Positions 1-58,965 of a stretch of 58,965 bases of DNA are shown here, one piece after another. Source of the stretch: Acidimicrobiales bacterium (lineage in GTDB: Bacteria > Actinomycetota > Acidimicrobiia > Acidimicrobiales > Acidimicrobilacustridaceae). The DNA lies in assembly GCA_025455885.1 (NCBI GenBank), contig JALOLR010000016.1:34035-92999 (forward strand), in the 5' to 3' direction. The position numbers and the translations under genes are program-made. A model generated the notes under the pieces. It did no database searches, was not told where the DNA came from, and was given only the letters and a program-made list of their open reading frames with translations. The first letter of the stretch is position 1. Every line of letters begins with the position of its first letter.

Positions 1-1
1 C

Positions 2-331
2 CCGCACCCCCCACCTCCCGGATCGTCGCCCGCGCCCCCGCCGTTCGCCGCGCCGGTGACGCGCACCAACACGAACGCGATCGTCGCCCTGGTCCTCGGG
101 ATCGTGGGACTGACCACGTGCCAGCCACTCGGGATCGTCGCCATCTTCCTCGGGCGGGCGGCTCGTCAGGAGATCGCCCGGTCGGGCGGCACCGAGTCCG
201 GGGACGGACTGGCCCAGGCGGGGTACATCCTCGGCATCGTGAGCGCGGCGCTGCTGGCGGTCGCCGTGGTCGCCTTCGCGGTGATCCTGCTGATCGCCGT
301 CCTCACGAGCGGCTCCGCAGGCGCATCGTGA
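2..331 (+). CDS. DUF4190-type membrane protein, 5' partial
   Basis: The reading frame is open from the first bases of the window, so the gene begins upstream; an internal GTG lies at 56. The visible N-terminal part is rich in Pro and Ala, as in the cytoplasmic tails of this family. Two hydrophobic segments follow (TNAIVALVLGIVGL... and GYILGIVSAALLAVAV...), separated by a short polar loop with a GRAARQEI-like stretch. This is the usual two-helix DUF4190 layout. The family has no assigned biochemical role; an integral membrane location is the safe statement. It converges with the DCC-family gene, with a strong hairpin between them. Confidence 0.75.
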   Translation, partial: PHPPPPGSSPAPPPFAAPVTRTNTNAIVALVLGIVGLTTCQPLGIVAIFLGRAARQEIARSGGTESGDGLAQAGYILGIVSAALLAVAVVAFAVILLIAVLTSGSAGAS

Positions 332-388
332 GCGCGACCGACCGCTGTCGCGATGCCGATCCGATCCTGACGCGTCGATCGGCTGACC

Positions 389-406
389 CCGGGCGGGCTC
401 GCCCGG
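389..406. terminator. Perfect GC hairpin between convergent genes
   Basis: A 7-bp perfect stem (CCGGGCG / CGCCCGG) with a 4-base loop lies between the stop of the DUF4190 gene and the stop of the DCC-family gene. There is no T-tract, which is usual for high-GC actinobacteria, so it could serve as a bidirectional terminator. Confidence 0.5.
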
Positions 407-416
407 CGGCCGTGGT

Positions 417-791
417 TCAGACGTCCCGATCGGGGAGCGCGCAGGCGTTCAGCCCGACCATCGAGGAGAGGCGGGTGCGGTTGCGGGCCACCAGGCGGTA
501 GACCCAACCAGCCACGACCCGGATGCCGGGCGCGGCGATCACGGCGCCGATCGCCGGCCACGGACGTGACGAGAGCCGCAGCGCCTCGGCCACCCCCAGC
601 TGGGCTTCGAGGCGCCGACCGTCGGGGGTGACGACCACGACGGCCTCGGCCACCCGGGCGGTGTCCTCGGGATGGGACGCCGTCCACTCCTGCGAGGTGA
701 CCATCCGGGCCGTGCAGCCCGCCCGACGGAGGAAGCCCACGCTGGCCGAGCAGATGCCGCAGTCACCGTCGAAGACGAGGATCGGGTGCAC
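417..791 (-). CDS. DCC-family (DUF393) thiol-disulfide oxidoreductase-like protein
   Basis: A small protein of about 124 residues with the family signature FDGDCGIC near its N-terminus, that is, the D-C-x-x-C pattern that names the DCC family. The family is thought to act in thiol redox chemistry, but specific substrates are mostly unknown. I chose the GTG at 791 because the signature then lies within the first 15 residues and a CACACT hexamer sits 6 bases upstream, as at other leaderless starts here. A GTG at 854 would add 21 unconserved-looking residues. It lies just downstream of the heliorhodopsin gene on the same strand, about 100 bases away. Confidence 0.8.
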   Translation of the reverse strand: MHPILVFDGDCGICSASVGFLRRAGCTARMVTSQEWTASHPEDTARVAEAVVVVTPDGRRLEAQLGVAEALRLSSRPWPAIGAVIAAPGIRVVAGWVYRLVARNRTRLSSMVGLNACALPDRDV

Positions 792-891
792 CGTTCCAGT
801 GTGCCGGTCTCCTCCGGCGACCACACCCGGGACGGGGCGGGGATCCGCGGTCACCGGGGTCCTGTGGATCCGACCACTCCACCCACCGGGA

Positions 892-1716
892 TCAGTCGGC
901 GAGCGTGCCGAAGTAGATCTGCCACGCCAGTGCCGTCTTCGCCACCAGGCTCAACACCAGGTACACCTTCTCGCCGTACAAGTAGTCGGCGAACTTCCCC
1001 TTCCCCCGGTACTGCAGCCACTGGTTGAGCGCGAAGCAGTTGAAGAGCAGGAACAGCGTGACGTAGATGACGAACACGAACGGGGGCACGCCGTCCGTGC
1101 CGGGCTCGGCCTCGACGGTGGCCACCACCAGCGCCGTCGTGACGATGATCCAGGGGATGATCCCGGCGATGCAGCCGAACACGAACGGCCACCAGTCCAC
1201 GTCCGAGCGGTCGGTGTTCACCTTCTCCATCACCAACCCGAACAGGATCATCGAGGCGTTCACGCCGGCGATGGCGATGATGGCGTAGAGGTTGTTCACG
1301 CCGACGAGGAGCCCGATCAGCACGATCATGATCGACGCCGAGACCGAGTACTCGGCCCACCGGGCCACGTTGATCCCCCGGCGCAGGTTGGCCTCGTACC
1401 ACCCGCGGATCGACGGCGCGGCCATCAACAGGTGATCGGCGGCGGCCAGGAACAGGAAGACGGCGACGGCGATCGGGAAGCTGATCTCGAAGAAGGTGGT
1501 CGACCGGTCGAGAGAGCCGGGCGCGCCCGGTGGCCCGCTCTGGACCGTGGCGACGATCGGGATGGCGAACCCTGCGCTGATGACCAGGATGACGACGCCC
1601 TGCACCAGGTGGGCGAGGCCCACGCCGAGGTTCCAGATCCTCAGGTTGGCGAAGCGGGCGCGCTGATCCCCGTCCGACAGGCTGGTGCGGGCCGCGCGGT
1701 CCATGTGGTTCGACAT
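892..1716 (-). CDS. Heliorhodopsin (retinal-binding seven-helix photoreceptor-like protein)
   Basis: A 274-residue seven-helix membrane protein that closely matches the heliorhodopsin family as I know it from the founding member 48C12. The retinal Schiff-base Lys is K260 in helix 7 (LSLVAKTALAWQ) and the counter-ion is E122 in helix 3 (RWAEYSVSAS). His residues H36 and H95 match the cytosolic-side His pair of 48C12. The blocks GVNASMILFG and FGCIAGIIPW are also typical. Heliorhodopsins lie in the membrane with inverted topology, do not pump ions in most tests, and have slow photocycles, so a sensory or modulating role is favoured. ATG 1716 was chosen; ATGs at 1731 and 1704 are also in frame. 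The LLM oxidoreductase lies 65 bases upstream and may be co-transcribed. Confidence 0.95.
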   Translation of the reverse strand: MSNHMDRAARTSLSDGDQRARFANLRIWNLGVGLAHLVQGVVILVISAGFAIPIVATVQSGPPGAPGSLDRSTTFFEISFPIAVAVFLFLAAADHLLMAAPSIRGWYEANLRRGINVARWAEYSVSASIMIVLIGLLVGVNNLYAIIAIAGVNASMILFGLVMEKVNTDRSDVDWWPFVFGCIAGIIPWIIVTTALVVATVEAEPGTDGVPPFVFVIYVTLFLLFNCFALNQWLQYRGKGKFADYLYGEKVYLVLSLVAKTALAWQIYFGTLAD

Positions 1717-1781
1717 GCCCCACCATCCCATGCCGAGGACCGCGTTGCGGGGGTCCGCCGGCCCCTCGATCGCCGGGACGG

Positions 1782-2816
1782 TCAGTCGAAGGCGGGGATG
1801 ACCTCGTCGCCGAAGAGCCGGATCATGGCGGCGATCTCGTCGTAGGTGCCGAGGGACGCCTTCTCCGCGGCGCCGGGCAGGCCCGCCCCGAACGCGGCGT
1901 GGACGTGTTCGCAGCCGGTCAGCTCGCGGTAGCGCTGCACCTGGGCGATCACGTCGTCGGGGGCGCCGAACAGCAACCGGTCGGCGGCGATCTCGGTCGG
2001 AGGCACGCTCTCGCCGGCGTCGATGCGGGCGAAGAGCTCCTTCTCGGCGTCGTCCTCGACCGACTCCCGCCAGTGCTCCATCAGCCCGCCGACGTACTCG
2101 GGGAGGACCTCGTCCATCACCTGTGCCCGGTCGGCACCCACCCAGGCGTAGCGGCGCAGCACCCAGTCGGGGGTGGTGCCGGCGGCCTCGCAGGACGACC
2201 GGTAGACGCCCAGGCACGACAGGGCCTTGGCGAGCGACTGCACCGGTCCGCACAGCCAGGCATCGCCGAGACGGGCGGCCCGGTCGACGGCGGGATCGGC
2301 GACGCCGGCCACCCACAACGGGGGGTGCGGGTCCTGGACGGGGCGGGGGTGCACGGTGAGGTCCGGGAACGACCAGAAGCGGCCTTCGAACGACGTCTCC
2401 TCACCGGTCCAGACGAGCCGGAGGATGGTCAGGGCCTCCTCCATCCGGGCGCCGCGCTCGGTGAAGTCCGAGCCGTGCACCTGGTACTCGAGGGGCCACC
2501 AGCCGAGGCCGACGCCGAGGGAGATGCGACCGCCGGAGAGCTGGTCGATCGTGGCGACCTGCTCGGCGACCCGCACCGGGTTGTGCACCGGCAGCTGGAA
2601 GATGCCGGTGCCGACGCGGATGTCGGACGTGCGGGCCGCCACCGACGCCAGGAACGTGAGCGGATCGCTCATGTTGCCGGGCATGAAGTGGTGGTGGCCG
2701 ATCGTGACGGTGTCGTACCCGCACTCCTCGGCCAGCACCGCCAGCGCGTAGGTCTCGCGGAACGGATCCGGTCGGGAGAGGTCCTTCAGCAGCGGCAGCG
2801 ACAACGAGAACTTCAT
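1782..2816 (-). CDS. LLM-class flavin-dependent oxidoreductase
   Basis: A 344-residue luciferase-like (TIM-barrel) protein. It starts MKFSLSLPL and carries the family stretches for a barrel strand (TVTIGHHHF), the flavin-binding region (RVGTGIFQLPVHNP), the helix AEQVATIDQLSGGR and GVGLGWWPLEY. Such enzymes use FMN or coenzyme F420; the sequence alone does not decide which, though F420 use is common in actinobacteria. The substrate cannot be told. The gene is preceded by a perfect hairpin that abuts the start codon, and it sits between a phosphotransferase gene (49 bases upstream) and the heliorhodopsin gene, all on one strand. Confidence 0.9.
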   Translation of the reverse strand: MKFSLSLPLLKDLSRPDPFRETYALAVLAEECGYDTVTIGHHHFMPGNMSDPLTFLASVAARTSDIRVGTGIFQLPVHNPVRVAEQVATIDQLSGGRISLGVGLGWWPLEYQVHGSDFTERGARMEEALTILRLVWTGEETSFEGRFWSFPDLTVHPRPVQDPHPPLWVAGVADPAVDRAARLGDAWLCGPVQSLAKALSCLGVYRSSCEAAGTTPDWVLRRYAWVGADRAQVMDEVLPEYVGGLMEHWRESVEDDAEKELFARIDAGESVPPTEIAADRLLFGAPDDVIAQVQRYRELTGCEHVHAAFGAGLPGAAEKASLGTYDEIAAMIRLFGDEVIPAFD

Positions 2817-2817
2817 G

Positions 2818-2835
2818 GCCTGCAGTCAAGCAGGC
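2818..2835 (-). promoter_or_regulatory. Hairpin abutting the LLM oxidoreductase start codon
   Basis: The perfect inverted repeat GCCTGC-N6-GCAGGC ends one base before the ATG at 2816 and occupies the place where a ribosome binding site would be. No Shine-Dalgarno sequence is visible there. It could be a protein operator, a translational block or a transcript end of the upstream gene; function is inferred only. Confidence 0.4.
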
Positions 2836-2865
2836 CCGCCCGCCGGCACCGGACCCGCGTCGGGG

Positions 2866-3960
2866 TCACGCGGTCGGCGCCGGCATCTCCAGGTCCATCA
2901 GCTCGCACGTGATCTGGGTGACGGGGTTGTGGACGGCCATGGCCAGCGCGTCCGGGCCCATCGACATGGCGAACATCTCGGCGAGCTTCACCATCACGAG
3001 GCAGAAGTGGAACCCGGCCAGCTTCTCGTAGAAGTCGACGTGGGACGCGGGGCGGCCCATGAGGTCCTCCCACAGGGCGATCGTCGCCGCCCGGTCGAGC
3101 ATCCCGGGGGGGAGGGGGGCGCCGACGCCGTCGGTCGAGTAGCGCTGGAGGAACAGCCACCAGCCGAGGTCGCTCTCGGGGTTGCCGAGGGCGACCATCT
3201 CCCAGTCGAAGACCCCGATCACCTCGGTGCCGTCGAACATGAGGTTGCCGGGTCGGGCGTCGCCCCAGGCCAGGCCGAGGTGCTCGGTGTCATCGGGCCA
3301 GTTGGCCTCCAGCCAGTCCCAGGCCGGGTGGACGACGGGATGGGCCTCGCCCTTCGTGGCCCAGGCGAGGTACGAAGCGGAGTAGTTGCGGCGCTGCACG
3401 GCCCCGGTGGGGCCGTGGTGGGGCTGGTCGAGGAACGCGAGCCCGGCGGCCCGCCAGTCGACCTGTCCGACCTGGACCAGCGCGGCGACGGCGTTGCGGT
3501 GCCACTCCTCGCGTCGGGCCGGGCTCATCTCCATGACGAAGCCCTCCTGGGTGTAGGGCGGCGAGTCGCCCGGCACCTGGCCGGCGAGGCGGTCCATCAC
3601 GAAGAACGGGGCACCGAGCACCGCGGGGTCGGACTCGGCCCCGCGGGTGCGCGGCACCGGGACGTCGGTGTGCTCGCCGAGGTGGCGGATGACCTCGTAC
3701 TGGTGGACCAACAGGTCGCTCTCGGGGAAGAGCTTGTGGACCAGCGGCTGGCTGCGCAGCACCAGCGCGGCGGTCTCGCGCCGTCCGTCGGCCCCGGTCC
3801 ACGAGGCGTCGAAGAGGAAGGTCTCGTTGGAGAACCCGCTGGCCTGCGGGACGACGAGGTCGGTCACCTCGACGGGGCCGACATGGGGCATCTGCCCGGC
3901 CATCCACCTCTCGAGCACCTCGGTCACGTGCGCCGGGTCGCGTTGTCCTTCGACTGGCAT
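2866..3960 (-). CDS. Phosphotransferase (APH/ACAD10-like kinase fold)
   Basis: A 364-residue protein of the aminoglycoside-phosphotransferase superfamily. The catalytic loop reads LAWGDARPGNLMF (Asp and Asn of the HxDxxxxN-type loop, with the first His replaced by Trp-Gly as often seen in this branch), followed by VFDWEMVALGNPESDLGWW, the metal-binding DxD/E region. Near the N-terminus GFSNETFLF corresponds to the nucleotide-binding loop. This subgroup usually resembles human ACAD10/11 N-terminal domains, which phosphorylate 4-hydroxyacyl-CoAs, and is unlikely to be a true antibiotic resistance enzyme. The ATG at 3960 has a run of Gs upstream. Its start leaves about 100 bases after the bacterioferritin gene. 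Confidence 0.85.
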   Translation of the reverse strand: MPVEGQRDPAHVTEVLERWMAGQMPHVGPVEVTDLVVPQASGFSNETFLFDASWTGADGRRETAALVLRSQPLVHKLFPESDLLVHQYEVIRHLGEHTDVPVPRTRGAESDPAVLGAPFFVMDRLAGQVPGDSPPYTQEGFVMEMSPARREEWHRNAVAALVQVGQVDWRAAGLAFLDQPHHGPTGAVQRRNYSASYLAWATKGEAHPVVHPAWDWLEANWPDDTEHLGLAWGDARPGNLMFDGTEVIGVFDWEMVALGNPESDLGWWLFLQRYSTDGVGAPLPPGMLDRAATIALWEDLMGRPASHVDFYEKLAGFHFCLVMVKLAEMFAMSMGPDALAMAVHNPVTQITCELMDLEMPAPTA

Positions 3961-4006
3961 GGTCCCCCCGATCGTCGTCCGGTCCTGCCCCCTGTCGGGC
4001 GGAGCG

Positions 4007-4012
4007 ACCTTA
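4007..4012 (-). promoter_or_regulatory. Putative -10 element (TAAGGT) for the phosphotransferase
   Basis: TAAGGT on the minus strand, about 46 bases upstream of the ATG at 3960, in a GC-rich gap between two same-strand genes. It fits the TANNNT form seen before many genes here. Confidence 0.35.
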
Positions 4013-4032
4013 GGCGGGAGGGGGAACGTCCG

Positions 4033-4051
4033 GCGCCGTGAGGTGCGGCGC
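4033..4051 (-). terminator. Hairpin after the bacterioferritin gene
   Basis: A perfect 6-bp stem (GCGCCG / CGGCGC) with a 7-base loop lies 7 bases beyond the bfr stop codon and before the next gene's promoter. It probably ends the bfd-bfr transcript; no T-tract follows. Confidence 0.4.
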
Positions 4052-4058
4052 GGGAGGC

Positions 4059-4535
4059 TCAGTCGGCCTTCGCGACCTGCTGGCTCAGGTACAGCTCGGT
4101 GCCGAGCTGCTCGATCAGGCTGAGCTGCGCCTCCAGCCAGTCGGCGTGCTCCTCCTCGCCCTTCAGGATGTGCTCGAGCAGCTCCCGCGAGCCGTGGTCG
4201 TGACGGTCGGAGCACAGCTCGATGCCCCTGGTCAGGCGCTCGACGGCCTCGACCTCCACCTGGAGGGCGAGCTGGAGCTTCTCGGGGACGTCCTCGCCGA
4301 CGCGCACGGAGCCGAGGCGTTGGAGGTTGGGGACCCCGTCGAGGTAGAGGATGCGCTCGATCAGGGCCTCGGCGTCGTGCATCTCGTCGATCGACTCGTG
4401 GCGGAACTTCGCGCCGAGCCCGTCGTAGCCCCAGTTCTGCATCATCTTGGCGTCGATGAAGTACTGGTTGACCGCGGTCAGCTCAGCGGTGAGGACCTCG
4501 TTGAGGATCTCGATGACGTCGGGGTTGCCGTTCAC
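4059..4535 (-). CDS. bfr: Bacterioferritin (iron-storage, haem-binding ferritin)
   Basis: At 158 residues this is full family length. Bacterioferritins form a 24-subunit shell that oxidises Fe(II) and stores it as a mineral. Visible ligands are E18, E51, E94, E127 and H130 of the diiron ferroxidase centre and M52, the haem-b axial ligand. The usual sixth ligand, His54, is not present: the segment reads DEMHDAE, giving His53 and Asp54. The GTG at 4535 is supported by an AGGAG site 6 bases upstream and by the correct family length. The ferredoxin partner lies 31 bases upstream on the same strand, so the two are co-transcribed. Confidence 0.95.
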
Positions 4536-4566
4536 GGTGCTCCTGTTCGGGCGGACGGGCCGCCGA

Positions 4567-4773
4567 TCAGGCGACGGCGGAAGGGGTGCGCAGCGCCGGC
4601 TCCACCGGCGTGCCGGTGCGGGCGCTGAGCAACTCTGCCAGAGCCGGGCGACATCCGCCGCACTCGGCCCCGATGCCGCACACGTCACCGAGCTCCTCGA
4701 CGTTGCAGATCCCCTCGTCGATCGCGGCGGCGACGGCGGAGTCGTTCACGTTCCGGCAGTGGCAGATGATCAC
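4567..4773 (-). CDS. bfd: Bacterioferritin-associated ferredoxin ([2Fe-2S])
   Basis: A 68-residue protein with the BFD-like [2Fe-2S] arrangement: CHC at residues 4-6 and [10 protein letters not shown] further on. Bfd docks on bacterioferritin and delivers electrons through the haem to reduce the ferric core, releasing Fe(II). The GTG at 4773 has a GAGGAAGG ribosome site about 8 bases upstream. The Ala/Pro-rich C-terminal tail of roughly 18 residues is not part of the cluster domain. The gene leads the bfd-bfr pair, so release and storage are expressed together, apparently under the DtxR-type operator just upstream. Confidence 0.9.
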
Positions 4774-4818
4774 CCGGTGCCCTTCCTCGAACGGCCCCCT
4801 CGCGGGGACCCGACGTCG

Positions 4819-4832
4819 TTAAGTATGCCTAA
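4819..4832 (-). promoter_or_regulatory. DtxR-family-like operator overlapping the bfd promoter
   Basis: The minus strand reads TTAGGCATACTTAA, two bases short of the perfect palindrome TTAGGCATGCCTAA, in an AT-rich island of an otherwise GC-rich region. It contains a -10-like CATACT about 48 bases upstream of the bfd start. Metal-responsive DtxR/IdeR/MntR repressors bind sites of this general form, and an iron- or manganese-sensing control of an iron-storage operon makes sense. It is shorter than the classic 19-base IdeR box. Confidence 0.55.
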
Positions 4833-4846
4833 CAACCTCGGTGGGG

Positions 4847-5410
4847 TCAACCCGGAGCCCGGGGCCCGGGCTCGGGTCGGGCCGCCAGCTCCCCGAGCAT
4901 CCGGGCGAGGGGGTCGTCGCCGTCCCGGCGACCCACGGCGCCGTCGTCGGGGACGGGCCACCGGGATCCCGGCGCCGGCGCCTGCACCCACTCCGTCGTG
5001 GCCACCCGCTCGGCGATGCGCCACCGCCCGTCCCGACGCTCGAAGCGGTCGACGAAGCGGAACCCGACCGTCAGGTTGCGGCGCGGGTCGGGGTCCGAGC
5101 TGCGGTGGTGGGCCACCCCGTAGGTCTCCGAGACGGCGACGTCCGCCTCCCCGGTCGGATCGGCCGACGCGAAGTCGACCAGGTGGTTGGCGACCAGGTG
5201 GAACGTGGCGTCGTAGCGACGGAGCAGCCCGCCGACCCAGGCCACGAACTCGTCGACGGTGCCCGAGAAGGTGCCGTGGGTGTCCGTGGCGTCGGGGTGG
5301 TAGCACGACCGGACGAGGTCGAGGTCGAGGCGGTCGATGCCCCGGCAGTAGCGCAGCACCACCTCCTCGATGGCGCGGACGTCGCCGAGGCGACCGTCGG
5401 GGCCGGCCAC
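4847..5410 (-). CDS. SnoaL-like/NTF2-family protein
   Basis: A 187-residue protein whose first 140 residues fit the SnoaL-like cone fold: an N-terminal helix ending in RYCRGIDRLDLD, then SCYHPDATDTHG, then FHLVANHLVDF and a C-terminal sheet with DRFERRDGRWRIAER. These features are typical of actinobacterial nuclear-transport-factor-2 family proteins, often steroid or polyketide ring isomerase-like or dehydratase-like enzymes. The last 45 residues are Pro/Gly-rich and probably disordered. It starts 3 bases after the stop of the upstream SDR, so the pair is one operon and may act on the same substrate. Confidence 0.8.
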   Translation of the reverse strand: MAGPDGRLGDVRAIEEVVLRYCRGIDRLDLDLVRSCYHPDATDTHGTFSGTVDEFVAWVGGLLRRYDATFHLVANHLVDFASADPTGEADVAVSETYGVAHHRSSDPDPRRNLTVGFRFVDRFERRDGRWRIAERVATTEWVQAPAPGSRWPVPDDGAVGRRDGDDPLARMLGELAARPEPGPRAPG

Positions 5411-5413
5411 CGC

Positions 5414-6205
5414 TCAGCCCGCCGCCGGTCGGGGCGTGGCCGGCGGGGCCGCCGACGAACCGCCGTCCACCACGACCTCGGCCCCGGAGACGTAGCTGGC
5501 CTCGGGCGAGGCGAGGTAGCAGACCACCGACGCCACCTCCGCGGCCTGCCCGGCGCGACCCAACGGGACGCCGGCGAAGCGGGCGTCGCCGAGCCCGGTG
5601 GCGTCGGGCGGGAGCATGTCGGTCTCGATGGGACCGGGCATCACCGCGTTCACGCGGATCCCCTCCGGCCCGAACTCCTGGGCGGCCACCCGGGTCAGAC
5701 CCCGCAGCGCCCACTTGGAGGCGCCGTAGGCCCCCTGCCACGCGTAGCCGTGCATCGATGCCAGGGAGACGACGTTCACGACCGCGCCGCCACCCGCCCG
5801 TCGCAGGGCCGGCAGGGCCGCCGTCATGCCGAGGAACGGCCCGAGGGTGTTCACCTCGAACGCCCGACGCAGGCCGTCCGCCGACTCGTCCTCGAGGGCG
5901 CGCCGCCAGAAGACCCCGGCGTTGTTGACGACCACGTCGAGCGATCCGAAGGTCTGCTCGGCGGTCTCGACCGCCGCCGCCCAACCGGTCTCGTCGCTCA
6001 CGTCGTGTTCGACGAAGCGCACACGCGGCCCGAGCTCCCCGGCCAGGGTCCGGCCCAGCTCGACCAGGACGTCGGTCAGCACCACCGACGCCCCTTCGTC
6101 GACGAGCCGGCGGGCGATCGCCTCACCCATCCCGCGGGCGGCGCCGGTCACGAGCGCCACCCGGCCGTCGAATCGCCCGCTCGTCTCGCTGTCGGGTCCT
6201 GGCAC
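5414..6205 (-). CDS. SDR family NAD(P)-dependent oxidoreductase
   Basis: A classical short-chain dehydrogenase of 263 residues. Visible are the cofactor loop TGAARGMG, NNAGVF, a VSLAS strand with the catalytic Ser, and YGASK giving the Tyr-x3-Lys pair, then PGPIETDM. The C-terminal extension after VDGG is short and Ala/Pro-rich. I chose the GTG at 6205 because a GGAGGAG ribosome site lies 8 bases upstream; a GTG at 6220 is the alternative and would overlap that site. The substrate is unknown, but coupling to the SnoaL-like gene hints at a lipid, sterol or polyketide-type ketone or alcohol. Confidence 0.85.
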   Translation of the reverse strand: MPGPDSETSGRFDGRVALVTGAARGMGEAIARRLVDEGASVVLTDVLVELGRTLAGELGPRVRFVEHDVSDETGWAAAVETAEQTFGSLDVVVNNAGVFWRRALEDESADGLRRAFEVNTLGPFLGMTAALPALRRAGGGAVVNVVSLASMHGYAWQGAYGASKWALRGLTRVAAQEFGPEGIRVNAVMPGPIETDMLPPDATGLGDARFAGVPLGRAGQAAEVASVVCYLASPEASYVSGAEVVVDGGSSAAPPATPRPAAG

Positions 6206-6309
6206 CTCACGCTCCTCCACCGTCGTCCCGGTCGAACCTTGACAGATCCGCGCCGGGCGCGCTCGACTGCCCGACGGCCGACGACGGGTCGCACGCGAGG
6301 GGGAGACGG

Positions 6310-7062
6310 ATGCACGCAGCAGGGGCAGTGGTCGTGACCGGGGGGGCGTCGGGGATCGGCCGGGCGAGCGCGAGGGCCGTCGCCGCCCAGGGCAGGGGGG
6401 TCGTGCTCTGGGACCTCGACGGTGACACGGCCGTCGCCGAGGCCGCCGCCATCGCCGGGGAGCTCGGTGTCGAGGCCCACGGCGCCGCGGTCGACGTCAC
6501 CGACGCCTCGTCCTTCGCGGCCGCCATCGACGACGCGCGGCGCGTCGTCGGACCGATGGGCGGGCTCGTGCACGCCGCCGGCGTGGTCCGCGCCGAGAAC
6601 CTCGGTCAGCTCGACGACGGGCTCTGGGACGCCGTGCTCGACGTCAACCTCAGGGCCTTCCCCCTGCTCGTGCAGGCCCTGCTGCCCGAGCTGCGCTCGG
6701 TGTCCGGCGCGGCCGTCGTCGGCATCGCCTCGATCGAGGGCTGGATCGGCAACGCGGCCATCCCCGCGTACTGCGCTTCCAAGGCCGGGGTGCTCGGGGC
6801 GGTGCGCTCGATGGCCCACCAGCTCGGCCCCGAGGGGATCCGGGTGAACGCCGTCTGCCCCGGGTACATCGAGACCCCGATGCTCCAGGTCGCCCTCGAC
6901 ATCCCCGAGGTCCACGAGGAGTTCCGGCGCTCGTCGGTGCTCGGCAGGGTGGGTCGACCCGAGGAGATCGGCGCACCCGTGGCGTTCCTGCTCTCGGACG
7001 CGGCATCGTTCATCACCGGGGCCTCGATCGTCGTCGACGGCGGCGTCACCGCCGTGGACTGA
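6310..7062 (+). CDS. SDR family NAD(P)-dependent oxidoreductase
   Basis: A 250-residue classical SDR. The glycine-rich motif TGGASGIGRA lies at residues 10-19, followed by DLDG (acidic end of strand 2, favouring NAD), HAAGVV, a catalytic Ser in IASIEG and YCASKAG with Tyr-x3-Lys, then CPGYIETPM and the C-terminal VVDGG. This is the complete active site of an FabG-like alcohol/ketone dehydrogenase. A GGGGGAG site precedes the ATG. It runs opposite to the other SDR at 5414-6205, and the two share a short intergenic region of about 100 bases. Confidence 0.85.
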   Translation: MHAAGAVVVTGGASGIGRASARAVAAQGRGVVLWDLDGDTAVAEAAAIAGELGVEAHGAAVDVTDASSFAAAIDDARRVVGPMGGLVHAAGVVRAENLGQLDDGLWDAVLDVNLRAFPLLVQALLPELRSVSGAAVVGIASIEGWIGNAAIPAYCASKAGVLGAVRSMAHQLGPEGIRVNAVCPGYIETPMLQVALDIPEVHEEFRRSSVLGRVGRPEEIGAPVAFLLSDAASFITGASIVVDGGVTAVD

Positions 7063-7070
7063 GGCCCCAC

Positions 7071-7092
7071 ACCGGCCGACGCGCCGGCCGGT
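7071..7092. terminator. Hairpin between convergent SDR and ctaG genes
   Basis: A perfect 7-bp stem (ACCGGCC / GGCCGGT) with an 8-base loop lies 8 bases after the SDR stop. It is followed by a run of ten Gs at 7106-7115. It can act for either convergent gene. Confidence 0.45.
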
Positions 7093-7133
7093 CCGACCCG
7101 GGCCCGGGGGGGGGGCGGTGGTTGCGGTGGCCG

Positions 7134-8051
7134 CTACGGCGCGTCGCGGGTCCCGGTCTCCGAGAGGACGGGGCCGGCGGGCTCGGTGGGGGTGGCGCCG
7201 CGGGCCGCCCGTCGGGCCTCGCGCTCCTCGGCCTGGCGGATGAAGTGCGGGATGGTGGCGTTCTCGGCCCGCTCCCGCTCCACCGCCCAGTGCAGGAAGC
7301 GCGCCGCGATCTGGATCCAGATGATCATCCCGCCGATCACCTGGGCGATGCCCGAGGCCAGCTCCTGGTCGTCGACGGCGCTGAAGCTGTCCACCACCCG
7401 GGGGGCCAGCTCGAAGGTGGCGAAGAGCGGGTACTCGGCCCAGGTCATGAAGAACGACGTGGGTAGCGGGGCGATCGACTGGATGAACAGGTAGATCAGC
7501 GCCAGCGGCCCGACCAGTCGGGGTCTCATCGGCGACGGCGGTTGCACCGGGAGCCACAGGATCACCCCGGCCAGGATCCAGAGGGCGTCGATCGCGAACG
7601 AGCCGAGCGGGCTGGTGATCGTGCGGTCCGAGACCATCGGGGTGTTGACGAGGAGCAGCAGGCCGCTCGTGGTGAGGACGGCGACCACGGGATGGGTGAC
7701 GGCGCGGATGACGGCCCGTCGGCGGTCGGTGGCGTCGAGCCACCGGCCGAGCACCGGCGGCGCCCCGTACAACAGGAGCGGGATGGCGATGAGCACGACG
7801 ATCACCTGGCGGCCCATCTGCACCGACAGCAGGTAGCCGGCGCCGAGCGACGCCATCGGCCAGTCGGTGGCGACCAGGACGAGGAGGATGCCGAGCACCG
7901 CGGAGAGCTTGCGCCGCAGCGGGAAGCCGGGGTCCTTGCGGTAGGCCCACGTGTAGAGCGCGACGAGGGTCCCGACGAGGAGCCAGGCGCCCAGGTAGGG
8001 GCGCCACTCCCACGTCCAGGCCCGGCCGTCCGCCGAGCACCACCAGCTCAC
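7134..8051 (-). CDS. ctaG: CtaG/caa3-type cytochrome c oxidase assembly membrane protein
   Basis: A 305-residue membrane protein with about seven hydrophobic segments and the marks of the caa3-type CtaG family: a WEWRPYLGAW opening, VATDWPMASLG, MGRQVIVVLIAIPLLLYGAP, THPVVAVL and LPTSFFMTWAEYPLF. The last 55 residues are polar and charged (cytoplasmic tail). CtaG proteins of this type are needed for placing copper in the oxidase Cu(B) site. The start GTG overlaps the stop of the SCO gene by 4 bases, giving an operon PCuAC-SCO-CtaG entirely devoted to copper delivery to haem-copper oxidase. Confidence 0.9.
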   Translation of the reverse strand: MSWWCSADGRAWTWEWRPYLGAWLLVGTLVALYTWAYRKDPGFPLRRKLSAVLGILLVLVATDWPMASLGAGYLLSVQMGRQVIVVLIAIPLLLYGAPPVLGRWLDATDRRRAVIRAVTHPVVAVLTTSGLLLLVNTPMVSDRTITSPLGSFAIDALWILAGVILWLPVQPPSPMRPRLVGPLALIYLFIQSIAPLPTSFFMTWAEYPLFATFELAPRVVDSFSAVDDQELASGIAQVIGGMIIWIQIAARFLHWAVERERAENATIPHFIRQAEEREARRAARGATPTEPAGPVLSETGTRDAP

Positions 8052-8698
8052 GGGGCGCTCCAGTCGATCGTCGACAGGCGGGGGAGGTCCTCGGCCCAGG
8101 CCTGCTCACGGGTGCCGAACGGGTAGGCGATGTGGGCCAGGTTGTCGGCGGTGAACACCAGGATCTGGCTCGGGTGGCCCACCGCGTAGGAGTCGCCGCC
8201 CTCGCCCTCGGGGTCGATGACCACCGGCGGGAGGCCCACCTGGGCCATGGCCCGGTCGATCTCCTCGGGGGTCGCGGTCAGCCCGACGAATCGACGGTCG
8301 AAGCGGTTGAGGAAGTCCCGCATCCGTTCCGGGGTGTCGCGCGCCGTGTCGACCCCCACGAACACCACGTTGGGGTTGCCGGTCGCCAGGCGGGCGTCCT
8401 CGATCGCCGGGGCGATGGCCCCCATGTGGATCGGGCAGATGTCCGGGCAGCTCGTGTAGCCGAAGAGCACCATCGTGAGCTCCCCGTCGGTCTCGGCGCG
8501 CAGGTCGAACGGCTGGCCCTCGGTGTCGGTGAAGACCACGTCCGGCTTCGCCACCGGCTCGGTGAGCAGCCGGCCCTGGAAGCCGAGGTTGTCGGCGTCG
8601 GACCCGCCGACCTCGTCGGCGGGGGTCACGCAGGAGGCGAGCAGGAGGGCGGCGACCGCGACCACCAGCATCACCGGCCCCCGGTGGCTGGCGGTCAC
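8048..8698 (-). CDS. SCO1/SenC-family copper metallochaperone, lipoprotein
   Basis: A 216-residue protein with a lipoprotein signal (LLLASC, lipidated Cys at about 23), so anchored outside the membrane. The thioredoxin-like domain carries the copper ligands Cys84 and Cys88 in SCPDIC and His175 in VGHPSQ, the full SCO set. SCO proteins deliver copper to, or keep reduced, the Cu(A) site of cytochrome c oxidase. The GTG start overlaps the PCuAC stop and the stop overlaps the ctaG start, so it is the middle gene of a tightly coupled operon. Confidence 0.93.
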   Translation of the reverse strand: MTASHRGPVMLVVAVAALLLASCVTPADEVGGSDADNLGFQGRLLTEPVAKPDVVFTDTEGQPFDLRAETDGELTMVLFGYTSCPDICPIHMGAIAPAIEDARLATGNPNVVFVGVDTARDTPERMRDFLNRFDRRFVGLTATPEEIDRAMAQVGLPPVVIDPEGEGGDSYAVGHPSQILVFTADNLAHIAYPFGTREQAWAEDLPRLSTIDWSAP

Positions 8699-9246
8699 CC
8701 GGCCACCTCCGCGGGGTCGACCACGGCGACGTCGACGGTCACGTCGTTGCCGCTCTCGAGGAGCAGGGTGATCGGGTACGTGTCGCCGACGGCGAGGTCG
8801 GACGGCACGTCGAGCATCAGGTGGGCGCCGCCCGGTTCGAGCACGAGGTCGGTCCCGGCCGCCACGGGCAGGCCGTCGACGCCGCCCATCACCGCACGTC
8901 CGGTGGCGTCGACCTCGGTGCGGTGGAGCATCACCAGCGTGCTCCCGTCCGAGCGGGCCCCGAGGAGGACGTCGTCGACGGTGCCGTCGTTCGCGAGCGT
9001 GAGGTAGGCGGCGGCCTGGCCCGGATCGAAGGGGAGGGCCATGCGGGCGTCGGTCACCCGGAGCTCACCGTCGCTGCTCGTCGCCGCCCCCGACCCGGGG
9101 TCGCCGTCCTCCCCCGCCCTCCACAGGGTCACCACGAGGACCGCGGCGAGCGCGAGGACGACAGCGGGGGCCACGAACGGGCGGAGCCGGCGTCCTGCGC
9201 GGACCGGAGGGGCGGCGGCGGGCGAGCGGGGGGCGACGTCGGCCAT
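8695..9246 (-). CDS. PCuAC periplasmic copper chaperone (DUF461)
   Basis: A 183-residue protein with an N-terminal membrane anchor (residues about 24-42) and an outside beta domain. The Cu(I) ligand pattern is complete apart from the first Met: His108, Met120, His142 and Met144, with the expected 10- and 21-residue gaps. The family extracts copper and passes it to SCO for Cu(A) assembly. The ATG at 9246 was chosen because it begins right before the cytoplasmic tail and anchor; an upstream ATG at 9282 would add 12 residues. First gene of the copper operon. Confidence 0.88.
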   Translation of the reverse strand: MADVAPRSPAAAPPVRAGRRLRPFVAPAVVLALAAVLVVTLWRAGEDGDPGSGAATSSDGELRVTDARMALPFDPGQAAAYLTLANDGTVDDVLLGARSDGSTLVMLHRTEVDATGRAVMGGVDGLPVAAGTDLVLEPGGAHLMLDVPSDLAVGDTYPITLLLESGNDVTVDVAVVDPAEVAG

Positions 9247-9330
9247 ACACCGCCATTGAAGCCCGGGTGGGTGGTGGCGCACACATCGCGCCGGCGGGAA
9301 ATCCTCTCGACCCGGCCGGGTCCGGTCGGT

Positions 9331-10770
9331 TCAGCCCGGCGGGGGCCAGGGCGCGGTCCGGGGCCACGGCGAGGCGGACTCGATCTGCGCGGCGAGCTGC
9401 AGGAGGATGCCCTCGCGGTTGTGGGAGGCGAGGAACTGCGCGCCCATGGGCAGTCCGTCGCCGTCGTGGCCGGCGGGGACGGACATCGCGGGTTGGCCGG
9501 TGACGTTGGCCAGCGCGGTCATCTCGCTGAACCGACCGGCCCGGGTGAACATGGCCTCGGTGCTGGTCGTGTCGAGCCAGCCCAGCTCGGGGACCGGCGG
9601 GAGCAGGGTGGGGGTCAGCCAGAGGTCGTGGCCGACGAAGAAGGGGGCCACCGACCGGCTCACCTCCTCGATGCGCTGAAGGGCGCGGATGACCTCGACC
9701 CCGGAGAAGCCCACGCTGCGCTGGTGCATGAAGCGGCTGAACGGCTCGAGGTCGTCGTCGGCCAACGGGCGCCCCAGTTCCGCCAACCGGTCCTCGACCT
9801 GCGCGGCCGAAGCGGCTCCCATCACCACCGACACGCACTCGATGACCGCGCTCGGGTCGTAGGTGGGCAGGCCCTCGGTGACCTCGTGGCCCAGCTCCTC
9901 GCACAGGGCCGCCATCCGTTCGATGGCCTCGACGGCCGCGGGGTGCGCCTCGGTGCCGGCCACCGACCGGGTGGACACCGCGATCCGCAACGGCTGGAGC
10001 GGCTCGGACAGCACGGCCATGAACGTCCCTGCCCGCGGTCGGGGTGGCGTCGCCCCCGGGTCACCGGCGGTGCCTCCGGCGACGGCGTCGAGGAGCGCTG
10101 CGCTGTCGCGCACCGTGCGGGTCACGGCGTGGCCGATCGTGAGCGGATAGGCGAAGTAGTTGAGCTGGGGGAGCGACGGCGTGCGCATGCGGGTGGGCTT
10201 CAAGCCGAACAGCCCGCACTCCGAGGCCGGGATCCGTATCGAGCCCCCGCCGTCGTTGGCGTGCCCCGCAGGCACCATGCCGGCCGCCACCGCGGCGGCC
10301 GACCCACCGCTCGACCCGCCCGTGGAGTGCGTGGTCCGCCAGGGGTTGCGGGTCGGGCCGTGCAGCAAGGGCTCGGTGCTGGCGTTCTTGCCGAACTCCG
10401 GCGAGTTCGTGTTCCCCAGGATGACGAGGCCGGCGGCCTTGTAGCGGCGGGTGAGCTCGCTGTCCGACGTGGCGACCACGTCGGAGAAGAGGCGACTGCC
10501 CCGGGTGGCGGGCAGGCCGGCCACGTCGCACCCGAGGTCCTTCACCACGAACGGCACGCCCTTGAGCGGACCGTCGGGCAACCCCTCGTCGACCTCGGCC
10601 AGCGCCGCCTCGAACCGGGTGGCCACGACGGCGTTGAGCGCGGGATTGCGCTCCTCGATCCGGCGGATGGCGGTCTCGGCGAGCTCGCGGGCCGTCACCT
10701 CCCCGATCGTGACCATCCACGCCATGTCGATGGCGTCGCGGGTGTCGAAGACATCGTCGAGGTCGGTCAT
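9331..10770 (-). CDS. Amidase (amidase-signature family)
   Basis: A 479-residue hydrolase with the Ser-cisSer-Lys triad: Lys77 in FVVKDLG, the Gly/Ser-rich loop [12 protein letters not shown] with the cis-Ser at about 153-154, and the nucleophile Ser177 in GGGSIRIP. It cleaves an amide; the family ranges from fatty-acid and aryl amides to aminocaproate-cyclic-dimer-type substrates and the substrate cannot be read here. The rest of GatCAB is absent, so this is a stand-alone enzyme, not the tRNA amidotransferase. Its ATG overlaps the stop of the sulfotransferase by 4 bases, so both are made together. Confidence 0.9.
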
Positions 10771-11933
10771 CGCGCCGGCTCGAGGAGGTGGTGGTAGCGG
10801 GTCGTGTAGTCGGCGAAACGTTCCGCCAAGGGCTCGGTGGCCAGACCGAACTCCTCGAGCGAGTAGGTGTGGCGTCCGTGCACGCCCTGGGTGTGCGTCG
10901 CGGAGTGCGCCCGCATGGCCTCCTCGGCCTCGGGCGAGAGCGTCTCGCCGAGCTGTTCGTAGATCGACCGCACCGTGGCCGACGGCTCCGAGACGAGGTC
11001 GTCGTAGGCGACGTCGACGAACGCCGCGCCGCGCCCTGCGGCGGTGACCTCGTCACGGAAGCGCGACTGGCGCTCGAGCAGCGTGGCGATGAGGTCGGGC
11101 CAGGTGGCGGCGATGTAGTCGGTGAAGTCGTGGTCGGTGAACGTGCTGGTGAGGGACCGCACGAGGCTGAGCACCGACGCCGTCACCCGGACGGGGTCGC
11201 GGTGCGTGAGGACGTACCGGGCGTCGGGGTACGTCGCCTCGAGCGACCAGGGGTCGACGAGGTGGATGGGCGACTTGAGCTGCCACTGCCCCGGGTAGGC
11301 GGACTGCAGGACCTGCAGCATCTGGCGGTGGTAGCGGTAGGCAGGGCCGTGGTCGGCCTCGAAGAGCCACTCGCGGTAGCCCTCGACGTTGAACATCGTC
11401 GGGTAGATCAGGCTCGTGAAGTGCTGGGCCAGCACGACCGCGCACTCGATGGGCATGTCCGGCGGGTCGAAGTGGATGGCCTTGAAGCCCGGGTTCACCA
11501 GGTCGAGCATGTTCGGCGCCTCTCGGGCCGCCACGAACCGGGGGTCGTCGACGTAGCCCTCCGCGGTGGGTGGCGGGACCGAGTCCCCCGCTTCCCACGC
11601 CAGCAGCGACCGGTTCGCGGGGTCGGCGCCCAGGAGGTGGCTCAGGGCCGTCGTGCCGGTGCGGGGGAGCCCGATGAGGAAGATCGGGGCGACCACCGGG
11701 TCGTCGGCAAGGTCGGGGTGGGTCCGGTGCCAGTCGGTGATCCGGAGGCGGTTGGTCAGGTGGTTGACGACGGTCTGCTCCACGGCGGCTTCGCCGATGG
11801 CGTCGAGGTGGGCGTCGTCCGTCAGCGACTCCAGCAGCACGGCGAGGCCCTCGCGCCACGACGGGTCGCCGGCGTCGTCGGAGCCCGCGGCCTCGGATGC
11901 CCGCTCCAACAGGACGTCGATGTCGGTCTGCAC
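10767..11933 (-). CDS. Sulfotransferase family protein
   Basis: A 388-residue protein of the large actinobacterial sulfotransferase group. The PAPS 5'-phosphosulfate loop reads LIGLPRTGTTALSHLL. A second PAPS-contact region is seen at YVLTHRDPVRVTAS, with LKSPIHL before it. These enzymes move sulfate from PAPS to a hydroxyl or amine of lipids, glycans or small molecules. The GTG at 11933 was chosen because a long AGGGGGGG site lies upstream and residues before it look unconserved. It is the first gene of a pair with the amidase and is divergent from an SDR-carboxylase pair. Confidence 0.85.
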   Translation of the reverse strand: MQTDIDVLLERASEAAGSDDAGDPSWREGLAVLLESLTDDAHLDAIGEAAVEQTVVNHLTNRLRITDWHRTHPDLADDPVVAPIFLIGLPRTGTTALSHLLGADPANRSLLAWEAGDSVPPPTAEGYVDDPRFVAAREAPNMLDLVNPGFKAIHFDPPDMPIECAVVLAQHFTSLIYPTMFNVEGYREWLFEADHGPAYRYHRQMLQVLQSAYPGQWQLKSPIHLVDPWSLEATYPDARYVLTHRDPVRVTASVLSLVRSLTSTFTDHDFTDYIAATWPDLIATLLERQSRFRDEVTAAGRGAAFVDVAYDDLVSEPSATVRSIYEQLGETLSPEAEEAMRAHSATHTQGVHGRHTYSLEEFGLATEPLAERFADYTTRYHHLLEPAR

Positions 11934-11970
11934 TGGTGATGCCCCCCCTGCGTTCGCAACGTCCCGGGGG

Positions 11971-11976
11971 ACCGTA
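11971..11976 (-). promoter_or_regulatory. Putative -10 element (TACGGT) for the sulfotransferase operon
   Basis: TACGGT on the minus strand in the divergent intergenic region, about 37 bases upstream of the GTG at 11933. It leaves room for a short leader with the G-rich ribosome site. Confidence 0.35.
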
Positions 11977-12067
11977 GCGCCGTGCGCCCGGCCGTGGCTC
12001 CGGCCCGGCACGGGGACGACCGCCCCTTCCCGGGGCAGCGGCCGGGGCGGACTGCTAGAACCGGGTG

Positions 12068-12868
12068 ATGGCCCAGCACGGCGGACTCGACGGGACCAGG
12101 GCGCTCGTCGTCGGCGGGAGCAGCGGCATCGGGCTCGCCGCGGCCCGGCTCCTCGCCGCCGACGGCTGTCGCGTCACGATCGCGGGTCGGGACGAGCAGC
12201 GCCTCGTCGACGCGCTCCGCACCCTCGCCGCCGAGGGCCTCGAGGCGCACCCGTGCCCCTGTGACGCGCTCCGGCCGATGGACGTCGCCGACGCGGTGGC
12301 GTTCGCCGCCGACGGCGAGAGCCTCGAGGTGGCGGTCACCGTGCCGGGCGGCGGCACGCCGAGCCGCCTCGTCGACTACGACCCGGACCAGTTCAGCGCC
12401 GAGGTCGACCTCAACGTCCGACCGGTCTTCCTGCTCCTCAAGTACGCGGTGCCGGCCATGCCACCCGGTGGCTCGATCGTTGCCGTGTCGTCCACCGCGG
12501 CGGCCTTCAGCACCCGGGGCCTGGCGTCCTACAAGACCGGCAAGGCGGCCGTCGACGCGTTGGTCGAGGTCGCGGCCGACGAGCTCGGCGAGGAGGGGAT
12601 CCGGGTCAACTCCGTTCGACCCGGCCTGACCCGCACCGCCGCCACCGAGGGGCTCTTCGCCGACGACGCCACCATGGCCGCCTTCCTCGACGCCCAACCC
12701 CTCGCCCGGGGCGGTGAGGCCGACGACGTCGCCCGGGCCATTCGCTTCCTCGCCGGGCCGGAGTCCGGGTGGGTCACGGGCCAGCACCTCGCCGTCGACG
12801 GGGGCCACACGCTACGGGCCTTCCCGGACCTGCGCCCGGCACCCGCGACCACGGACGCCGAGTCGTGA
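12068..12868 (+). CDS. SDR family oxidoreductase
   Basis: A 266-residue SDR with the cofactor loop GGSSGIGLA, AGRDEQR after strand 2 (Arg, suggesting NADPH), VSSTAAAFS holding the catalytic Ser and SYKTGK giving Tyr-x3-Lys, then RPGLTRT and a VDGGH end. The GTG at 12065 and ATG at 12068 are adjacent; ATG is taken. It is divergent from the sulfotransferase and is followed within 14 bases by the acyl-CoA carboxylase subunit, so they are probably one transcript, with a role in fatty- or acyl-CoA metabolism inferred. Confidence 0.85.
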   Translation: MAQHGGLDGTRALVVGGSSGIGLAAARLLAADGCRVTIAGRDEQRLVDALRTLAAEGLEAHPCPCDALRPMDVADAVAFAADGESLEVAVTVPGGGTPSRLVDYDPDQFSAEVDLNVRPVFLLLKYAVPAMPPGGSIVAVSSTAAAFSTRGLASYKTGKAAVDALVEVAADELGEEGIRVNSVRPGLTRTAATEGLFADDATMAAFLDAQPLARGGEADDVARAIRFLAGPESGWVTGQHLAVDGGHTLRAFPDLRPAPATTDAES

Positions 12869-12881
12869 CGCCGGTCCGGAC

Positions 12882-14381
12882 GTGACCGGCGACGAACTCC
12901 CCGGCGGCTGGGGTCCGACGCTCCACGACCTCGCCGAGCGACGAGCTGCGTCGCGGGCGATGGGAGGCGAGGAGCGGCTCTCGAAGCGGCGCGCCCGAGG
13001 CCTCCTCGACGCCCGCCAGCGGGTCGAGCACCTCCTCGATCCGGGATCGTTCCGGGAGATCGGCACGCTGGTCGGCGAGGAGGTACCCGCCGACGGCATC
13101 GTCGCCGGCGCCGGTCGCATCGACGGTCGACCGGTGATGGTCGGTGCCGAGGACTTCACGACCCTCGCCGGCTCGATCGGTCCGGGGAGCAGCTCCAAGC
13201 GGTACCGCGTCGCCGAACTGGCCCTCCGGGACCGGATGCCGCTCGTGATGCTGCTCGAGGGGGCCGGCCATCGCGGCGGCGGACACGGGGGTCGGGCTCC
13301 CACCGACCTGCTCGCCCAGGCCCAGTGCTCCGGGCGCGTCCCCGTGCTCAGCGCGGTGATGGGCCCCTCGGCGGGGCACGGGGCGCTGATCGTCCCGATG
13401 TCGGACTTCAGCGTGATGACGGCGAGCGGCGCGGTGTTCACGGCCGGGCCACCCGTGGTGAAGGAGTCCCTGGGCGAGGAGATCTCCAAGGAGGACCTGG
13501 GCGGCCCCGCCGTCGCCACGGCCAGCGGGCTGATCCACAACGTGGCCCCCGACGATGCCGCCGCGCTCGACATGCTGCGCCACTACCTCGAGTTCTTCCC
13601 GTCGAGCGCATGGTCGTACCCGCCGTCGGTGCCCGGCGCCGACCAGGGGCCCCGCACCACCGACGAGCTCCTCGAGATCGTGCCCCGCGACACGCGACGG
13701 GTCTACGACATGGCCGACGTCCTCGACGTGGTCGTCGACGACGGCCACTGGTTCGAGGTGCAGCCGGGGTTCGGGCCCTCCGTCATCTGCGCGCTGGCCC
13801 ACCTCGGCGGCGACCCGGTGGCCGTCATCGCCAACCAGCCCCGCGTGCTCGCGGGATCGGTCGACGCCGACGCCGCGGACAAGGCCGCCCACTTCATCAC
13901 GGTGGCCGACTCCTACCACCTCCCCCTCGTGTTCCTCGCCGACAACCCCGGCATGCTGCCCGGCCGGGTCTCGGAGCAGGCCGGGGTCCTGCGCAGCGGG
14001 GCACGGATGTTCGCCGCCCAGACGCAGGCCACCAGCCCGAAGCTGCACCTCACGCTCCGCAAGGCCTACGGCTTCGGGTCGATGGTCATGTCGCTGGTCG
14101 GCTTCGACGGCCAGTCGGCGACCTTCGCGTATCCGGGGGCGACGCTCGGGGCGATGGGGGCCGCGGCCATGAGCCGCGCCACCGGGGCCGAAGCCGACGA
14201 GGCGGCGCTGCTCCGCGACGCGGAGCTGCAGGCCTCCTACCGCTCGGCCGCCAACCTGGGCTTCGACGAGCTCGTCGATCCGCGCGAGACCCGCACCGTG
14301 CTCCTCGACGCGCTCCGCAGGGCGCTGTCGCGGCGCCAGGTCGCCCCCGAGCCGGTGGCCCGCGTCGCCGTCACCCCCTGA
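12882..14381 (+). CDS. Acyl-CoA carboxylase carboxyltransferase (beta) subunit
   Basis: A 499-residue carboxyltransferase with two crotonase-like halves. In the first half the oxyanion region follows LVMLLEGAGHRGGGHGG; in the second, LPLVFLADNPGMLPG and a YGFGSMVMSLVGFDGQ stretch are typical. The enzyme takes CO2 from carboxybiotin to acetyl-, propionyl- or another acyl-CoA; which one is not clear. No biotin carboxylase/BCCP alpha subunit is adjacent, so a partner must be encoded elsewhere. The GTG at 12882 gives normal family length. Acyl-CoA carboxylase needs biotin, and biotin genes lie 20 kb away in the same window. Confidence 0.9.
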   Translation: MTGDELPGGWGPTLHDLAERRAASRAMGGEERLSKRRARGLLDARQRVEHLLDPGSFREIGTLVGEEVPADGIVAGAGRIDGRPVMVGAEDFTTLAGSIGPGSSSKRYRVAELALRDRMPLVMLLEGAGHRGGGHGGRAPTDLLAQAQCSGRVPVLSAVMGPSAGHGALIVPMSDFSVMTASGAVFTAGPPVVKESLGEEISKEDLGGPAVATASGLIHNVAPDDAAALDMLRHYLEFFPSSAWSYPPSVPGADQGPRTTDELLEIVPRDTRRVYDMADVLDVVVDDGHWFEVQPGFGPSVICALAHLGGDPVAVIANQPRVLAGSVDADAADKAAHFITVADSYHLPLVFLADNPGMLPGRVSEQAGVLRSGARMFAAQTQATSPKLHLTLRKAYGFGSMVMSLVGFDGQSATFAYPGATLGAMGAAAMSRATGAEADEAALLRDAELQASYRSAANLGFDELVDPRETRTVLLDALRRALSRRQVAPEPVARVAVTP

Positions 14382-14439
14382 TCCGGCGCGCCTCGCGAAC
14401 GAACCCCGCCCGCGTCGCCGGCGTGCCGGCCGTCGGCAC

Positions 14440-14445
14440 TACTGT
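14440..14445 (+). promoter_or_regulatory. Putative leaderless -10 (TACTGT) of the Mau-like locus
   Basis: TACTGT ends 8 bases before the GTG at 14454, leaving no room for a ribosome site, so the transcript probably begins at or next to the start codon. Confidence 0.5.
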
Positions 14446-14453
14446 CGGTCGGC

Positions 14454-15032
14454 GTGGTGGTCGGTGCGCTCCTGGGAGTCGTCGCGGGCGTCGTGGCGGT
14501 CGGCGGCGCGGCCAAGCTGCGCGACCCCGACGCCAGCGCCCCCATGTTGCGGGCCCTCGGGCTGCCGTCCTCGCGACTGCTGGCGCGGGCCCTCGGCGCG
14601 GTCGAGGTCGTGGTCGGGGTGAGCGCCTACCTCCTCGGCGGCCCGGTGCCGGCCGCCGTCACGGCCGCCCTCTACCTCGGGTTCACCGTCGCCATCCTGC
14701 GGCTGCGCGCCGGCGGCCAGACCGTGTCGTGCGGGTGCTTCGGCCGCTCGTCCGCTCCGCCGAGCCTGCTGCACGTCGCCGTCGACGGCGCGGCCGCCGT
14801 CGTGGCCACCGTGGCGGCGATCACCGCCGCCCCGGGGTTCCTCGAGATGCGCCCGGACCTCCCCGGCGCCGGCGTCGCCTACCTCCTGGTCTCGGGGGTC
14901 GCCGTGGGCCTGGTCGTCGCGCTGCTCACCGCCCTGCCCGACGCCCTCGCCGCGGCGCGCCGCCTCCCGGCTTCCGAAGCGGCGGCGCTCCGTCCCGTGC
15001 AGTCCTTCCGTCTCGGAGGTTCGATCCGATGA
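14454..15032 (+). CDS. MauE-like (DoxX-related) redox membrane protein
   Basis: A 192-residue protein with four to five membrane helices and a CGCFG motif (Cys93, Cys95) after the third helix, as in MauE proteins. MauE is needed in methylotrophs, with MauD, to form the many disulfides of the methylamine dehydrogenase light chain; the Cys pair fits a thiol-transfer role in the membrane. The start is a GTG directly after a leaderless-type promoter. Its stop overlaps by 4 bases (ATGA) the start of the Cys-rich exported protein, so the two are translated together, which supports an enzyme-substrate relation between them. Confidence 0.82.
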   Translation: MVVGALLGVVAGVVAVGGAAKLRDPDASAPMLRALGLPSSRLLARALGAVEVVVGVSAYLLGGPVPAAVTAALYLGFTVAILRLRAGGQTVSCGCFGRSSAPPSLLHVAVDGAAAVVATVAAITAAPGFLEMRPDLPGAGVAYLLVSGVAVGLVVALLTALPDALAAARRLPASEAAALRPVQSFRLGGSIR

Positions 15033-17218
15033 GCATGACGTCGTCCACCGTGGTCGAGAAGCTCTCGGGGGTCCTCTCGGCCCGCATGGGGCGCCGGGGG
15101 TTCTTCGCCCGCTCGGCGGTCGTGGGCACCGCCCTGGCCGCGAACCCCGTCGCCTACGCCCTCACCCCGACCGACGCCTACGCGGCGATCTGCTCGTGCC
15201 AGGGCCAGGGTTGCGCGTGCGGGTCGCTGTGCTGTGACGGCTACACCGAGTTCTGCTGCACGCTCACCGGGCGCAACCAGTGCCCGCCGGGCTCGGTCCT
15301 GGCCGGGTGGTGGAAGGTCGACGGCACCGGGTTCTGCTCGGGACCCCGCTACTACATGGACTGCAACGCCCCCTGCAACGGCTGCGGGTGCGGCGGCAAC
15401 GGCGTGTGCAGCGGTGCGTGCTCCGGCACGGGCTGCGGGTGCGCCAACGGCGACTGCAACAACCGGAAGGCGGGCTGCACCAACTTCCGCTACGGCCAGT
15501 GCAACCAGGGGATCGCCTGCCTCGGCCCGATCGTCTGCCGCCTCGTCACCTGCATCGCACCGTGGGAGATCGACGGCACCTGCACCGGCACGGTCCGGGT
15601 CGACAACGCCACCGCCAACCACGACCGGCCGTGCCTGCACACCGTGGACGGGAGCGTCGAGTCCGCCACCGAGGTCACCGGGGGCATCCGGGTGACCGGT
15701 TGGGCGCTCGACGCCGACACCAACGCGCCGATCGACGTGCACGTCTACGTGGACGGCGTCGGGGCCGGCTCCGGCGTGGCGTCGCGTTCACGGCCCGACG
15801 TGGCCGCCGCCTTCCCGGGGCAGGGGCCGAACCACGGCTACGACATCACCGTCCCGGCCGCGCCCGGGGTCCGCCAGGTCTGCGTCTACGGCATCAACGT
15901 CGGCCCCAGCGGGAACGGCAACCTGTTGCTCGGGTGCCGCACGGTCCGGGTGGGCAGCCCATTCGGCAACTTCGAGGGGTTCCGGGTCGGGACGGGCACC
16001 ATCACGCTCACCGGCTGGGCGATCGACCCCGACACGACCGGGCCGGTCGACATCCACGTGTACATCGACGGCAACGGCGCGGGATCGTTCGTCGCCAACC
16101 GCTTCCGCGCCGACGTCGGCCAGGCCTACCCGGCCTACGGCCCCAACCACGGCTTCGACATCACCGTCCCGATCAGCGGCGGGCCCCACCGGGTCTGCGT
16201 CTACGCCATCAACACAGGGATCGCCGGCACCACCAACCCGGAGCTCGGCTGCATCCAGGTCGACATCGGGTCGCCGCTCGGCAACCTCGACACCGTCGAC
16301 CCCGCCGCCGGCGGGGTCCTGGTCGGGGGATGGGCGGTCGACCTCGACGACCTCACCACCTCGGTCACCGTCGACCTGCGTGTCGACGGGCGGCTCGCCG
16401 CGACGACCGTCGCCAACACACCGTTCCCGGCGCTGCAGGCCTACATCCCGGCGGCCGGACCGAACCGGGGCTACCGCTCGTTCGTCCCGGCCGCCCCCGG
16501 GCGACGGACCCTCTCCGCCGTGGCCCGCAACGTCGGTCCCGGGGTCGACAAGGTGCTCGCCCAGCGGACCGTCGACGTCCGCGCCGGCGACCCCTTCGGG
16601 AACCTCGAGCTGGCCGCCGCCGGGCCTCGTCAGATCCGCGTGGTCGGCTGGATGATCGATCCGGATTCGACAGCCCCGATCGACGTGCACGTGTACGTCA
16701 ACGGCGCGTTCGCGGGGCTCGGCGTCGCCGACCGGAACCGGCCCGACGTCGGCGCCGCCTATCCCGGCTTCGGGCCGGTCCACGGGTTCGACGTGGTAGT
16801 GCCCGCCGCCGCCGGGCTCCAGACGGTGCAGGTGTACGCCATCAACGTGGGCCCCGGCACCACCAATCCGCTGATCGGAACCCGGAGCGTCTTCGTGGGC
16901 GGCAACCCCTTCGGCAACTTCGAGGCGGTCCGGGACTCGAGCGGGGCGTTCCGGGTGAGCGGCTGGGTGATCGATCCCGACACCGCCGGCCCGGTCGAGC
17001 TCCACGTGTACGCCAACGGCGGGGGGGTCGGGCGGGCGGTCGCCGACCGTGACCGCCCCGACGTCGGCATCGCGTACCCGCTCTACGGGGCGGCCCACGG
17101 TTTCGACGCCACGTTCCCGGTCGCTCGCGGCACCTACGACGTGTGCGTCTACGCGATCAACCTGGCGAGCGGCAACACCAACCCGCTGCTGGCCTGCCGC
17201 CGCGTGGTCGTCTCGTGA
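15029..17218 (+). CDS. Tat-exported Cys-rich protein (methylamine dehydrogenase light-chain-like) with five tandem repeats
   Basis: A 729-residue secreted protein. Residues 1-53 form a twin-arginine signal (MGRRGFFARSA, twin Arg at 22-23). Residues 55-202 hold 26 Cys, with a block NQCPPGS...GWWKVDGTGFC...YYMDCNAPC that resembles the light chain of methylamine dehydrogenase (Pfam Me-amine-dh_L). Residues about 208-729 are five repeats of 103-106 residues, each with GW-(A/M/V)-(I/L)-D-x-D, VHVYV(D/N)G and NHG(Y/F)D-like blocks and ending in (P)FGNF/L. Tat export means it folds, perhaps with a cofactor, before export, yet the disulfides need MauE/MauD. W94/W95 and W179 are candidate partners if a tryptophan-derived cofactor exists, but no MauG or large subunit is near. 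GGAGG site at 15015. Function unknown. Confidence 0.85.
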   Translation: MSMTSSTVVEKLSGVLSARMGRRGFFARSAVVGTALAANPVAYALTPTDAYAAICSCQGQGCACGSLCCDGYTEFCCTLTGRNQCPPGSVLAGWWKVDGTGFCSGPRYYMDCNAPCNGCGCGGNGVCSGACSGTGCGCANGDCNNRKAGCTNFRYGQCNQGIACLGPIVCRLVTCIAPWEIDGTCTGTVRVDNATANHDRPCLHTVDGSVESATEVTGGIRVTGWALDADTNAPIDVHVYVDGVGAGSGVASRSRPDVAAAFPGQGPNHGYDITVPAAPGVRQVCVYGINVGPSGNGNLLLGCRTVRVGSPFGNFEGFRVGTGTITLTGWAIDPDTTGPVDIHVYIDGNGAGSFVANRFRADVGQAYPAYGPNHGFDITVPISGGPHRVCVYAINTGIAGTTNPELGCIQVDIGSPLGNLDTVDPAAGGVLVGGWAVDLDDLTTSVTVDLRVDGRLAATTVANTPFPALQAYIPAAGPNRGYRSFVPAAPGRRTLSAVARNVGPGVDKVLAQRTVDVRAGDPFGNLELAAAGPRQIRVVGWMIDPDSTAPIDVHVYVNGAFAGLGVADRNRPDVGAAYPGFGPVHGFDVVVPAAAGLQTVQVYAINVGPGTTNPLIGTRSVFVGGNPFGNFEAVRDSSGAFRVSGWVIDPDTAGPVELHVYANGGGVGRAVADRDRPDVGIAYPLYGAAHGFDATFPVARGTYDVCVYAINLASGNTNPLLACRRVVVS
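15650..17215 (+). repeat. Five tandem protein-repeat units inside the Cys-rich exported protein
   Basis: Units of about 103-106 codons starting near residues 208, 311, 417, 523 and 627. Units 1, 2, 4 and 5 are similar; unit 3 is more diverged (it has DLRVDG and NRGYRSF in place of VHVYVDG and NHGYDI). Conserved Cys pairs (VCVY...GC) occur in units 1, 2 and 5. They look like beta-sandwich surface or glycan-binding modules; this is inference. Confidence 0.75.
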
Positions 17219-17246
17219 CCGCGTCCCCGACCGCCCGGGGGCCGCG

Positions 17247-18104
17247 TTGACCGCGGTCGTCGTCGTGCTGGCCGTCGCCGTGGCAGTGCTGGGGGTGCTC
17301 GTCGTCGGGCTGCTGCGCACCCACGCCGAGGTCCTCCGCCGCCTGAGCGAGCTCGGCGCCGGGGTCTACGACGACGAGGTGACCACCACCTCGTCGACCA
17401 CCGGCGGCGTGCGCTCGCCGGTGGAGATCCGCACCCGCCCCGGGGTCCCCGAGCCCCGGGACCAGGCCGAGCCGGTCACCGCGACGGCCTTCGACGTCGC
17501 GGGCGTCACCCCCGACGGGTCGGCGGTCGCCGCCGGGGTCGTCGGTCGGGACCACACCACCCTGTTGGCCTTCCTGTCGAGCGGCTGCGGGACCTGCGCC
17601 GACTTCTGGCGGGCCTTCGGCGACGGCGAGGGGACACGCCTCCCCGGCCGCGACACCCGTCTCGTCATCGTCACCAAGGGCCCGACGCTCGAGAGCGTGA
17701 GCGAGGTCGCCCGGTTGGCTCCGGCGGGCATCACGACCGTCATGTCCGACGGGGCCTACGACGACTACCGCGTGCCCGCCAACCCGTACTTCATCCTGGT
17801 CGACGGCCCGACGGGCAACGTGGTGGGGGAGGGGGCGGCGGCGAGCTGGGCCCAGGTGGCCAACCTGCTCGGCCAAGCCGCCGCTGACGCCGGTCACGAC
17901 CTCGACGGCGCGCCCCTGACGCCCTCCGCTCCCGCCGGGCGACTCACCGGCCCCGAGCGATCCCGGCGGGCCGACGAGGAGCTGCGCGCCGCCGGCATCG
18001 GGCCGGGGCACCCCAGCCTCTACCCGGACCAGCTCATCGCCGACGACGAACCGCCCGAGGCGTCGCTCCCCGGGGGTGGTGGCACCCAGGACGGGCGGAG
18101 CTGA
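17247..18104 (+). CDS. MauD-like membrane-anchored thiol oxidoreductase
   Basis: A 285-residue protein: one N-terminal membrane helix (residues 2-24), a polar linker with Thr/Ser-rich stretch, and a thioredoxin-like domain with the active site SSGCGTC (Cys114, Cys117) and a cis-Pro-containing segment VPANPYFILVD. The C-terminal 80 residues are disordered-looking. MauD is the partner of MauE in disulfide formation and stability of the methylamine dehydrogenase light chain. The start is a TTG at 17247, the only likely start after the upstream stop (28 bases away). It follows its likely client gene directly. Confidence 0.8.
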   Translation: MTAVVVVLAVAVAVLGVLVVGLLRTHAEVLRRLSELGAGVYDDEVTTTSSTTGGVRSPVEIRTRPGVPEPRDQAEPVTATAFDVAGVTPDGSAVAAGVVGRDHTTLLAFLSSGCGTCADFWRAFGDGEGTRLPGRDTRLVIVTKGPTLESVSEVARLAPAGITTVMSDGAYDDYRVPANPYFILVDGPTGNVVGEGAAASWAQVANLLGQAAADAGHDLDGAPLTPSAPAGRLTGPERSRRADEELRAAGIGPGHPSLYPDQLIADDEPPEASLPGGGGTQDGRS

Positions 18105-18105
18105 C

Positions 18106-18180
18106 GTGCCGCTCTCCCTGCTCGTCGCGGGGATGGCGGCCGCGGTCATCGGCGCCGTGCGCTCGACGTGGTCGCCCTGA
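18106..18180 (+). CDS. 24-residue hydrophobic peptide in the Mau-like locus
   Basis: GTG two bases after the stop of the MauD-like gene opens a 24-codon frame reading MPLSLLVAGMAAAVIGAVRS plus four residues. It is a single hydrophobic helix with a basic/aromatic end. Its stop is 9 bases before the next gene's ATG. Position, spacing and composition suggest a real membrane micropeptide or a translational bridge that carries ribosomes to the next gene; there is no independent evidence of function. Confidence 0.5.
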   Translation: MPLSLLVAGMAAAVIGAVRSTWSP

Positions 18181-18189
18181 GGGGAGTCG

Positions 18190-18789
18190 ATGCTCTCGAG
18201 CATCACCCCGCTCGGTGAGCGGGGACGGGCCCAACGGTGGTGGCTCACGGCCACCGCCTACATCCTCGGTTCGGCCCTCGGCGGCGTCGCCGTCGGCGCG
18301 GCGCTCGGGGCCCTCGGCTCGCTGCTGGCCCGGACGGACTGGTCGGACCCGGTCGTGGCGGGCGTGGTCGTGGCGCTCGCCGTCGTCGCCCTCGTCTTCG
18401 ACGCCGGTGCGGCCCGACTGCGCCTCCCCCGCTACGGCCGACAGGTGAACGAGGACTGGATGAGCACCTACCGCGGGTGGGTCTACGGCGGCGGCTACGG
18501 CCTCCAGCTCGGGGCGGGTCTCACCACGATCGTGACGGCGGCGCTGGTGTACCTCGTCTTCGCCCTCTGCCTCCTGGCCGGTTCGTGGTGGGGCGGGGCG
18601 TTGATCGGCCTCACCTTCGGGCTGACACGCGGCCTCGCGTTGCTGAGCGTGCGCCACGTGACCGACCCCGGGGCGCTGGTGGCCTTCCACCGCCGTCTGC
18701 AACGGGCGGCACCGCGAGCCCGAGGGGCGACCGTCGTCGCCGAGGTGGTCGTGCTGGCCGTCGGGATCGCGATCGTGGTCGGCGCCTGA
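18190..18789 (+). CDS. Polytopic membrane protein of the Mau-like locus
   Basis: A 199-residue protein with five or six hydrophobic segments (about residues 20-46, 52-74, 95-125, 125-152 and 178-198). The loop GRQVNEDWMSTYRGWVYGGGYGLQLG between helices two and three is its most distinctive part, followed by GGALIGLTFGLTRG. There is no Cys pair in the helices apart from one single Cys, so it is not an obvious CcdA/DsbD electron carrier. By place it corresponds to the MauF/CcdA-like position of mau clusters; homology to MauF is a guess. A GGGGAG site precedes the ATG by about 5 bases. Confidence 0.72.
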   Translation: MLSSITPLGERGRAQRWWLTATAYILGSALGGVAVGAALGALGSLLARTDWSDPVVAGVVVALAVVALVFDAGAARLRLPRYGRQVNEDWMSTYRGWVYGGGYGLQLGAGLTTIVTAALVYLVFALCLLAGSWWGGALIGLTFGLTRGLALLSVRHVTDPGALVAFHRRLQRAAPRARGATVVAEVVVLAVGIAIVVGA

Positions 18790-18824
18790 CGCCCGCCCGG
18801 CCGCCCCCCGGGGTACGACGGTGG

Positions 18825-18830
18825 CAGACT
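18825..18830 (+). promoter_or_regulatory. Putative leaderless -10 (CAGACT)
   Basis: CAGACT ends 6 bases before the ATG at 18837. The same hexamer sits 6-7 bases before the starts at 38178 and 50330, so it may be a variant of the TANNNT element. Confidence 0.35.
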
Positions 18831-18836
18831 CGCGAG

Positions 18837-19334
18837 ATGGCCACGATCGCCGCCCACGGGATCACGGTGACCGCCCCCCAGGGTTGGGACACCGAGATCT
18901 TCCGTCGTGACCCCGATCCGCTCCCGGACCCGGCGCTGCCGTCGACGCGGGGCCCGGCCGGGACCTCGACCACCACTGTCCCTCCCGTCGCCCACGTCGC
19001 CAACTTCGGGCTCCCGCCCGTCCGCGGCGACTTCGGGGGCGGGGCGGTCGAGCTGATGGGCAGCGGCGGGGTGTTCATCTCCCTCCTGGAGCACCCGCCG
19101 GAGGAGGCCGACACCGCCCTCTTCGCCGGCCGCACGATCCCGTGGCCGTTCGTCGCCGACGACCTGTCGCCCGACACGCTCCAGCGCGGCATCGCCGGCC
19201 AGGCCGGCCTCCAGCGGTTCTTCGTCGTCGACGGACGACCGTTCTGCCTCTACGTGGTCGTGGGCAGCTACCGCCTGCGGGCCACGCTCATCGGTGAGGT
19301 CAACCGGGTGCTGGCGTCGGTGCGCTTCGCCTGA
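18837..19334 (+). CDS. Conserved-looking soluble protein at the end of the Mau-like locus
   Basis: A 165-residue protein without signal peptide or membrane helix. It begins with a beta-rich part (HGITVTAPQGWDTEIFRR), then a Thr/Pro linker (residues 33-50), and the blocks NFGLPPVRGDFGGGAVELM, GQAGLQRFFVVDGRPFCLYVV and RVLASVRF. I recall similar proteins next to MauE/light-chain-like genes in other actinobacteria, but cannot verify this here. It lies 47 bases behind the membrane protein on the same strand, with its own promoter-like hexamer. Function unknown. Confidence 0.7.
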   Translation: MATIAAHGITVTAPQGWDTEIFRRDPDPLPDPALPSTRGPAGTSTTTVPPVAHVANFGLPPVRGDFGGGAVELMGSGGVFISLLEHPPEEADTALFAGRTIPWPFVADDLSPDTLQRGIAGQAGLQRFFVVDGRPFCLYVVVGSYRLRATLIGEVNRVLASVRFA

Positions 19335-19362
19335 GGCCCGTCGCGCCGCCGTCGTCGGCCGG

Positions 19363-20163
19363 TCACGACCTCCGCAGCGCGTCGCGCCACGAGCGACGGG
19401 GGGCCAGCTCGTGGTCACGGGCGGCGCGGAGGCGCTCGTCGCGGAGGCGGTCGACCTCGTGGTCGTCGAGCGGGGTGAGCGCCTCGCGGCCCACCACCCA
19501 GCCGAGGAGGAGGTCGGCCAGAACCGGGTTGCGGGCCAGGACGGGACCGTGCAGGTAGGTCCCGACCACACGCCCGCGCACCACGCCCTCGTACCCGTCG
19601 CCGTTCCCCTCACCGACCTCCACCGCGGCCAGCGTCGAGGAGTCCGGGCCGACGACCGAGCGGCCGGCATGGTTCTCGAACCCGGTGAGCGCGCCGAGGG
19701 CGATCGGGTCGCCGGCCGGGTCGGGCACCGTCGCCGAGCCGGTGAGCAGCTCGCCGACGGCGCGGGGTCGGTCGACGCGGATCGTGGTGCAGTCGAGCAG
19801 CCCGAGGCCGGGCCGGTCGGTCCCCGTGGCGTCGGGGAAGCGGTGGCCCAGGATCTGCATGCCGGCGCACACGGCGAGCACCACCGCACCCGCCTCCACG
19901 GCGCGGTGCAGGGCCCGGCTCTCGGCGAGGTCCTTCGCGGCCTGGGTCTGGGGGCCGTCCTCACCACCGCCGACGAGGTACAGGTCGCACGAGTCCGGGG
20001 CGACCTCGCCGCCCCGCACGGTCACGAGCTCGGCGGGGATCCCCCGCCAGGCGAGCCGGCGGGCGAGCACGACGGCGTTGCCGCCGTCGCCGTAGGTGCC
20101 GAGCAGATCGGGGTAGAGCACCCCGATCCGGACCGTCGACGCACCGCCGGCACCGGCGGTCAT
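19363..20163 (-). CDS. gatD: Lipid II isoglutaminyl synthase, glutaminase subunit GatD
   Basis: A 266-residue CobB/CobQ-like class I glutamine amidotransferase. The catalytic Cys lies in VLAVCAGMQILG and the catalytic His in VGTYLHGPVLARNP; YLVGGGEDGPQ is the typical GatD loop. GatD releases ammonia from glutamine for MurT, which amidates the alpha-carboxyl of D-Glu in lipid II to D-isoglutamine, a step important for cross-linking in Gram-positives and actinobacteria. The ATG overlaps the murT stop by 4 bases (ATGA), matching the obligate heterodimer. Confidence 0.93.
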   Translation of the reverse strand: MTAGAGGASTVRIGVLYPDLLGTYGDGGNAVVLARRLAWRGIPAELVTVRGGEVAPDSCDLYLVGGGEDGPQTQAAKDLAESRALHRAVEAGAVVLAVCAGMQILGHRFPDATGTDRPGLGLLDCTTIRVDRPRAVGELLTGSATVPDPAGDPIALGALTGFENHAGRSVVGPDSSTLAAVEVGEGNGDGYEGVVRGRVVGTYLHGPVLARNPVLADLLLGWVVGREALTPLDDHEVDRLRDERLRAARDHELAPRRSWRDALRRS

Positions 20164-21470
20164 CCCGGCCCCCCGAGCTGGTCGAGGAAGGCCTGGAAGG
20201 CCGTGTAGTTGGCGGCGACGTCGACGGTCACGTCGGCCGAGAAGGTCGGGTGGGAGGCGACGGCGGCGACGGCCGCGTCGAGGTCGGGAGCCCGGTCGTG
20301 CTCGACGTCGGCGTAGCGCAGGCGGACGGCGAGGTCGGAACCCCGCTCGCCGGTCGCCACGACGTAGCGGCCCCGGAGGCGCTCGAAGGGCACGTCCCAC
20401 AGCCACGACGGGTCGTGCCCGTCGGCGATGCGGGCGTTGATCGCCACGATGATCGGCGCGGGCGCCGGGGCGAGCAGCTCGAGCGCCTCCTGCCACCCGG
20501 CCGGGTTCTTGGCGAGCACGAGGCGGACGGCCACACCGTCGATCCTCGCCACGCGGTACCGCCCGGCGATCTCGGTCACCCCGGCCAGGGCGGCGGCCGC
20601 CGCGGCGGCGTCGACGCCCATGGCCGTGGCGGCGGCCAGTGCGAACGCGGCGTTGACGGCGTTCACCCGCCCGGGCAGGGCCAGCTCGACGGTGACGGAC
20701 CCGGACGGGAGGTGGACCGTGGTGGGCTCGGGTCCCGCACCGGGCGTCGCGGTCGAGATGGTGACGTCCGGGGCCGGTCGAGCGAGATCGCAGCCCGTGC
20801 AGCGCCACGCGTCGGTGGTGAAGTCGATCCGTCCCGAGCACGCCGGGCACCCCGTGGCGTCGGCCGTCCAGTCGAGCCCGGTGCCCACCCAGATCACGGT
20901 GGGCGCCGCCATGGCCGCCCACGCCACCAGCGGGTCGTCGGCGTTGGCGACGACCCGAGCCGGGGGGTCGTCGGTGAGCGCCCGCCGCCACCGCTCGGCC
21001 AGCTTGCGCACCTCCTGGGTGCGGTCGAGCTGGTCACGGCTGAGGTTCGACAGCACGACCGTCGAGGCGCCGGTCGCGTGGAGCACCGGACCGAGCCAGC
21101 GTTCGTCGACCTCCAGCACCGCCGTCGCCGTCGGGTCCGCCGGGCCGAGGGCGGCCACGATCCCGGGGGTCATGTTGGCCCCCAGCGAGTTCGACACGAC
21201 CGGCCCGTCCGCCTCGAGCGCCGCCCCCAGCAGGCGTGTGGTGGTCGTCTTGCCGTTCGTGGCGCTGACGAGGGCGACCTCTCGCCCCCCGCTCAGGTGG
21301 GCCAGCAGACCGGGGTCGACGGCCAGGGCGGCACGACCGCCGATCACGCTGCCGGAGCCGAAGCGAACGATCCTGGAGGCGCCGGCGACGGCTCGACCCA
21401 CCCCGACGGCGATGCGGGCCCGCACCGGACGCGAGGGGCTCGGAGGCGGGGAGGAAGGGGGGGCGGTCAC
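20160..21470 (-). CDS. murT: Lipid II isoglutaminyl synthase, Mur-ligase subunit MurT
   Basis: A 436-residue Mur-ligase-like protein with the ATP loop ATNGKTTTTRLL, a four-Cys zinc ribbon inserted in the central domain (CPACSGRIDF... and WRCTGC), and the C-terminal DUF1727 domain. MurT activates the D-Glu carboxyl of lipid II with ATP and, with ammonia from GatD, makes D-isoGln. The start is a GTG 9 bases after a TAGCAT promoter element, so it is probably leaderless or nearly so. First gene of the murT-gatD operon; divergent from the leader ORF and SGNH hydrolase. Confidence 0.93.
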   Translation of the reverse strand: MTAPPSSPPPSPSRPVRARIAVGVGRAVAGASRIVRFGSGSVIGGRAALAVDPGLLAHLSGGREVALVSATNGKTTTTRLLGAALEADGPVVSNSLGANMTPGIVAALGPADPTATAVLEVDERWLGPVLHATGASTVVLSNLSRDQLDRTQEVRKLAERWRRALTDDPPARVVANADDPLVAWAAMAAPTVIWVGTGLDWTADATGCPACSGRIDFTTDAWRCTGCDLARPAPDVTISTATPGAGPEPTTVHLPSGSVTVELALPGRVNAVNAAFALAAATAMGVDAAAAAAALAGVTEIAGRYRVARIDGVAVRLVLAKNPAGWQEALELLAPAPAPIIVAINARIADGHDPSWLWDVPFERLRGRYVVATGERGSDLAVRLRYADVEHDRAPDLDAAVAAVASHPTFSADVTVDVAANYTAFQAFLDQLGGPG

Positions 21471-21479
21471 GGCGGGTCG

Positions 21480-21485
21480 ATGCTA
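21480..21485 (-). promoter_or_regulatory. Putative -10 (TAGCAT) of murT-gatD
   Basis: TAGCAT on the minus strand, ending 9 bases before the GTG at 21470; no ribosome site intervenes. Confidence 0.45.
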
Positions 21486-21554
21486 ACGAGCGCCGCCGCG
21501 CCGGCATCGCCATCGGCCCTCGGGGCCGCGTCGCCGGGGCCCCGAGCCCGGCGG

Positions 21555-21560
21555 TAGCGT
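21555..21560 (+). promoter_or_regulatory. Putative leaderless -10 (TAGCGT) before the short leader ORF
   Basis: TAGCGT ends exactly 7 bases before the ATG at 21568, which opens the 24-codon frame coupled to the SGNH hydrolase. Confidence 0.45.
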
Positions 21561-21567
21561 CGGGTGC

Positions 21568-21642
21568 ATGGTCGCGGCAGCCCCCCGAGCGCGGCGCTCG
21601 CACCGCGACCCGAGCCGCACCCGTCTCCGGGGGGGCAGGTGA
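21568..21642 (+). CDS. 24-codon leader ORF coupled to the SGNH hydrolase
   Basis: The frame reads MVAAAPRARRSHRDPSRTRL plus four residues, very Arg-rich. It starts 7 bases after TAGCGT, as a leaderless message would, and its TGA overlaps the GTG at 21639 of the next gene (GTGA). This looks like a translated upstream ORF that feeds ribosomes to the hydrolase, possibly sensing Arg supply through its eight Arg codons. An alternative is that the hydrolase itself starts upstream at 21564. Confidence 0.45.
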   Translation: MVAAAPRARRSHRDPSRTRLRGGR

Positions 21643-22349
21643 CCGGCTCCGGTGGGAGTCCCACCGGTCGGGCGCAGGTCCTCGCCGTCCTCACCATCGT
21701 GCTGGCCGTGGTGGTCGGCGCGCTGGCCCTGGGTGGCGAGGAGTCGCTTCGGTCGTCGCTGCGCAGCGTCGGACCGGGCATCCCGGAGGGCGAGGCCGCA
21801 GCCCCCTCGGTGGCCCTCCTCGGCGACTCGATCTTCTCCGAGAGCGCCGACACGCTGAGCGATCGGCTGGAACCGACCTACGACGTGGCCATCGACGCGG
21901 TGCCGGGACTCACGACCACCCAACAGATCGCGGGGGCCGACCGCCTCGCCGCCGAGGCCGCCCCCGTCGACCAGGTCGTGGTCAACCTCGGCACCAACGA
22001 CGCCGCCCAAGAGGTGGACCCCACCGAGTCCCGCCGGTCGCTCGAGCAGATCCTCGCCACCTTCCCCGAGGCCCGCTGCGTCCACCTGGTCACCATCACC
22101 GACAAAGCCCGCGACCTCGACCCGGTGGTGGCGTGGGACGAGGCCGTCCGGGTCAACGAGATGCTCCGCACCCTCGCCGGCGACCCTCGGGTGCGCTTCG
22201 TGGAGTGGGCGGCGATCCTCGACGACAACGATCCCGCGGACGGGGGCGGTTCCAACCTGGGGCCGCTGCTCCGGGATCGTGTGCATCCCACCGTCGCCGG
22301 CCAACAGGCCCTCGCCGAGGCCGTCGCCACCAGCCTCGACGGCTGCTGA
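21639..22349 (+). CDS. SGNH-type hydrolase/esterase, membrane-anchored
   Basis: A 236-residue protein with one N-terminal membrane helix (residues about 10-32) and an outside SGNH domain: block I VALLGDSIFSE (Ser nucleophile), block III VVNLGTNDA (Asn) and block V RDRVHPTVAGQ (Asp and His). Domains like this occur alone or joined to acyltransferase-3 proteins and usually remove or move acetyl or acyl groups on cell-surface glycans. The GTG at 21639 overlaps the stop of the short leader ORF. Its place between the lipid II amidation genes and an SDR gives no clear pathway. Confidence 0.8.
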   Translation: MTGSGGSPTGRAQVLAVLTIVLAVVVGALALGGEESLRSSLRSVGPGIPEGEAAAPSVALLGDSIFSESADTLSDRLEPTYDVAIDAVPGLTTTQQIAGADRLAAEAAPVDQVVVNLGTNDAAQEVDPTESRRSLEQILATFPEARCVHLVTITDKARDLDPVVAWDEAVRVNEMLRTLAGDPRVRFVEWAAILDDNDPADGGGSNLGPLLRDRVHPTVAGQQALAEAVATSLDGC

Positions 22350-22359
22350 CCGGCCGGGG

Positions 22360-22375
22360 CTCGCGCGGGCGCGAG
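22360..22375 (+). terminator. Inverted repeat after the SGNH hydrolase
   Basis: CTCGCGC-GG-GCGCGAG lies 10 bases after the hydrolase stop. The last bases run into the GAGACT element 7-8 bases before the next gene's ATG, so it may also be an operator. Confidence 0.35.
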
Positions 22376-22386
22376 ACTCGCCGGTC

Positions 22387-23163
22387 ATGGAGACACCTGA
22401 CTTCGGGGACCGCCCGGGCGCCGCGCTGGTGACGGGCGGGACCGGCGGGATCGGTGCGGCGATCTGTCGGATCCTCGTCGCGCGGGGCAGTGCCGTGGCC
22501 TTCACGTACCGGGCGAACGCCGTCGGGGCCGAGGACCTCGTCGCCGAGCTCACCGCCGGCGGGGGGCGCGCCCACGCGTGGCCCGCGGACCTCGCCGACG
22601 AGGACGTGGCGGCGAACGTCGTTGCCGAGACCGTCGGCCGGTTCGGCGGGCTGCACACGCTCGTGCACGCCGCCGGCCCCCACGTCCCGCAGATCCACCT
22701 CTCGAAGGTCACCCCCGCGCAGTACCGGGCGCAGCTCGACGGGGAGGCGGCCGCCTTCTTCAACGTCGTCCACCCGGCGCTCACCCCCCTCCGGGAGGCA
22801 CGCGGCAGCATCGTGGCGGTCACGACGGCCGCGACCCGTCGCTACCCGGTGCGTGACGGGCTCTCCTCGGGCACGAAGGGTGCGGTCGAGCAGGTCGTGC
22901 GGGCCCTCGCCGCCGAGGAGGGCCGCTTCGGGGTCCGGGCCAACTGCGTCGGTCCGGGGATGCTCACCGACGGGATGGCCGCCCGGTTGATGGCCTCGGG
23001 CGACCTCGACGACGCCGCTCTCGAGGTCACGATGCGCAACATCCCCCTGCGCACGTTCGGCGACGCGGTCGACATCGCGGAGGCGGTGTGCTTCCTGGCC
23101 TCGGATCGGGCCGACTTCATCAGCGGCCAGACCCTCGACGTGGACGGCGGTTACGGGATCTGA
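22387..23163 (+). CDS. SDR-family protein with altered catalytic residues
   Basis: A 258-residue protein with an intact nucleotide loop (TGGTGGIGAA, residues 16-25), HAAGP and a standard C-terminal FISGQTLDVDGG. The active site is not standard: the segment that should be Tyr-x3-Lys reads SSGTK (Lys164, with Ser160 in the Tyr place) and the usual catalytic Ser region reads VTTAAT. It may be a non-catalytic or enoyl-reductase-like SDR, or use a different residue such as Tyr153. The fold assignment is sure; the activity is not. Stand-alone gene between the SGNH hydrolase and a convergent MpaB-family gene. Confidence 0.82.
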   Translation: METPDFGDRPGAALVTGGTGGIGAAICRILVARGSAVAFTYRANAVGAEDLVAELTAGGGRAHAWPADLADEDVAANVVAETVGRFGGLHTLVHAAGPHVPQIHLSKVTPAQYRAQLDGEAAAFFNVVHPALTPLREARGSIVAVTTAATRRYPVRDGLSSGTKGAVEQVVRALAAEEGRFGVRANCVGPGMLTDGMAARLMASGDLDDAALEVTMRNIPLRTFGDAVDIAEAVCFLASDRADFISGQTLDVDGGYGI

Positions 23164-23195
23164 CGTCGCGGGCCGCCGTGCCACCAGCGGGTCCG

Positions 23196-24233
23196 TCAGG
23201 CGGCGGGCTCGTCGGGCACGGCGCGCAGCTCCCCGCTCCCGGCGGCGGTGCCCGACGGCTCCACCTCGAGCCCGCCCATCACCCACGCCAGCGAGCGGGT
23301 CAGGGCCCGGGCCGCCGGTCGCACGAGCAGCGGGTCGACACCCGGCGCCAGGGGGAGCCAGAGATCCCGCCGGACCCGGCCGGGGAGCAGCCCGACGGCC
23401 GCCGGGGCGATGACGGCGTAGGGGAGCCGGGTCGTCCACGGCAGCGGCGGCACCATGAGCCACCGGGCGGCCTCGCGGGCCTGGGCCCCGGCGTGCAGTT
23501 CGGGCTCCATCACCGCGAAGTACGCCCGCAGCTCGGCGACGGAGCGGGCCGCGGGTTCGGCGTCGAAGAGCTCGCAGAGCACCGACATCTCGTCGACGTA
23601 GCGGTCCTGGTCGGCGGGGGAGAGGGGCTCGGCGCCGTAGCACTGGTAGGCGGCCAGGAAGCTGTCGACCTCGGCGTGGTGGACCCAGGTCAACAGGTGG
23701 GGGTCGTTGGCCGCGTAGGGGCGGCCGTCGGGAGCGATGCCCCGGACCCGGTCATGGACCCGTTTGACCATCGCCACCGCGGCGTGGGCCTCCTCGGTGG
23801 TGCCGTAGGTCGTCGTCCCGACGTAGATGCTGGTCCGCCAGAGGCGCCCGATCGGGTCGTGGCGGTAGTCGGAGTGGTCGGCGACGCCGGCCATGGCGAG
23901 AGGGTGCATCGTCTGGAGAAGCAGTGCCCGCAGCCCACCGATGAACATCGACGCGTCGGCGTGCACCCGCCACGTCACCGACCCGGGCCCGAAGAGCCCC
24001 GGGTCACCCGATACGACCCGCAGGTCACGCGGCGGTGGACCGTCGCCGACGATGGTCTGGCGCATGGACGAGGCCAGGCGGCGCCGGGTGGAGGCCACGG
24101 CGTGCTCGACGGCGCCGACCGGGTCGGGCCAGGTGACGGCGGGGAGCCTCCCGAGCGACGGCGGCGACGGCGCCGTCGTCCGGTGCGAGCCTCGCGGAGG
24201 GAGGCCCTCGGGACGCTGGGGGGCGGATGCCAC
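23196..24233 (-). CDS. MpaB-family (DUF2236) oxygenase-like protein
   Basis: A 345-residue protein of the family that includes fungal MpaB and rubber oxygenase Lcp-like proteins, common and numerous in actinobacteria. Conserved blocks seen are SVTWRVHADASMFIGG, LLLQTMHPLAMAGVADHS, LWRTSIYVGTTTYG and TWVHHAEVDSF; the His and Arg residues in these blocks are the probable haem or metal ligands of the family. Substrates are mostly unknown. The start GTG at 24233 lies 7 bases after a TATCCT element, so the message is probably leaderless. Confidence 0.85.
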   Translation of the reverse strand: MASAPQRPEGLPPRGSHRTTAPSPPSLGRLPAVTWPDPVGAVEHAVASTRRRLASSMRQTIVGDGPPPRDLRVVSGDPGLFGPGSVTWRVHADASMFIGGLRALLLQTMHPLAMAGVADHSDYRHDPIGRLWRTSIYVGTTTYGTTEEAHAAVAMVKRVHDRVRGIAPDGRPYAANDPHLLTWVHHAEVDSFLAAYQCYGAEPLSPADQDRYVDEMSVLCELFDAEPAARSVAELRAYFAVMEPELHAGAQAREAARWLMVPPLPWTTRLPYAVIAPAAVGLLPGRVRRDLWLPLAPGVDPLLVRPAARALTRSLAWVMGGLEVEPSGTAAGSGELRAVPDEPAA

Positions 24234-24240
24234 GGTGAGG

Positions 24241-24246
24241 AGGATA
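24241..24246 (-). promoter_or_regulatory. Putative leaderless -10 (TATCCT) of the MpaB-family gene
   Basis: TATCCT on the minus strand, 7 bases before the GTG at 24233. Confidence 0.5.
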
Positions 24247-24284
24247 CGGCCACCTCCCGTGATCGGGCCCGGTCGGCGCGCTGA

Positions 24285-24290
24285 TTGACG
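24285..24290 (+). promoter_or_regulatory. Putative -35 element (TTGACG) of the cobalamin operon
   Basis: TTGACG lies just upstream of the riboswitch. No good -10 is seen 17 bases downstream, so this is only a suggestion. Confidence 0.25.
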
Positions 24291-24300
24291 GACGACCGTG

Positions 24301-24432
24301 GGTGTGGTTCGGTGTGCAGCACACGCAACCCGTCGATGCAGGGGAAGCCGGTCCGAATCCGGCGCTGACCCGCAGCCGTGGGTGTCGTCCGGCTCCGGCC
24401 GGTGGCACGAGCCGGAATGCCTGCACCGGAGG
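24301..24432 (+). ncRNA. Cobalamin (B12) riboswitch
   Basis: The conserved core is clear: GGGGAAGCCGGTCCGAATCC at 24341-24360 (the GGGAA...GGTnnnAATCC element), CTGACCCGCAGCCGT at 24365-24379 (the CTG-CCCGCAACTGT element) and the B12 box GAGCCGGAATGCCTGC at 24409-24424. It lies upstream of a DUF4430-ECF transporter operon, so that operon takes up a corrinoid and is switched off when adenosyl- or another cobalamin is plentiful. A small stem (CGGAG-N5-CTCCG) follows the B12 box directly. Confidence 0.93.
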
Positions 24433-24463
24433 GATGCTCCGCCACACCCGTCGTCGGATCGCG

Positions 24464-24503
24464 GGAGGCGGGGCCGGAATCGGTGGCGGCCCCGTCGGCC
24501 TCC
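24464..24503 (+). promoter_or_regulatory. Expression-platform stem-loop of the B12 riboswitch
   Basis: GGAGGC-GGGGCC pairs with GGCCCC-GTCG-GCCTCC across an 11-12-base loop, between the riboswitch core and the first start codon at 24543. It can act as a terminator (no T-tract) in the bound state. The ribosome site GAGG at 24531 lies outside it, which favours transcriptional control. Confidence 0.5.
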
Positions 24504-24542
24504 ACGGGACCGGGCTCGCCCGCCCGTGTCGAGGAACCGCCC

Positions 24543-25469
24543 GTGACCGATCGCCCCACCGCCCAGCTCCGCCGGGGTGCCCGCGTGGTCGTGGTCGCCG
24601 CCGCCGCCCTCGTCGTCACGGCGATCGGCGCCCTGACCCCACCCGGCGGGTCGATCGCTCCTGCCCCCGCCGCGGCCGCGACGCTGTGTGGCGGGCCGGT
24701 GTCCGACGGTCAGGTGCGGGTGGTGGTCGTCGTGGACGACGGCGGCGCCCAGGGGGCCCGCGCCACCTGCCTGGTCGTCCCCCGGGGCACGACCGGCAGC
24801 CAGCTCCTCGCCGAACGGGCCGCGGCGCTCGGGGTGTCCCGGCCGCGGTACGCCGATTCCGGGCTCCTCTGCGCCATCGACGGCTTCCCGGCGTCCGGGT
24901 GCGGTGAGGCCACTGCGGGCGGCTACCGCTACTGGGCGTACTTCTCGGGGACGTCGGGCTCGTGGCTGTACGGCGGCGGGAACCCCTTCATCCGTCGGAT
25001 CGCCGACGGCGACATCGAAGGGTGGCGCTTCGTCGAGGGCACCGGCACCGGCGCCGACCCACCCCCCCGCCTCGCTCCCTCGTCGGGCCTCTTCCCGGCG
25101 CTCCCTCCGCCACCGACGCCGAGCGGGCCCCCGCCTCCGCCGGCCGCCGCCCCTGCGCCCGCGCCGCCGAGCCCGTCCTCGTCAACCGGGGCCGGTCCGG
25201 GGCCGCAAGGGCCGACGGCCGCGCCGTCGGGACCCGCGACGGGCACGGACCCGACCACGACGATCGCCGCGCCCGTCGCCGATGCCACCGACCCCACCAC
25301 CGTCGATGCGGCCGCCGAGACGGGTGACGGTGACGAGATGGCGGCGACGCCCGCCGCGGCCACCTCGTCGAGCGCCGACGGACCGGGCCCGTGGGGGCTG
25401 GTGGTCGCCGGGGTCCTCATCGCCGCTCTGGTCGGGGCCACCCTCGTGCGCGCCCGGGCACGGCGATGA
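24543..25469 (+). CDS. DUF4430 (transcobalamin-like) surface protein of a B12 uptake operon
   Basis: A 308-residue exported protein: signal peptide with hydrophobic core at residues 11-30, then a DUF4430 domain (to about residue 165; it holds VVVVVDDG, ATCLVVPRGTTG, YWAYFSGTSG...SWLYGG), a long Pro/Ala/Thr linker, and a C-terminal membrane helix with an Arg-rich end. DUF4430 is related to the beta-domain of intrinsic factor/transcobalamin. By its riboswitch and ECF neighbours it should bind corrinoid at the cell surface and pass it to the transporter. The GTG has GAGG 8 bases upstream; its stop overlaps the EcfT ATG. Confidence 0.85.
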   Translation: MTDRPTAQLRRGARVVVVAAAALVVTAIGALTPPGGSIAPAPAAAATLCGGPVSDGQVRVVVVVDDGGAQGARATCLVVPRGTTGSQLLAERAAALGVSRPRYADSGLLCAIDGFPASGCGEATAGGYRYWAYFSGTSGSWLYGGGNPFIRRIADGDIEGWRFVEGTGTGADPPPRLAPSSGLFPALPPPPTPSGPPPPPAAAPAPAPPSPSSSTGAGPGPQGPTAAPSGPATGTDPTTTIAAPVADATDPTTVDAAAETGDGDEMAATPAAATSSSADGPGPWGLVVAGVLIAALVGATLVRARARR

Positions 25470-26659
25470 CGGTGCGTCGCACCGCGCGCCGGCCCCGCTT
25501 CCTGCACCCCGGGGCCTGGTGGGCGTGGGCCGCCGGCGCCGCCTTCGTGGCGCTCGGCACCACCAATCCGCTCCTCCTCGGGCTGTTGCTGGCCGTCGTG
25601 GCCTTCGTCGTCGTCAGCCGGCGCAGCGACGCCCCGTGGGCGCGCACCTTCGACATGGCCCTACGCCTCGGCGTGCTCGTCATCGTGATCCGCGTGCTCT
25701 TCCAGGTCCTGTTCGGCAACCGGATCCCGGGGACCACGCTCGTCACCCTCCCGTCGGCCGATCTGCCGGACTGGGCCGGCGGGGTGAGTATCGGGGGGCC
25801 GGTGACCCTGGAATCGGTGGTCGGCGCCTTCTACCAGGGGTTGCGCCTGGCCGTCGTGATCGCCTGCTTCGCCGCCGCCAGCTCGCTGGCCAGCCCCTAC
25901 CGGCTGTTGCGCAGCCTCCCGTCCGTGCTCTACGAGGCGGGCGTCGCCGTCTCCGTGGCGCTCACCGCCGCCCCGCAGGCCGTCGTCACCGGTCGTCGGG
26001 TCCGCGAGGCCCGTCGGCTCCGTGGCGGCGACGGGCGGGGCCTCGGCGCGATGCGTGACGTCGCCCTCCCGGTGCTCGAGGGGTCCCTCGAGCGAGCGGT
26101 GGCGTTGGCGGCGTCGATGGACGCCAGGGGGTACGGGCGTCGGGGGGCGGGCGCCCCCGGGGTCCGGCGGGCGGCCGCCGCCCTGACCCTCGTGGGGTTC
26201 CTCGCCGCTGCCGTGGGCAGCTACGGCCTGCTCGACCCCTCCGCGCCGTTCGTGCTGGGCGCGCCCGCGCTGGCCCTCGGACTGCTCGGGCTCGCCGCGG
26301 CCCTCGTCCTCGGCGGCCGGCGGTCCTCCCGCACCCGCTACCGGCCCGATCCCTGGGTCCTCCCCGAGTGGCTGACCGTCCTCTCCGGTGCGGCGATGGT
26401 CGCGGGCGTCGTCCTCGCCGATCGCGCCGGCGCGGTGCTCGACCCCTCCGTCCAGCCCCTCGAGTGGCCGACCCTGCCGGTGCTCGCCACGGTCGGCGTC
26501 GTCGCCGGGCTGCTCCCGGCCTGGTGCACCCCGAGGCCTCCCGCGCTGGCGTCGGTCGACCTCCGCCCTGCGCCGGTGGCTGTCGACCCCTCCCCGGAGC
26601 CCGGTGTCCCGCCGCGTCACACCTCCGACCCCGAGCTCCTCGTGGAGACGGGGTCGTGA
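25466..26659 (+). CDS. ecfT: ECF transporter transmembrane (T) component, CbiQ/EcfT family
   Basis: A 397-residue membrane protein with six or more helices. The coupling-helix signatures are ARRLRG (residues around 190) and SMDARGYG, the two Ala-Arg-Gly motifs by which EcfT touches the ATPases. It is longer than most EcfT proteins because of two further helices and a polar tail of about 50 residues. It carries energy from EcfA to the S component. ATGA overlap with the DUF4430 gene and GTGA overlap with the ATPase gene show one operon. Confidence 0.9.
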   Translation: MTVRRTARRPRFLHPGAWWAWAAGAAFVALGTTNPLLLGLLLAVVAFVVVSRRSDAPWARTFDMALRLGVLVIVIRVLFQVLFGNRIPGTTLVTLPSADLPDWAGGVSIGGPVTLESVVGAFYQGLRLAVVIACFAAASSLASPYRLLRSLPSVLYEAGVAVSVALTAAPQAVVTGRRVREARRLRGGDGRGLGAMRDVALPVLEGSLERAVALAASMDARGYGRRGAGAPGVRRAAAALTLVGFLAAAVGSYGLLDPSAPFVLGAPALALGLLGLAAALVLGGRRSSRTRYRPDPWVLPEWLTVLSGAAMVAGVVLADRAGAVLDPSVQPLEWPTLPVLATVGVVAGLLPAWCTPRPPALASVDLRPAPVAVDPSPEPGVPPRHTSDPELLVETGS

Positions 26660-28290
26660 TCACCTTCGACCGAGTCGGGTTCACGTACCCGGATGCGTCC
26701 GTGCCCGCCCTGCACGACGTGTCCTTCGTGGTCCCGGAGGGGGAGCTGTGCCTGGTCGTCGGTACGACCGGCTCGGGCAAGTCGACGCTGCTGCGAGCCG
26801 TCAACGGGCTGGTGCCGCGGTTCACGGGGGGCCTGCTCACCGGCACCGTCGAGGTGGGGGGACGTCGTACCGAGGACTGGCCGCCGCGCGAGCTGGCCGA
26901 CGTGGTCGGCATGGTCGGCCAGGACCCCGCCGCCGGCTTCGTCACCGACATCGTCGAGGACGAGCTGGCCTATGTCATGGAGAACCTCGGCGTGGAACCG
27001 GCCGTGATGCGCCGCCGTGTGGAGGACGTGCTCGACCTGCTGGGCCTCCACGAGCTGCGCCACCGGCCCCTGGCCACGCTCTCCGGCGGTCAGCAACAGC
27101 GCGTGGCCATCGGATCGGTCCTGACCGCCGGTCCCCGGGTGCTGGTCCTCGACGAACCGACGTCCGCCCTCGACCCGGCCGCGGCCGAGGAGGTGCTGGC
27201 CGCCCTCACCCGGCTCGTGCACGACCTCGGGATCACCGTGCTCGTGGCGGAGCACCGCCTCGAACGGGTGGTGCAGTACGCCGACGGGGTGGTCGTCGTC
27301 GAGCCCTCCGCCCCGAGGTCCGACCGGTCGGCGACGGTGCGCGCGGGGGCGCCGGCGGAGCAGCTGGCGGACTCCCCGGTGGCCCCCCCGGTGGTGATGC
27401 TCGGTCGGGTGGCCGGGTGGACGCCGCTCCCACTGTCGGTGCGCGACGCCCGCCGCCGGTCCGCCGACCTGCGCAACCGCCTGGTCGGCGTCGAGCCCCT
27501 CCGCCGCCACCGTCCACTCGGACCGACCGTGGTCCGCGCCGAGGACCTCTCGGCCGGGTACGGGTCCGTCCCCGTCCTCCACGGCATCGACTTCGAGGTC
27601 CGGGGCGGCGAGGTCATCGCGCTCATGGGTCGCAACGGTGCCGGGAAGTCGACGCTGCTCGACCACCTGGCCGGCCTGCGGGCCCCGCAGCGGGGGCGCG
27701 TCGACCTCCAGGGCTCGTCGCCCCACGCGCTCGACGCCGCCCAGGTCGTGCGGCGGGTCGGCTTCGTCCCCCAGGACGGATCCGTGCTCCTCTACCACGA
27801 CACGGTCGACGCGGAGTGCGCCGCCTCGGACTGCGACGCCGGCCTCGTCCCCGGGACGACCCGGGCCCTCTTCGACGGGCTCGTCCCCGGCGTGGACGCC
27901 CGCGCCCACCCGCGTGACCTGTCGGAGGGTCAGCGCCTCGGGCTCGCCCTGGCCGTCGTGCTCGCCGGCGAGCCCCCGCTGGTGCTGCTCGACGAGCCGA
28001 CCCGAGGTCTCGACTACGACGCCAAGGCCCGCCTGGCGGAGGTCGTCGTGGGTCTCGCCGCCGACGGTCGGGGGGTGGTGCTGGCCACCCACGACGTCGA
28101 GGTCGTCGCGGCGGTCGCCGACCGGGCGGTGGTGCTCGCCGACGGCGAGGTGGTCGCCGACGGGCCGGCCCGCGACGTCGTCGTGCACTCGCCGGTCTTC
28201 GCACCCCAGGTGGCCAAGGTCATGGCCCCCGACGCGTGGCTGACGGTCGCCGAGATCGAGGCTGCGCTCGCCGCCGAGGTGGCGTCGTGA
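26656..28290 (+). CDS. ecfA: ECF transporter ATPase, fused EcfA-EcfA' in one chain
   Basis: A 544-residue protein made of two ABC ATPase domains. Domain 1: Walker A GTTGSGKST, signature LSGGQQQR, Walker B VLVLDEPTSALD. Domain 2: GRNGAGKST, signature LSEGQRLG (Gly-Gly changed to Glu-Gly), LVLLDEPTRGLD. Between them is a linker of about 70 residues. In many bacteria these two ATPases are separate genes; here they are joined, giving one complete ATP-driven motor for corrinoid uptake. Both neighbours overlap by 4 bases. Confidence 0.92.
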   Translation: MITFDRVGFTYPDASVPALHDVSFVVPEGELCLVVGTTGSGKSTLLRAVNGLVPRFTGGLLTGTVEVGGRRTEDWPPRELADVVGMVGQDPAAGFVTDIVEDELAYVMENLGVEPAVMRRRVEDVLDLLGLHELRHRPLATLSGGQQQRVAIGSVLTAGPRVLVLDEPTSALDPAAAEEVLAALTRLVHDLGITVLVAEHRLERVVQYADGVVVVEPSAPRSDRSATVRAGAPAEQLADSPVAPPVVMLGRVAGWTPLPLSVRDARRRSADLRNRLVGVEPLRRHRPLGPTVVRAEDLSAGYGSVPVLHGIDFEVRGGEVIALMGRNGAGKSTLLDHLAGLRAPQRGRVDLQGSSPHALDAAQVVRRVGFVPQDGSVLLYHDTVDAECAASDCDAGLVPGTTRALFDGLVPGVDARAHPRDLSEGQRLGLALAVVLAGEPPLVLLDEPTRGLDYDAKARLAEVVVGLAADGRGVVLATHDVEVVAAVADRAVVLADGEVVADGPARDVVVHSPVFAPQVAKVMAPDAWLTVAEIEAALAAEVAS

Positions 28291-29150
28291 GCCTCGCCCG
28301 ACGCGCCCCGGTCCCGGCGGTGCCGCCGCCGGCGCCGGCGGTCCGGCTCGGCTGGCGGTCGTGGGCGCTGCTGGCCGCGGCGTCCGCGCTGGGGGTGGTG
28401 GCCTTCGGGTGGCCGCTGCTGGCGTCGCCCTCGGGCTCGGTGAACACCGCCCACGCCGCCGACGCGCCGTGGCTGTTCGTCGTCCTGCTGCCGCTGTTGC
28501 TGGCCGTGGTGGTGGCCGAGCTCGCCGAGGGCTCGCTCGACGCGAAGGCGATCGCCCTGCTCGGCGTCCTCGCCGCCCTCGGGGCGGCCCTGCGGTTGCC
28601 GAGCGGAGGCGTGGCGGGCTTCGAGCCGGTCTTCTTCCTCCTGGTCCCCGCCGGTCGGGTCCTCGGCCGGGGGTTCGGGTTCGTGCTCGGAGCGCTCACG
28701 TTGTTCGTGTCGGCGCTGCTCACGGGAGGGGTGGGGCCCTGGCTGCCCTTCCAGATGTTCGGTGCCGCCTGGATCGGCTTCTTCGCCGGGTGCCTCCCGG
28801 CGTGGCGCGGCCGCGCCGAGGTCGGTCTCCTCGCCGCCTACGCGGCCGCCGCCTCCCTCGCCTACGGCCTCGTGCTGAACCTCTGGTTCTGGCCGTTCGT
28901 GACCGGGGGTTCGACGTCGCTGTCGTTCGCCCCCGGCGCCGGGCTGGGCGAGAACCTCTCCCGGTTCTGGGCGTTCCACCTGGCGACGTCGCTCGGGTTC
29001 GACCTCCCCCGGGCGGTCTTCACCGGCGGGTTCGTGCTCCTCGCGGGGCGACCGATCCTCGTCGCCCTGCGGCGGGCGTCGCGGCGGGCGGCCTTCGGCG
29101 CCCCCGTGGGCTTCGCCCCCGCTCCCGATCCCGGCGGGCCGGCTCGGTGA
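28287..29150 (+). CDS. ECF transporter substrate-binding (S) component, probably for cobalamin
   Basis: A 287-residue membrane protein with about six helices after a Pro-rich N-terminal tail. Features of S components seen are LRLPSGGVAGFEPVFFL, GRGFGFVLGALTLFVSALLTGG and GPWLPFQMFGAAWIGFFAG, the last being typical of the CbrT-type. It should bind the corrinoid and topple in the membrane when the EcfT/A motor works. Cobalamin is inferred from the riboswitch and the transcobalamin-like partner. Both ends overlap neighbouring genes by 4 bases. Confidence 0.87.
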   Translation: MSLARRAPVPAVPPPAPAVRLGWRSWALLAAASALGVVAFGWPLLASPSGSVNTAHAADAPWLFVVLLPLLLAVVVAELAEGSLDAKAIALLGVLAALGAALRLPSGGVAGFEPVFFLLVPAGRVLGRGFGFVLGALTLFVSALLTGGVGPWLPFQMFGAAWIGFFAGCLPAWRGRAEVGLLAAYAAAASLAYGLVLNLWFWPFVTGGSTSLSFAPGAGLGENLSRFWAFHLATSLGFDLPRAVFTGGFVLLAGRPILVALRRASRRAAFGAPVGFAPAPDPGGPAR

Positions 29151-30127
29151 CCGCGCCTTCGGCACCGCCGACGGTCGTCGTGACCCGGCCTCTGCCCGAA
29201 CCGGGCACGGGCGGGCTCACCGCGGCCGGGGCCCGGGTCGTGGTCAACGACGCCGACGCGCCGTGGTCCAGCGCCGACCTCGCCGAGGCGCTGGCCGACG
29301 CCGACGCGGCGATCATCATGCTCAGCGACCGGATCGACGTCCCGGTCCTCGACGCCGCGCCCCGGTTGCGGGTGATCGCCAACTTCGCGGTCGGCTTCGA
29401 CAACATCGACGTCGGCGCCGCCCGGGAACGGGGGGTGGAGGTGACGACCACCCCCGGGGTCCTGACCGAGGCCACCGCCGACCTGGCCTGGGCCCTCCTG
29501 CTCGCCGCGGCGCGGCGCATCGGGGAGGGCGAGCGCCTGGTCCGGTCCGGCGGGTGGACCGGCTGGGCGCCCCGCCAGCTGCTCGGTCGGCCCGTGGCGG
29601 GGCAGCGGCTCGGCATCGTCGGGATGGGGGCCATCGGCCGGGCCGTGGCCCGTCGGGCCCTCGGCTTCGATATGACGGTCACCTACCACAACCGGCGCCG
29701 GCTCCCGGCGTCCGTCGAGGCGTCGCTCGGTGCCACGTGGATGCCGGTCGAGGAGCTCTTCGCGACCGCCGACGTGATCTCGCTTCACGCGCCGCTCAAC
29801 GCCGACAGCCGTCACCTCGTCGACGCCGCCGCCCTGGCGGCCATGAAGCCCACCGCCGTCCTGGTGAACACCGCCCGCGGCCCGCTGATCGACGAGGCGG
29901 CCCTCGTGGCCGCCCTCGACGCCGGCCGGATCGCCGCCGCCGGCCTCGACGTGTTCGAGGCCGAGCCGTCGATCCACCCCGGCCTGCTCGACCGGGACGA
30001 CGTCGTGCTGGCCCCTCACATCGGCTCGGCCACCACCGCCGCCCGGGCCGACATGGTCGAGCTGTGCGTGGCCAACGTCCGTCGTGTGCTCGAAGGGCGA
30101 CCGGCTCTCACGCCCGCGCCGGGCTGA
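29147..30127 (+). CDS. D-2-hydroxyacid dehydrogenase (glyoxylate/hydroxypyruvate reductase-like)
   Basis: A 326-residue NAD(P)-dependent dehydrogenase. The cofactor loop is GIVGMGAIGRAVARRA; the substrate site includes FAVGFDNIDV, NTARGPLIDE (Arg), a Glu in DVFEAEP and the catalytic His in APHIGSAT. It matches D-glycerate dehydrogenase/glyoxylate reductase better than other branches (HIGSATTAAR). It is coupled by a GTGA overlap to the end of the B12 uptake operon, so it should be under the riboswitch as well, an unusual partner for a transporter; a link to B12-dependent C2/C3 metabolism is possible but unproven. Confidence 0.88.
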   Translation: MTAPSAPPTVVVTRPLPEPGTGGLTAAGARVVVNDADAPWSSADLAEALADADAAIIMLSDRIDVPVLDAAPRLRVIANFAVGFDNIDVGAARERGVEVTTTPGVLTEATADLAWALLLAAARRIGEGERLVRSGGWTGWAPRQLLGRPVAGQRLGIVGMGAIGRAVARRALGFDMTVTYHNRRRLPASVEASLGATWMPVEELFATADVISLHAPLNADSRHLVDAAALAAMKPTAVLVNTARGPLIDEAALVAALDAGRIAAAGLDVFEAEPSIHPGLLDRDDVVLAPHIGSATTAARADMVELCVANVRRVLEGRPALTPAPG

Positions 30128-30138
30128 GGGGGCTCAGG

Positions 30139-31005
30139 TCACCGGCGGCGCCCGGGTGCGCGCTCGTCGGCGAGCTCGGAGAACGCCGCGATCGCCTCGT
30201 CGGCGGACAGGGTGACCCGGTCGGCGCCCAGCGCGAGCCCGGCGGCCCGGTCGGGCAGTCCGTGGCCTCCGAGGACCACCGGGCACCCGAGGGCCGCCTT
30301 CACGGCCGCGACGGTCATTGCGACGGCCGCGTCGTTGTCGGGACTGGTGGCGTTGATGCCCACCGCCACCAGCCGTTCGGCCTCCTCGGCGGCGTCGATG
30401 AACGACTCGGCCGGGGCGTCGGCGCCGAGGTCGACGACGGTGAACCCCTCGTTGCGCAACAGGTCGGCGGCGAGGGCGACCGGGACGCTGTGGTGGTCGT
30501 TGGGTGGGGCCCCCACCACGATCGAACCGCGGGTGCGGCCCGGACGGACGAAGCGGGGGCCCAGCCGGCCGATGATGCGCAGCATCACCACCGAGGCCCG
30601 GTGCTCCTGGGCCACGGTCACCCGGCCGGCGGCCCACCCCTCGCCGATGGCGGCCATCGCCGGGGACATCACGTCGAGGTAGAGCGAGGTGGGCGCCACT
30701 CCGGCCGACATGGCCTCCTCGAGGATGGCCCACGACCCGGCCTCGTCGCCGGCGAGCAGGCGGGCCTCGAGACGCCGGTGGCGGTCGGTCCGGCGGCGGG
30801 CCGCCGACGTCGCGGGCGGCGCCTCGGCGTCGTTCCCGGCGCGCAGGGCCTCGACGTCGGACTCGCGGACCCGCCACGCGGCACCCGCCTTGGTGGCGGG
30901 GAGCCGGCCCGTGCGCACGTAGCGGTACGCGGTCATGTAGTGCACGCCGAGCCGCTCGGCGGCGTCGTGGAGGCTGAGGTTGGGTGGCTCCTCGTCGCCG
31001 GGCAC
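30139..31005 (-). CDS. B12-binding MerR-like regulator (CarH-like photoreceptor family)
   Basis: A 288-residue regulator. Residues 10-55 form an excisionase/MerR-type DNA-binding domain (LHDAAERLGVHYMTAYRYV). Residues about 75-150 are a four-helix B12-cap domain with Trp124-x9-Glu134-His135, the W-x9-EH signature of CarH light sensors. Residues 160-275 are a Rossmann B12-binding domain with D170-H-H172-x-x-P, in place of the usual E/D-x-H-x-x-G, and a C-terminal GGHG. It converges on the riboswitch operon with only 11 bases between. CarH uses adenosylcobalamin to sense light; a light or B12-state sensor controlling corrinoid or carotenoid genes is the natural guess. Starts at a GTG with GGAG. 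Confidence 0.88.
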   Translation of the reverse strand: MPGDEEPPNLSLHDAAERLGVHYMTAYRYVRTGRLPATKAGAAWRVRESDVEALRAGNDAEAPPATSAARRRTDRHRRLEARLLAGDEAGSWAILEEAMSAGVAPTSLYLDVMSPAMAAIGEGWAAGRVTVAQEHRASVVMLRIIGRLGPRFVRPGRTRGSIVVGAPPNDHHSVPVALAADLLRNEGFTVVDLGADAPAESFIDAAEEAERLVAVGINATSPDNDAAVAMTVAAVKAALGCPVVLGGHGLPDRAAGLALGADRVTLSADEAIAAFSELADERAPGRRR

Positions 31006-31035
31006 GCGCGGGTCTCCGATCGTGGTGAGGCGGCG

Positions 31036-31041
31036 ACGCTA
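31036..31041 (-). promoter_or_regulatory. Putative -10 (TAGCGT) of the CarH-like gene
   Basis: TAGCGT on the minus strand about 30 bases before the GTG at 31005; a short leader with GGAG follows. Confidence 0.4.
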
Positions 31042-31124
31042 CCGCGACGGTCGGGCCCGTTCGCGGGTCGCGCGTCGTCGCGACCTCGTCCCTCCCCGCC
31101 CGCCCGGCGCGCCCGGCGCGCCGA

Positions 31125-31130
31125 TACGGT
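31125..31130 (+). promoter_or_regulatory. Putative leaderless -10 (TACGGT)
   Basis: TACGGT ends 8 bases before the ATG at 31139, with no ribosome site between. Confidence 0.45.
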
Positions 31131-31138
31131 GAGCGGCG

Positions 31139-32086
31139 ATGTCCCCGGATCTGGCTGCCGTGCCTCCCACCCCTCCCGTGAGCTACCGACCCGAGGTCAC
31201 GGCGGCCTTCGAGGCGCTCGCCGAGGGGCTGGCACCGGTGGTGGAGACCCACATGCACGCCGCCTTCCCCGACGACGACTGGATCGCCCTGGCGTCGGCC
31301 AAGCTCGGCAAGCGCCGCGACGTGCTCGTCTCGGTCGTCGACCCCCACTTCCAGCTCGAGGTCATCGCCCGATGGTGGGGCCCGGCCTTCTCGACGACGT
31401 TCGACGAGGACGATCGCGAGGCGGTCACCCGACTGCGCACGGCCCGCAACCACTGGGCGCACCCCGATGTCGCCCACCCCTTCGACGTCGAGTACGCGCT
31501 GGCCGTCCACCAGGACGCCGAGCAGCTCCTGCGGTCCGCCGACTCGCCGCTGGCGCCACGTGTCGACGAGCTCGCCTCCCGCCTGCGGTGGCGCTCGGTG
31601 CGCCGTGCCGCCGACGAGCGGGGCGTCGATCCCGCTCAGGAGCTCGTCGAGCAGTTCGCCGCCCTCGAGCGGGAGCAGGCCGAGCTGCGCCGTCAGCTCG
31701 CCGACGCCCGCGACGCTGCCCGGTCCTACGCCGGGCAGGGCCGCGCCGTGGCCCGCCAGCTCGCCGAGTTGCAGGCCCAGTACGCCGCGGTCGCGGGCCT
31801 CCGCGACGAGTACCTGGCGTTGCGAGGCCAGCTCGGTGCCGAACGCGACGAGCGCGAGGCCAGCTTCGGCGCGACGGCCGAGGGGCGCGCCGAGCTGGCA
31901 GCCACCGAGCGGGCCGTCCGCGACCTCGAGGCCGAGGCCGACGAGCTGCGCCGGGAGCTCGACGCCGCCCGCTCCAGGGTGGAGACGGTCGACCCGGTCG
32001 CCACCGATGCCGGCAAGCGGTGGCTGTGGCTGGTGAGCGCCCTGCTCGTGGTGATGGCCGCCGTCATCGTCCTGCTGGCCCGCTGA
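31139..32086 (+). CDS. Membrane-anchored coiled-coil protein with Swt1-like HEPN domain
   Basis: A 315-residue protein of three parts. Residues 15-135 resemble a Swt1-type HEPN domain, ending in the R-x4-H motif RNHWAH (Arg103, His108) that forms the ribonuclease site in active HEPN proteins. Residues 160-285 are a long Glu/Arg/Ala-rich coiled coil. Residues 292-314 form one C-terminal membrane helix. HEPN domains are frequent in toxin and phage-defence proteins. No partner antitoxin or nuclease is adjacent, so its role is open. The HEPN call rests on my pattern reading. Confidence 0.68.
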   Translation: MSPDLAAVPPTPPVSYRPEVTAAFEALAEGLAPVVETHMHAAFPDDDWIALASAKLGKRRDVLVSVVDPHFQLEVIARWWGPAFSTTFDEDDREAVTRLRTARNHWAHPDVAHPFDVEYALAVHQDAEQLLRSADSPLAPRVDELASRLRWRSVRRAADERGVDPAQELVEQFAALEREQAELRRQLADARDAARSYAGQGRAVARQLAELQAQYAAVAGLRDEYLALRGQLGAERDEREASFGATAEGRAELAATERAVRDLEAEADELRRELDAARSRVETVDPVATDAGKRWLWLVSALLVVMAAVIVLLAR

Positions 32087-32134
32087 GGCGAACCCCGCCC
32101 GCTCACGCGACGGCGGGGGAGCGGCCTGCGACGC

Positions 32135-33154
32135 CTATGGGCGGCCGGCGGCCCGCTGGACCAGCTGTCCGACGATCGCCGTCTTCGCGGCCAGCTCGGC
32201 CTCGTCGAGCACGCCGGCTCGATGGAGGTCGATGAGCTTGGACAGCAGGTCGGCTTCGTCGAGGGTGGCGACGGGCGCGGTCGGGGCCGGCTCGAACGCG
32301 GAGGTCGTCGCCGGCGAGGAGGGGAGCTCGGGTGTCGACGGCTCCGGGTACCCCGGGTCGGCGGCAGCCGCGAGGTCCTTCGTGGCGAGGACGATCCGGC
32401 GGATCTCGTCGGCCTCCTCGGGTCGCAGACCCTTCATCACGAGGTCGGTGCCGGTGCGACACTCGATGGTCACGCTGGCCCCGGTGAGGCGGCGAGCGGT
32501 GGTCACCGTCGTCACGTCCCGCATGGACACGCGCTGGCGCAGCCGTCCGTGGCGGTCACGGTGCTCGAGGCGCTCGGCGAACACGAGGAGGTTCTCACCC
32601 CTCGGGTCCGGGTGCCCGCCGGCGAGGGGCCGCAGCTCGAACAACGGCCGGGGAGTGCTCTGGGCGGTGCTCCGCGATGCGGCGTACGCCGACGAGACCG
32701 CCGCCGCGGGCCCGCCGGTCGGGACGACCGGGGGGGTGCCCGTGCTCGACGGGTGGAGGTCGACGACCTCGTCGGGCGCAGGGGCCGAGGGGACGGCGAC
32801 GAGCGCGGGTCGAGGGGGTGCCGGCGCGGGCGGGGTGGGCGGGACGGGCACGGGGGGTGGGGCCGTCACGGTCGGTGCCGCCGCAGCCTCGGCATCGCGC
32901 TCGTCGATCAGCAGCGCCACCGCTTTGGCCGCCGCCGCCATCCGGTTCGGCGCCTGAGCTCTGGCGTCCTCCATCGACGCCCTCAGGCGGGCCTGGATCT
33001 GAGCGTCGAGCCCCACGGCGTCGTTCTCGTCGCCGTAGCCCTCCTCACCGACCGGACCGCCGTACAGCAGGTCGTCGACGTCGGCCAGTGCGTCGAACGG
33101 CGCGTCGTACGACGCGTCGGGGTGCGGCGTGCGGTCTGGCGATGGATCGGGCAC
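32135..33154 (-). CDS. SHOCT-domain protein with PH-like segment
   Basis: A 339-residue protein with an acidic N-terminal region, a long Pro/Ala-rich disordered middle (residues 95-165), a beta-rich segment (RGENLLVFAERLEHRDRHGR... TGTDLVMKGL), which looks like a bacterial PH-type domain, and a C-terminal SHOCT motif (LLSKLIDLHRAGVLDEAEL). SHOCT modules are oligomerisation elements at the ends of many bacterial proteins. No membrane helix or signal is present. The start is a GTG. Function unknown; it stands alone between genes on the other strand. Confidence 0.72.
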   Translation of the reverse strand: MPDPSPDRTPHPDASYDAPFDALADVDDLLYGGPVGEEGYGDENDAVGLDAQIQARLRASMEDARAQAPNRMAAAAKAVALLIDERDAEAAAAPTVTAPPPVPVPPTPPAPAPPRPALVAVPSAPAPDEVVDLHPSSTGTPPVVPTGGPAAAVSSAYAASRSTAQSTPRPLFELRPLAGGHPDPRGENLLVFAERLEHRDRHGRLRQRVSMRDVTTVTTARRLTGASVTIECRTGTDLVMKGLRPEEADEIRRIVLATKDLAAAADPGYPEPSTPELPSSPATTSAFEPAPTAPVATLDEADLLSKLIDLHRAGVLDEAELAAKTAIVGQLVQRAAGRP

Positions 33155-33221
33155 GCTTGTTCATCGGCGTGCCGACGCCGACGATTGAGCCCGAAGTCCG
33201 TCCAGCCCGCCCGGAGCACCG

Positions 33222-33485
33222 ATGCCCACCTCCCCCGATCCCGTCACCCCCGAGCGTCCCGAGGACGAGGGCCTGTCCGAGCCGGAGCTCCCGGAGGTCG
33301 ACGTCGAGGGGGCTCGTCTCCTGGCCAACGAGGCCCGGGTCCGGCTCCACGCCGACGGCTTCACCGACTCCGAGATCGACGCCTGGGTGCGGGTCTACTT
33401 CGAGCAGGGCCACGACGGCGACGTCGACGGCCTGCTGGCCTTCATCGAGACCGAGCAGGCGGCCGGGCGCAGTCCTCGCGCCTGA
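33222..33485 (+). CDS. Small acidic protein of unknown function
   Basis: An 87-residue protein, acidic, with a Pro/Glu-rich first third and a helical rest (LLANEARVRLHADGFTDSEI... VRVYFEQGHDGDVDGLLAFI). The second part looks like a small helical bundle. A CGGAG site lies 5 bases before the ATG. It converges with bioD with 9 bases between. I do not recognise the family. Confidence 0.6.
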   Translation: MPTSPDPVTPERPEDEGLSEPELPEVDVEGARLLANEARVRLHADGFTDSEIDAWVRVYFEQGHDGDVDGLLAFIETEQAAGRSPRA

Positions 33486-33494
33486 ACGCCGCGA

Positions 33495-34142
33495 TCAGCG
33501 GGGCGTGGCGGGCCGGAAGCGGGCGACCAGCGCCGGGAGGGCGACGAGCACCTCGACGTCGAGGTGCTCGTCCAACCACGCCTGGTTGCGTCGGTGCAAC
33601 TCGTCGGCGCGGTCGAACCGGTTGAGGAACACCAGCGGCGTCGCCACGTGGGCGCCCCGGTCGAGGGCCTCGAGGCTCAGGCGGACGGCGTTGATGGTGC
33701 CGAGTCCCGCATCGGACACCAGCACCACCACGTCGGGCTGGAGCTCCTCGACGAGCGTCACCGCATCGCCGTCGACGGCGTGGGGTGACCGCACCCCGCC
33801 GGCGGTCTCGACCAGGCCGAGGTCGGGTGCCGGCACCGGCCACACGGTCTCGGCGACGAGGTCGGCGATCGTGAACGACGGTCGCCCGAGAGCGTCGGCG
33901 GCCATCGGCGGGGCCATCGGCACGGGGTACCAGCGGTGTCGGGGGCACACGTCGCCCGGGTCCTCGCCCGTGGCCCGGGCCAGTTCGTGGGCGTCGGTCG
34001 TCCGGTCGTCGGGGTCGAACGACTGCGCCGGCTTGCGGGCGGCCACGTCGAGACCGTTGGCCCGCAGCTCGCGCAACAGGTGCGAACCCACCCAGGTCTT
34101 GCCCACCTCGGTGCCGGTCCCGGCCACGACGACCGTCCTCAC
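33495..34142 (-). CDS. bioD: Dethiobiotin synthase BioD
   Basis: A 215-residue P-loop ATPase with GTGTEVGKTWVG at the N-terminus, KPAQSFD in place of the usual KPVQTG-type substrate loop, and VETAGGVRSP, which corresponds to the EGAGG substrate loop. It closes the ureido ring of dethiobiotin from DAPA, CO2 and ATP. The GTG at 34142 overlaps the bioF stop by 4 bases, and this gives normal family length; last gene of the ABC1-bioA-bioF-bioD operon. bioB, the final step, is not in the window. Confidence 0.92.
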   Translation of the reverse strand: MRTVVVAGTGTEVGKTWVGSHLLRELRANGLDVAARKPAQSFDPDDRTTDAHELARATGEDPGDVCPRHRWYPVPMAPPMAADALGRPSFTIADLVAETVWPVPAPDLGLVETAGGVRSPHAVDGDAVTLVEELQPDVVVLVSDAGLGTINAVRLSLEALDRGAHVATPLVFLNRFDRADELHRRNQAWLDEHLDVEVLVALPALVARFRPATPR

Positions 34143-35308
34143 CGGCTCGCCCCCCGTGCGCACCCGATGCGGTCGAGGCCGGCCAGCAGGCGGTCGAGCT
34201 GGGCGTCGGTGTGGGCCGCCGAGAGGGCGATCCGCAGCCGCGAGGTCCCGGGCGCGACCGTCGGCGGTCTGATGGCCGGCACCAGGAGCCCGTCGGCGAG
34301 CAGCCGGTCGGCGGCGTCGACGGCGACCCGCTCGTCGCCGAGGAGGATCGGCACGACGGGCGTGCGATGGCCGGGTGCCAGCCGCTCGACGTGGGCCCGC
34401 AGGCGCTGTCGTAGGAGGTCGCCCTCGTCGGAGGTGACGACGCCCACGGCGGCCAGCGCGGCGGCCGCGTCGGCCGGGCTGGCCGCCGTGGTGAAGATGT
34501 AGGAGCGGGCCCGGTTGACCAGCAGGTCGGTGAAACGGCGGGGTCCGGCGACGAACCCCCCGAGGGCGCCCAGGGTCTTCGAGAGGGTGCCGACGGTCAG
34601 CACCACCGGGGCGATGTCGGCCGGAGGGGGCTCCTGGAGCACGGCGTGGGCCTCGTCGAGGACCAGCAGCGCCCCGTGGTGATGGCAGCGCTCACCGAGC
34701 CCCGCGACGTCGGCCACGTCGCCGTCCATGGAGAAGGCGACGTCGCTGACGACGACCTGACGGCGGGCGCCGGGTTCGGACAGGATCGCCTCGAGGGCCT
34801 CGAGGTCGCGGTGGGGGTAGACCCGCACCTCGGCGCCGTTGGCCCGGGCCAGGCGGCAGCCGTCGATGATGGACGCGTGGTTGAGCTCGTCCGAGCAGAT
34901 CCGCACCCCCGGCCCGCCGAGGCTCGACAGCACGCCCAGGTTGGCGGCGAACCCGGTGGGGAACACCACGGCCCGCTCGGTGCCCCGCCAGGTGGCCAGG
35001 GCGTCCTCGAGGTCGTGGTGCACCGGGCGGGACCCGACGATCAGCCGAGCGGCTCCCGATCCGGCTCCCCAGCGTTCGATTGCGGCGACGGCGGCGGCGG
35101 TGACGGAGGGGTGCTGGGAGAGCCCGAGGTAGTCGTTCGAGGCGAACGACACCACCTCGGCCCCGGACGCGGTGAGCACCCCGGTGGGCCCGGCGGCGTC
35201 GAAGGCCCGGGGGGCCCGCCACCGCCCGGCGGCCCGCGTGGCCTCGTTCTCGGCGTCGGCCCAGCGGGTCCAGGTGCCTCCGTCGTTCCTCTCGCCGTCG
35301 CCGCTCAC
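34139..35308 (-). CDS. bioF: 8-amino-7-oxononanoate synthase BioF
   Basis: A 389-residue PLP enzyme of the alpha-oxoamine synthase family. It shows FASNDYLGLSQHP near the start, GSGAARLIVGS, DELNHASIIDG, LVLDEAHA and the PLP lysine in GTLSKTLGALGG. It joins pimeloyl-ACP or -CoA with alanine to give 8-amino-7-oxononanoate. The GTG at 35308 overlaps the bioA stop and the stop overlaps the bioD start. The sequence after DEAHA (VLQEPPPADI) is shorter than the usual GxxG loop. Confidence 0.93.
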   Translation of the reverse strand: MSGDGERNDGGTWTRWADAENEATRAAGRWRAPRAFDAAGPTGVLTASGAEVVSFASNDYLGLSQHPSVTAAAVAAIERWGAGSGAARLIVGSRPVHHDLEDALATWRGTERAVVFPTGFAANLGVLSSLGGPGVRICSDELNHASIIDGCRLARANGAEVRVYPHRDLEALEAILSEPGARRQVVVSDVAFSMDGDVADVAGLGERCHHHGALLVLDEAHAVLQEPPPADIAPVVLTVGTLSKTLGALGGFVAGPRRFTDLLVNRARSYIFTTAASPADAAAALAAVGVVTSDEGDLLRQRLRAHVERLAPGHRTPVVPILLGDERVAVDAADRLLADGLLVPAIRPPTVAPGTSRLRIALSAAHTDAQLDRLLAGLDRIGCARGASR

Positions 35309-36609
35309 GTCGCCGCCGTGACGACGACCTCGTCGAGCGCCTCGCCGAGGACGGCGACGATGCGGTCGATCTCCTCGGCGGTCGACGTGAGGATGGGCAT
35401 GATCACCACCACGTCGCCGAGGGGGCGCAGCAGCACGCCTCGGCGCACCGCCGCGGCGCACACCCTCCGCCCCCACCGCAGGCCCTCGCGGGGTGGGGCG
35501 AGCTCGACGCCGACCATCAGCCCGGACCGGCGCACCGCCCGCACCTCCGGGCGTCCGGCCACCAGGACGTCGAGGGCTGCGCCGAGTTGCGCGCCCCGCT
35601 CCCGCACGTTGGCCAGCACCCTCCACTCGTCGAGCAGCGCCAGGTGGCGGAGGGCGATCGCCGCCGCCAGGGCGTTCCCCGAGAACGAGTGCCCGTGGTA
35701 GAGCGTCCGCTCGCCCAGGTCGGGGCCGAGGAAGGCGTCGTACACCCGACCGCTGGCCACGGTGGCGGCCATGGGGAGGTAGCCCCCGGTGAGGCCCTTG
35801 CCGATCGTCATGAGGTCGGGCTGGAGGCCGCACTGCTCGGAGGCGAAGAGCGTGCCGGTGCGGCCGAACCCGGTGGCCACCTCGTCGGCCAGCACGAGCA
35901 CGTCGTGGTCGGCGCACGCCGCGGCGAGGCGGCGAACCGACGCCGGGTCGGTGAGCTCCATGCCCGCCGCGCCCTGCACGAGGGGTTCGACGACGACGGC
36001 GGCGAGCTCGGCGGCGTGGTGCGCGACCATCGCCACGGCGGTGTCGGCCCAGTCAGGGTCGTCGTACCCGGGCGCCCGCAGGACCCCGAAGCGCAGCGGG
36101 TCGAACACGTCGGTGCCGAAGCCGCCTGCGCCGAGGGAGATCGCCCCGATCGTGTCGCCGTGGTAGGCGCCGCCGAGGGCGAGGTATCGGGTGCGCCCGG
36201 TGATCCCCTGGTTGGTCCAGAACTGGAAGGCGATCTTGAGGGCCTGCTCGACGGCGGCGGCCCCGTCGGACGCGAACAGGAAGTGAGGGTCGCGGACCGG
36301 GACCACGGCGGCGAGCGCCTCGGCGAGCTCGACGGTCGTGCGGTTCCCGTTGCCGAGGAGGGTGGAGTGGGCGACCAGGTCGATCTGGGTGCGCAGGGCG
36401 TCGTCGAGCTCGGGGACCCGGTGGCCGAGGGTCGTCACCCACAACGAGCTGATGGCGTCGAGGTAGCGGCGGCCGTCGACGTCGATCAGCTCGCGTCCCT
36501 CGGCGGCGGCCACGACGATGGGGGCGTTGTCGGCGTAGCACGCCATCTGCGTGAAGCCGTGCCAGACGACGGCGGCGTCGCGCCGGACCCACTCGTCGCG
36601 GGTGCTCAC
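35305..36609 (-). CDS. bioA: Adenosylmethionine-8-amino-7-oxononanoate transaminase BioA
   Basis: A 434-residue class III aminotransferase. It has HGFTQM near the start (substrate contact typical of BioA), ISSLWVTTLGH, GSDGAAAVEQALKIA-like PLP-phosphate region, YHGDTIGA, the Asp in LADEVATGFGR, and the PLP lysine in TIGKGLTGGYLP. It uses SAM as amino donor to make 7,8-diaminopelargonate. The start GTG overlaps the stop of the upstream ABC1-kinase gene. Confidence 0.93.
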   Translation of the reverse strand: MSTRDEWVRRDAAVVWHGFTQMACYADNAPIVVAAAEGRELIDVDGRRYLDAISSLWVTTLGHRVPELDDALRTQIDLVAHSTLLGNGNRTTVELAEALAAVVPVRDPHFLFASDGAAAVEQALKIAFQFWTNQGITGRTRYLALGGAYHGDTIGAISLGAGGFGTDVFDPLRFGVLRAPGYDDPDWADTAVAMVAHHAAELAAVVVEPLVQGAAGMELTDPASVRRLAAACADHDVLVLADEVATGFGRTGTLFASEQCGLQPDLMTIGKGLTGGYLPMAATVASGRVYDAFLGPDLGERTLYHGHSFSGNALAAAIALRHLALLDEWRVLANVRERGAQLGAALDVLVAGRPEVRAVRRSGLMVGVELAPPREGLRWGRRVCAAAVRRGVLLRPLGDVVVIMPILTSTAEEIDRIVAVLGEALDEVVVTAAT

Positions 36610-38084
36610 GCGCCCACCGACTCGACCCGGGCGCGCTCGCCGCGCCAGCGCTCGATCGCCTCACCCATCGGTGTCGACGGCGGCCCGGCGACGAACGGCC
36701 AGATCTCCTCGGCCAGCCGTCGCCAGTTCCCCGTGGCCCGCAGGTCGCCGAACAGGGCGTAGAGGCCGAGGCTGATGCGCTGGATGACCACGAAGCTCGG
36801 CGGCAGGTTGGCCGCCTTCTGCATGACGGCGTAGGGCCCGCTCGTGTCGAAGAAGCGTCGCACCGTCTCCGAGGCGTACTCGGGGGTGATGGTGTAGTCG
36901 CCGTCCTCGGCGACGAACTCGTAGAAGTGCCCGAGGTAGTCGACCACCTCGTCGTCGGTGACCGGGAGGCCCGGAGGCAACAGCCCGAGGCGCTCGACGC
37001 TGGCCCGGAACGCCGCCGCGTCGTGGTCCACGACCATGTGCACGATGAGCTCGGCGAACTCGTCGAGCTCGGCCTGGGTGAAGTGCTTCACGAGCCCGAA
37101 GTCGAGGAACGTCACCTGCCCCCCGGGGCGGAAGAGGTAGTTGCCGGGGTGGGGGTCGCCGTTGAAGGCGGCCGAGCGGTAGAGGCTTCCGAAGGCGAAC
37201 CGGTAGAGGGTCTCCGCGGCGAGGTCCTTCTCCTCCTGGGGCCAGGTGAGCAGCTCGGAGAAGCGCGCCCCCTCGGCGAGCTCGGTGACGAGGACCCCCC
37301 GGCTCGACAGCTCGTGGACGACGGCGGGCACGTGGATGGTGGGGTGACCGTCGTAGAGGTCGGCGAAGAGCTGCTGGTTGCGAGCCTCGAGCTCGTAGTC
37401 GAGCTCCTCGAGGAGGCGGTCGCGCAGCTCGGCGACCAGGGCCCGGTGGTCGAGGCCGGGGAACAGCTGGCCGAGGCCGGCGAAGATGAGCCCGGCGTTG
37501 TCGAGGTCGGCGGCGACCGCCTCGGCGACGCCGGGGTACTGCACCTTCACCGCCACGGCGTCGCCGTCGTGGGTGATGGCCCGGTGCACCTGGCCGATCG
37601 AGGCCGAGGCGATCGGCGTCGGGTCCCACTCCGCGAAGACGACGTCGGGGGGTGCGCCGAGCTCCCGTTCGATCGTGGCTGCGGCCAGCTCGGCGCTCAT
37701 CGGCGGGGCGTCGTGTTGGAGCTCGGCGAGCACGGCGCGCACGTGCTCGGGCAGCCCCTGGTCGAGGTAGCTCGCCATCTGCCCGATCTTCATCATGGCG
37801 CCCTTCATCTGCCCCAGCGCCTCGACCACCTGCTCGGCGGTCCTGAGCTCGAATGCCGTGTCGAGCTCCCGGCGCCGTCCGGCGTCGACGAAGGCGCGTC
37901 GGGCCCGATGGGTGGCGTAGGAGGCACCCGTCCTGGCGCCGAGCGCGGCCAGCCGGGCCGTGCGGGCCGATTGGCCGCGGTGGGCGACGACCCGTTCGGT
38001 CCGACGGCGACGGGCCGCGAGGCCGCCGGCCAGGCCCAACGCCGCCGCGGTGAGGAGGAGGGCGACGGGGACGCGGCGGCTCAC
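36606..38084 (-). CDS. ABC1/UbiB-family atypical protein-kinase-like ATPase
   Basis: A 492-residue protein with an N-terminal hydrophobic segment (residues 5-22) and a UbiB kinase-like domain: the family-specific KIGQMAS motif, SIGQVHRA, VAVKVQYPG with the Lys of the ATP site, GDPHPGNYLF in the catalytic loop and FLDFGLVKHF for metal binding. UbiB/ABC1 proteins support isoprenoid-quinone and lipid handling; some are ATPases. It starts at a GTG 8 bases after TAGGCT (leaderless) and heads the biotin operon by a 4-base overlap. Why it leads biotin genes is not known. Confidence 0.9.
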   Translation of the reverse strand: MSRRVPVALLLTAAALGLAGGLAARRRRTERVVAHRGQSARTARLAALGARTGASYATHRARRAFVDAGRRRELDTAFELRTAEQVVEALGQMKGAMMKIGQMASYLDQGLPEHVRAVLAELQHDAPPMSAELAAATIERELGAPPDVVFAEWDPTPIASASIGQVHRAITHDGDAVAVKVQYPGVAEAVAADLDNAGLIFAGLGQLFPGLDHRALVAELRDRLLEELDYELEARNQQLFADLYDGHPTIHVPAVVHELSSRGVLVTELAEGARFSELLTWPQEEKDLAAETLYRFAFGSLYRSAAFNGDPHPGNYLFRPGGQVTFLDFGLVKHFTQAELDEFAELIVHMVVDHDAAAFRASVERLGLLPPGLPVTDDEVVDYLGHFYEFVAEDGDYTITPEYASETVRRFFDTSGPYAVMQKAANLPPSFVVIQRISLGLYALFGDLRATGNWRRLAEEIWPFVAGPPSTPMGEAIERWRGERARVESVGA

Positions 38085-38092
38085 GGAGCCCG

Positions 38093-38098
38093 AGCCTA
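38093..38098 (-). promoter_or_regulatory. Putative leaderless -10 (TAGGCT) of the biotin operon
   Basis: TAGGCT on the minus strand, 8 bases before the GTG at 38084. Confidence 0.5.
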
Positions 38099-38164
38099 CG
38101 GGTCGCCGCGTCACCCTCCCCACTCGGAACGGCGGGGGTTCCCCGCTCGCCGTGCACGACCGAC

Positions 38165-38170
38165 CAGACT
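38165..38170 (+). promoter_or_regulatory. Putative leaderless -10 (CAGACT)
   Basis: CAGACT ends 7 bases before the GTG at 38178; divergent from the promoter of the biotin operon. Confidence 0.4.
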
Positions 38171-38177
38171 CCACCCT

Positions 38178-39782
38178 GTGATGGCGTGTCGACCCCGAGC
38201 AGCTGCGCCCCGGTGGTGCGCGGTCGCCGCCGGTGTCGCGCTCGTGGTCGCGGGCGTGTCCGGCGGCCTCGGCGCCGCGCCCTCCCTGGCCCAGGACGCG
38301 GCGGTCGTCCCGCCGGCCCTGGAGGCCCGGGTCACCCCCGTGCCCACCGATCCCGTCGAGCTCCGGGTCGACGGCTTCCACCTGGAGGACGCCGGTGGCG
38401 AGCCGACCGTGGTGGTCTCGTTCCGGAGCCCGTTCGCGCTGCCCCGTGAGCCGTGGACGGTCGCCGTGTCGGTGGGCGATCCCGGTGGGGAGCGGACCCG
38501 CACGACCCTGGTGAGCGTGGCCGGTGCGGAGCCGACGGGGCGCACCGAACGGGGGGACGGCGTGCAGTGGCAGGACCTCGGGGCTGCCGACGTGGTGGCG
38601 GCGACCGACGCCGGGCAGGTGCGTCTGTCCGTCCCGATGCTGGAGGCGTCCCCCGACGCGGTGGTGTGGGTCGACGTCGAGACCACCCGGGACGGCGAGA
38701 TCGTGGCGAGCGGCAGTCCGGCCGTGGCCCTCGTCGACCTCCGGGGTGGCCGGCCGGGGCCGTCGCTCGGCACCGCCGCTGTCGCCGAGGTCGTCGACGG
38801 CGGGGATCCGGGGGCCTACCCCCTCGACCGACCGGGGCCCACCGTTCGTGTCGTCGGTCGCGCCCTCGAGATCGCCACCACCGAGCCCGCTCCGGCGTCC
38901 GTCGACGGCGTCGAGGTGGTCGACGTCATCGACTCGGCGGTCCTCACCACCCAGGGAGATCGCATCGCAGGTGGAGAGGCCCCGATCGGCGCCGATCGGA
39001 TCGAGATCGACCGGCGCATCGGCGAGGTCCGGCTGGTGGCCGACGGCGCGGAGCCGTTCGTGGCCGTCCCCGGCACCACGCCGTGGTTGGTGCAGGGGCC
39101 GCCGCCCGACGGTGCGCCGGGGGCCGTGGTGATCGACCTCGACGCGCTCGACGACGCGATCGGTGGGGTGACGCCCGACCGGACCACCACCCGGGTGGCG
39201 GCCGAACGGCTCTTCGCCCTCGACGACGGCCGGATCCTGGTGGCCCCGGGCGTGGCCGGGACCCTCGCCTGGTTCGACGGAGCGACCGCCGCAGCCACCA
39301 CCCCCGCCCCGGACGTCGGCCGCGGTTCTCCCAGCCCGACCCTCCTCGCGGCCGCTGTCGCGGCGGTCGTCGTCGCCGCCGTGGTGGTGGTGGCGTGGTG
39401 GCGCCGACGGCGCGACCCGGCCGAGGCCGACGACGAACCTCGACCGATCGACCGGCTCGACGCCCTGCTCGCCGGGTCGGCGCCGACGGGCCCAGGCCGG
39501 CACGAACCGGTGCTGGTGCTCGAGCCGCGACCCGGGGCCCCGGCCGTCCTGATCCTCGGGTCCGAGGAGGCCGACGCCGCCGGCTCCGGTGTGGAGTCAG
39601 GTGGGGAATCCGGTGCCGGCGCCGGTGAGGAGTCCGGTGCGGGCGCGGTGTCGGAGGCGGGCTCCGGCCCGACCGGCACGGGGGATCCGCTCACCGCGTT
39701 GCTCGCCGAGGTGGACGAGCTCAGCGCCCGGGTCGACGGCCTCGCCGGGAGCGCGAGGTCGGAGGCCGGCGACCCCCGGTAG
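38178..39782 (+). CDS. Exported single-pass membrane protein of unknown function
   Basis: A 534-residue protein: signal peptide (hydrophobic stretch around residues 14-37), an outside beta-rich region of about 350 residues with two or three domains (VELRVDGFHLEDAGGEPTVV; VVDVIDSAVLTTQG; APGAVVIDLDALDDAIGGV), one membrane helix (LLAAAVAAVVVAAVVVVAWW) and a cytoplasmic acidic tail rich in Gly/Glu/Ser, ending in a short helix. I do not recognise the family. GTG 38178 is chosen by the leaderless promoter; ATG 38181 is next to it. It faces the biotin operon and is followed directly by the esterase leader ORF. Confidence 0.75.
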   Translation: MMACRPRAAAPRWCAVAAGVALVVAGVSGGLGAAPSLAQDAAVVPPALEARVTPVPTDPVELRVDGFHLEDAGGEPTVVVSFRSPFALPREPWTVAVSVGDPGGERTRTTLVSVAGAEPTGRTERGDGVQWQDLGAADVVAATDAGQVRLSVPMLEASPDAVVWVDVETTRDGEIVASGSPAVALVDLRGGRPGPSLGTAAVAEVVDGGDPGAYPLDRPGPTVRVVGRALEIATTEPAPASVDGVEVVDVIDSAVLTTQGDRIAGGEAPIGADRIEIDRRIGEVRLVADGAEPFVAVPGTTPWLVQGPPPDGAPGAVVIDLDALDDAIGGVTPDRTTTRVAAERLFALDDGRILVAPGVAGTLAWFDGATAAATTPAPDVGRGSPSPTLLAAAVAAVVVAAVVVVAWWRRRRDPAEADDEPRPIDRLDALLAGSAPTGPGRHEPVLVLEPRPGAPAVLILGSEEADAAGSGVESGGESGAGAGEESGAGAVSEAGSGPTGTGDPLTALLAEVDELSARVDGLAGSARSEAGDPR

Positions 39783-39785
39783 CGT
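39780..39785 (+). promoter_or_regulatory. Putative leaderless -10 (TAGCGT) before the esterase leader ORF
   Basis: TAGCGT overlaps the stop codon of the upstream gene and ends 6 bases before the GTG at 39792. Confidence 0.4.
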
Positions 39786-39791
39786 CGAGCC

Positions 39792-39836
39792 GTGCCTGCA
39801 TCGGCGACGGCTCCCCGCACCCCCACGTCCCCGTGA
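39792..39836 (+). CDS. 14-codon leader ORF coupled to the esterase-queC-queE operon
   Basis: The frame reads [14 protein letters not shown]. It starts 6 bases after TAGCGT and its TGA overlaps the GTG at 39833 (GTGA). It has the same build as the leader ORF before the SGNH hydrolase at 21568. It could deliver ribosomes to the esterase, which has no ribosome site of its own. Confidence 0.4.
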   Translation: MPASATAPRTPTSP

Positions 39837-41359
39837 TCGTCCGCACCGCCCACGGTCCCGTCGAGGGCTTCGAGCGCGACGGCGTCACGCACTTCCGCGG
39901 CCTTCGCTACGCGGCGCCGCCCACCGGTGAACGGCGCTTCCGTCCCCCGGCGCCCCCCGAGCCCTGGTCCGCCGTCGCCGACGCCCGCACGTTCGGCCCG
40001 TCGTCGTGGCAGAACCCGGGGGGGCTCGAGACCACCCTCGGCGGTGCCGAGATCGAGTGCGACGAGGACTGCCTCACCCTCAACGTCCAGACCCCGGCGT
40101 GTGACGACGGCGGCCGGCCGGTGCTGGTCTGGATCCACGGCGGGGGGTTCACCAGCGGGACGTCGGCGACCGCCTGGTACGACGGGACCCGCTTCGTGCA
40201 GCGCGGTGACGTGGTGGTGGTCAGCGTCAACTACCGCCTCGGGGCGCTCGGGTTCCTGTGGCTCGGGTCGCTCGGCGGCGACCTCCGGGCGAGCGGCACG
40301 AACGGGATCCTCGACCAGGCCGCCGCGCTGGCGTGGGTGCACGACAACATCGCGGCGTTCGGGGGCGACCCCGGCAACGTCACGATCTTCGGCGAGTCGG
40401 CGGGGGCCATGAGCGTCGCCACCCTGTTGGCGGTGCCCGACGCCCGCGGGCTGTTCCACCGCGCCATCGCCCAGAGCGGCGCGGCCCACAACACCTTCGA
40501 TCCCCATCGGGCCGAGGAGATCACCGCCGCGGTGCTGGCCGAGCTCGAGGTCCCCCTCGTCGAGGACGTGCTCGACGTGGCCCCCGAGCGCCTCGTCGCC
40601 GTCGAGGCGGCCGTCACCCGCGCCCTGTTCCGCCAACCGGGGCGGATCGCCGGCCGCACCGGGATCTCCCTGGCCATGCCCTTCCAGCCGGTGGCCGACG
40701 GCCACTGGCTGCCGAGCGAGCCGCTGCTGGCCATCGAAGGTGGCGCGGCGTCGGACATCGACCTGATGGTCGGCAGCAACGCCGACGAGTGGAACCTGTT
40801 CCGCCTGATGTCGCCGGGCGGCCTCGACCACCCCGAGCTGCTGGGGCGCCTCGACCGCCTTGCGGGCGACGGCCACCGCTTCCACGACGTCTACGCCGCC
40901 GCGCACCCGGGCGCCTCACCCGACGAGCTGTGGAGCGCGGTGCTCACCGACGCCGCCTTCCGGGTGCCGGGGGTGCGCCTCCTCGAGGCCCACCAGCGGG
41001 CCGCGGCGCCCGGCGTGCACGGCTTCGAGTACCTGTTCACGTGGCCGACCCCGGCCTTCGGAGGCGCAGTGGGGTCGTGCCACGCCCTCGAGATCCCGTT
41101 CGTGTTCGACACGCTGCACCGCGGGGTGGCCCAGCTCTTCCTGGGCGGTCCGGCCACCCCCGAAGTCCAGGGCCTCGCCGCGGCGATGCAGGACGCCTGG
41201 ATCGCCTTCGCCCGCCACGGCCGCCCCGCCTCGCCGGCGTTGCCCGCCTGGCCGGCCTTCGCCGCCGACGAGCGACGGGTGATGCGCCTCGACGTCCGGC
41301 CCGAGGTCCTCGTCGACCCCGGCCGGACCGAGCTCGACTGCTGGGACGGCCTGGTGTGA
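39833..41359 (+). CDS. Type B carboxylesterase
   Basis: A 508-residue alpha/beta hydrolase of the carboxylesterase/lipase family. The oxyanion loop is [10 protein letters not shown], the nucleophile Ser is in FGESAGAMS, the acid is probably in VGSNADEWN region (Glu/Asp), and the catalytic His lies in [19 protein letters not shown] is the family signature 2. It cleaves carboxylic esters; the substrate is unknown. It has no signal peptide, so it is cytoplasmic. Its stop overlaps queC, making it an odd first gene of a deazaguanine operon. Confidence 0.9.
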
Positions 41360-42087
41360 CCCACGTCGGGGACCCGGCCGGCCGCCCGGCGGTGGTGCTG
41401 CTCTCGGGCGGGCTCGACTCGACCACCTGCCTCGCCATCGCCGCCGCCGAGGGGTTCTCGCCGATCGCCCTGAGCGTGCGCTACGGCCAACGCCACACCG
41501 TCGAGCTCGACAGGGCGGCGGCCGTCGCGGCCGCCGCAGGGGTCGAGCACGTCGTCACCTCGGTCGACCTGGCCGCGTTCGGAGGGTCGGCGCTGGTCGA
41601 CGGCGGCCCCGAGGTGCCGAAGCACGACGACCTCGCCGCCCTCGAGGCGGCCGACGACGGGGCCATCCCCGTCACCTACGTACCGGCCCGCAACACCGTG
41701 CTGCTGGCGCTGGCCCTGGCGTTGGCCGAGACCAGGGCCGCCCACGACGTGTTCATCGGGGTCAACGCGGTCGACTACTCCGGCTACCCCGATTGCCGGC
41801 CGGAGTTCGTCGCGGCCTTCGAGGCCGTGGCCCGCCTCGCCACCCGGGCGGGGGTCGAGGGCGCCCGGCTCACGATCCACACGCCGCTCATCGAGCTCAC
41901 GAAGGCCCAGATCATCGAGCGGGGTCTCGCCCTCGGCGTCGACTACTCGATCACGTCCACCTGCTACGACCCCGACGCCGGCGGCCGGGCGTGCGGTCAC
42001 TGCGACGCCTGCCTGCTCCGCGCCAAGGGGTTCGCCGACGCCGGGGTGCCCGACCCGACGCGATACGCGCCTGGAGCAAAGCGGTGA
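41356..42087 (+). CDS. queC: 7-cyano-7-deazaguanine (preQ0) synthase QueC
   Basis: A 243-residue PP-loop ATPase. The loop is [34 protein letters not shown] and [14 protein letters not shown] are typical. Four Cys near the end (STCYDP... [13 protein letters not shown]) bind zinc. It turns 7-carboxy-7-deazaguanine into preQ0 with ATP and ammonia. GTGA overlaps at both ends link it to the esterase and queE. Fate of preQ0 (queuosine in tRNA, or other deazaguanine products) is not shown by this window, since queD, queF and tgt are absent. Confidence 0.94.
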
Positions 42088-42716
42088 GCACCTACCTGGT
42101 GAAGGAGACGTTCCTCACCCTCCAGGGCGAAGGCACCCACGCCGGGCGCCCGGCGGTGTTCTGCCGGTTCTCGGGGTGCAACCTCTGGACCGGGCGTGAG
42201 GAGCACCGGGCCGACGCGGTCTGCCGCTTCTGCGACACCGACTTCGTGGGCACCGACGGCCCCGGCGGTGGGCACTTCCGGTCGTCACGAGCGCTGGCCG
42301 AGCACGTGCGCTCGTTCTGGCCGACGACGGGTCGGGGGTTCGTGGTGTGCACCGGGGGCGAGCCCCTGCTCCAGCTCGACGAGGTGGCCGTCGCCGCGCT
42401 GCACGCCGTCGACCTCGAGATCGCCGTCGAGACGAACGGCACCCGCCCGGTGCCCGAGGGGGTCGACTGGGTGTGCCTCAGCCCCAAGGCCGGCGCCGAG
42501 GTGGTGCTCGATCGGGCCGACGAGGTGAAGCTGGTGTTCCCCCAGCCCGGCGCCGAGCCCGACCGCTGGGTCGAATTCCCCGCCGACCACCATCTCCTCC
42601 AACCGATGGACGGCCCCGACGTCGCCGCCCACACCGCCGCGGCCATCGACTACTGCCTCTCCGACCCCCGCTGGTCACTGTCCGTCCAGACCCACAAGCA
42701 CCTGGGGATCCCCTGA
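42084..42716 (+). CDS. queE: 7-carboxy-7-deazaguanine synthase QueE (radical SAM)
   Basis: A 210-residue radical SAM enzyme. The cluster-binding Cys form the QueE-type C-x14-C-x2-C pattern (CNLWTG... to VCRFC), rather than the standard C-x3-C-x2-C. It begins with [12 protein letters not shown] (substrate loop), and has [10 protein letters not shown] and VETNGTR. It contracts the ring of 6-carboxytetrahydropterin to 7-carboxy-7-deazaguanine. It overlaps queC by 4 bases, and the two steps are consecutive. Confidence 0.94.
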
Positions 42717-42780
42717 TCCCCAAGCCGGTGTCGACCCCTGCCCTGCTGGACGCAACTGGCCCTGTGAACCGAGGAGAACC

Positions 42781-43842
42781 ATGACCGACACCGACGTGGC
42801 GCCCAAGCGGCTCACCGAGTACAGCCACGGCGCGGGGTGCGCGTGCAAGCTGCCGCCCGGGCTGCTCGGCGACGTGGTGGCCAAGCTGGCGCCCGTCACC
42901 GACGAGCGGCTCCTCGTCGGCTCGGCCACCGGCGACGACGCCGCGGTGTGGCGCCTCGACGACGACCGGGCGCTCGTGCTCACCACCGACTTCTTCACCC
43001 CGATCGTCGACGACGCCCGCACCTGGGGGAAGATCGCGGCGGTCAACGCCGTGTCCGACGTCTACGCCATGGGCGGCCGCCCGCTCATCGCACTGAACCT
43101 GGTGGCCTGGAACGTCGACGAGCTCTCGATGGACCTGCTCGGCGAGGTGCTGGCCGGCGCCCAGGAGGCCGCTGCCGAGGCCGGCTTCGCCATCGTCGGA
43201 GGGCACTCGGTCGACGATCCCGAACCCAAGTACGGGCTGGCCGTGGTGGGCGAGGCCCACCCCGATCGGCTGCTCACCAATGCCGGCCTGCTGCCCGGGC
43301 AGGTGTTGGTGCTCACCAAGGCCCTCGGTACCGGCATCGTGTCCACCGCCGTGAAGCGCGGCGTGGCCCCGCCCGACGTGGCCACCGCGGCCGTGGCGTC
43401 GATGCTGCGGCTCAACGCCGACGCGTCGCGGGCGGCCCTCGCCGCCGGCGCCACCGGCGCCACCGACGTCACCGGCTTCAGCCTCCTCGGCCACCTCGGG
43501 CGCATGGCCATCGAGTCCGGCGTCGACGTGATCGTCGACGTGGCTTCGGTGCCGGTGCTCGACGGCGTCCGCGACCTCGCCGCCGCCGGGGTGGTGCCCG
43601 GCGGGTCGGGCCGCAACCGGGCGTTCGTGGCCGACCGCCTCGACGTCGGCGACGGCGTCGACGACCTCGACGTCACCGTCCTCGCCGACGCCCAGACGTC
43701 GGGTGGCCTGGTCGTCGGCGTCGACCCCGACCGGGTCGACGAGTTGGTCGCGGACCTGGCCGGCTCGGGTCACCCGGTGGCCGTCATCGGCGAGGCCGTC
43801 GCCGCGTCGCCCACCGGCCCGGGTCGGCTCGCCCTGCGCTGA
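42781..43842 (+). CDS. selD: Selenide, water dikinase (selenophosphate synthetase)
   Basis: A 353-residue AIR-synthase-like enzyme. The N-terminal active-site loop reads SHGAGCACK, with Cys20 in the catalytic Cys (or Sec) place and Lys23 as the ATP-contact Lys. TTDFFTPIVDD, GGHSVDDPEPKYG and DVTGFSLLGHLG are family blocks. It makes selenophosphate, used for selenocysteine or 2-selenouridine in tRNA. GAGGAG site 5-6 bases before the ATG. No selA, selB, selC or in-frame selenocysteine gene was seen in the window, so the final use is unknown. Confidence 0.95.
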   Translation: MTDTDVAPKRLTEYSHGAGCACKLPPGLLGDVVAKLAPVTDERLLVGSATGDDAAVWRLDDDRALVLTTDFFTPIVDDARTWGKIAAVNAVSDVYAMGGRPLIALNLVAWNVDELSMDLLGEVLAGAQEAAAEAGFAIVGGHSVDDPEPKYGLAVVGEAHPDRLLTNAGLLPGQVLVLTKALGTGIVSTAVKRGVAPPDVATAAVASMLRLNADASRAALAAGATGATDVTGFSLLGHLGRMAIESGVDVIVDVASVPVLDGVRDLAAAGVVPGGSGRNRAFVADRLDVGDGVDDLDVTVLADAQTSGGLVVGVDPDRVDELVADLAGSGHPVAVIGEAVAASPTGPGRLALR

Positions 43843-43893
43843 CCCGCCCGGGTGGACCTCGGCGCCGCCGCAGGACCGGCCGGCCCGGCCCCG

Positions 43894-46428
43894 TCAGCCC
43901 TGGGGGAGGGCCACCCGTCCGAGCTGGGCGTAGTCGTCGATGTCGGGGTGCGAGGGCACGACCCGCACCGTGTAGCCGAACGTGCCCGCCCGGGGGAAGG
44001 TGATCTCGGTCCGGTAGTGCCGCCACCCGGCGTGCTCGCCGTCACCCACGAGGTCCATGGCCACGATCGCCGGCTCGCGCAGGTCGTTGTCGAGGTCGAC
44101 CTCGCCGTACACGAGCTCCACGGCGACGTCGTCGGGCTCGAGCTCGCCCAGCGCGACCTGGGTGTCGACCCGGAAGCCGTCGTCGCCCCGCCCGATCGGC
44201 GCGTAGCTGGTCGACGGGACCGACACCGAGGGCCAGGCCCGCTCGAGGTGGCGGGTCCAGCGCACGAGGCCCCTCGCCCGGGCCTGGTCGTCGGCCAGCA
44301 TCAGGTCCGACCGCGTCGCGGCCGGCTCGTAGAGCCGTTCGACGTACTCGCGCAGCATCCGGGTCGACTCGACCTGTGGGCCGAGCCGGCTCATCGACCG
44401 CTTCACCTTGGCCAACCAGTCGGTGGGCAGGTCCCCGCCGTTGCGGCGGTGGTAGAGGGGGACGACCTGTCGTTCGAGGATGTCGAAGACGCTCGCCGAC
44501 TCCAGGTCGTTGCGGGCCTCGGGATCGAGGGTGTTCTCGGCTGACGGGATGGCCCAGCCCACCTCGGGGGTGTACATCTCGTCCCACCAGCCGTCGAGGA
44601 TCGACAGGTTCAGCCCACCGTTGAAGACCACCTTCATGCCCGAGGTGCCACACGCCTCGTTGGGCCGCAACGGGGTGTTCAGCCACACGTCGCAACCCTG
44701 CACGAGCATCCTGGCCACCGAGATGTCGTAGTCCTCCAACAGCACGAGGCGGTGGCGGAGGTCGATCTCGGCGGCGAGGCCGGCCACCTGTTGGAGCAGA
44801 TGGTGGCCCGGCTCGTCGGCGGGATGTGCTTTGCCGGCGAAGATGAGTTGGATCGGTTGATCGGCGTCGAGGAGGAGACGGCGGAGCCGGTCGACGTCGC
44901 GGAAGAGCAGCGTGGCCCGCTTGTAGGTCGCGAAGCGGCGGGCGAAGCCGATCGTCAGGATGTCGGGGTCGAGGGCGGTGTCGGTCCAGGAGGCCTGGGC
45001 GGCCGTCTTGCCGTGGCGCAGCGCGGTGCTGCGGAGTTTGTGGCGGGCGTAGCCGACCAGACGTTCCTTGGCGGCGGTCCGGGCCCGCCAGAGGTCACGG
45101 TCGGACACCGTCTCGACCGCCGCCCATTCCTCGGCCGACGCCTCGGGCCATTCCGGCCCGATGACCTTCCGGTAGATCTCGGCGATCTCCGGTGACGTCC
45201 AGGTGGGGGCGTGGACCCCGTTGGTGACCGCGGTGATCGGCACGTCCTCGACCGGGATCTCCGGCCACAAGCCGCTGAACATCTTCCGCGAGACGTCACC
45301 GTGGAGCTGGGCGACGCCGTTGGCCTGGCCCGCCATCCGCAGCCCCATGGCCGCCATGTTGAAGACCTCGCCGTCCGGGGTGCCGGGCTCGTGCCCGAGC
45401 GCCATGAGCTCGTCGAGGCTGATCCCCAGCTCGCGGCACCACCCCGAGAAGTACTTCTCCATGAGCTCGCGTGGGAAGCGGTCGATGCCCGCCGGGACCG
45501 GGGTGTGGGTGGTGAACAGCACCCCGGGCCGTGACGCGGCGCGGGCCTCGGCGAAGGACAGCCCGCCGTCGAGCATGAGGCCCCGCACGCGCTCCAGGGC
45601 CAGGAAGCCGGCGTGCCCTTCGTTCATGTGGAACACCTGCGGGCTCCGGCCGAGGGCCTTCAGCGCCCTCGTCCCCCCGATCCCGAGCACGATCTCCTGG
45701 CGGATCCGCTCCTCCACGCCGCCGCCGTACAGCCGGTCACAGGTGAGGCGGGTCTCGTCGTCGTTGTCGTCGATGTCGGTGTCGAGCAGGTAGAGCTGGA
45801 TCCGTCCGACCTGGGCCCGCCAGAGCCGGGCGTGCACCGGGACCCCGGCCAGGTCGACCACGACGGTCACGTCGGGGACGGCGTCGAGGGCCATGGCCTG
45901 GGGATCGAGGCGCGGGAAGCGCTCGAGCTGCCACCCGTGGACGTCGAGCTCCTGGCGGAAGTACCCGTGCCGGTAGAACAGCCCGATGGCGACCAGGGGC
46001 AGGCCCAGGTCGTTGGCCGCCTTGAGGTGGTCGCCGGCGAGCACGCCGAGGCCGCCCGAGTACTGGGGGAGGGCCGCGGCGATACCGAACTCGGGGGAGA
46101 AGTAGGCCACCTCGCGCAGCGGGGACTCGCCGCGGTGCTGGAACCACCGGGGTTCGGCCAGGCTGCTCTCGAGCTCCTGGTGGATGGCGGCGGCCACGCT
46201 CGTGAACGCGCTGTCGGCGGCCAGCTTCTCGAGCTGCTCCTGGCTCTCGGTGGCCAGGATCAGCGCCGGGTCACGGCCCTCGAACTCGAACGCCTCCCGG
46301 TCGAGGCGCCGGAACAGCTCCCGCGAGCGCTGGTCGTCGGCCCACCCCAGGTTCATGGCCACGGCCCGCAGCGGCTCGAGCTGGGGAGGGAGCTGGGACA
46401 CCACGGTGAACGTCTGCACGGCCTTCAT
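43894..46428 (-). CDS. glgP: Alpha-glucan (glycogen/maltodextrin) phosphorylase
   Basis: An 844-residue GT35 enzyme of the type that lacks part of the animal-type N-terminal region. It shows YFSPEFGIAAALPQYSGGLG, HMNEGHAGFLALER, TTHTPVPAGIDRF, VTNGVHAPTW, and the PLP-lysine region NEACGTSGMK followed by NGGLNLSILDGWWDE. It releases glucose-1-phosphate from the non-reducing ends of glycogen. The ATG at 46428 lies 8 bases after TACCGT, so the message is probably leaderless. It stands alone, convergent with selD. Confidence 0.95.
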   Translation of the reverse strand: MKAVQTFTVVSQLPPQLEPLRAVAMNLGWADDQRSRELFRRLDREAFEFEGRDPALILATESQEQLEKLAADSAFTSVAAAIHQELESSLAEPRWFQHRGESPLREVAYFSPEFGIAAALPQYSGGLGVLAGDHLKAANDLGLPLVAIGLFYRHGYFRQELDVHGWQLERFPRLDPQAMALDAVPDVTVVVDLAGVPVHARLWRAQVGRIQLYLLDTDIDDNDDETRLTCDRLYGGGVEERIRQEIVLGIGGTRALKALGRSPQVFHMNEGHAGFLALERVRGLMLDGGLSFAEARAASRPGVLFTTHTPVPAGIDRFPRELMEKYFSGWCRELGISLDELMALGHEPGTPDGEVFNMAAMGLRMAGQANGVAQLHGDVSRKMFSGLWPEIPVEDVPITAVTNGVHAPTWTSPEIAEIYRKVIGPEWPEASAEEWAAVETVSDRDLWRARTAAKERLVGYARHKLRSTALRHGKTAAQASWTDTALDPDILTIGFARRFATYKRATLLFRDVDRLRRLLLDADQPIQLIFAGKAHPADEPGHHLLQQVAGLAAEIDLRHRLVLLEDYDISVARMLVQGCDVWLNTPLRPNEACGTSGMKVVFNGGLNLSILDGWWDEMYTPEVGWAIPSAENTLDPEARNDLESASVFDILERQVVPLYHRRNGGDLPTDWLAKVKRSMSRLGPQVESTRMLREYVERLYEPAATRSDLMLADDQARARGLVRWTRHLERAWPSVSVPSTSYAPIGRGDDGFRVDTQVALGELEPDDVAVELVYGEVDLDNDLREPAIVAMDLVGDGEHAGWRHYRTEITFPRAGTFGYTVRVVPSHPDIDDYAQLGRVALPQG

Positions 46429-46436
46429 GGCCCGGG

Positions 46437-46442
46437 ACGGTA
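46437..46442 (-). promoter_or_regulatory. Putative leaderless -10 (TACCGT) of glgP
   Basis: TACCGT on the minus strand, 8 bases before the ATG at 46428. Confidence 0.5.
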
Positions 46443-46547
46443 ACCCAGCCCGACCCTCGATCCGACCGGCGTTCGGGGCGTCCGGGGCCAGGAAACGAAC
46501 TGTTCATCGGGGCGCCACCCGTCACCGGGGGGCGCGCACCGGCGTCC

Positions 46548-47006
46548 TCAGGTCGGGGCCCCGGAGCGGATCACCTCGAGGGCCTCGTCGATGTGCTTCT
46601 TCGGCTTGAACTGCGACGAGAACCGGTGGCGTACGACGCCCTCGGGGTCGAGCACGTAGGTGACCCTCCCGGGGAGCAGGCCGAGGGTCTTGCCGACTCC
46701 CCAGTCCCCCCGGACGGTGCCGTCGGTGTCGGCGAGGAGCGTGAAGGGCAGCGAGTGCTTGGCGGCGAAGGCCTTGTGCTTCTCGACGGAGTCGCCGCTG
46801 ATCCCCACCACCCGGGCGCCGGCGTCGATGAACGCCTCGTGGCTGTCCCGGAACGAGCACGCTTCGGCGGTGCAGCCGGGGGTGTCGTCGGCCGGATAGA
46901 AGTACACGACGCTCCACCCCCCGCGGAGGTCGTCGAGGCTCACGGAGGTGCCGTCCTGGTCGGGCAGGGTGAAGTCGGGCGCAGGTCGGCCCACGGTGGC
47001 GGTCAT
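46548..47006 (-). CDS. Thioredoxin-dependent peroxiredoxin (BCP/PrxQ type)
   Basis: A 152-residue peroxiredoxin with the peroxidatic Cys in DDTPGCTAEACSFRD; the second Cys five residues later is the resolving Cys of the PrxQ/BCP type. YFYPADDTPGC and VGISGDSVEKHKAF are family blocks. It reduces hydrogen and organic peroxides with thioredoxin. ATG 47006 gives family length; an in-frame start at 47054 would add 16 residues. It is divergent from parA. Confidence 0.92.
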   Translation of the reverse strand: MTATVGRPAPDFTLPDQDGTSVSLDDLRGGWSVVYFYPADDTPGCTAEACSFRDSHEAFIDAGARVVGISGDSVEKHKAFAAKHSLPFTLLADTDGTVRGDWGVGKTLGLLPGRVTYVLDPEGVVRHRFSSQFKPKKHIDEALEVIRSGAPT

Positions 47007-47083
47007 GGTGGCGTCAGCACCGAGCGGGACCGTGACATTCCCGGTCCCGGGCATCGGCGCAGGTCAGGGCGCACCTCGGGCAC

Positions 47084-47089
47084 TACCGT
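47084..47089 (+). promoter_or_regulatory. Putative leaderless -10 (TACCGT) of the parA-like gene
   Basis: TACCGT ends 6 bases before the ATG at 47096; the six bases between are all G and could also serve as a ribosome site. Confidence 0.4.
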
Positions 47090-47095
47090 GGGGGG

Positions 47096-47986
47096 ATGCC
47101 GGTCGTCGCCGTCGTGAACCAGAAGGGTGGGGTGGGCAAGACCACCGTCGCGTTGGGCCTGGCCTCGGCCGCCGGCCGGCGGGGGCTGCGCACGCTCGTG
47201 GTGGACCTCGATCCCCAGGCCAACGCCACGACGGGCCTCGGGGTGTGGGAGCCGTCCCTGACCGTCGACCACGTCCTCGAGGTCGATCGGCCCGGCGGCG
47301 TCGCCGAGGTGGCGGCACCGGCGGGGTGGCCGGCCGACGAGGGCGCTGCGGTGCCCGACGTGGTCGCCTCGACGCCGGCGCTGGCCGCCCGCGAGCCCCA
47401 GCTGGCCAACGATGCCATCGGCGCCCAGGACCGCCTCCAGCTGGCCCTCGACGGCCACGGCTACGACCTCGTGGTGATCGACTGCCCTCCCTCGCTCGGG
47501 CTCTTGACCGTCAACGGGCTCTTCGCCGCCGACCGGGCGCTGATCGTCACCGAGCCGGCGGCCTGGGCCTCCGACGGGGTGGCCCAGATCCGGCGCACGA
47601 TCGAGCGCATCGCCGTCCGCCGCGACGGCGTTCCCCGGATCGCGGGGGTCGCCGTGAACCGGCTGGGGCGGACCCGCGACGCCAAGTACTGGCACGCCCA
47701 GCTCGTCGAGCACTACGGCGACGACGTCCTCCCGCCGGTCCGCCTCCGGGCGGCCGTCGCCGAGGCCTCCGCCCAGTCGCTGCCCATCCACGCGCTCGGT
47801 CACCGCGCCGGCGCCCCCGAGGCGGCCGACGAGTTCGACGCCCTGCTCCGCGCCGTGGCGCCCGAGCTCGCACCGCCCGAGTCGGCGACCCCGGAGGTCG
47901 CGACCCCGGGGGTCGTGGTCGCCGGTCCGCCGGCTGCGGAACCGGCGACCGTCGAGGCGGTCCCCTCCTCGTCCCCCGTCGCCTGA
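47096..47986 (+). CDS. Orphan ParA-family ATPase
   Basis: A 296-residue protein with the deviant Walker A loop KGGVGKTTVALG, DLDPQANATTGLG and VIDCPPSLGLLTVNGL, all typical of ParA/Soj ATPases. The last 45 residues are Pro/Ala/Val-rich and probably disordered. No parB, parS-like repeat or replication gene is adjacent, so it is more likely an orphan positioning ATPase than a segregation locus. It is followed by a small single-helix membrane protein, 12 bases on, which could be its anchor or cargo. Confidence 0.88.
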   Translation: MPVVAVVNQKGGVGKTTVALGLASAAGRRGLRTLVVDLDPQANATTGLGVWEPSLTVDHVLEVDRPGGVAEVAAPAGWPADEGAAVPDVVASTPALAAREPQLANDAIGAQDRLQLALDGHGYDLVVIDCPPSLGLLTVNGLFAADRALIVTEPAAWASDGVAQIRRTIERIAVRRDGVPRIAGVAVNRLGRTRDAKYWHAQLVEHYGDDVLPPVRLRAAVAEASAQSLPIHALGHRAGAPEAADEFDALLRAVAPELAPPESATPEVATPGVVVAGPPAAEPATVEAVPSSSPVA

Positions 47987-47998
47987 GCGGAGCCCCGA

Positions 47999-48460
47999 AT
48001 GCCGTACGACCCGCAGCGATCCCGTCACCGCCCCGAGCCGGCGGCCGACCAACCGGCGCCCGTCGATGCCCTCCTCGACGCCGACGCCGTGACGGCGACC
48101 GGGCTACCCGACGGGGTGGAGGTCGAGGTGACCGACGGCGGCGAGGTGGTCGTGCACACCCTCGACGCCGACGTGGAGATCACGCCGTCCGGCGACGACG
48201 TCGTGGTGCGCACCGACGACGCGTTCGTCGAGGTCCGCCCCGAGGCCGACGAGGTGCTCGTCCGGGCCGGCGGAGAGGACGTGGTCGTCGACACGACCCC
48301 GTGGGACGAGGTGGAGACGGGTGAGGTCCTCGCCGCCGAGCTCGACGCGGCACGACGGTCCCGGCGGGTCCGCCTCGTGGTCGTCGCCGTCGTCGCGGCG
48401 GTGCTGGCCGCCGTGGCCGTGGTCGCGCTCGGCCGGTCAGGCCAGAAGCGACGCTCGTAG
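47999..48460 (+). CDS. Small single-helix membrane protein with beta-hairpin repeats
   Basis: A 153-residue acidic protein. Residues about 38-98 form four short alternating beta units (EVEVTDGGEVVVHT, DVEITPSGDDVVVRT, FVEVRPEADEVLVRA, GEDVVVDT), then a Glu-rich helix and a C-terminal membrane helix (residues about 125-145) with a basic end. It is in one transcript with the ParA-like gene. Its 3' end overlaps the convergent phosphatase gene by 24 bases. No family recognised. Confidence 0.68.
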   Translation: MPYDPQRSRHRPEPAADQPAPVDALLDADAVTATGLPDGVEVEVTDGGEVVVHTLDADVEITPSGDDVVVRTDDAFVEVRPEADEVLVRAGGEDVVVDTTPWDEVETGEVLAAELDAARRSRRVRLVVVAVVAAVLAAVAVVALGRSGQKRRS

Positions 48461-49204
48461 CCCGTCGACGACCTCGTCACCCACGCCGATGGCGTCGGCG
48501 TACCCCCGGACGGAGCCGTGCTCGGTGCGGAGGTGGTCGAGGAGCCGGCGCATCGCGCCCGGTGGGGCGGCGAGGTAGGCCGACGGCTGGTCGTTCATGG
48601 CCGACAGCCGCTCCGGGGCGGTCGCCTTCAGGCGTTCCACCAGCTGGTCCATGGACCGCCCGCTCAGGCCGTAGTCGGCGATGATGATCTCGTCGTCGAC
48701 CCCGAGCAGGCCGAGGACCAGCGCGGCGAGCACGCCGGTGCGGTCCTTGCCGGCGGCGCAGTGGAACACGGCCGGCACGTTCCCGGCCTCGGCGAGCACG
48801 CCGATGGCCGAGGCGAGCGCCGGCGCCCCCTGGTGGAGCATCTCGACGTAGAGCGAGCCGAGCACCTCCGCGGCGTCGGCGTCGGGCGGGAGGTCGAGTG
48901 GCGCCCACGACTCGCCGAGCACCGAGAGGTGGTGGTACTCGAAGCGCAGGTGCCCGTGGTCGATGCGCCCCTCGAGGACCTCGCTGGCCGTGCGGAGGTC
49001 CACGACCGAGCGCATCCCGAGGCGGTCGAAGATCTCGATGTCAGCCGGCTCCAGGCGGCTCAGCGCGTCGGCCCGGAACAGGGTGCGCCACCGTAGGTGG
49101 CGGCCATCCGCCGCCGGGTAGCCACCGAGGTCACGGAAGTTGAACGAACCGTCGAGGCGCAGGTGGCGGTCGGGGTGGTCGGTGAGGCCGTCGACGTCGG
49201 TCAT
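48437..49204 (-). CDS. Tyrosine-protein phosphatase (Y_phosphatase3/LipA-MptpB type)
   Basis: A 255-residue phosphatase with the P-loop HCAAGKDRTGV, the version with Lys and Asp found in MptpB-type dual-specificity phosphatases that also act on phosphoinositides. NFRDLGGYPA near the start and VVDLRTASE are family blocks. ATG 49204 is set by a TAGCCT element 7 bases upstream (leaderless); farther starts at 49237 and 49279 are less likely. The natural substrate is not known. Confidence 0.88.
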   Translation of the reverse strand: MTDVDGLTDHPDRHLRLDGSFNFRDLGGYPAADGRHLRWRTLFRADALSRLEPADIEIFDRLGMRSVVDLRTASEVLEGRIDHGHLRFEYHHLSVLGESWAPLDLPPDADAAEVLGSLYVEMLHQGAPALASAIGVLAEAGNVPAVFHCAAGKDRTGVLAALVLGLLGVDDEIIIADYGLSGRSMDQLVERLKATAPERLSAMNDQPSAYLAAPPGAMRRLLDHLRTEHGSVRGYADAIGVGDEVVDGLRASLLA

Positions 49205-49211
49205 GGGATCG

Positions 49212-49217
49212 AGGCTA
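49212..49217 (-). promoter_or_regulatory. Putative leaderless -10 (TAGCCT) of the phosphatase
   Basis: TAGCCT on the minus strand, 7 bases before the ATG at 49204. Confidence 0.5.
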
Positions 49218-49389
49218 CGGGTCCCGGCGTCCTCCATGATCCGTCCCCGTTCCTGTCGGGAGTCCTCGGGGTGCCGCACCGAGACCGGTGGGCCGCCCCT
49301 TGTGATGTGGAGGATGCCCGACCGGGGTCACCGGCGGTCGGCGTCGGGGTGGCCTGCGGGTGAACGACGGGCGAATCCTCGGAACCGGT

Positions 49390-50196
49390 TCAGGAGCCGG
49401 GGCGGTGCACCAGGACCGGGCAGGGCGCGTCGCGCACCACCTTCATCGCCGTGCTGCCGAGGGCGGTGCGGGCCAGCCCGGTCCGCCCGTGGGTCGCCAT
49501 CGCGATCATGCTCGCCGGGAGGTTGCGGGCCAGGTCGACCAGCGCTCCCGCGGCGTCCTTGGCCTCGACGCGCTCGACGTGGGCTTCGACGCCCGCGGCG
49601 CGCACCAGATCGCCCAACGCGTCGAGCCGCTCGATCGCCGAACTGTCCGCCGCCCCGCCCACCGGGGTGCCGTCGCCGGTCGTGACCGACACGATGCGTA
49701 CCGAGAGGTGCAGGGCGCGGGCCCAGGCGACGGCGTCCGCCACGATCGACTCCGCGGTCTCGCTGCCGTCGGTGGCGACGATCATCGCCCCACCGTCGAG
49801 TGAGGTCTGCGGCGAGGCGTTCCGGCCGAGGAGCAGCACCGGCCGGGCGCTGGCCTTCAACACGTCCTCGGCGACGGAGCCGAGGAGGGCCTTGCCGATG
49901 CCGCTGCGCCCGTGCGTGGCCATCACCACCACGGTGTCGTCGGCCTCGGCCGCTTCGGCGATGGCCGTCGCCGGGAACGTGTCGACGGCGATCCGGGTCG
50001 TCCACGTGGGGACGTCGAGCCGCGCCCCGGCGGTCTCGACGTAGTCGTGCAACTCGTCGGTCGTGCTGCCCCAGCCGGAGCTGAGGAGGGTGACGGCGGC
50101 GTCGAAGTGGGCGGCCAGCTCGGCGGCCACCGGCAGCGCCGACTCCGAGAGCGTCGAACCGTCGAGTGGGACGACGATGTTGCGCAGTGACGGCAT
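49390..50196 (-). CDS. Universal stress protein, two tandem Usp domains
   Basis: A 268-residue protein of two UspA domains. Domain 1 begins IVVPLDGSTLSESAL and ends with ATHGRSGIGKALLGSVAEDVL; domain 2 begins IVATDGSETAESIV and ends ATHGRTGLARTALGSTAMKVV. Both have the G-x2-G-x9-G-(S/T) ATP-binding pattern. The ATG at 50196 is supported by a GAGGAAGG ribosome site. Tandem Usps in actinobacteria respond to hypoxia or energy stress. Divergent from a lipase gene. Confidence 0.92.
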   Translation of the reverse strand: MPSLRNIVVPLDGSTLSESALPVAAELAAHFDAAVTLLSSGWGSTTDELHDYVETAGARLDVPTWTTRIAVDTFPATAIAEAAEADDTVVVMATHGRSGIGKALLGSVAEDVLKASARPVLLLGRNASPQTSLDGGAMIVATDGSETAESIVADAVAWARALHLSVRIVSVTTGDGTPVGGAADSSAIERLDALGDLVRAAGVEAHVERVEAKDAAGALVDLARNLPASMIAMATHGRTGLARTALGSTAMKVVRDAPCPVLVHRPGS

Positions 50197-50287
50197 GGGA
50201 CCTTCCTCACTCGGACGGTTCGGGGTGACCGGGCCGATGGTGGTCCCGTCGGCTCGGTGGCGACAGGGCCTTCGGTCCCGGACCGGG

Positions 50288-50293
50288 ACGCTA
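50288..50293 (-). promoter_or_regulatory. Putative -10 (TAGCGT) of the universal stress protein gene
   Basis: TAGCGT on the minus strand about 90 bases upstream of the ATG at 50196, in the divergent intergenic region; it would give a leader of about 80 bases. Confidence 0.3.
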
Positions 50294-50329
50294 TCGGCAC
50301 CGGCCCCGCCGAGGAGGCAGACTGCGCCG

Positions 50330-51184
50330 ATGGTCGACGCGCCCTTCGAACTCGCCGGTCGCGGCCTCGCCGTGGAGGCCTGGTTGCCCGAGACGGACCC
50401 CACCGGGGCGATCGTCGTCGCCCACGGGATGGGCGAGCACGCCCGCCGCTACCGACGCCTCGCCGAGGCCCTGACCGGCGCCGGCTGGGCCGTGTACGCC
50501 CCTGACCACCGGGGCCACGGCCGCACCGCCGGGTCGCTCGACGCCCTCGGCGACCTCGGACCGGAGGGCTGGGACGGGTTGGTCGAGGACCTCGCTCGCC
50601 TCGTCGACGAGGTCGCGGTGCGCCACCCCGGGCTGGCGCTGGTGCTGTACGGCCACTCCATGGGCAGCTTCGCGGCGCAGCAGTACGTCCTCGACCACAG
50701 CGACCGGCTGGCCGGCCTCGTGCTGACGGGAACGACGGCGGTCGACCAGATCGCGGCGGCGCTCGATCCCACCCAGCCGGCCGACCTCTCCGTGTTCAAC
50801 GCCGCGTTCGAACCGGCCCGCACGGAGGCCGACTGGCTCAGCCGGGACGAGACCGAGGTCGACCGCTACCTCGCCGACCCCTACTGCGGGTTCGGCCTCG
50901 ACGGGCCGGCCACCGCCGCGTTGGCCGCCGCCGCGCCGAGGCTCGGCGATCAGGACGCCATCGACGGCGTGCGGGAGGGACTCCCGATCCACCTGGTCTC
51001 GGGCACCGACGATCCGCTGGCCTTCGGCGGGGCGTTCGTGGAGATGGTCGCCGAGCGGTACCGGCACGCCGGTGCCGACGTGAGCGTGGTCCTCTACGAA
51101 GGGGCGCGACACGAGGTCGTCAACGAGACCAACCGCGACGAGATCACCGCCGAACTCCTGGCGTGGCTCGACAGGCTCCGCTGA
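50330..51184 (+). CDS. Alpha/beta hydrolase, monoacylglycerol-lipase-like
   Basis: A 284-residue hydrolase with VAHGMGEHARRY (oxyanion loop), APDHRGHGRT, the nucleophile Ser in LYGHSMGSF, an Asp in SGTDDPLA and the His in GARHEVVNE. These match the monoacylglycerol lipase family (Hydrolase_4). It should release fatty acids and glycerol from monoacylglycerols. GAGGAGG lies 12 bases before the ATG, and a CAGACT hexamer ends 6 bases before it. Confidence 0.9.
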   Translation: MVDAPFELAGRGLAVEAWLPETDPTGAIVVAHGMGEHARRYRRLAEALTGAGWAVYAPDHRGHGRTAGSLDALGDLGPEGWDGLVEDLARLVDEVAVRHPGLALVLYGHSMGSFAAQQYVLDHSDRLAGLVLTGTTAVDQIAAALDPTQPADLSVFNAAFEPARTEADWLSRDETEVDRYLADPYCGFGLDGPATAALAAAAPRLGDQDAIDGVREGLPIHLVSGTDDPLAFGGAFVEMVAERYRHAGADVSVVLYEGARHEVVNETNRDEITAELLAWLDRLR

Positions 51185-51209
51185 CCGGGGCTCTCGGAGC
51201 GCGCGGGCG

Positions 51210-51548
51210 CTACTTCCGGGTGGTGAGGCGGTCGGCGGCGTCGCCGAGGGCCTGACGGAGGTCCTCGAACGCGCCCTTCACGCCGTCGGAGAGCGACGAG
51301 ACGGCCCCACCGGCCGCGCCGCCCATCCGGTCCATCTGGCTGCGGGCCTCCAGCCAACGGTTGCGCATCAACTCGAGGAACGGCTCGACCTCGTCACGGG
51401 CCTCCATCTGGCCGAGGTGGGCCTGGACCTCGAGCTGGTCGATGCGGGTCTTCCACTCCTCGAGCTGGCCCTCGGCCAGCTCGGCGCGCAACGAGGCGAG
51501 TTGCTCCTCGAGGGCGGTGAGCCGGGCTTCGACATCGTGATCGCTCAT
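51210..51548 (-). CDS. Small coiled-coil protein of unknown function
   Basis: A 112-residue soluble protein, nearly all helix: a heptad-rich first half (EARLTALEEQLASLRAELAEG... LEEWKTRIDQLEVQAHLG), then MRNRWLEARSQMDRM and a helical end with KGAFEDLRQALGDAADRL. It recalls small actinobacterial coiled-coil or YtxH-like stress proteins but has no membrane segment. GGAGGAG site before the ATG at 51548, and TACCGT about 25 bases upstream. Confidence 0.72.
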   Translation of the reverse strand: MSDHDVEARLTALEEQLASLRAELAEGQLEEWKTRIDQLEVQAHLGQMEARDEVEPFLELMRNRWLEARSQMDRMGGAAGGAVSSLSDGVKGAFEDLRQALGDAADRLTTRK

Positions 51549-51572
51549 GTGAACTCCTCCGATCCACGTCCG

Positions 51573-51578
51573 ACGGTA
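51573..51578 (-). promoter_or_regulatory. Putative -10 (TACCGT) of the coiled-coil protein gene
   Basis: TACCGT on the minus strand about 24 bases before the ATG at 51548; the ribosome site GGAGGAG lies between. Confidence 0.4.
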
Positions 51579-51611
51579 CCGAGGGGATCGGGGCCCGGCC
51601 ACGGCCGAAGG

Positions 51612-53021
51612 TCAGTTTTCGCGGCGCCGTGAGGGTGCGGCGGGGAGGCGCACGATCACCTCGAGCCCGCGGGGCGACGCCGCCCGGAGCTCCACGTCGC
51701 CCTGGTCGGCGCGGACGAGCTTTCGCACGATGGCCAGGCCGAGACCGCTGCCGCCCAGCTCCGTCCGGGTGGTGCCGGCCCGCCAGAAGCGATCGAAGGC
51801 ACGGCTGCGCTGCTCCTCGGTGAGGCCGGGCCCGGAGTCGGTGAGGTGGATGTCGACCATCGGGTCAGGGGACCCGTCGTCGGCCATCCGTGCCCCCATT
51901 CCGACGACGCTCCCCGTCGGGGCGGCGTCGCACGCGTTGGCGAGGAGGTTGTCGAGCACCTGGTCGAGGCGATCCCGGGTGGCCCGCACCCGGAGCCCGC
52001 TCGGGGTGACCTCGAGGCGGAGGGCACGTTCGGTGACGACGGCGGACCATGCGTCGGCGCGCTCCGCCAGCACCTCGTCGACGGCGATGTCCTCCGCGTC
52101 GCTCGACGGTGCCCGGTCGGCGCGGGCGAGGGCCAGGAGCCCGTCGACGAGTCGCGAGAGGCGCTGCACCTCGCCCTCCGCGGCGACGAGATCGTGGGCG
52201 GCGCCGTCCCCGACCTCCGTCTCGAGCATCTCCAGGCGGAGCCGGAGCGCGGTCAGCGGGGTGCGCAGCTCGTGAGAGGCATCGGCAACGAACTGCTCCT
52301 GCGTGTCGACGAGGTCCTCCAGCCGGCCGGCGGTGGTGTTGAGGGCCCGGGCCAGCTCACGGATCTCGGGGGGGCCGGTCCCCGTCGGGGCGCGGGCGTC
52401 GAGCGCCCCCTGGCCGATCGCCGTGGCGGCCACCTGGAGGTCGGCCACCGGCCGCGTCACCCAGCGGGCCATCACCACGGCCAGGCCGGCGGCCACCGTC
52501 AGCGAGACAGCCGCCACCCCGCCGAGCAACAGCCAGTAGGAGCGCACCCGCTCGTCGAGCTCACTGGTCGGGTAGCTGATGCGGACCGCTCCGTGGATGG
52601 TGCCGCCCGAGGTGACCGGCACCGCGACGTAGAGCAGGTCCGTCCCGAGCGTGGTCGACGGACGGACCCCGCTCGAGACCTGGCTGGCCAGCGCCGCCTC
52701 GATCTCGGGGCGTGAGCTGAACGAGCGGGGTCCCTCCACCGCGGGGTCGGAGTCGGCGCGCACGTCGCCGTTGCGATCGACGAACACGACCCGGCCGCCG
52801 GTGCGGTCGGTGTAGCCGTCGGCCAGGGCCTGGAGGTCGAGGGTCCCGATCCCTTCGAGGGTGTCCTCCGAGTACGCGGCCAGGACGAAGGCGTCGCGCT
52901 CGAGGTCGGCTTCGAGCTGCTCGCGCTGGCGCTCCCGGTAGGTGATGCCCAGCGGGATCTCGAGCATGACGAGCACGACGAGCGTCAGCGCCAGGTAGGA
53001 GACGATGAGCCGGCGGATCAC
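51612..53021 (-). CDS. Sensor histidine kinase
   Basis: A 469-residue membrane kinase: helix 1 (residues 4-24), an outside sensor part of about 140 residues, helix 2 (about 168-190), HAMP (ARWVTRPVADLQ), H-box ASHELRTPLTALRL, N-box DNLLANACDA, and ATP-lid glycines DSGPGLTEEQ and GGSGLGLAIV. The sensor region has a PAS/Cache-like look (GGRVVFVDRNGDVRADSD). Its GTG overlaps the response-regulator stop by 4 bases. The signal is not known; the divergent exported protein and flavin/haem genes suggest an envelope redox stimulus. Confidence 0.93.
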   Translation of the reverse strand: MIRRLIVSYLALTLVVLVMLEIPLGITYRERQREQLEADLERDAFVLAAYSEDTLEGIGTLDLQALADGYTDRTGGRVVFVDRNGDVRADSDPAVEGPRSFSSRPEIEAALASQVSSGVRPSTTLGTDLLYVAVPVTSGGTIHGAVRISYPTSELDERVRSYWLLLGGVAAVSLTVAAGLAVVMARWVTRPVADLQVAATAIGQGALDARAPTGTGPPEIRELARALNTTAGRLEDLVDTQEQFVADASHELRTPLTALRLRLEMLETEVGDGAAHDLVAAEGEVQRLSRLVDGLLALARADRAPSSDAEDIAVDEVLAERADAWSAVVTERALRLEVTPSGLRVRATRDRLDQVLDNLLANACDAAPTGSVVGMGARMADDGSPDPMVDIHLTDSGPGLTEEQRSRAFDRFWRAGTTRTELGGSGLGLAIVRKLVRADQGDVELRAASPRGLEVIVRLPAAPSRRREN

Positions 53022-53701
53022 GGTTCGGTCCGCAGCCGGAATCCGACGCCGCGGACCGTCTCGATGAGCGTGGGGTCGCCGAGCTTGCGGCGGAGGCTGG
53101 CGACGTGCACGTCGAGCGTCTTCGTCGGCCCGTACCAGTGCGCGTCCCACACCTCGTGGAGGATCTCGTCGCGGGTCAGGGTGGCACCCGGCTCGCCGGC
53201 CAGGAGGGCGAGGAGGTCGAACTCCTTGCGGGTCAGGCCCAGCTCCTCGCCGTCACGCGTGACACGGCGGGTGCGGGTGTCGAGCTCGATGCCCCCGCCC
53301 ACGGAGCGCAGCGTCGCGCCGGCCCCGATCGTCTCGGACCCGGCAGCCCGTCGGGTGACGGCGCGGATGCGGGCCACGAGCTCCCGGAAGCCGAACGGCT
53401 TCACGAGGTAGTCGTCGGCTCCGAGCTCGAGGCCGATCACCCTGTCGACCTCGTCACCCCGGGCCGTGATGACGATGATCGGCACGGCGGAGGTCGCCCG
53501 CAGGCGCCGGCACACCTCGTAGCCGTCGATGTCGGGGAGACCCAGGTCCAGCAGCACGAGCGCCGGTACGGGATCGGCGATCGCGGCCGCCAGGCCCTCG
53601 GCGCCGGTCGCGGTGCGGGCCACGGTGAACCCTTCCCGCTCGAGCCCTCGGACCAGGGGCTCGGCGATGGCGTCGTCGTCCTCGACCACGAGTACCTGCA
53701 C
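53018..53701 (-). CDS. OmpR/PhoB-family response regulator
   Basis: A 227-residue regulator. Receiver: acidic pocket VVEDDDA, phospho-Asp in LLDLGLPDIDGY, Thr in VITARGDEVD and Lys in DDYLVKPFGFREL. Output: winged helix with LTRKEFDLLALLA, TLTRDEILHEVW, and the recognition helix KTLDVHVASLRRKLG. The GTG at 53701 has a GAGG site. A direct repeat about 50-65 bases upstream of its start is a plausible self-control site shared with the divergent gene. Confidence 0.94.
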   Translation of the reverse strand: MQVLVVEDDDAIAEPLVRGLEREGFTVARTATGAEGLAAAIADPVPALVLLDLGLPDIDGYEVCRRLRATSAVPIIVITARGDEVDRVIGLELGADDYLVKPFGFRELVARIRAVTRRAAGSETIGAGATLRSVGGGIELDTRTRRVTRDGEELGLTRKEFDLLALLAGEPGATLTRDEILHEVWDAHWYGPTKTLDVHVASLRRKLGDPTLIETVRGVGFRLRTEP

Positions 53702-53750
53702 CGCCTCAGGCTGACACCCGCGCACCGGGTTGTGGGGGAGACCGGCCCGA

Positions 53751-53768
53751 CTTTGCCGAACCTTTACC
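53751..53768. promoter_or_regulatory. Direct repeat, candidate response-regulator operator
   Basis: CTTTGCC and CTTTACC are spaced 11 bases start to start, one DNA turn, as expected for OmpR/PhoB-type dimers. It lies in the divergent region between the two-component genes and the exported protein at 53814, 33 bases before that gene's TAGGTT element. Confidence 0.5.
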
Positions 53769-53800
53769 CTCCGCTGGCCGACGGGAGACGGTGGGGTCCG

Positions 53801-53806
53801 TAGGTT
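53801..53806 (+). promoter_or_regulatory. Putative leaderless -10 (TAGGTT)
   Basis: TAGGTT ends 7 bases before the ATG at 53814; no ribosome site between. Confidence 0.5.
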
Positions 53807-53813
53807 GCGGGCC

Positions 53814-54269
53814 ATGGAACGACGACTCGCACTCACCCTCGCCGGAACCGCCGCGGTCGTGGTGGCCGCGGCAGGCGCCGCCGGGGCCGCCAACCTCGGG
53901 CTGCTCGGTTCGGCCTCCTCGTCCGCCGACACCGTCGGCCAGCTCGACGCCTCCAACGTCGTCGAGCTGGTGACGAGCTCGACGACCACGGCGCCCGGCG
54001 ATCCGGTGGTGGTCTACGTCGACGAGTACGTGACCGTCCCGGCCGGCGCCGGTACCGGCGCCGCCCCGGCCACCGCGTCGGGTCGCTCGCCCGAAGGATC
54101 CTCCTCCGCCGCGTCAGGGTCCACCCTCCCCGCCGCGCCCCCGTCGGCCCCCGCTCCCACCACGACCGTCGGGAGGGCGGACCGCGGCTCCGAGGACGAG
54201 TTCGAGGACCACGAGTCCGAGGACCACGAGTTCGAGGACCACGAGTCCGAGGACCACGAGGATGACTGA
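53814..54269 (+). CDS. Exported protein with Asp/Glu/His-rich repeat tail
   Basis: A 151-residue protein: signal peptide (residues 1-26), a Ser/Thr-rich part with VVVYVDEYVTVPA, a Pro/Ala/Ser linker, and an acidic tail made of EDHES and EDHEF repeats from about residue 126. The tail, with four His spaced 5 residues apart among Asp/Glu, could bind divalent metals. It is first in a run with a second exported protein, ApbE and a haem membrane protein, and is divergent from a two-component system that probably controls it. No family recognised. Confidence 0.72.
   Translation: MERRLALTLAGTAAVVVAAAGAAGAANLGLLGSASSSADTVGQLDASNVVELVTSSTTTAPGDPVVVYVDEYVTVPAGAGTGAAPATASGRSPEGSSSAASGSTLPAAPPSAPAPTTTVGRADRGSEDEFEDHESEDHEFEDHESEDHEDD
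54192..54260 (+). repeat. 15-base tandem repeat coding for EDHE(S/F)
   Basis: Units of GAGGACCACGAGTTC / GAGGACCACGAGTCC alternate, so the higher-order period is 30 bases; the first unit has GACGAG for GACCAC-GAG. It encodes the acidic His-containing tail. Confidence 0.8.
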
Positions 54270-54732
54270 CCGGGCCCCCACCGGGCCGGGTGGTTCCGCG
54301 GCACCGGCCGGTGAGAGGGTCTCGCCGCGTCGTGGCGGATCGAGAGCGATGGCGTCGCGCATCGTCATCGGCGGGTTGAGCCTCAGCGCGACGTTCACGA
54401 TGGTCGCCGTCCTGGCGGCGGGTGAGCAGCGCACGGAGGCACCGGTCGACACCGTGTCGGTGCCCGGTCCGACGGGGACCCTTCCCGTCGCGGCCACCGA
54501 CCTCCCCCCGTTGGGCCCGCCGGCGACCACGATCGTCATCCGGCGGCACTACGTGACGTCGGTACCCGGGGCGTCGGCCGGCACCCCGGGGGCGGGACCG
54601 TCCACGGGGGCGGTCGCGGCACCCGGTCCCTCGGCGGCACCGGGTGCTCCCGCTCCGGCTCCGGCGGCGGCCGTGCCGGCTCCCGCTCCCCGGCCGACGG
54701 CGCCACCCGTCGCCGCCACCCGGGCCAGCTGA
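54262..54732 (+). CDS. Pro/Ala-rich single-helix exported protein
   Basis: A 156-residue protein with a polar N-terminus, one hydrophobic helix (residues about 32-53, IVIGGLSLSATFTMVAVLAAG) and an outside Pro/Ala/Thr tail with TIVIRRHYVTSVPG in the middle. The short motif VVVYVDEYV in the gene before and IVIRRHYV here have a like place before the Pro-rich part. Its ATG overlaps the upstream stop region by 8 bases, and its stop is 2 bases from apbE. Function unknown. Confidence 0.65.
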   Translation: MTDRAPTGPGGSAAPAGERVSPRRGGSRAMASRIVIGGLSLSATFTMVAVLAAGEQRTEAPVDTVSVPGPTGTLPVAATDLPPLGPPATTIVIRRHYVTSVPGASAGTPGAGPSTGAVAAPGPSAAPGAPAPAPAAAVPAPAPRPTAPPVAATRAS

Positions 54733-54734
54733 GC

Positions 54735-55676
54735 GTGTCCGCCAGTGCCCGGGACCTCCGGGCCTTCGGCACCGACTGCCGCGTGAGCGTGGTGGATCGC
54801 GACGAGCGGCGCGCCGCCGAACGGCTCGCCGACGCGGTGGCCGAGCTGGAACGCCTGGAGCAGGCCTGGTCGCGCTTTCGCCCCGACAGCGAGCTGAGCG
54901 CGATCAACCGGGCGGCGGGCCGCCCGGTGGTCGTGAGCGACCTCACGTTCGAGGTCGTGGCGATGGCCGCTCGCGCCCGCCGCCTCACCGGAGGTCGTTT
55001 CGACGCCACGATCCTCGACGCCCTGGAAGCGGCGGGCTACGACCGGTCGTTCGAGCAGATCGGACCGGTGGTGCAGCCCTCGACCGGGCGGGTGGCGACG
55101 GTCGGGCGAGGTCGGCTCGTGCTCGACCCCGACCGTCGGGCCGTCACCGTCGCGCCGGGACATCGCCTCGACCTCGGCGGCATCGGCAAGGGACACGCCG
55201 CGGACCTGGTCGCCGGCCACCTCGTCCTGGGCGGGGCGCTCGGCGCCTGTGTCGACCTCGGCGGCGACGTCCGCGTCGTCGGGACGGCACCCGAGGGCCC
55301 GAGCTGGCCCGTCGCGGTGCGCCACCCGGTGGCCGGTCGGGGTGACCTCGGGATCATCGACGTCGCCGAGGGCGGCATCGCCACCAGCAGCCGTCTTCGT
55401 CGCCGGTGGGTCGATACCGCCGGGAGCGAGGGCCACCACCTGATCGACCCTTCGACCGGCCGGCCGTCGACCTCCGATCTCGTGGCGGTCACCGTCGTGG
55501 CCGGCGAGGCGGCGTGGGCCGAGGTGTTCGCCAAGGCCGCGCTGCTGGCCGGCAGCGTCGACGGGATCGAGATGCTCGCCGAGGCCGATCTGGCCGCCCT
55601 CGTCGTCACCGAAGCCGGCGACGTGCTGACCGCCGGGCCGATGGACCTGTTCCTCCGCTCCGACGTGACCGCCTGA
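54735..55676 (+). CDS. apbE: FAD:protein FMN transferase ApbE
   Basis: A 313-residue ApbE-family protein. It shows FGTDCRVSV at the start (usually MGT), RFRPDSELSAINR, the FAD-binding DLGGIGKGHAADL, DLGGDVRVVG, GIATSS and HHLIDPSTGRP (metal-binding Asp and Thr region). ApbE attaches FMN to a Thr/Ser of target proteins outside the membrane. No clear signal peptide or lipobox is visible, so its side of the membrane is not certain. The next gene is a haem membrane protein; no FMN-bind target domain is seen nearby. Confidence 0.92.
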   Translation: MSASARDLRAFGTDCRVSVVDRDERRAAERLADAVAELERLEQAWSRFRPDSELSAINRAAGRPVVVSDLTFEVVAMAARARRLTGGRFDATILDALEAAGYDRSFEQIGPVVQPSTGRVATVGRGRLVLDPDRRAVTVAPGHRLDLGGIGKGHAADLVAGHLVLGGALGACVDLGGDVRVVGTAPEGPSWPVAVRHPVAGRGDLGIIDVAEGGIATSSRLRRRWVDTAGSEGHHLIDPSTGRPSTSDLVAVTVVAGEAAWAEVFAKAALLAGSVDGIEMLAEADLAALVVTEAGDVLTAGPMDLFLRSDVTA

Positions 55677-55686
55677 GCGACGAGCC

Positions 55687-56439
55687 GTGCCCCCCGCCCT
55701 CTCCTCGCTCGCCGCCGCCCCCTCGGCCGTGGTGCTCGCCGACACGAAGGTGTGGTGGTACGTCTCGCGAGCGTCCGGGACGGTGGCGTGGGTGCTCGTC
55801 GCGGCGTCCGTCCTCTGGGGACTCGCCCTGTCGACCCGTGCCCTCGGACCGGCTCCGCGGGCGCCGTGGCTGCTCGATGTCCATCGATTCCTGGGCGCCC
55901 TCGCGGTGGTCTTCGTGGGGGTCCACCTCGTCGCGCTCGTGTTCGACCCGGTCGTCGCGTTCGGGATCGACGCGCTCCTGGTCCCCATGGCCTCCGAGTG
56001 GGAGCCGGGCGCCGTGGCGTGGGGCGTCGTCGCGCTCTACCTCCTCGTGGCGGTGGAGGTGACCTCCCTGCTGAAGAAGCACATCCGGCCCCGCGTATGG
56101 CGAGGCGTGCACCTCACCGCCTACCTCCTGTACGTCCTCTCGACCGTGCACCTCCTGCTCGCCGGTACCGACCGGACGAACCCCCTGCTGCGTGGGGCGG
56201 TCGTCGTGTCCGTCGCGGCCGTGGCGTTCTTCACCGTCTACCGGTGGGTCGGTCCCGGTCGGGTCCGCAGCGCCAGGGCCGGTCGGGAGCGGACGAGGCA
56301 GGCCGCCACCCCGCCGCCGCTCAACGGGCACCCGGCGCGTGCCGATGAGATGAACGTGCGGGGCGGAGCGGCCGGAGAGGTCCTCGGCCGGGACGCCCGG
56401 CGCCAGACGATCCCTGACGCCGCATCCCGCGGCGGGTGA
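55687..56439 (+). CDS. Ferric-reductase-like transmembrane haem protein
   Basis: A 250-residue protein with about six helices. Two helices carry haem-ligand His pairs: DVHRFLGALAVVFVGVHLVAL and GVHLTAYLLYVLSTVHLLL, the pattern of the ferric reductase-like transmembrane domain (PF01794, also in MsrQ/YedZ). It should move electrons across the membrane through two b haems. The C-terminal 55 residues are polar. In related actinobacterial loci this protein works with ApbE-flavinylated FMN-binding proteins. Confidence 0.85.
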   Translation: MPPALSSLAAAPSAVVLADTKVWWYVSRASGTVAWVLVAASVLWGLALSTRALGPAPRAPWLLDVHRFLGALAVVFVGVHLVALVFDPVVAFGIDALLVPMASEWEPGAVAWGVVALYLLVAVEVTSLLKKHIRPRVWRGVHLTAYLLYVLSTVHLLLAGTDRTNPLLRGAVVVSVAAVAFFTVYRWVGPGRVRSARAGRERTRQAATPPPLNGHPARADEMNVRGGAAGEVLGRDARRQTIPDAASRGG

Positions 56440-56451
56440 AGATGGTGGCGA

Positions 56452-57258
56452 ATGTACGACTACGTCCTGGTTCCGTCCGACGGTGGCCCCGAGCTGCGGG
56501 CGGTGCTGACCCCGGCGGGGGACCTGGCCTGGCGCTGTGGGGCGAAGGTCGTCGTCGTCTCCACGACACCGGCCACGGACAAGGCCTCCCGGCTGATGCT
56601 CAAGTCCGAGGCCATCTCCCAGAGCAGCACCGACATCGACTTCTGGGTGGATCTCGACCACGACATCGGTGAGGCCCTCGTCCTCGCGGCGCGCTACCGG
56701 CCGAACTCCATCATCTGCGCGGCGACCCGCTACAAGCAGGGCGGTCTGATGCGCAAGCGGGCGCTCGTCGAGGTCCCGCGCACGGTCTTCACCGAATCCG
56801 CGGCCCCGATCTTCGCCATCGGTCCGGAGACCGACGTCAGCCGTGGACTCCCGATGGGGGAGATCGTGATGGTCCACGACGCCTCCGAACGCTCGGCGGT
56901 CGCACTGGCCACGGCCACCGAGTGGGCCGCAAGCCTGAAGCTCGAGCTCGTCATCGTCGGGCTCCTGGCGCCCGCGGCGAGCACCGAGGAGCGGGAATGG
57001 CTCGTCGAGCGGCTCGAGGCCGAGCTCGCCGGGGTCGCCGGCGCGGTTCGCGCTGCCTCCCTCGAGATCGTCGAGTCGACCGACCCGGTCGCGACGATGG
57101 CCGCGTTCCTCACCGAGCACCGCGAGGCGGTCTTCGTGGTCGCGCCCGACGCCGGCGGTTCGGAGACGGCGGCGCCGGGATCGTTCGCCGCCGGTCTCCT
57201 GCGGGTCACCCCGCAGGCGCTCCTCTTCCCGGCACGCATCGGGGTCGGCCAGGGCTGA
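56452..57258 (+). CDS. Universal stress protein-like, two domains
   Basis: A 268-residue protein with a Usp-like fold twice. Domain 1: YDYVLVPSDGGPELRAVL start, and SIICAATRYKQGGLMRKRALVEVPRTVF in place of the usual ATP loop G-x2-G. Domain 2: VMVHDASERSAVALATA start and a VFVVAPDAGGSETAAPGSFAAGLL end. Neither has the full G-x2-G-x9-G-S ATP motif, so it may not bind ATP. It is 12 bases after the haem protein gene and may share its transcript. Confidence 0.78.
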   Translation: MYDYVLVPSDGGPELRAVLTPAGDLAWRCGAKVVVVSTTPATDKASRLMLKSEAISQSSTDIDFWVDLDHDIGEALVLAARYRPNSIICAATRYKQGGLMRKRALVEVPRTVFTESAAPIFAIGPETDVSRGLPMGEIVMVHDASERSAVALATATEWAASLKLELVIVGLLAPAASTEEREWLVERLEAELAGVAGAVRAASLEIVESTDPVATMAAFLTEHREAVFVVAPDAGGSETAAPGSFAAGLLRVTPQALLFPARIGVGQG

Positions 57259-57298
57259 GCGGGGACGGCGGTCGCCGCTCACCGGCGCGTCAGTCGGC

Positions 57299-57304
57299 TA
57301 CCGT
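57299..57304 (+). promoter_or_regulatory. Putative -10 (TACCGT)
   Basis: TACCGT lies 42 bases before the ATG at 57347; an AGGAG ribosome site lies between. Confidence 0.4.
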
Positions 57305-57346
57305 CTCCGGCGTCGTCTCTTTCGTCACCGAGCAGGAGCGCCGTCG

Positions 57347-57637
57347 ATGTCACGTGAGCAGCTGGTCGAGGCCTATGTCGGCGGGCGCATGGGCCGTCGG
57401 GTGTTCATCCGGGGCCTCGTCGCCCTCGGGGTCTCCACCGCCGCGGCACTCACCTACGCCGACGCGCTGTCGGCGTCGACCGGCCCCTTCACGGCGGCAG
57501 CCGACGACCTCTACGCGGGCGCCGACGACCTGTACCCGCCGACGGACGCCCAGGGCGACCAGGCCACCCGGGGTGGTGCCGGCGCCGGCGCCGGCGCGGC
57601 GTCGCCGGTCTCCGCTCGCCCCCGCTTCACCGGCTGA
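57347..57637 (+). CDS. Small protein with twin-arginine-like signal
   Basis: A 96-residue protein: MGRRVFIRGLVALGVSTAAALTYA gives a Tat-like signal (twin Arg at 17-18) and the rest is an acidic, Gly/Ala-rich stretch with the DDLYAGADDLYPP repeat. GCAGGAG site upstream. It ends 5 bases before the amidase frame. It may be a separate exported peptide, or the signal-bearing N-terminus of the amidase separated by a frame change; the small size and normal stop favour a separate gene. Confidence 0.65.
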   Translation: MSREQLVEAYVGGRMGRRVFIRGLVALGVSTAAALTYADALSASTGPFTAAADDLYAGADDLYPPTDAQGDQATRGGAGAGAGAASPVSARPRFTG

Positions 57638-57642
57638 CGCCG

Positions 57643-58965
57643 TTGGCGGCCGAGTGGGCCCGCACGCCGAACTTCGAGAGGGGACGTCGGGGTCATCAGC
57701 CTCGCGCCGTGGTCGTCCACACCACCGACGGTTCGTTCTCGGGCACGGTCGCCTGGTTCGCCAGCGAGCGCAGCGGGGTGAGCGCCCACTACCTCGTGGG
57801 GCTCGACGGCCGGGTGGTCGAGTTCGTCGACGAGGCCGACACCGCCGCTCACGCCGGCTCGACCGCCCCACCGGATCTCGAGGTGCTCGGCGGGGTCTCA
57901 CCCAACCTCTGCACGATCGGCATCGAGTTCGACGACGACCGTGACCCTCACGGGGTCCACCGTCCCGACGCCCAGTACCGCGCCGGGGCACGGCTGCTGC
58001 GGGGGATCGCCGACCGGTGGGGGATCCCGCTCGATCGCGACCACGTCCTCGGTCACAACCAGATCCATCCCGCCAAGACGTGCCCCGGGAACCTCGATCT
58101 CGACCGGCTCATCGAGGAGGCGCGGCGCGAGCCGCCCCTCGACGAACGTCGGGGCACCCGCCACCCCGGTCCGCCCGGGCCCCGGCTGGTGGTGCTGTTG
58201 CCGGCGCGCAACGCCGCCGAGGACCTGCCGGGGTGGTTCGAGAGCGTGGAGCGCTTCGCCGACGCCGTGGTGGCGCTCGAGGTGGTGCTGCGCAACCCCC
58301 GTCGCGAGACCTATGAGGGATGGGACGACGGCGCCAACCGGGCCGAGCTCCTCGCTGCCGCCGAGTCGTCGGCCCCCCAGTGGGTCCTGTCGCTCGACGC
58401 CGACGAGCGGCTCGCGGCCGACGACGCGGAGGCGCTGCGGGACTTCCTCGCCGGCGACGCCCTCCCCGGTGTCGCCTACGGGCTGCAGTGCTTCCGGATG
58501 TGGGGCGACGGTTGCGACCCCGGGTTCCGCTGGGTCTATCGACTGTTCCTCCACCAGGCGGGACACCGCTTCCCGGACGGGCAACTGCACTTCGACCCGG
58601 TCCCCACCGCGCTGGGCCCCGGCCAGCACGTGCGCACGTCCCTGCGGATCCAGCACTGGGGGTCCCACGACGACGACCGCAGGGCGGCGAGGATCGCGAA
58701 GTACGAGCAGGCCGACCCGAGGGGTCGGTATCCGACCGGCTTCGGCGGCGTCGACGAGGTCCCCGCCACGGTCGTCCCGTGGGCCCCCCGCCCGCCGGGA
58801 ACCCCGACCCTGGTCGGCGCCCGTCCGGTGGGGCGACCGGAGCCGACGGTCGCCGAGGCAGGCCGCCCCCGGCTGGTGGTGCTGTTGCCGGCGCGCAACG
58901 CCGCCGAGGACCTGCCGGGGTGGTTCGAGAGCGTGGAGCGCTTCGCCGACGCCGTGGTGGCGCTC
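57643..58965 (+). CDS. PGRP-type amidase fused to family-2 glycosyltransferase-like domain(s), 3' partial
   Basis: The frame is open to the window end (441 codons seen). Residues about 20-165 form an N-acetylmuramoyl-L-alanine amidase-2/PGRP domain: VVVHTTDG (zinc His), HYLVGLDGRVVEFVDEADTAAHAG, and HNQIHPAKTCPG (second His and the Cys). Residues about 180-400 resemble a GT2 glycosyltransferase (LVVLLPARNAAEDLPGWFESV... NRAELLAAA... LSLDADERL), but the usual DDGSTD nucleotide-sugar motif is missing. A second copy then begins and is cut off. The start is uncertain: a TTG at 57643 or GTG at 57709. Cell-wall-related role inferred. Confidence 0.75.
   Translation, partial: MAAEWARTPNFERGRRGHQPRAVVVHTTDGSFSGTVAWFASERSGVSAHYLVGLDGRVVEFVDEADTAAHAGSTAPPDLEVLGGVSPNLCTIGIEFDDDRDPHGVHRPDAQYRAGARLLRGIADRWGIPLDRDHVLGHNQIHPAKTCPGNLDLDRLIEEARREPPLDERRGTRHPGPPGPRLVVLLPARNAAEDLPGWFESVERFADAVVALEVVLRNPRRETYEGWDDGANRAELLAAAESSAPQWVLSLDADERLAADDAEALRDFLAGDALPGVAYGLQCFRMWGDGCDPGFRWVYRLFLHQAGHRFPDGQLHFDPVPTALGPGQHVRTSLRIQHWGSHDDDRRAARIAKYEQADPRGRYPTGFGGVDEVPATVVPWAPRPPGTPTLVGARPVGRPEPTVAEAGRPRLVVLLPARNAAEDLPGWFESVERFADAVVAL
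58180..58278 (+). repeat. First copy of an exact 99-base direct repeat
   Basis: Identical at every base to 58867-58965. It codes in frame for the start of the GT2-like domain (PRLVVLLPARN... to DAVVAL). Confidence 0.9.
58867..58965 (+). repeat. Second copy of the 99-base repeat, ending at the window edge
   Basis: Identical to 58180-58278 and in the same reading frame. The match ends exactly where the window ends, so it may be longer in the real sequence, or the window edge may be an assembly break. Confidence 0.9.

Follow-up and report, generated by a model that had tools for sequence, protein, structure and literature searches.

The locus at positions 14454-19334 of the window is likely to be an oxidative-folding cassette of the Mau type that serves a Tat-exported, cysteine-rich client protein in place of methylamine dehydrogenase (MADH) and whose MauF carries selenocysteine (Sec) at the UGA at 18178-18180. 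The window is the whole 58,965-nucleotide stretch of Acidimicrobiales DNA that was analyzed, and all features described here lie on its plus strand. The evidence comes from the conservation of the gene set, homology to MauF, the exchange of Sec and Cys at a single position, selection on an RNA hairpin, and the co-occurrence of Sec machinery with the UGA form.

A conserved Mau-type cassette

The first gene of the cassette (14454-15032) encodes a MauE-like membrane protein that matches Pfam MauE (PF07291; 60.5 bits, cut-off 27, E 2.6e-16) and bears the motif CGCFG. Its stop overlaps the start codon of the gene for a Tat-exported protein of 729 amino acids (15029-17218), in which a leader and a Cys-rich domain precede five repeats. 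A MauD-like gene with the start codon TTG follows (17247-18104), encoding a thioredoxin-like protein with a CxxC motif and one N-terminal membrane helix, and then the gene for the MauF homologue (18106-18789) and one for a soluble protein of 165 amino acids in which no signal peptide was seen (18837-19334). The MauE-like, MauD-like and soluble proteins had all been named in the initial annotation and are borne out as genes. Among relatives, the Cys-Gly-Cys of CGCFG and the His of the MauE-like protein are invariant. Numbered along the aligned stretch, C90, C92, G94 and H104 are present in 100% of 137 rows, and the CxxC of the MauD-like protein is kept in 97% of 136 rows. The HMM of the MauD-like family matched P. 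denitrificans MauD at 39.9 bits; the window protein scored 12.8 bits with the NCBIfam MauD model TIGR02661, below the cut-off of 188.6, and we therefore limit its name to "MauD-like". For the soluble protein, an AF2 model (pLDDT 92.0) predicts a Mog1/PsbP/LpqN-like fold, with VIA Z scores up to 6.3.

The gene set was found at 141 loci, 126 of them non-redundant after removal of loci with identical Cys domains, which excludes chance. The Tat/Cys protein is present at 141/141 loci by design of the search; its partners among the 126 non-redundant loci are MauE at 123, the MauD-like protein at 120, the soluble protein at 113 and the MauF-like protein at 98. The MauF-like gene stands beside the MauE and MauD-like genes in the window and at most loci, is present in all 20 genomes searched whole, and in 13 of 55 genomes is located apart from the other cassette genes. 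The gene set is thus conserved in many genomes, and the contrary outcome that the initial annotation had named, an order conserved nowhere else, clearly fails.

What had been read as two products, a hydrophobic peptide of 24 residues and a polytopic membrane protein (18190-18789), is a single reading frame broken by one in-frame TGA (18178-18180). A separate micro-protein is rejected, since the frame and the MauF alignment give one gene; from the earlier six-gene reading, genes that are real and strongly conserved remain, with these two merged into one. The polytopic frame matches Pfam DsbD_2 (E 2.9e-8), as does the MauF-like protein (33.4 bits); no NCBIfam model matched the MauF-like protein of the window, and P. 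denitrificans MauF scores 66.6 bits against a model confined to the sequence that follows the TGA. Comparison of the whole protein with this MauF, the one characterized reference, gave 95.7 bits (E 1.5e-27 at Z 10000), and the TGA aligns exactly with the Cys of its WSPC motif. Judged by these alignments, the polytopic protein is a MauF homologue, which makes the link to Mau stronger than the initial annotation saw. The DsbD_2 match is a likeness to the DsbD/CcdA thiol transporters, and CcdA has an S-P-Cys motif in its first helix that the MauF-like protein shares. However, DsbD and CcdA have a pair of conserved Cys, whereas the MauF-like protein has one conserved Cys/Sec; 68 of 108 MauF-like rows have no Cys after the Sec position.

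The Tat-exported cysteine-rich protein

As the initial annotation had stated, the Tat protein has exactly 26 Cys in residues 55-202, followed by five repeats (GW motifs at 224, 329, 434, 540 and 645). Its Cys-rich domain (15176-15640) was modeled with AF2 as 155 amino acids (pLDDT 89.3). When three loci without a full domain were removed from the 126, the number of Cys was even in 117 of the remaining 123 domains. W94, W95, D111, F153, R154, Y155, G156, R171 and T195 (the GWW and FRYG motifs among them) are invariant in 123/123 domains and H198 is present in 121/123. Position 179 is W in 108, Y in 8, V in 4 and C in 3; among the Trp residues proposed earlier as candidates for modification, the W94/W95 pair is thus retained throughout and W179 is not. 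Of the relatives, only part have the repeats (24 of 80 named loci); others end in different domains or have no tail. The description of the protein as essentially repeat-bearing is not supported, because it is the Cys domain that is conserved and the tails are exchangeable. Nor is the combination of Tat export with a dedicated disulfide system unusual, as had been suggested: the MauA precursors examined themselves have twin-Arg leaders (in P. denitrificans, for example, ...TSRRSVIGK). An in-frame TGA considered in the Cys protein of genome G349 proved to be a natural stop at which the protein ends. TGA is reported inside the Cys proteins of G539 and G592 too. No viral relative was found.

A distant relationship between the Cys domain and the MADH light chain is probable, a reading that leans on modeled fold evidence that is weak but specific. 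VIA comparison of the AF2 model with 166 chains gave nine rows with Z of at least 2 (2.0-2.6; rmsd 2.8-4.7, 60-81 residues aligned), all of them light chains of MADH or AADH. When the family was scored with an HMM built from eight MauA and two T. roseum light chains, bias correction being off, its mean was 13.4 bits compared to 7.5 bits for Cys-preserving shuffles, and 40 of 73 members exceeded the 95th percentile of the shuffles; P. denitrificans MauA alone was not above them (257 of 2000 shuffles scored as high). Of eight light-chain precursors, an HMM that included the Tat leader matched six (E 2e-5 to 2e-4, Z 1000), and it failed on P. denitrificans MauA and T. roseum; because of these failures, and because leaders are alike across many Tat proteins, we do not count its matches as homology.

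It is unlikely, on the whole, that the domain is instead unrelated to the light chain and has a small, disulfide-rich fold that is new and uses Mau-type helpers. Such a reading would agree with the sequence searches. The Cys protein had no Pfam match to the light-chain family PF02975 at E up to 10, which at the level of sequence is the outcome that the initial annotation had named as refuting its reading; nothing was found among PDB sequences by single or profile search at E up to 10; hhalign against eight MauA gave a probability of 2.8; and HMMER with bias correction gave negative scores for MauA and the T. roseum light chains. Foldseek returned no match for either AF2 model (Cys domain or soluble protein) at E up to 0.001, and the VIA Z scores are low. 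Across the phylum, none of 396 genomes had a PF02975 match above the cut-off, and PF02975 gave no match in the window's own genome, where the controls gave none either. Against an unrelated fold stand the restriction of the VIA rows to light chains, the excess over Cys-preserving shuffles, and the neighbors of the domain, namely MauE, MauD-like and MauF.

A more doubtful alternative is that the Cys domain is not a structural head but an enzyme subunit with a new Trp- or Tyr-derived cofactor; Sec-MauF, MauE and MauD would then build a redox cofactor out of the protein itself, at the invariant GWW and the invariant Tyr of a MauA-like domain. The invariance of W94, W95, D111, R154, Y155, R171 and T195 and the near-invariance of H198 are compatible with this, and the invariant Asp lines up by eye with the Asp of light-chain YRDC/YNDC, which we take to be catalytic in MADH. 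With sites assigned by eye, the first tryptophan tryptophylquinone (TTQ) site corresponds to GWW in 123/123 domains; however, the second TTQ Trp is replaced by Q in 111, N in 11 and R in 1. No partner subunit was seen in the cassettes, and the invariant residues may be structural. The initial annotation had described both MauB and MauG as missing. MauG (PF03150) nearly is, being present in 1 of 40 family-carrying genomes, which also speaks against a cofactor; MauB (PF06433) matched in 0 of the 40, a weak absence because no control matched either. Were a cofactor nonetheless formed on GWW/Tyr, these actinobacteria would display at their surface a protein of the quinone type, formed in the absence of MauB and MauG.

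Evidence for selenocysteine in the MauF homologue

The MauF homologue, 227 amino acids with Sec as residue 25 (WSPU), is very probably an unrecognized selenoprotein, as predicted from its reading frame, alignment and hairpins. At the MauF Cys position, 98 distinct loci have TGA (84), TGC (6) or TGT (5), with 3 unread, and none has TAA or TAG; Acidiferrimicrobium sp. IK (locus L143) is among the carriers of TGA, and the non-TGA genomes examined have TGC or TGT in 17/17. The codons between the TGA and the next ATG (G-E/x-S) are conserved as protein, with Gly and Ser unchanged in 84/84 TGA loci.

Two SECIS-like hairpins lie just downstream. Hairpin 1 (18189-18204, +11 to +26; GATGCT-CTCG-AGCATC) is complete, with all six pairs, in 74 of 83 TGA loci, compared to 8.5 expected under synonymous randomization (maximum 19 over 1000 runs); one or two pairs are missing in the other 9/83, and the complete hairpin occurs in 0 of 11 Cys forms. 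Hairpin 2 (18206-18224, CCCCGCTC-GGT-GAGCGGGG) shows covariation, with both-sided changes at four pairs and 82.0% of cells paired. Folded as single sequences, six TGA loci gave modest z-scores (-0.2 to -1.7), and the minimum fold of one of the six, L190, lacks hairpin 1.

SelA is present in 37 of 38 TGA-form genomes compared to 6 of 17 Cys-form genomes (p 1.1e-6, a value inflated by the relatedness of the genomes); the other 11 genomes, without SelA, all have the Cys form. Among TGA-form genomes, two lack a clear tRNA-Sec at a threshold of 56.4 bits, chosen after the list was seen, and five lack SelB over the cut-off. The window's genome has a tRNA-SeC (anticodon tca), SelA (418.3 bits) and SelB (273.4 bits).

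It is very improbable that the TGA is a true stop, with the 24-amino-acid membrane peptide and a 199-amino-acid protein from ATG 18190 made by termination-restart and acting together. In favor of such a split, 93% of 108 rows keep a Met four codons past the TGA that could serve as a start, RefSeq begins the T. roseum gene after its TGA, and TGA accounts for 86.8% of the stop codons of cassette genes. Against it, at that background the chance of no TAA or TAG among the 84 loci is 6.8e-6, most Cys forms have the same Met with no need of a restart, and the unchanged Gly and Ser, the selection on hairpin 1 in TGA forms only and the co-occurrence with SelA all count against termination at the TGA.

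Comparison with known systems

The mau operon of P. denitrificans (mauF, mauB, mauE, mauD, mauA, amicyanin, mauJ, mauG) shares with the window MauE, MauD and MauF homologues adjoining a small, Cys-rich protein exported by a twin-Arg leader, and its light chain and the window's Cys protein have CPPGT and Asp-Cys motifs in common. The two differ in that P. denitrificans MauF has Cys where the window has Sec, and in that P. denitrificans makes MADH, together with MauB, MauG and amicyanin, the light chain having no surface tail; we noticed no soluble Mog1/PsbP-like gene in that operon. A plasmid locus of Thermomicrobium roseum has MauE, thioredoxin-like and MauF-like genes in the same order as the window, and its MauF-like gene has an in-frame TGA after LWSP, as in the window. 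Unlike the window's protein, the light chain of T. roseum has a PF02975 match (36.2 bits) and retains the two candidate Trp. At this locus the light-chain genes alternate with those for several proteins of 400-460 amino acids, and MauE is fused to one domain of this type. SelA was not found in a search covering the plasmid only.

Sec-MauF is absent from the 119 prokaryotic selenoprotein families of a 2026 table (PMC13188914, Table 1). The same table lists TsoB (NF045694), a rhodanese/DsbD fusion-like selenoprotein that resembles the window's MauF in its DsbD-like part and, by that table, has a rhodanese domain as well as two Sec (UxxxxU). Streptomyces MauE/MauD genes that lie in candidate RiPP clusters have been proposed to work away from MADH; in contrast to the window, the clients proposed there are peptide precursors, and the part of that account considered here notes no MauF or selenoprotein (PMC7794033).

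Proposed role of the cassette

From gene neighborhood alone, we infer that MauE, MauD and MauF act on the Cys protein. The initial annotation had proposed that Mau machinery was taken over for another surface protein; its tie to a different exported Cys-rich protein stands, with the repeats no longer at its core. MauE, the MauD-like thioredoxin and the MauF homologue would form the membrane machinery, with Sec inserted into MauF under the direction of the RNA hairpins. The Sec/Cys of MauF may exchange (seleno)disulfides with MauD or MauE, and this exchange could form or proofread the approximately 13 disulfides of the client after export. The client may be held at the cell surface by its wall-binding or adhesive tails, and the soluble protein could help in the cytosol, perhaps as a chaperone for the client.

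Gene finders would split Sec-MauF at the UGA, as the RefSeq start in T. roseum illustrates. With Sec-MauF, the selenoproteome gains a polytopic membrane disulfide protein. We found no description of MauF chemistry in the open-access PMC papers searched; the natural replacement of Cys by Sec marks the conserved residue as a redox center and makes the question directly testable. More broadly, the results indicate that exported Cys-rich proteins of one family are served by Mau-type folding machinery in actinobacteria, Acidimicrobiia among them, where no MADH was found.

A MauF homologue in the cassette

The window, 58,965 bases long, lies on contig C16 of its own genome assembly, which totals 3,285,463 bases, and the cassette occupies its forward strand. 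MauE (14454-15032; Pfam MauE, 60.5 bits) is followed by the Tat-exported Cys protein (15029-17218) and a MauD-like protein (17247-18104), then by an interrupted frame homologous to MauF (18106-18789; Pfam DsbD_2, 34.3 bits) and a soluble protein (18837-19334); Pfam gave nothing convincing for the Cys, MauD-like and soluble proteins. Of the Rfam models, only the cobalamin riboswitch (RF00174, 38.8 bits; 24295-24442, forward strand) reached its gathering score within the window.

The initial annotation had divided the interrupted frame into two genes, a 24-residue peptide and a polytopic membrane protein. The peptide ends in ...AVRSTWSP, and apart from the TGA the frame is unbroken past it (WSP-TGA-GESMLSS). 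MauF from the methylamine dehydrogenase (MADH) operon of Paracoccus denitrificans, which includes ...LLSTWSPCGYSSISLL, scores 66.6 bits to the DsbD_2-like model and 95.7 bits to a whole-protein model. Because the frame is shared and P. denitrificans MauF is matched, the two pieces constitute a single MauF homologue, and by sequence comparison its in-frame TGA stands at the MauF Cys position. The initial observation is real, though partly misread, and its interpretation was right in direction. In 90 of 128 loci a peptide ending in R..WSP comes after the MauD-like gene; it is there in 89 of the 92 in which the DsbD_2-like gene is next and in none of the 35 in which it is not.

Genome scans detected the Cys domain in 63 of the 296 genomes from the class and 31 of the 396 from the phylum. 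A scan of named genomes yielded 245 relatives, the best 80 of which were retained; named relatives come mainly from Acidimicrobiia assemblies. Of 126 non-redundant loci, 123 have MauE, 120 the MauD-like gene, 113 the soluble protein and 98 the DsbD_2-like gene, with contig ends accounting for some of the missing genes. The expectation that gene order would be conserved beyond the window was borne out: with E for MauE, A for the Cys protein, D for MauD-like, C for the DsbD_2-like gene and S for the soluble protein, the commonest orders in 141 loci were E-A-D-C-S (56), E-D-C-S-A (19) and D-C-S-E-A (12). An upstream carboxylase gene was seen in the window and two relatives only, and therefore falls outside the conserved set. 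Two Cys-protein copies occur in each of two assemblies, the Candidatus Microthrix parvicella RN1 bin and bin-3232 (loci L110 and L117; L099 and L101).

Probable selenocysteine at the MauF Cys site

Among 98 distinct loci, the codon at the MauF Cys site is TGA in 84, TGC in 6 and TGT in 5, with three unread (two Cys forms and one contig edge). TGA makes up 86.8% of cassette stops, and the chance that all 84 would be TGA is 6.8e-6. Internal TGA codons were found in the matched stretches of 0/141 Cys proteins, 0/138 MauE, 0/127 soluble proteins and 2/143 MauD-like tails.

Downstream of the TGA, at +11 to +26, the hairpin GAUGCU-NNNN-AGCAUC has all six pairs complete in 74 of 83 TGA loci, compared to a mean of 8.5 and a maximum of 19 under synonymous randomisation, and in none of 11 Cys loci. 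Its stem Ser codon is AGC in 83/83, compared to about 24% of cassette Ser codons. A second hairpin, with loop GGN, covaries (both-sided changes in 21 cells versus 6.7 when shuffled) and is paired in 88.7% of cells versus 36-48% in slid controls. A G near the start of the loop is a feature of bacterial SECIS elements. Single-sequence folding z-scores of the SECIS-like region were modest.

We surveyed 55 genomes, 38 with the TGA form of MauF and 17 with the Cys form. SelA was present in 37/38 versus 6/17 (p 1.1e-6), tRNA-Sec above 56.4 bits, a threshold chosen after the score list had been inspected, in 36/38 versus 5/17 (p 1.0e-6), and SelB over cut-off in 33/38 versus 6/17 (p 2.2e-4), all p values being inflated by genome relatedness. 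No TGA genome lacks all three, and the single one lacking SelA is an assembly 79% complete. All 17 non-TGA genomes have TGC or TGT at the MauF codon, whether the gene lies within the cassette or outside it, and the first hairpin is complete in none of them. The window's own genome encodes tRNA-SeC (anticodon tca), and SelA adjoins SelB on its contig C2. Six genomes (G285, G028, G066, G180, G048 and G162) retain SelA and SelB alongside Cys-form MauF. On a Thermomicrobium roseum plasmid (locus L196), a MauF-like gene (9655-10325) has an in-frame TGA after LWSP, and its annotation begins at a downstream ATG; a search of this plasmid found no SelA.

The exported Cys protein

The 26 Cys that the initial description placed in residues 55-202 of the Cys protein were confirmed, as were Trp at 94, 95 and 179. 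W94, W95, D111, F153, R154, Y155, G156, R171 and T195 are invariant in 123 distinct Cys domains, of which 121 retain H198 and 108 retain W179. The Cys number is even in 117 of the 123, as would be expected if every Cys were paired. The tail, made up of five repeats in the window's protein, varies from relative to relative: among 114 scanned, tail domains of the LGFP (16), SLH (11), FG-GAP (11), CWB2 (5), DUF4214 (3) and ricin-type (1) kinds were seen, and in 8 of 138 it runs to fewer than 60 residues. The Cys domain is thus the core of the exported protein and the tail is interchangeable. The names of the tail domains suggest a surface location. The ~105-residue repeat recurs, at 50-53% identity, in further open frames of the window's genome (contig C1, 75577-80125 and 276664-276993; L002-L005).

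The proposed match to the MADH light chain was not found by sequence: the Cys domain had no Pfam match, no PDB profile match and no significant hhalign result, and at this level it is not a member of that family. None of the 396 genomes from the phylum had PF02975 above its cut-off. A confident AF2 model (pLDDT 89.3, pTM 0.84) gave no significant Foldseek match. When 166 chains were compared with it by VIA-align, the nine with Z of at least 2 were all MADH/AADH light chains, at Z 2.0-2.6, values that prove nothing by themselves. Light-chain HMM scores of the Cys family averaged 13.4 bits versus 7.5 for Cys-preserving shuffles, and 40 of 73 sequences exceeded the shuffles' 95th percentile. A distant relationship to the MADH light chain is likely. 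At the presumed second TTQ Trp site, 111 of 123 domains have Gln, 11 have Asn and one has Arg, which rules out TTQ formation by the known route. Light-chain-like proteins of T. roseum (AWWACY...RYLDCC and SSWYMC...RYIDCC) resemble, by eye, both MADH light chains and the Cys family. The plasmid holds three such genes (1693-2145, about 4872-5165 and about 6900-7288), one annotated, one apparently frameshifted and one unannotated, interspersed with 400-460 aa proteins without clear Pfam match.

Discussion

The client, the Cys protein, would be exported through Tat, and its disulfides may be introduced or shuffled by MauE and the MauD-like thioredoxin. MauE has been speculated to handle disulfides in MADH, and candidate RiPP clusters offer a precedent for MauE and MauD away from MADH (PMC7794033). 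MauF has a single conserved Cys/Sec, located in the first helix within a motif resembling that of CcdA. Sec at this site suggests selenodisulfide exchange, in which mixed selenodisulfides would form with MauD or MauE, or electron transfer across the membrane. The soluble protein, confidently modeled (AF2 pLDDT 92.0), matched structures of the Mog1/PsbP/LpqN kind at Z up to 6.3, below the tool's safer level of 8. Among the matches were EagT6 (Z 4.7) and SciW (Z 4.5), which are chaperones, and our guess that the soluble protein may be a helper is based on these.

Neither MauF nor a stand-alone DsbD_2 family appears in the part consulted of an inventory from 2026 that covers 119 families or subfamilies of prokaryotic selenoproteins (PMC13188914). 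The Sec-MauF protein matched no NCBIfam model, and we found no paper linking MauF to selenoproteins in the open-access PMC literature. We conclude that Sec-MauF is very probably a new selenoprotein family within a conserved Mau-type cassette, the probable client of which is a Cys-rich family of exported proteins not described before.
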